Source: Methylococcaceae bacterium
GTDB lineage: Bacteria > Pseudomonadota > Gammaproteobacteria > Methylococcales > Methylomonadaceae
Assembly (NCBI GenBank): GCA_009925045.1
Contig: RFQK01000019.1
Coordinates: 1-13,857 of the forward strand
Direction of reading: 5' to 3'
Length of the DNA: 13,857 bases
This document shows positions 1 through 13,857 of the stretch, piece by piece (the stretch's first letter is position 1; every line of letters begins with the position of its first letter). Position numbers and translations under genes: made by a program. A model generated the notes under the pieces. The model saw only the letters and a list, made by a program, of their open reading frames with translations. It made no database searches and was not told where the DNA came from.

Positions 1-970
1 GCATCAGACCGGTTAAAAGCGTTTTGGCATAATTAACCAACACCGCACCGATCACTGCACCATAAAGCGTACCGCGACCACCGACAGCAACCCAGATCAC
101 AACCTCCAGAGAGTTGATTGGCGAAAATTCGCTCGGATTGATGATCCCGACTTGTGGAACATACAAAGCCCCGGCCAAACCCGCCAGCATTGCCGAAAAC
201 ACAAAGATCCACAGTTTGAAATACTCGACTCGGTAACCTAAAAAACGCACCCTCGATTCTTGATCGCGAATCGCGGTCACCACTTTACCCATCTTGCTGG
301 ACGCTAACGCCTGCCCCATTAACAAGGCTGTCACTAAAAGCAGACCTGAGATCAGTAATAAGCTAGAACGCACCGCATCGGATTGAATATTAAAACCGAG
401 AATATCTTTAAAATCGGTTAAGCCATTATTGCCACCAAACCCCATTTCGTTCCGAAAAAATGCGAGTAATAAGGCATAGGTCAATGCCTGGGTAATAATG
501 GATAAATACACCCCGGTGACACGCGAACGAAACGCCAGCCAACCAAATACCAAGGCTAGCAAGCCGGGTATCGCTAAAGCCATCAGGGCGGCAAAACCAA
601 AATTTTGAAACCCTTCCCAATACCAAGGCAGTTCTTTCCAATTTAAGAAAACCATAAAATCAGGCAATAAAGGATCACCATAGACACCTCGATCGCCAAT
701 TTGCCGCATCAGATACATGCCCATGGCATAACCCCCTAAGGCAAAAAAAGCACTTTGGCCTAAAACCAGAATTCCGGCGTAGCCCCAGACCAGGTCTAAA
801 GAGAGTGCCAACAAAGCAAAACACCAATATTTGCCCACCAGTGAAATGGAATAAGCTGAGAATTTAAATGCTGATCCTTCAGGGAAAATCAGATTTCCCA
901 ACGGCATTAGCAATGAAACCAGCAGAATGATTCCGATTACCCCCCATAAGGATTTATCGACAGTCTTCAT
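1..970 (-). CDS. urtC: Urea ABC transporter permease UrtC (partial, 3' end outside window)
   Basis: This is the second membrane permease of the Urt high-affinity urea (and short-amide) ABC transporter, a LivM-type inner-membrane protein that pairs with UrtB. It reads open from an ATG at 970 to the window edge, about 323 codons, so the C-terminus is missing. Visible family features are a hydrophobic N-terminus (about residues 8-30), the segment LDLVWGYAGILVLGQSAFFALGG near residues 58-80, and the cytoplasmic coupling region TAIRDQESRVRFLGY followed by further membrane helices and the AVGGRGTLYGAVIGA stretch. The start lies 3 nt after the urtB stop, and a GGAG in the end of urtB serves as ribosome site, so the two genes are probably translationally coupled. 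urtD and urtE, the ATPases, are expected to the left. The subfamily call is from recalled family resemblance and from its neighbours. Confidence 0.95.
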   Translation of the reverse strand, partial: MKTVDKSLWGVIGIILLVSLLMPLGNLIFPEGSAFKFSAYSISLVGKYWCFALLALSLDLVWGYAGILVLGQSAFFALGGYAMGMYLMRQIGDRGVYGDPLLPDFMVFLNWKELPWYWEGFQNFGFAALMALAIPGLLALVFGWLAFRSRVTGVYLSIITQALTYALLLAFFRNEMGFGGNNGLTDFKDILGFNIQSDAVRSSLLLISGLLLVTALLMGQALASSKMGKVVTAIRDQESRVRFLGYRVEYFKLWIFVFSAMLAGLAGALYVPQVGIINPSEFSPINSLEVVIWVAVGGRGTLYGAVIGAVLVNYAKTLLTGLM

Positions 971-973
971 ACC

Positions 974-2440
974 CTAGCTCTCCACGGCTCGACCTTTTTG
1001 CGGGAACAAACCGCGTGGTCGTTTTTGTATAAATAAAATAATGAAAATCAGTACTAAGATTTTGGCGAGTACTGCTCCGGCATAAGGTTCCAGAAACTTG
1101 TTAGCGATTCCCAACGAAAAGCCAGCCAGCAAAGTGCCATATAAATTACCCACCCCGCCAAACACTACCACCATGAAGGAATCAACAATGTAAGACTGAC
1201 CTAAATTAGGTCCGACATTGGTAATCTGACTTAATGCCACACCAGCAATACCGGCAATCCCCGAACCTAAGCCAAAGGTCAAGGCATCAACCTGTCCGCT
1301 TGGAATCCCCATCGCTCTTGCCATAGCTCGGTTTTGTGACACCGCTCTGACTTCAAGTCCCAGCTTGGTGCGTTTAAGAATTTGCACTAAGGCTGCAAAG
1401 ACCAACAGACTAAAAATCAGTATGTAAAAGCGATTCCAGGTTAAAGCCAAAAAGTCATTGATTTGCCAAGACCCCGACATCCATGAAGGCGAAGACACGC
1501 TCCGATTGAGCGGCGAGAAGATTGAACGCACGGTTTGTTGTAAAAACAGACTGACCCCGAAAGTAGCCAGTAAGGTTTCCAAAGGACGGCCATATAAATG
1601 ACGAATAATGCCGCGTTCGATCGCAATCCCGGTCAAACCAGCCACCAGAAAAGCCACCGGGATGGATAATACGGTGGCTAAGCCCAAATATTCTGGCATC
1701 AGTTGCTGCAATACATAAACTGTATACGCACCTAACATCATCAGCTCACCATGCGCCATATTAATGATACCCATGACGCCAAAGGTAATCGCCAAGCCAA
1801 TCGCGGATAAAACCAGCACGGCCCCCAAACTTAAACCGAAAAAAACAGTTTCAACAGCCGCATAGGCTTGAATTCGGCCTTTAATTTCGGTCAAAGCCGC
1901 TGAGGCTAGATTACGAATATCAGTATCGTTTTCCTTAAAGCTCTCACCTTCTTTTTCGGTCATAGCCTGCAATTGGTTAACGACTTCCTGACTGTTAAAT
2001 TCCTTTAGGGTATCAATAGCTTTGATACGTTCGTCCTTGTTGCCATTTTGTAATTGATCAATTAAAACCAATCGACGAATCGCTTCCAGCACGCCTTGAT
2101 TCGTTTCAACTAAAAGACGATCAGTTAATACTTTTACAGTAGCCGGATCACTTAATTTCCCCAGCGTCTCAACGGCCGCCAAGCGGGTTTTGTCATCGGC
2201 GACATTTAACTGCTGAAGCGCAATCCCTTTTTTCAGCAGTGTACGAATTCGGTTGTTAACATTAATTTTGGACAATAAAGATTTATCCAGGCCCGCTTCT
2301 TTATCCTGCATACCACCGGTGCGGAAGGCATCTAATAATTCAGCCAAAGAACCCTCTGCCATCAGCGAGGACGAGAAACACAAACATAAACAGGCTAAAA
2401 AGCCGTTACGTAAAAATCTAAGATGAGAATAAGCATTCAC
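974..2440 (-). CDS. urtB: Urea ABC transporter permease UrtB
   Basis: This is the LivH-type inner-membrane permease of the urea ABC transporter. The frame is open from an ATG at 2482, but that ATG sits in the loop of an intrinsic terminator. A GTG at 2440 is preceded by AAGGA at 7-9 nt, so I start there (488 aa). Residues 1-28 look like a signal sequence ending LMA/EGS. Residues about 30-190 form a soluble, helical, repeat-like extension that is typical of UrtB and absent from ordinary LivH proteins. Residues about 196-480 are the permease domain, with motifs such as GIINMAHGELMMLGAY and the coupling loop KLGLEVRAVSQNRAMARAMG. The urtA stop lies 90 nt upstream and urtC follows after 3 nt. Substrate is inferred as urea from UrtA and the UrtB-type extension; related systems also take short-chain amides. 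Confidence 0.95.
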   Translation of the reverse strand: MNAYSHLRFLRNGFLACLCLCFSSSLMAEGSLAELLDAFRTGGMQDKEAGLDKSLLSKINVNNRIRTLLKKGIALQQLNVADDKTRLAAVETLGKLSDPATVKVLTDRLLVETNQGVLEAIRRLVLIDQLQNGNKDERIKAIDTLKEFNSQEVVNQLQAMTEKEGESFKENDTDIRNLASAALTEIKGRIQAYAAVETVFFGLSLGAVLVLSAIGLAITFGVMGIINMAHGELMMLGAYTVYVLQQLMPEYLGLATVLSIPVAFLVAGLTGIAIERGIIRHLYGRPLETLLATFGVSLFLQQTVRSIFSPLNRSVSSPSWMSGSWQINDFLALTWNRFYILIFSLLVFAALVQILKRTKLGLEVRAVSQNRAMARAMGIPSGQVDALTFGLGSGIAGIAGVALSQITNVGPNLGQSYIVDSFMVVVFGGVGNLYGTLLAGFSLGIANKFLEPYAGAVLAKILVLIFIILFIQKRPRGLFPQKGRAVES

Positions 2441-2466
2441 AGATAGTTTCCTTGCTTGTTCTGATG

Positions 2467-2498
2467 AAAAAGCCGACAGCATCCGCTGCCGTCGGCTT
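2467..2498 (-). terminator. Intrinsic terminator between urtA and urtB
   Basis: Two 10-nt arms, 2472-2481 (GCCGACAGCA) and 2487-2496 (TGCCGTCGGC), pair at 9 of 10 positions around a 5-nt loop. Read on the minus strand, the stem is followed directly by a run of five T (complement of AAAAA at 2467-2471). It sits after the urtA stop and before the GTG start of urtB. It therefore probably acts as a partial terminator inside the operon, lowering urtBC relative to urtA and the porin. Confidence 0.8.
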
Positions 2499-2530
2499 CC
2501 ACGATGTATTACAAAGTTTTCAAGTAGAAA

Positions 2531-3829
2531 TTAATATTTCTGACCGGAACACTTTTTGGTTTTGGTGTTGTAATTGCCGCAGCTGATTGGAGCTGTCCAG
2601 TCAGCCACAATTGGTTTACTGTCTGGCAAAAAGTCTGACCAAGCATCACCGTCTACCAGTTTATTGGTTTGCCAGACGGTGACAAACTGACCATCCGCTT
2701 GAATTTCGCCAATCAACACTGGTTTGCTGATGTGGTGATTAGGCAGCATTTTGGAGGTGCCACCGCTCAGGTTAGGATACTCAACACCGATAATGGCTTT
2801 TTGAACAGCATCAGGATCGGTAGTACCGGCTTTCTCAACAGCTTTAACCCACATATTGAAACCAATGTAGTGCGCTTCCATAGGGTCGTTGGTCACACGT
2901 TTTGGGTTTTTGATGTACTCTTTCCATTGATTAATGAAAGCCGCGTTTTTGGTGCTATCCACGCTCATGAAGTAGTTCCATGCTGCCAAATGACCTACCA
3001 GTGGTTTGGTATCCATACCTGACAGTTCTTCTTCACCTACTGAGAAAGCGACAACTGGGATATCTTCAGCTTTAATGCCTTGGTTACCCAATTCTTTGTA
3101 GAACGGTACGTTGGCATCACCATTGATGGTTGAAACCACCGCGGTTTTCTTACCTGCTGAACCGAATTTTTTGACGTCAGCCACAATACTTTGCCAATCT
3201 GAGTGACCAAATGGGGTGTAATTGATCATAATGTCTTTAGAATCAACACCTTTTGATTTCAGATACGCTTCCAAGATTTTGTTGGTGGTTCTTGGATAAA
3301 CATAGTCAGTACCGGCTAATACCCAACGTTTGACTTTCAAGTCATTCATCAAATAATCAACCGCAGGAATCGCTTGCTGGTTAGGCGCAGCACCGGTGTA
3401 GAAAACGTTTTTCGACGATTCTTCACCTTCGTATTGAACCGGGTAAAACAACAAGCCGTTCAATTCTTCAATGACTGGCAATACTGATTTACGTGAGACA
3501 GATGTCCAGCAACCGAAAATTGCAGATACTTTGTCTTTGGTTAACAACTCACGGGCTTTTTCAGCAAACAATGGCCAGTTAGATGCAGGATCTACAACCA
3601 CTGGCTCCAGTTTTTTTCCTAACAATCCACCTTTTTTGTTTTGCTCATCAATCAGCATCAACATGGTGTCTTTAAGGGTAGTTTCAGAAATCGCCATCGT
3701 ACCTGACAGCGAATGCAAAACACCGACCTTAATGGTGTCTTCAGCACGCACCGATGTTGAGGCGAATGCCAACGACATCACCGCAGTGCTTAAGGCTAAT
3801 TTACGGAATGTAGCAGAGAATACTTTCAT
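2531..3829 (-). CDS. urtA: Urea ABC transporter substrate-binding protein UrtA
   Basis: This is the periplasmic binding protein that captures urea or short amides and delivers them to UrtBC. It has 432 residues, usual for UrtA. An N-terminal signal peptide (about 1-29) ends SVRA/EDTIKVGV. The mature protein opens with IKVGVLHSLSGTMAISE, followed by the family hallmarks DPASNWPLFAEKARELL, GCWTSVSRKSVLPVIEE, LLFYPVQYEGEESS, and PNHHISKPVLIGEI near the C-terminus. A ribosome site AGGAA lies 8 nt before the ATG. The porin gene ends 26 nt upstream, so both are likely on one transcript, and a terminator hairpin follows downstream. The binding specificity is assigned from family resemblance; amide binding cannot be excluded. 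Confidence 0.97.
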   Translation of the reverse strand: MKVFSATFRKLALSTAVMSLAFASTSVRAEDTIKVGVLHSLSGTMAISETTLKDTMLMLIDEQNKKGGLLGKKLEPVVVDPASNWPLFAEKARELLTKDKVSAIFGCWTSVSRKSVLPVIEELNGLLFYPVQYEGEESSKNVFYTGAAPNQQAIPAVDYLMNDLKVKRWVLAGTDYVYPRTTNKILEAYLKSKGVDSKDIMINYTPFGHSDWQSIVADVKKFGSAGKKTAVVSTINGDANVPFYKELGNQGIKAEDIPVVAFSVGEEELSGMDTKPLVGHLAAWNYFMSVDSTKNAAFINQWKEYIKNPKRVTNDPMEAHYIGFNMWVKAVEKAGTTDPDAVQKAIIGVEYPNLSGGTSKMLPNHHISKPVLIGEIQADGQFVTVWQTNKLVDGDAWSDFLPDSKPIVADWTAPISCGNYNTKTKKCSGQKY

Positions 3830-3855
3830 CTTATGATTCCTGTGTAGTTAGAAAA

Positions 3856-5067
3856 TTAGATTTGCCATTGAAAGCCAACCATGATTTGGCTGGAGCTCAG
3901 ACCACCATTGGTCAGACGGTCACCGTATTGGTAAGCTGAGAAAATTTTGGCGTTATGACCATCAATGATGTAATTCAGACCACCTTCATACAGTTCTTGG
4001 GTTGAAGTGCTGATCGGTGCAACGTTGACATAGCGCAGGTAAGGCTGGAACTGACCAATACCGACTTTTTGTGGGATTAAATACATACCACTCACGTCAT
4101 AGGCATTGCCTTCGAACAAAGTGAAGCAGTTTGTCGGAGATGAGCAGCCAGCATCGTACTTGCCACCCGAAATACCGTAGTTTTTGTACTCACCGTTAAA
4201 AGTAGCAACCGCACCGCCGGGTAATACTTTTTCCAATAAAATATCCGCAGTGGTTCCGCGGAAGCTTCCTGGACCTGCTGTAGTACCGACAGCATCTTCT
4301 TGATACTGATTCGCAACGCCTACGGTTAAGATGTCACCACCTTTACCATAGTAAGTACCCGAGGTGTAGTAACCAGGGTTTTTCTCGACTTCCCAGAAGT
4401 TATAAGCAAAACGCTGACCGTACAAAATATTGCTATCAACGTTGGCACCACCCCGCAGACCTCGGAAAAAACCTACCGCATATTGAAAGCGACCATCTAA
4501 GGCTGCACCCCAGAAAGTGGCACCGTCGTCACGACCATAAGAACCCGCTGAAGTACCGTTTGATTGCACGGTTAGATTTTGATCCGAGGGTTCAAATGGT
4601 GTGCCTGCTCCAAAAATAGGATATACCGCACTGTAAAAAGGACCGTTCATTTCCCGACGTTCCGCCGGCACCAGCATACGACCCACCCATAAGTTGGCGT
4701 AAGGAGTGACTTCAAACTTACCAATTGCGTCTAAGACCCGCACTTCACCACCACTGCTACAGGTTTGACAATCGGTATTGAATTCCACTTTCAGATACTT
4801 ATGGATCTGACCGTTCAGGTATAAACGGATATTGTCCAGATTAAAATTATTACTCCATTTGTCTGCAGTCGCACCGGCACCGCTTTCTGTAGCCGTAAAA
4901 CTACTGCGCAAACCCGCACCAACGCTGACCCATTTGGTATCATCAATTTTGAATGTAGCACCCGCAACTGACTGAGCACTGTAACCGGCTACCATCGCTG
5001 TGACTGAAGCCAATAAGACCTTTCGAGAATAACTGCCTAAACCGGCGGTTTTTTTCGCTTGTGACAT
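3856..5067 (-). CDS. Outer-membrane porin, FmdC-like, first gene of the urt operon
   Basis: This is a predicted outer-membrane beta-barrel that would admit urea or short amides to the periplasm for UrtA. I start at the ATG at 5067 (403 aa) because AGGAGG lies 4 nt upstream and a signal peptide follows at once, with cleavage near SVAG/ATF at residue 36. A longer in-frame start at 5148 would put 27 unconvincing residues ahead of it and would begin inside an inverted repeat. Features of the family are KWVSVGAGLRSSF near the mature N-terminus, RLYLNGQIHKYLKVEFNT, ANLWVGRMLVPAERREMNGPF and a late NYIIDGHNAKIFSAY strand, ending in an aromatic-rich segment. Two close cysteine pairs (CQTC and CSSPTNC) are notable. 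FmdC of Methylophilus methylotrophus is a known amide/urea-regulated porin encoded beside an amide/urea transporter; homology to it is inferred from memory and context, not aligned. Confidence 0.85.
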   Translation of the reverse strand: MSQAKKTAGLGSYSRKVLLASVTAMVAGYSAQSVAGATFKIDDTKWVSVGAGLRSSFTATESGAGATADKWSNNFNLDNIRLYLNGQIHKYLKVEFNTDCQTCSSGGEVRVLDAIGKFEVTPYANLWVGRMLVPAERREMNGPFYSAVYPIFGAGTPFEPSDQNLTVQSNGTSAGSYGRDDGATFWGAALDGRFQYAVGFFRGLRGGANVDSNILYGQRFAYNFWEVEKNPGYYTSGTYYGKGGDILTVGVANQYQEDAVGTTAGPGSFRGTTADILLEKVLPGGAVATFNGEYKNYGISGGKYDAGCSSPTNCFTLFEGNAYDVSGMYLIPQKVGIGQFQPYLRYVNVAPISTSTQELYEGGLNYIIDGHNAKIFSAYQYGDRLTNGGLSSSQIMVGFQWQI

Positions 5068-5126
5068 AAAGCCTCCTAATAAAGAGAAGTAAATAACCAG
5101 CAGCCGAGACTCTGCCGGTTGCCGGG

Positions 5127-5153
5127 GGCTATTGTGGCGAAACCACAACAGCC
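5127..5153. promoter_or_regulatory. Inverted repeat upstream of the porin gene
   Basis: The arms are GGCT-a-TTGTGG (5127-5137) and CCACAA-c-AGCC (5143-5153) around a 5-nt spacer CGAAA. This gives 10 of 11 paired positions with a single mismatch. It lies 60 nt upstream of the porin start. It could be an operator for a dimeric regulator or a hairpin in the porin leader RNA. It has no T-tract on either side, so it is not a terminator. Confidence 0.5.
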
Positions 5154-5159
5154 GTCACA

Positions 5160-5177
5160 ATGCGTTAGATGACGCAT
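5160..5177. promoter_or_regulatory. Short dyad ATGCGT-N6-ACGCAT in the divergent control region
   Basis: This is a perfect 6-bp inverted repeat with a 6-bp spacer, midway between the divergent porin and exported-protein genes. The symmetry suits a homodimeric regulator. It does not match the NtrC half-site GCACC well, so no regulator is named. Confidence 0.35.
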
Positions 5178-5246
5178 CAGTCATTTGACGTATAAGGGAA
5201 AATCAGGGTCTAAAGTACAGTGGCCACACATTCCAAGGAGATCGCC

Positions 5247-6014
5247 GTGAACAGACTATCAAAGCTAAGCCTCTTAATTTTCATCAGTTTTTTAAGCGCT
5301 AATAGCTGGGTTTCTGAGGCAATTTCCGCGCCCAAGATTCCAAGTGAAGTGACCGAGAAGGCTGTCACCAGCATCGATTTACAATTGGATGAACAAAATC
5401 TGCAGCAATTTGCTGTTGTTTTACAAGCAACCGAGATCAAAAACGCCATCGCCAGCAATCTGAAAGAATGGTCGTTTCCTTTAGATACAAAAGAGGGACT
5501 CTTTAGCCATCGATTAGTGGCGAGTGTTGGGGTGATGAAATTCGGCAGCACACCGGCGGGATTTTCGTTTAGCAGTGGCAACTCTGATCCACGTTCACCG
5601 GACTTTCAAAAAGCCGACGTAGTACCGATTAACTGCCGATTATCCCGTACTGACCGCCCGGAAGCCTCTTTTGAGCTGAACGCGTCGTTCAGCGCCCCCA
5701 AAGCCTCGGAAAAAACCTCAGCCAACATGAGCCATGAACTAACGGACAGACTCAGCACCCTATGCTATGACTTGCTCGATAAATTGCCTCGCAAGGCTCT
5801 GCCCAAAGCATCGGGCACTCCAAGCCAGACCCAGATAAAACCCAACTGGATCCCCAATATTCGAGTCGAGGTACAAGAAAAACCCGTCCCTGCTGTGAAT
5901 ACACCCACTGTTTCAGAACCCTCGGTCACGGTAGAAGAAGAAACCCAAAAAACCCTGATCATTCATAACCAAGGTAATCCCTTAACCATTACAATTGGAC
6001 ACGAACGAAAATAA
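5247..6014 (+). CDS. Exported protein of unknown function
   Basis: I do not recognise this 255-residue protein. The start is the GTG at 5247, preceded by AAGGAGA with 5 nt spacing. An upstream in-frame GTG at 5220 has no ribosome site and would bury the signal peptide. Residues 1-28 form a signal sequence (basic MNRLSK, hydrophobic LLIFISFLSA, cleavage near AISA/PK). The mature part is soluble and mixed in composition. It has only two cysteines, at 130 and 173, which could form a disulfide in the periplasm. A Pro/Thr/Val/Glu-rich stretch at about 185-232 looks like a flexible linker, followed by a short hydrophobic strand-like end (TLIIHNQGNPLTITIG). It is divergent from the porin-urt operon and points toward the sensor cluster, so it may be co-regulated with either. 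No enzymatic motif is visible. Confidence 0.75.
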   Translation: MNRLSKLSLLIFISFLSANSWVSEAISAPKIPSEVTEKAVTSIDLQLDEQNLQQFAVVLQATEIKNAIASNLKEWSFPLDTKEGLFSHRLVASVGVMKFGSTPAGFSFSSGNSDPRSPDFQKADVVPINCRLSRTDRPEASFELNASFSAPKASEKTSANMSHELTDRLSTLCYDLLDKLPRKALPKASGTPSQTQIKPNWIPNIRVEVQEKPVPAVNTPTVSEPSVTVEEETQKTLIIHNQGNPLTITIGHERK

Positions 6015-6032
6015 CGTTTTTTCCAAAATTTT

Positions 6033-6075
6033 GATTGGCGTGCATAGCGCGGTTCAAGCTGTCTGCACGCCAATC
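6033..6075. repeat. Perfect 12-bp inverted repeat before the sensor cluster
   Basis: The arms GATTGGCGTGCA (6033-6044) and TGCACGCCAATC (6064-6075) are exact complements around a 19-nt spacer. It lies between the exported-protein stop and the GTG that opens the permease-like sensor. No T-tract follows on either strand, so a standard terminator is unlikely. An operator or an RNA leader hairpin 20 nt ahead of the start are the alternatives. Confidence 0.6.
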
Positions 6076-6095
6076 CAGCCACAAGTGGTCTAATT

Positions 6096-6572
6096 GTGAA
6101 AACCAGTCATTATCAGAACATCAGTAAAGTTCGTCGCGATTACAACTCACTGGTTGCCAACGAAACTCTGGAAGATTACGCCTTACGCTTTGCCCCGCGC
6201 AGTTTTCGCAAATGGTCAGGCTTTATAGTTGGCAACACAGCTTTTGGTTCGACCTCGTTTCTGGTCCTGGAGGCCATCGGCGGTTTTCTATCGATTAACT
6301 ACGGCTTTACCAATGCCTGCTGGGCAATTCTGATAGTAGGTCTGATCATTTTCATCACCAGCTTTCCTATCACCTATTACGCGGCCAAATACCATATTGA
6401 TATCGACTTGCTGACCCGTAGCGCCGGTTTCGGTTACATAGGCTCTACGCTTACGTCCTTAATCTACGCCTCGTTCACCTTTACCCTGTTATTGGGGAAC
6501 AGGTCGACTTTTTACGTTTCATGCCCGACATCGATCCACGTCGGCCCTGGCGCTGGTGGCTACCTTTATTGA
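6096..6572 (+). pseudogene. NCS1 permease-like sensor domain, N-terminal fragment (frame-broken)
   Basis: From a GTG at 6096 this frame encodes the first part of an NCS1 (cytosine/purine/allantoin permease) domain as found at the N-terminus of certain large hybrid sensor kinases. The recognisable part is residues 1 to about 131. It contains RRDYNSLVANETLEDYALRF, then three hydrophobic segments: about 40-66, 73-95 and 115-132 (GYIGSTLTSLIYASFTFTLL). After about base 6490 this frame loses similarity, and the last 27 or so residues are out-of-frame sequence ending at a stop at 6570-6572. The neighbouring frame takes over at VIGEQVDFLRF (from about 6488), which in the intact family lies roughly 100 residues further on. 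This means an internal deletion with a frame change. The start has only a weak AGTGG ribosome site. The family comparison is from memory, so the deletion size is approximate. Confidence 0.75.
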
Positions 6573-7330
6573 TTTCAGGTCCCGGCTGGATCTTTTTTGG
6601 CATGTTACGTCAATTTGCTGGGGCTCTTTTGGCTCACCTCGCCATTAGACATGGCATTAGCCCCACGCATGCCCATGAACCCACTCAGATGTATACGGTT
6701 GCTTATTCCATGCTGTTCGAAAACCCCAAAGTGGCTATTGCGGTCAGCACTTTGTTTGTGGTTTTAAGTCAGCTCAAAATCAACGTCACTAATGCTTACG
6801 CCGGCTCGCTGGCCTGGTCTAATTTTTTCTCCCGCATCACCCATAGCCATCCCGGACGGGTGGTCTGGTTATTTTTCAACGTCATGATTGCGCTATTACT
6901 GATGGAGTTTGGGGTATTCGGCGCATTAGAAAAAGTGCTAGGTCTGTTTTCCAACATTTCCATCGCCTGGATCAGTTCGGTCGCCGCAGACTTAATGATC
7001 AACAAACCATTGGGTCTTAGCCCCAAACAAATTGAATTCAAGCGGGCTTATTTGGCAGATCTTAATCCGGTCGGAATTTTCGCTACTTTTTGGGCTTCGA
7101 CACTGTCAATTCTGGCTTATCTGGGCTTGTTTGGCGCATATCCGCAAGCCTTTTCGGCCTTCATTGCGCTGGGCTTGAGTTTTATTCTGGTTCCTTTGAT
7201 TGCCTTAATTACTAAAAGCCGTCATTACATTATTCGAGAACACCATACACAACATGAGCAGCATTCCCAAAACTGTTCTATCTGTGAAAATCATTTCGAA
7301 TCCGAAGACATGGCCTTCTGCCCTGCTTAG
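6521..7330 (+). pseudogene. NCS1 permease-like sensor domain, C-terminal fragment with truncated Cys-rich linker
   Basis: This frame continues the permease-like domain; its similarity really begins near 6488, ahead of the ATG at 6521 used as the left boundary. It carries IGEQVDFLRF, then helices at about 12-40 and 70-103 with the signature LSQLKINVTNAYAGSLAWSN, and further helices at 112-135, 145-160, 182-205 and 211-230 with NKPLGLSPKQIEFKRAYL between. It ends in a basic/His tail and NCSICENHFESEDMAFCPA (Cys 252, 255, 267), where a TAG stops it. In the family as I recall it, a further Cys-rich segment follows before the kinase, so a second deletion with frame change is inferred at about 7316-7332. 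No ribosome site fits the ATG at 6521, so independent expression is doubtful. Confidence 0.75.
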
Positions 7331-9029
7331 CCATCGTGCTAAAACGCGAATCTTACGTTTTCTGATGTTGTTCAGTTTTTTGGCTGTGCTGACGGGGATT
7401 TTTATCAGCATTATTTATTACCAGGACTTGCTGGCGACTAAAAACAATCATGGCAGCTTCGATCTTATTTTTAATAACTTCTTAAAGATATACGCCTCGT
7501 TGCTGGTGTTTTTGGGTCTGGGGACTTGGTGGATTATTCTCAATGAAGAAAGCCGCAAGGTAGCATTAGAGGAAACGCATAAACAAACCCAGTTGTTACT
7601 GGAAGAGATTGCTGAGCATCAAAAAACCGATAGTAAGTTACAAGATGCAATTCGCATGGCTGAAGCGGCTAACCAAGCCAAGAGTCGTTTTCTGAGCAAT
7701 ATGAGTCACGAGATCCGTTCCCCTTTAAACAGTATCGTCGGTTATGCTCATATTCTTAATCAAGATCCCAAGATTCCTGCTCACAGAAAACAGGCAGTTG
7801 AAACCTTAAAACGCAGCAGTGAGCATTTATCCGATTTAATCGAAGATATTTTGGATATTGCCAAGATCGAAGCCCGCAAATTTGATTTAAAGTATCAAAC
7901 CATCGACTTTTCCAGCTTGATTCGACATTTAGAACACACCTTCAGCGTTCAGGCTGAAAGCAAAGGCTTGCTGTTCAGTTGCATCGTAGTTAACCGCTTA
8001 CCGCGTTGGGTTCGAGGCGATGAAAAACGGGTGGGGCAAATTCTCATCAATTTGCTGAGCAATGCGATTAAATTCACGCCAAATGGTTCAGTCAGTTTAA
8101 AGATTGCTTATAGCGCCGGGGTCGCAACTTTTCAAATCATTGATACCGGTGTTGGCATTGCACCTGATCAATTACAACAAATCTTCCAGCCTTTTACACG
8201 ATTGACCAGCGCTAACGCTGGCAATGCTGTCGGCAGTGGTCTGGGGTTGACGATCAGTAAAACGCTAACTGAGGTGATGGGCGGTGAGATAACCGTAGAC
8301 AGCAAACTCGCGCAAGGCACTACTTTTAGCGTGAAATTACTCTTACCCAGTGTCCATGTTTCGGCCTCTGAAAAGCGCGATGACACTATCATTGGCTATC
8401 AAGGTTCCAGACGCAAAATCTTGCTGGTTGATGATCAAAAATCGCAACGACAATTATTAATCGACATTCTCGAGCCTTTGGGTTTTATTATTTGTGAAGC
8501 CAGTTCGGGAGAAAACTGTTTGTTTAAAATCATGCGTGAACGTCCCGACCTGATTATCATGGACATTTCCATGCCAGGCCTGAACGGTATCGACACCACC
8601 TCTCAGCTCCGTAAACTCGAAATCAGCTCGCCGATTCTGATTGTCAGTGCCAATGCTTATGCAGATGACCGCGTAGCCGCCATCAATGCGGGTTGTAATG
8701 ATTTTCTGCCGAAACCAATCAACCCAACCGACTTACTGGATCGTATTGGTACTTGGTTAAATCTTGACTGGATTTATATTCAGCCACAGTTTGAATCGGT
8801 CATCCCTGATGCTCAGTCAGACATCGCTATTCCCCCCGAAGACTTGCTGGAAAGCTGCGAAATTTTCGCCCGAATTGGGGATATGTTAGGCCTAAAATCT
8901 CATGTTCTAAATCTCATGACCAGCCACCCGGAGTATGATGGATTCTTCCAAACTATTTTAGAAATGATTAAGGCCTTTAAAGTGACAGAAATTCGTCAAA
9001 TCCTCGCTGCAGCAAATCGGAACGCCTAG
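7254..9029 (+). CDS. Hybrid sensor histidine kinase with receiver (kinase part of the split NCS1 sensor)
   Basis: This is an intact 591-residue kinase frame. Similarity to the NCS1-sensor family begins at about residue 25 (SHRAKTRILRF); the first 24 residues overlap the permease fragment in another frame and look like read-through of non-coding phase. Membrane helices are at about 34-56 and 79-97, a coiled linker at about 98-140, and the H-box MSHEIRSPLN with the phospho-acceptor His152. The ATPase has an N-box (GQILINLLSNAIKF), DTGVGIAP near 297 and GSGLGLTI near 328. A receiver spans about 388-500 with DD at 393-394, acceptor Asp437 and Lys487. A short helical tail (about 520-590) follows. 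No stop interrupts it, so function may persist. The start is uncertain: ATG 7254 has no good ribosome site, and M38 (7365) is an alternative. The response regulator follows after 3 nt. Confidence 0.85.
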   Translation: MSSIPKTVLSVKIISNPKTWPSALLSHRAKTRILRFLMLFSFLAVLTGIFISIIYYQDLLATKNNHGSFDLIFNNFLKIYASLLVFLGLGTWWIILNEESRKVALEETHKQTQLLLEEIAEHQKTDSKLQDAIRMAEAANQAKSRFLSNMSHEIRSPLNSIVGYAHILNQDPKIPAHRKQAVETLKRSSEHLSDLIEDILDIAKIEARKFDLKYQTIDFSSLIRHLEHTFSVQAESKGLLFSCIVVNRLPRWVRGDEKRVGQILINLLSNAIKFTPNGSVSLKIAYSAGVATFQIIDTGVGIAPDQLQQIFQPFTRLTSANAGNAVGSGLGLTISKTLTEVMGGEITVDSKLAQGTTFSVKLLLPSVHVSASEKRDDTIIGYQGSRRKILLVDDQKSQRQLLIDILEPLGFIICEASSGENCLFKIMRERPDLIIMDISMPGLNGIDTTSQLRKLEISSPILIVSANAYADDRVAAINAGCNDFLPKPINPTDLLDRIGTWLNLDWIYIQPQFESVIPDAQSDIAIPPEDLLESCEIFARIGDMLGLKSHVLNLMTSHPEYDGFFQTILEMIKAFKVTEIRQILAAANRNA

Positions 9030-9032
9030 ATT

Positions 9033-9767
9033 ATGAATAATCCCAAAGGCACCGTTCTGATTGTCGATGATACACCGGCCAATTTAGCCTTGTTATCCGA
9101 CACCCTATCCGAAGCTCAGTATCGCGTTCTGGTAGCCACGGATGGTCTGTCAGCAATTGAGCAAATCAGTTACAGCAAACCCGACATCATCTTGCTTGAC
9201 GTCATCATGCCGGGCATCGATGGTTTTGAGACTTGCAATCGTTTGAAATCTAATCCTGACACTCTGGACATTCCCGTGCTGTTTATGACCGGACTCAGCG
9301 AACTAGACGATTTATTACGCGGTTTCAGTGAGGGTGGACTGGATTATATTGTTAAACCAATTCGCCCGGCGGAAGTTCTGGCACGCATAGAAGTTCATCT
9401 GCAACAAACCCGAAATCGCTTGCGAGCAGAACAACTGATTCATCATAACGATTTTGCGGCCCTGGTCGTCGATAACCAAGGCATTATTAACTGGCTGACA
9501 CCCGCAGCCGAGCAGTGGCTAAATCACTTTAGCCAAGAGTTTGCACTGCTACCTTGCGCGGGTATTAATGACTCACTCCCCAGCAAACTATTAAGCGCTT
9601 TCCAGCAATGGAGTCAGCAAATCACCAATGTGGGCAGTGATGCAACAGAGTTTAAATTGGGCTCAGGTTTCAGTTTGAATATGAGCCCCTGTGAAAACGA
9701 GCGCGGTTATTTATTACTCTTACACCATGAAAGCGATAACTGGACACCGGACTTACAATCCAACTGA
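9033..9767 (+). CDS. Response regulator without a DNA-binding domain
   Basis: This 244-residue protein starts 3 nt after the kinase stop, so it is co-translated with it. Residues about 7-120 are a receiver: DD at 12-13, acceptor Asp56 in LLDVIMPG, Thr86 and Lys108 in KPI. Residues about 125-240 form a degenerate PAS-like sensor region (FAALVVDNQGIINWLTPAAEQWL, with LTP near 155-157). The receiver and PAS-like parts resemble regulators that accompany NCS1-type sensor kinases, which as I recall them end in a LuxR-type helix-turn-helix. Here the frame stops before any such domain, and oxyR begins one base later. It may signal only by protein contact, or the 3' end may have been lost in a deletion. 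The start ATG has no strong ribosome site, consistent with coupling. Confidence 0.85.
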   Translation: MNNPKGTVLIVDDTPANLALLSDTLSEAQYRVLVATDGLSAIEQISYSKPDIILLDVIMPGIDGFETCNRLKSNPDTLDIPVLFMTGLSELDDLLRGFSEGGLDYIVKPIRPAEVLARIEVHLQQTRNRLRAEQLIHHNDFAALVVDNQGIINWLTPAAEQWLNHFSQEFALLPCAGINDSLPSKLLSAFQQWSQQITNVGSDATEFKLGSGFSLNMSPCENERGYLLLLHHESDNWTPDLQSN

Positions 9768-9768
9768 T

Positions 9769-10674
9769 ATGAACCTTAGAGATTTACACTACATTGTTGC
9801 AGTAGCAGATCTTCAAAACTTTGGACAGGCAGCCGAACGATGTTTTATCAGTCAACCCACTTTGAGTATGCAAATCAAAAAACTCGAAGAAAGTTTGGGG
9901 GTGCAATTATTTGAGCGTAGCAATAAGAAAGTGTTGATCACGCAGGCCGGTGCTGCCATCGTCGAATCTGCCAGACGAATTCTGGAAGAAACCCAAAACA
10001 TCAAACAAATTGCCGCAACGGCTCAAGACCCCCTCGCGGGCAGTTTACGTCTGGGCGCTTTTCCGACCCTGGCCCCTTATTTGTTTCCAGCCTTGGTGCC
10101 TTTGATCAGAGCGTGTTTGCCGAATATTCGCTTGATCTTAGTTGAAGAAAAAACTGAACAACTTATCTCGCTGTTATCAAAAGGTGAGCTGGATATGGCG
10201 CTGCTGGCATTACCGATAGAGGAGGAACTGTTCGATTCAGTAGCCTTATTTGCGGATGAATTTTTCTTAGCGGTTGCCAGTGATCATCCTTTGGCTGAAA
10301 AGTCTCAGGTTGAACAAGCTGATCTGGTGGGCGAAAGTTTGTTACTTCTGGATGAAGGCCATTGTTTGCGCGGACATGCCTTACAGGTTTGCCAAATACA
10401 TGGCCTTGATGAACAGCAAGACCTCAGGGCTACGAGTCTGGAAACGCTCCGACAGATGGTTTGCGCAGGAACAGGTATTACTTTTATGCCCAAGATTACG
10501 CTGCGAGAGGATCCTCATATTCGCTATATTCCTTTTGATTTTCCACCCCAAAGAACTATTGGTCTGGTTTGGCGAAAAACCTCAGCAAGAACCCAATTAA
10601 TCAACACCTTAAAAGGCTTGATTCAAACCTCTGTTGCGAAGATTCAAGCGATTAAACCCTCACTGCCACAGTAA
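9769..10674 (+). CDS. oxyR: Hydrogen peroxide-sensing LysR regulator OxyR
   Basis: This is a 301-residue LysR-family activator that senses peroxide through a disulfide and controls antioxidant genes. The winged helix-turn-helix is at about 17-44 (NFGQAAERCFISQPTLSMQI), with a linker helix to about 88 and the effector domain after it. The motif LLDEGHCLRGHALQVC places the redox cysteines at 199 and 208, the same numbering as E. coli OxyR. The downstream ATSLETLRQMVCAGTGITFMP is also typical. I use the ATG at 9769, since it begins the conserved MNLRDLHYIV; an upstream in-frame start at 9691 lies inside the response-regulator gene. The ATG follows the regulator's TGA by one base and no ribosome site is evident, so it is probably translationally coupled to that gene. 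Confidence 0.95.
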   Translation: MNLRDLHYIVAVADLQNFGQAAERCFISQPTLSMQIKKLEESLGVQLFERSNKKVLITQAGAAIVESARRILEETQNIKQIAATAQDPLAGSLRLGAFPTLAPYLFPALVPLIRACLPNIRLILVEEKTEQLISLLSKGELDMALLALPIEEELFDSVALFADEFFLAVASDHPLAEKSQVEQADLVGESLLLLDEGHCLRGHALQVCQIHGLDEQQDLRATSLETLRQMVCAGTGITFMPKITLREDPHIRYIPFDFPPQRTIGLVWRKTSARTQLINTLKGLIQTSVAKIQAIKPSLPQ

Positions 10675-10675
10675 C

Positions 10676-10709
10676 AGTAGTCCCAAAGCAGATTGGCTCT
10701 GGGACCACT
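10676..10709. terminator. Stem-loop between convergent oxyR and the small exported gene
   Basis: Arms of 14 nt (10676-10689 and 10696-10709) pair at 12 of 14 positions around a 6-nt loop, with a core of GTCCCA/TGGGAC. It begins two bases after the oxyR stop and precedes the 3' end of the converging gene. No T-tract follows on either strand, so it may act as an RNA 3'-end stabiliser or a weak bidirectional terminator. Confidence 0.5.
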
Positions 10710-10724
10710 GACTCACGACCACAT

Positions 10725-10985
10725 TCAACCTTTGCGCTCGGGGTAACTATAAATAGCAGGACCTGAAGCTTTATCGACATAAAAGATTTCTTGCTGATTC
10801 CATTGTTGAGTCTCTATGTAATTCGGATAACTATGAATACCGCGATTAAACGCCGGATTGTCATAGAGCACTTCGGTAATCTGGTGATTCTGCACGTGAT
10901 CCATGGTGGCATGATCACCATGCGCATACACATGAGTGGATGCAGCCATTGCCGCAATCATTGAAATAATTGTGAAAGTTTTCAT
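10725..10985 (-). CDS. Small His-rich exported protein, candidate OxyR target
   Basis: I do not recognise this 86-residue protein. Residues 1-21 are a clear signal peptide (MKTFTIISMIAAMAASTHVYA) with cleavage before HGDHATMDHVQNH. The mature N-terminus therefore carries five histidines and two aspartates within about 13 residues, which would suit metal binding. The remainder is rich in Tyr, Asn and Gln, with two SYP repeats (HSYPNYIE and YSYPERKG), and has no cysteine. A ribosome site GGGAGAA lies 6 nt before the ATG. It converges on oxyR, and a near-consensus OxyR operator lies about 93-129 bp upstream of the start. A periplasmic role in metal or peroxide stress is therefore plausible but is inference only. 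Confidence 0.75.
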   Translation of the reverse strand: MKTFTIISMIAAMAASTHVYAHGDHATMDHVQNHQITEVLYDNPAFNRGIHSYPNYIETQQWNQQEIFYVDKASGPAIYSYPERKG

Positions 10986-11077
10986 GGTTGTTCTCCCGTT
11001 AAGTGATGTTATCCGCCGAAAGTTACTTGCACTCTCGACTCGGGGAACAGTGTGCCGCGAACAGCTTACCTAGAAAA

Positions 11078-11114
11078 ATCGATTGTTTTTATTAAATCAA
11101 TAGATGAAAACTAT
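11078..11114. promoter_or_regulatory. Candidate OxyR operator upstream of the small exported gene
   Basis: Four tetramers on the plus strand, ATCG, TTAT, ATAG and CTAT, are each separated by exactly 7 nt. The OxyR consensus is ATAG-N7-CTAT-N7-ATAG-N7-CTAT, so 14 of 16 defined bases match; one half-site pair is perfect. It lies between the stop of the superinfection-immunity gene (11129) and the start of the small exported gene (10985). oxyR itself is the next gene beyond. I see no convincing -10 downstream on the minus strand. Confidence 0.65.
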
Positions 11115-11128
11115 CAACCTATTTAGCC

Positions 11129-11377
11129 CTACTGAGGATCATCAATCTTTTCCAGAGCCCAGATAATAAGCAGTATCCAGACTAAACCTGTCATGCCCAA
11201 AGCAAAGTTGATCGCAAAAATGACCCAGCGATTTCTGTGGCCCTTGTTAAAGGCGATCAGCGTAGGAATGAAATAAATGGCATTAAAAATGATGAATAGG
11301 CCTACTAACAAAAGCAGCCCCAGGAGAGGACTCAGACCAAAACTATCAAAATAGCTAAAGGTTTGGATATCGTACAT
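11129..11377 (-). CDS. Superinfection immunity-family membrane protein
   Basis: This 82-residue protein belongs to the Imm_superinfect family, named for T4 Imm, which blocks DNA entry of related phages. Bacterial chromosomal copies are common and their role is mostly unknown. Two hydrophobic segments, about 17-40 and 49-72, flank the signature YFIPTLIAFNKGHRNRW (about 33-49) and the later GMTGLVWILLIIWALE. A short polar end (EKIDDPQ) follows. The ATG at 11377 has only a weak GGTGG ribosome site about 11 nt upstream. It lies alone on the minus strand with its own promoter-like sequence and no phage genes nearby, so I infer a housekeeping membrane role or a solitary defence gene rather than prophage remains. 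Confidence 0.85.
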   Translation of the reverse strand: MYDIQTFSYFDSFGLSPLLGLLLLVGLFIIFNAIYFIPTLIAFNKGHRNRWVIFAINFALGMTGLVWILLIIWALEKIDDPQ

Positions 11378-11605
11378 AAATGCTGTTGACCACCAGAAAA
11401 TTGTGAAGTTTCTATTTTAAGCGTCTGGTCCTGTAAACAGCGAAAATTCCATTCACTCCCTATCGAAAAGTTTATAATTCACGCCAATTCTCAGCAATCA
11501 TTTACTAAAAAAGCACGAATCCTCAATCGCTGGATGAACGGCTTGATAGTCACGCTTTAATCATGCCGATTAACTGAGCCCCGCATTTTTCACAGAGGTC
11601 ATATT
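11378..11605. promoter_or_regulatory. Divergent intergenic region, immunity gene / desaturase
   Basis: This 228-nt gap holds the promoter-like sequence for the minus-strand gene. It also has a perfect TATAAT at 11473-11478 on the plus strand that could be the -10 for the desaturase, although no good -35 lies 16-18 bp before it. If that -10 is used, the desaturase transcript has a leader of about 120 nt. I see no strong hairpin or known riboswitch there. Confidence 0.35.
11409..11437 (-). promoter_or_regulatory. Sigma70-like promoter for the immunity-family gene
   Basis: Read on the minus strand, TTTACA (complement of 11432-11437) and TAGAAA (complement of 11409-11414) are separated by 17 bp. 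They match the -35 and -10 consensus at 5 of 6 and 4 of 6 bases. The predicted start of transcription would leave a leader of about 25 nt. Confidence 0.45.
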
Positions 11606-12730
11606 TTGAGTATTTCCAGTTATCAGGCCGTTAATCGCGAACAACTTGCAAAAGACATTCACCAACTCTATCAGACTGCACTTGCCGATATAGGGCCTGC
11701 CGATTATCAACATATGAGACGGATGGAGCTTTGGGGCAAAGCCAGCACATTTTTGGGCTACGCCACAGCCTGGCTAGTCCCAAATCCGGTTTCTGCTTTT
11801 TTGATCAGCCAGGGTAATTTCACTCGCTGGACACAGGTCGCGCATCCGATTCAACACCGGGGGTACGACAAAATCAAACAAGCGCCCCAGCATTATCAAA
11901 GCAAGGGGTTTGCTAAAGGCTGGCGCCGTTTTCTTGACTGGCCAGACTGGATGACGCCGGCCGGCTGGCACCATGAACATGACGAAATGCATCATTATCG
12001 TTTAGGGGAAACGGCTGACCCCAATAATGCTGAACACAATATGCAATGGTTGCGTCAGTCACGCCTACCCATGTGGTCACGTTATTTGATCGTGGCTTTT
12101 TTTTCCGGGATCTGGAAACTGAGTTATTACACCCCGCGTACTCACAAGGAACTGGTGATCCGCCAGTTTCATTTGCAACACCAGGCGGCTCCCAGCATGA
12201 ACCGACTGGATGCCTGGAGCTTACGTAGTCAGCAAGGTCGCGGACTGTGGCTAAACAGTATTGCGCCGTATATGGCCTATCGTTTTTTGCTGATTCCGGC
12301 TTTGTTTTTGCCCTTAGGTGTCACAGCGGCAAGCAATGTCTTGTTAACGTCTGTGCTCGCCGAAATTTTTACCAATATGCACAGCTTCTTAGTCATGATG
12401 CCCAATCATGCTGGTGACGATGTGATGGGCTTTAATGACAAATCCAACAGCAAGGGCGAGTTTTATTTGCGGCAGATTCTAGGATCGGTCAATTACCCAA
12501 CAGGCTCCAATGCCAACGACTTTTTTTATGGCTGGCTGAATTACCAAATCGAACATCATCTTTGGCCTGACCTGCCTTTAAGCCAATATCAGAAATTACA
12601 ACCTCAGGTAAAAGCCTTGTGTGAGAAACATGGTATACCCTATTGTCAGGACTCGGTATTCAAGCGCTTGCTAAAAGCCGTGGATATTATGGTCGGCAAA
12701 ACCTCGATGCTTAAACCCTCTGTAGCTTAA
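11606..12730 (+). CDS. Membrane fatty acid desaturase
   Basis: This 374-residue protein is a di-iron, membrane-bound fatty acid desaturase that introduces a double bond into acyl chains of membrane lipids. The three histidine boxes are visible: HPIQH at 80-84, HDEMHH at 125-130, and QIEHH at 314-318 followed by LWPDLP. The last is the form seen in the wider front-end/acyl-lipid desaturase group. A further histidine pair, NMHSF and PNHAGDD, lies near 258-270. Hydrophobic segments are at about 46-68, 158-175 and 222-255. The start is a TTG at 11606 with AGAGG 7 nt upstream, and no ATG or GTG lies upstream in frame without loss of that site. The antiporter gene follows after 18 nt and is probably co-transcribed. 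Regioselectivity cannot be told from the sequence. Confidence 0.9.
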   Translation: MSISSYQAVNREQLAKDIHQLYQTALADIGPADYQHMRRMELWGKASTFLGYATAWLVPNPVSAFLISQGNFTRWTQVAHPIQHRGYDKIKQAPQHYQSKGFAKGWRRFLDWPDWMTPAGWHHEHDEMHHYRLGETADPNNAEHNMQWLRQSRLPMWSRYLIVAFFSGIWKLSYYTPRTHKELVIRQFHLQHQAAPSMNRLDAWSLRSQQGRGLWLNSIAPYMAYRFLLIPALFLPLGVTAASNVLLTSVLAEIFTNMHSFLVMMPNHAGDDVMGFNDKSNSKGEFYLRQILGSVNYPTGSNANDFFYGWLNYQIEHHLWPDLPLSQYQKLQPQVKALCEKHGIPYCQDSVFKRLLKAVDIMVGKTSMLKPSVA

Positions 12731-12748
12731 ACGAGATAAACATACTTC

Positions 12749-13857
12749 ATGGATGTGCTTGAACTTATCTGGATTGCTGCGGCTTTCCTGAGCGGTCTGA
12801 TTGTCAGCAAATTTTCACTGCCTCCCATGGTCGGTTACCTGATTGCCGGCTATGTGTTACATGCCATGCAGATTCCGCCTCTGCAAAGCCTGAGTCATCT
12901 GGCTGAAATTGGTATTCAGTTACTGCTGTTTAGTGTCGGTTTAAAACTTAAACCCAGCCTGTTACTCCGTCGAGAAGTACTGACAGTCGGCGGCTTGCAT
13001 GTCTTGTTGATGGCCGTGGTCTCGGGACTCGTATTTTTCTGGCTGAATCAGCATGTCACCGGTGGCTTTTTGCTAGGTATCAGTCTGGCTTTTTCCAGCA
13101 CCGTTTTTGCAATTAAAGCGCTGGAAGATAACGGTGAATTATCCTCGCTACATGGCCGTGATATTCTGAGTATCTTGATTTTACAAGACATTGTCGCGGT
13201 TGCCTTGCTGGCCTGGACTGAAGGCAAACAGGCCAGTCCCTGGTCTTTAGCTATTTTATTACTGCCCTTGTTAAGACCACTGGCACATCGTCTGCTGTCT
13301 GCCTGCCAAAACTCTGAACTGAATCTGTTATTAGGTGTTTCCATGGCCATCAGTGGTGGAGTATTGGCGGAAAAACTGAGTATTACCGCCGATCTCGGTG
13401 CGTTGCTGACCGGTTTGATGTTAGCCCATCACACCAAAACGGAAGAGTTGTCTAATCGGCTATGGAGTCTAAAAGAGCTTTTTCTGGTCGCTTTCTTTTT
13501 ACAAATTGGTCTGAATGAACTGCCTAACCATGACCAACTCTACCAAGCGGGGATGCTACTGGCCTTATTACCGTTACAAGGCATCATGTTCTTCGTTTTA
13601 TACCTGATTTCAGGTCTTAGGGTCCGCACGGCCTTTATTTCTTCTCTAAGCCTCACCACCTACTCGGAATTCGCCTTAATTACCACCAAAGCAATAACTG
13701 GAGCGGGCCTTCTGGCGACAGAATGGCAAGCCATTATTAGTCTGGCGGTAGCCGGCTCTCTGGCCTTGGCAGCGCCCTTAAATCGCTATTCACAGCCGTT
13801 ATTTGCCTTGCTAGAACCCTATTTAATGCGCTTTGAAAGACAGTCTGCTCACCCCGA
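12749..13857 (+). CDS. KefB-type cation:proton antiporter (partial, 3' end outside window)
   Basis: This is the membrane domain of a CPA2-family monovalent cation/proton antiporter, the family of KefB/KefC and YbaL, which exports K+ or Na+ in exchange for protons. The frame is open from the ATG at 12749 to the window edge, 369 codons, so any C-terminal nucleotide-binding (RCK/TrkA-N) domain lies outside. Family motifs are SKFSLPPMVGYLIAGYVL near 20-38, the IGIQLLLFSVGLKL segment near 54-67, FSSTVFAIKALEDNGE near 115-130 and SILILQDIVAVALL near 140-155. Repeated hydrophobic helices follow through to the edge. It begins 18 nt after the desaturase stop with only a weak GAG ribosome site about 13 nt upstream, which suggests coupling. 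Ion specificity is not deducible. Confidence 0.88.
   Translation, partial: MDVLELIWIAAAFLSGLIVSKFSLPPMVGYLIAGYVLHAMQIPPLQSLSHLAEIGIQLLLFSVGLKLKPSLLLRREVLTVGGLHVLLMAVVSGLVFFWLNQHVTGGFLLGISLAFSSTVFAIKALEDNGELSSLHGRDILSILILQDIVAVALLAWTEGKQASPWSLAILLLPLLRPLAHRLLSACQNSELNLLLGVSMAISGGVLAEKLSITADLGALLTGLMLAHHTKTEELSNRLWSLKELFLVAFFLQIGLNELPNHDQLYQAGMLLALLPLQGIMFFVLYLISGLRVRTAFISSLSLTTYSEFALITTKAITGAGLLATEWQAIISLAVAGSLALAAPLNRYSQPLFALLEPYLMRFERQSAHP

Follow-up and report, generated by a model that had tools for sequence, protein, structure and literature searches.

The window considered here, the whole 13,857-nt stretch of methanotroph DNA that was analysed, holds a 37-bp element resembling an OxyR operator, positioned upstream of a small gene for an exported protein. 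This raises the question of whether the element is a real OxyR binding site and, if so, which gene it serves and to what effect. The features that bear on this question are:

7254-9029: kinase gene, preceding the response-regulator gene
9033-9767: response-regulator gene, preceding oxyR
9769..10674, plus strand: oxyR (oxyR1), probable regulator in trans, recognised by PF00126, PF03466 and redox cysteines
10725..10985, minus strand: ORF for an 86-aa exported SYP-repeat protein (signal peptide by eye), predicted OxyR target
11049..11054, minus strand: putative -10-like hexamer 23 nt past the operator, CACACT, a weak match to TATAAT
11072..11077, minus strand: putative -35 position, TTTTCT, abutting the operator, placed by spacing and by columns averaging 1.54 bits
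11078..11114, minus strand when read towards the 86-aa gene: predicted OxyR operator of four tetramers, 37 bp, from consensus match and conservation
11129-11377, minus strand: gene for an 82-aa protein with a PF14373 superinfection-immunity domain, just upstream of the operator

The element lies 92 nt upstream of the ATG of the 86-aa gene; the ORF coordinates agree with the earlier note on this DNA, which had placed it upstream of a small gene convergent with oxyR. It is also 403 nt beyond the oxyR stop codon and thus outside the oxyR promoter in the window. The start of oxyR follows the stop of the response-regulator gene by 1 nt and, being directly behind the response-regulator and kinase genes, oxyR is probably cotranscribed with them. 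Hence, the window oxyR lacks an operator of its own and is probably transcribed with a two-component system, in contrast to 12 of the 20 other genomes of the genus Methylomonas. In the window, the permease-kinase gene is broken over three frames (6096-6572, 6521-7330 and 7254-9029), while it forms one long ORF in G118 (1099 aa) and G171 (at least 1067 aa); the breakage may reflect decay or an assembly error.

The match to the OxyR consensus

On the plus strand, 11078-11114 reads ATCG-N7-TTAT-N7-ATAG-N7-CTAT; 14 of its 16 tetramer bases fit the OxyR consensus, and every spacing is exactly 7 nt. The four tetramers, their spacing and their score, as first noticed from the sequence alone, were recovered by a consensus scan, in which this was the sole match in the window at up to three mismatches. 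Dinucleotide shuffles of the window gave a mean of 0.03 matches, with at least one match in 6 of the 200 shuffles. The initial estimate of about 0.004 matches expected per window is close to what a control with the reversed consensus gives, about 0.0024 two-mismatch matches per 13.9 kb (from 27 in ~159 Mb).

On a larger scale, the consensus discriminates poorly. The draft genome to which the window belongs (2.0 Mb, 478 contigs, 83% complete) has three consensus places, of which 11078-11114 is the best with two mismatches and the remaining two have three, and the reversed control likewise finds three. Across the 37 genomes of the genus (~159 Mb), the E. coli OxyR consensus yields 34 two-mismatch matches versus 27 for the reversed control, so that by itself it is weak evidence at genome scale. 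We accordingly dropped it as a finder of targets in the genus, in favour of a motif specific to the genus.

The product of oxyR

OxyR is a hydrogen-peroxide sensor. The product of 9769-10674 matches PF00126 and PF03466 above cut-off, corresponding to the LysR helix-turn-helix and substrate-binding domains, and its two best NCBIfam models are both OxyR (NF050018, 297.6 of 500 bits; NF008361, 295.5 of 329), followed by CynR at 178.4 bits. The curated cut-offs of the two OxyR models are not reached; these are narrow equivalog thresholds and no defining biological feature. Aligned to PDB 1i6a (E. coli OxyR), the protein has a cysteine opposite each of the peroxidatic and resolving cysteines, numbered 199 and 208 there. 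Thus, its domains, nearest families and redox cysteines fit an identification as OxyR.

Conservation of the site upstream of the exported gene

Fifteen further genomes of the genus encode an ortholog of the 86-aa protein (E 2e-15 or better), and G013 and G007 have weak matches; in none of the 15 does oxyR1 adjoin the ortholog, as judged from contig positions. A site scoring 12-14 of 16 is present within 350 nt upstream of the gene in all 16 genomes with a clear ortholog, the window included, and these scores are equalled by 0-4 of 400 shuffles each; in G028 and G005 the best placement is an overlapping 13/16 register, with the aligned register also scoring 13. Upstream of the weak matches in G013 and G007, no site of 12/16 or better was found. 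All 16 genomes with a clear ortholog also carry OxyR1. The earlier note had named loss of the tetramer pattern in close relatives that keep both genes as the observation that would speak against an operator; what we find is retention of a site of at least 12/16 at 16 of 16 orthologs.

Beyond the genus, a site reaching 12/16 or more precedes 9 of 19 homolog copies from 16 genomes (equalled by 0-6 of 400 shuffles), with two of the remaining copies scoring 11 and eight scoring 9-10. Among the 34 genomes whose upstream regions were inspected, out of 53 with a family match, such a site is present in 24 of the 28 with an OxyR match (E 1e-60 or better) versus none of the 6 without. One of these 24, G268, has only an OxyR2-like match at 51% identity in a genome that is 77% complete. 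Conversely, G013, G125, G126 and G090 possess both OxyR and a family homolog, yet have no 12/16 site upstream of the homolog, and single homolog copies in G088 and G226 also lack one.

Within the site, conservation is on average strongest at the tetramers. Their columns average 1.63 bits over 17 representative 86-aa promoters, compared with 0.99 for the other columns of the site and 0.20 for the upstream flank. The window shares the majority base of the other 16 representatives at 31 of 37 site positions, compared with 8 of 40 positions in the upstream flank and 2 of 17 in the spacer. It is this conservation, rather than the match score, that convinces us that 11078-11114 is a candidate operator worth the name, and the original proposal of an OxyR operator is upheld on that ground. 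The element is very probably a real OxyR binding site.

Co-occurrence of motif, exported gene and OxyR1

The genus motif, ATYGATTGTTTTTATNNNNNCRATAG, was searched at up to two mismatches. It is present in 20 of the 21 genomes with OxyR1, the exception (G006) having it only at three mismatches, and in none of the 16 without; because some of the sites later found had served to build the motif, the count among OxyR1 holders is partly by construction, unlike the absence from the non-holders, several of which are small or incomplete drafts. In G000, G001, G004, G011, G020, G034 and G035, the sole match in the genome precedes the 86-aa gene. A separate one-mismatch copy with reversed polarity precedes a PEP_mutase-family gene in G032 (G032:C1:2634476-2634501; L078:1501-1526).

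The 86-aa gene itself is found in 16 of the 21 genomes of the genus with OxyR1 and in none of the 16 without (Fisher 1.6e-6, uncorrected for relatedness), the weak matches in G013 and G007 being taken as absent. Across 311 genomes of the order, 53 have a family match, 78 have OxyR and 39 have both, leaving 14 of the 53 with no OxyR match at E 1e-60. The association extends outside the genus, with both present in 22 of 274 genomes (Fisher about 1e-9, again uncorrected for relatedness).

Predicted operators at oxyR1 and peroxide-detoxification genes

In 12 of the 20 other genomes of the genus, the operator ends 13-14 nt before the start codon of oxyR1, and in the other 8 none was seen upstream of oxyR1. 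Across this operator, oxyR1 is divergent from a catalase gene in G012 and G024 and, in G032, G013 and G021, from a peroxiredoxin gene accompanied by a glutathione-reductase-like gene; in seven genomes of the genus, a DUF815 gene lies divergently about 350 nt off. In G026, an operator precedes a lone peroxiredoxin gene away from oxyR1. The catalase of G012, the peroxiredoxins of G032 and G026, and the DUF815 protein of G036 were tested against Pfam, the rest being assigned by sequence likeness. In the window's own draft genome, neither a catalase (PF00199) nor the peroxiredoxin of the relatives was found, a result of little weight, as the draft is 83% complete and one of the searches had no positive control.

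Twelve oxyR1 loci from outside the genus were also inspected. A 12-14/16 site is situated upstream of oxyR1 in G192, G087, G226, G088 and G060, a 13/16 and a 12/16 site lie in front of a homolog-oxyR1 pair in G118 and G171, respectively, and G299 has only a degenerate motif, while nothing was found upstream of oxyR1 in G235, G233, G248 and G045. A homolog of the 86-aa gene is beside oxyR1 in four genomes from four other genera: the two are divergent with the operator between them in G088 and G226, and in tandem with the operator in front in G118 and G171. Together with the convergent order in the window, these three arrangements support a predicted functional link between the homolog and oxyR1. 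The pair in G118 and G171 adjoins the same permease-kinase and response-regulator genes as those preceding the window oxyR. In these two genomes (loci L147 and L148), the operator stands between the pair and the divergent permease-kinase gene, which might be under OxyR control as well.

Putative promoter architecture and the proposed direction of regulation

No sigma-70 consensus promoter was found by a promoter scan of the window region. The six columns following the site average 1.54 bits over the 17 representatives, and in all 16 orthologs of the genus a hexamer whose second base is A and whose sixth is T begins 23 nt past the operator (CAGAAT, CACAAT or CAAAAT in the orthologs, CACACT in the window). 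The same pattern recurs at 23 nt in 2 of 2 catalase promoters (TATTCT) and in all 6 of the peroxiredoxin promoters (TACACT, TAGACT), and a TATAGT hexamer is offset by one in G118 and G171. With this spacing the operator would abut the -35 position, the place expected for OxyR as an activator; the -35 and -10 elements of the 86-aa promoter are accordingly putative, being assigned from spacing.

We therefore propose a mechanism in which oxidised OxyR, the product of 9769-10674, would bind the four tetramers of 11078-11114, immediately before the -35 position, and would recruit RNA polymerase, such that the 86-aa gene (10725-10985) would be activated as hydrogen peroxide rises. We infer binding, activation as opposed to repression, and the peroxide signal from sequence features, and regard this reading of the element as highly likely.

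A reading in which bound OxyR would repress the 86-aa gene instead of activating it is, in our estimate, unlikely. Passages on E. coli OxyR describe repression of its own gene (PMC5002191), and the placing of the operator 13-14 nt ahead of oxyR1 in 12 of the 20 other genomes of the genus would suit such a role. At the 86-aa gene, however, the polarity of the operator is that seen at the catalase and peroxiredoxin genes: it precedes the -35 position, with 23 nt between it and the -10-like hexamer, and does not lie over the start as it does at oxyR1. The site could also serve another LysR-type protein or an unrelated regulator. Spaced dyads are the binding sites of LysR-type proteins in general, and the paralog OxyR2, one such candidate, is found in 13 of the 16 genomes of the genus with the 86-aa gene. 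Against this, the three genomes of the genus with OxyR2 only (G002, G015 and G030) have neither the gene nor the motif, the gene occurs with no OxyR2 match in the draft G000, G006 and G012, and the operator is found in front of oxyR1 itself and follows the distribution of OxyR1 (20 of 21 versus 0 of 16), which renders use by a different regulator quite improbable.

A chance AT-rich match would be in keeping with the near-equality of the E. coli consensus and its reversed control at the scale of the genus (34 versus 27), and a terminator of the 82-aa gene with the AT-rich imperfect inverted repeat in the site and the stop codon of that gene only 14 nt away. Neither would account for tetramer-specific conservation at all 16 orthologs, whose neighbouring genes differ, and we give this reading hardly any credence. 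A terminator scan found no terminator-like match at the site, its only match being at 11316-11332, and the terminator reading was rejected.

The exported protein

The 86-aa protein, whose export was judged by eye from a signal peptide, matches no Pfam or NCBIfam family at E 0.001, and its longer homologs match no Pfam family above cut-off. It ends in a repeat-like motif, in which the residues invariant in 13 sequences include Y69, A73, G75, A77, I78, Y79, S80 and Y81; by eye, the longer homologs apparently have three such repeats. An AlphaFold model has a mean pLDDT of 47.4, too low for use. No description of the exported target was found in searches of open-licence papers.

The protein is likely to be part of the peroxide defence of methanotrophs, and an envelope-protective role is suggested by its predicted regulation alone. 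On a more speculative note, the SYP-repeat proteins could conceivably constitute a new envelope peroxide-defence factor of Methylococcales and a core OxyR target even where no other strong operator of this motif is left, as in the seven genomes named above whose sole motif match precedes this gene, though we hold this only tentatively.

Significance and comparison with known systems

Neither the regulator nor the operator is new in kind; the novelty lies in the target, a protein with repeats that belongs to no Pfam or NCBIfam family, and in its conservation. The regulation of oxidative stress in methanotrophs has been called unclear in passages of a study on Methylomonas sp. DH-1 (PMC6373157). 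An OxyR operator sequence can now be proposed for Methylomonas and some other methanotrophs, with a predicted core target set of oxyR, catalase, peroxiredoxin and the exported repeat protein, and an uncharacterised family of exported proteins is thereby linked, as a prediction, to peroxide defence. The same passages report two oxyR copies in DH-1, OxyR and OxyR2, a likeness to the genomes considered here, which are of the same genus; unlike the present work, they name neither an operator nor a small exported target.

The OxyR-dependent sites in passages of a Pseudomonas aeruginosa study (PMC5720770) score 12/16 (phnW), 12/16 (ahpC) and 13/16 (ahpB), placing the 14/16 of the window site within the range of real sites, and some of them share ATCG as the first tetramer. 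Those sites have footprint and mutant data and other targets, whereas that of the window is known from its sequence.

The closest parallels are with E. coli, where, in the passages of PMC5002191, OxyR operators take the form ATAG-N7-CTAT-N7-ATAG-N7-CTAT and OxyR represses oxyR and activates the divergent oxyS. The shared elements are four tetramers at 11-bp phasing, a position upstream of the promoter, the redox cysteines of OxyR and, in relatives of the window genome, a shared divergent operator at oxyR1. Unlike in E. coli, the window oxyR has lost or never had an operator, the half of the Methylomonas operator towards the target is fixed (ATYGATTGTTTTTAT) with the other half looser, and the predicted target is a new exported protein.
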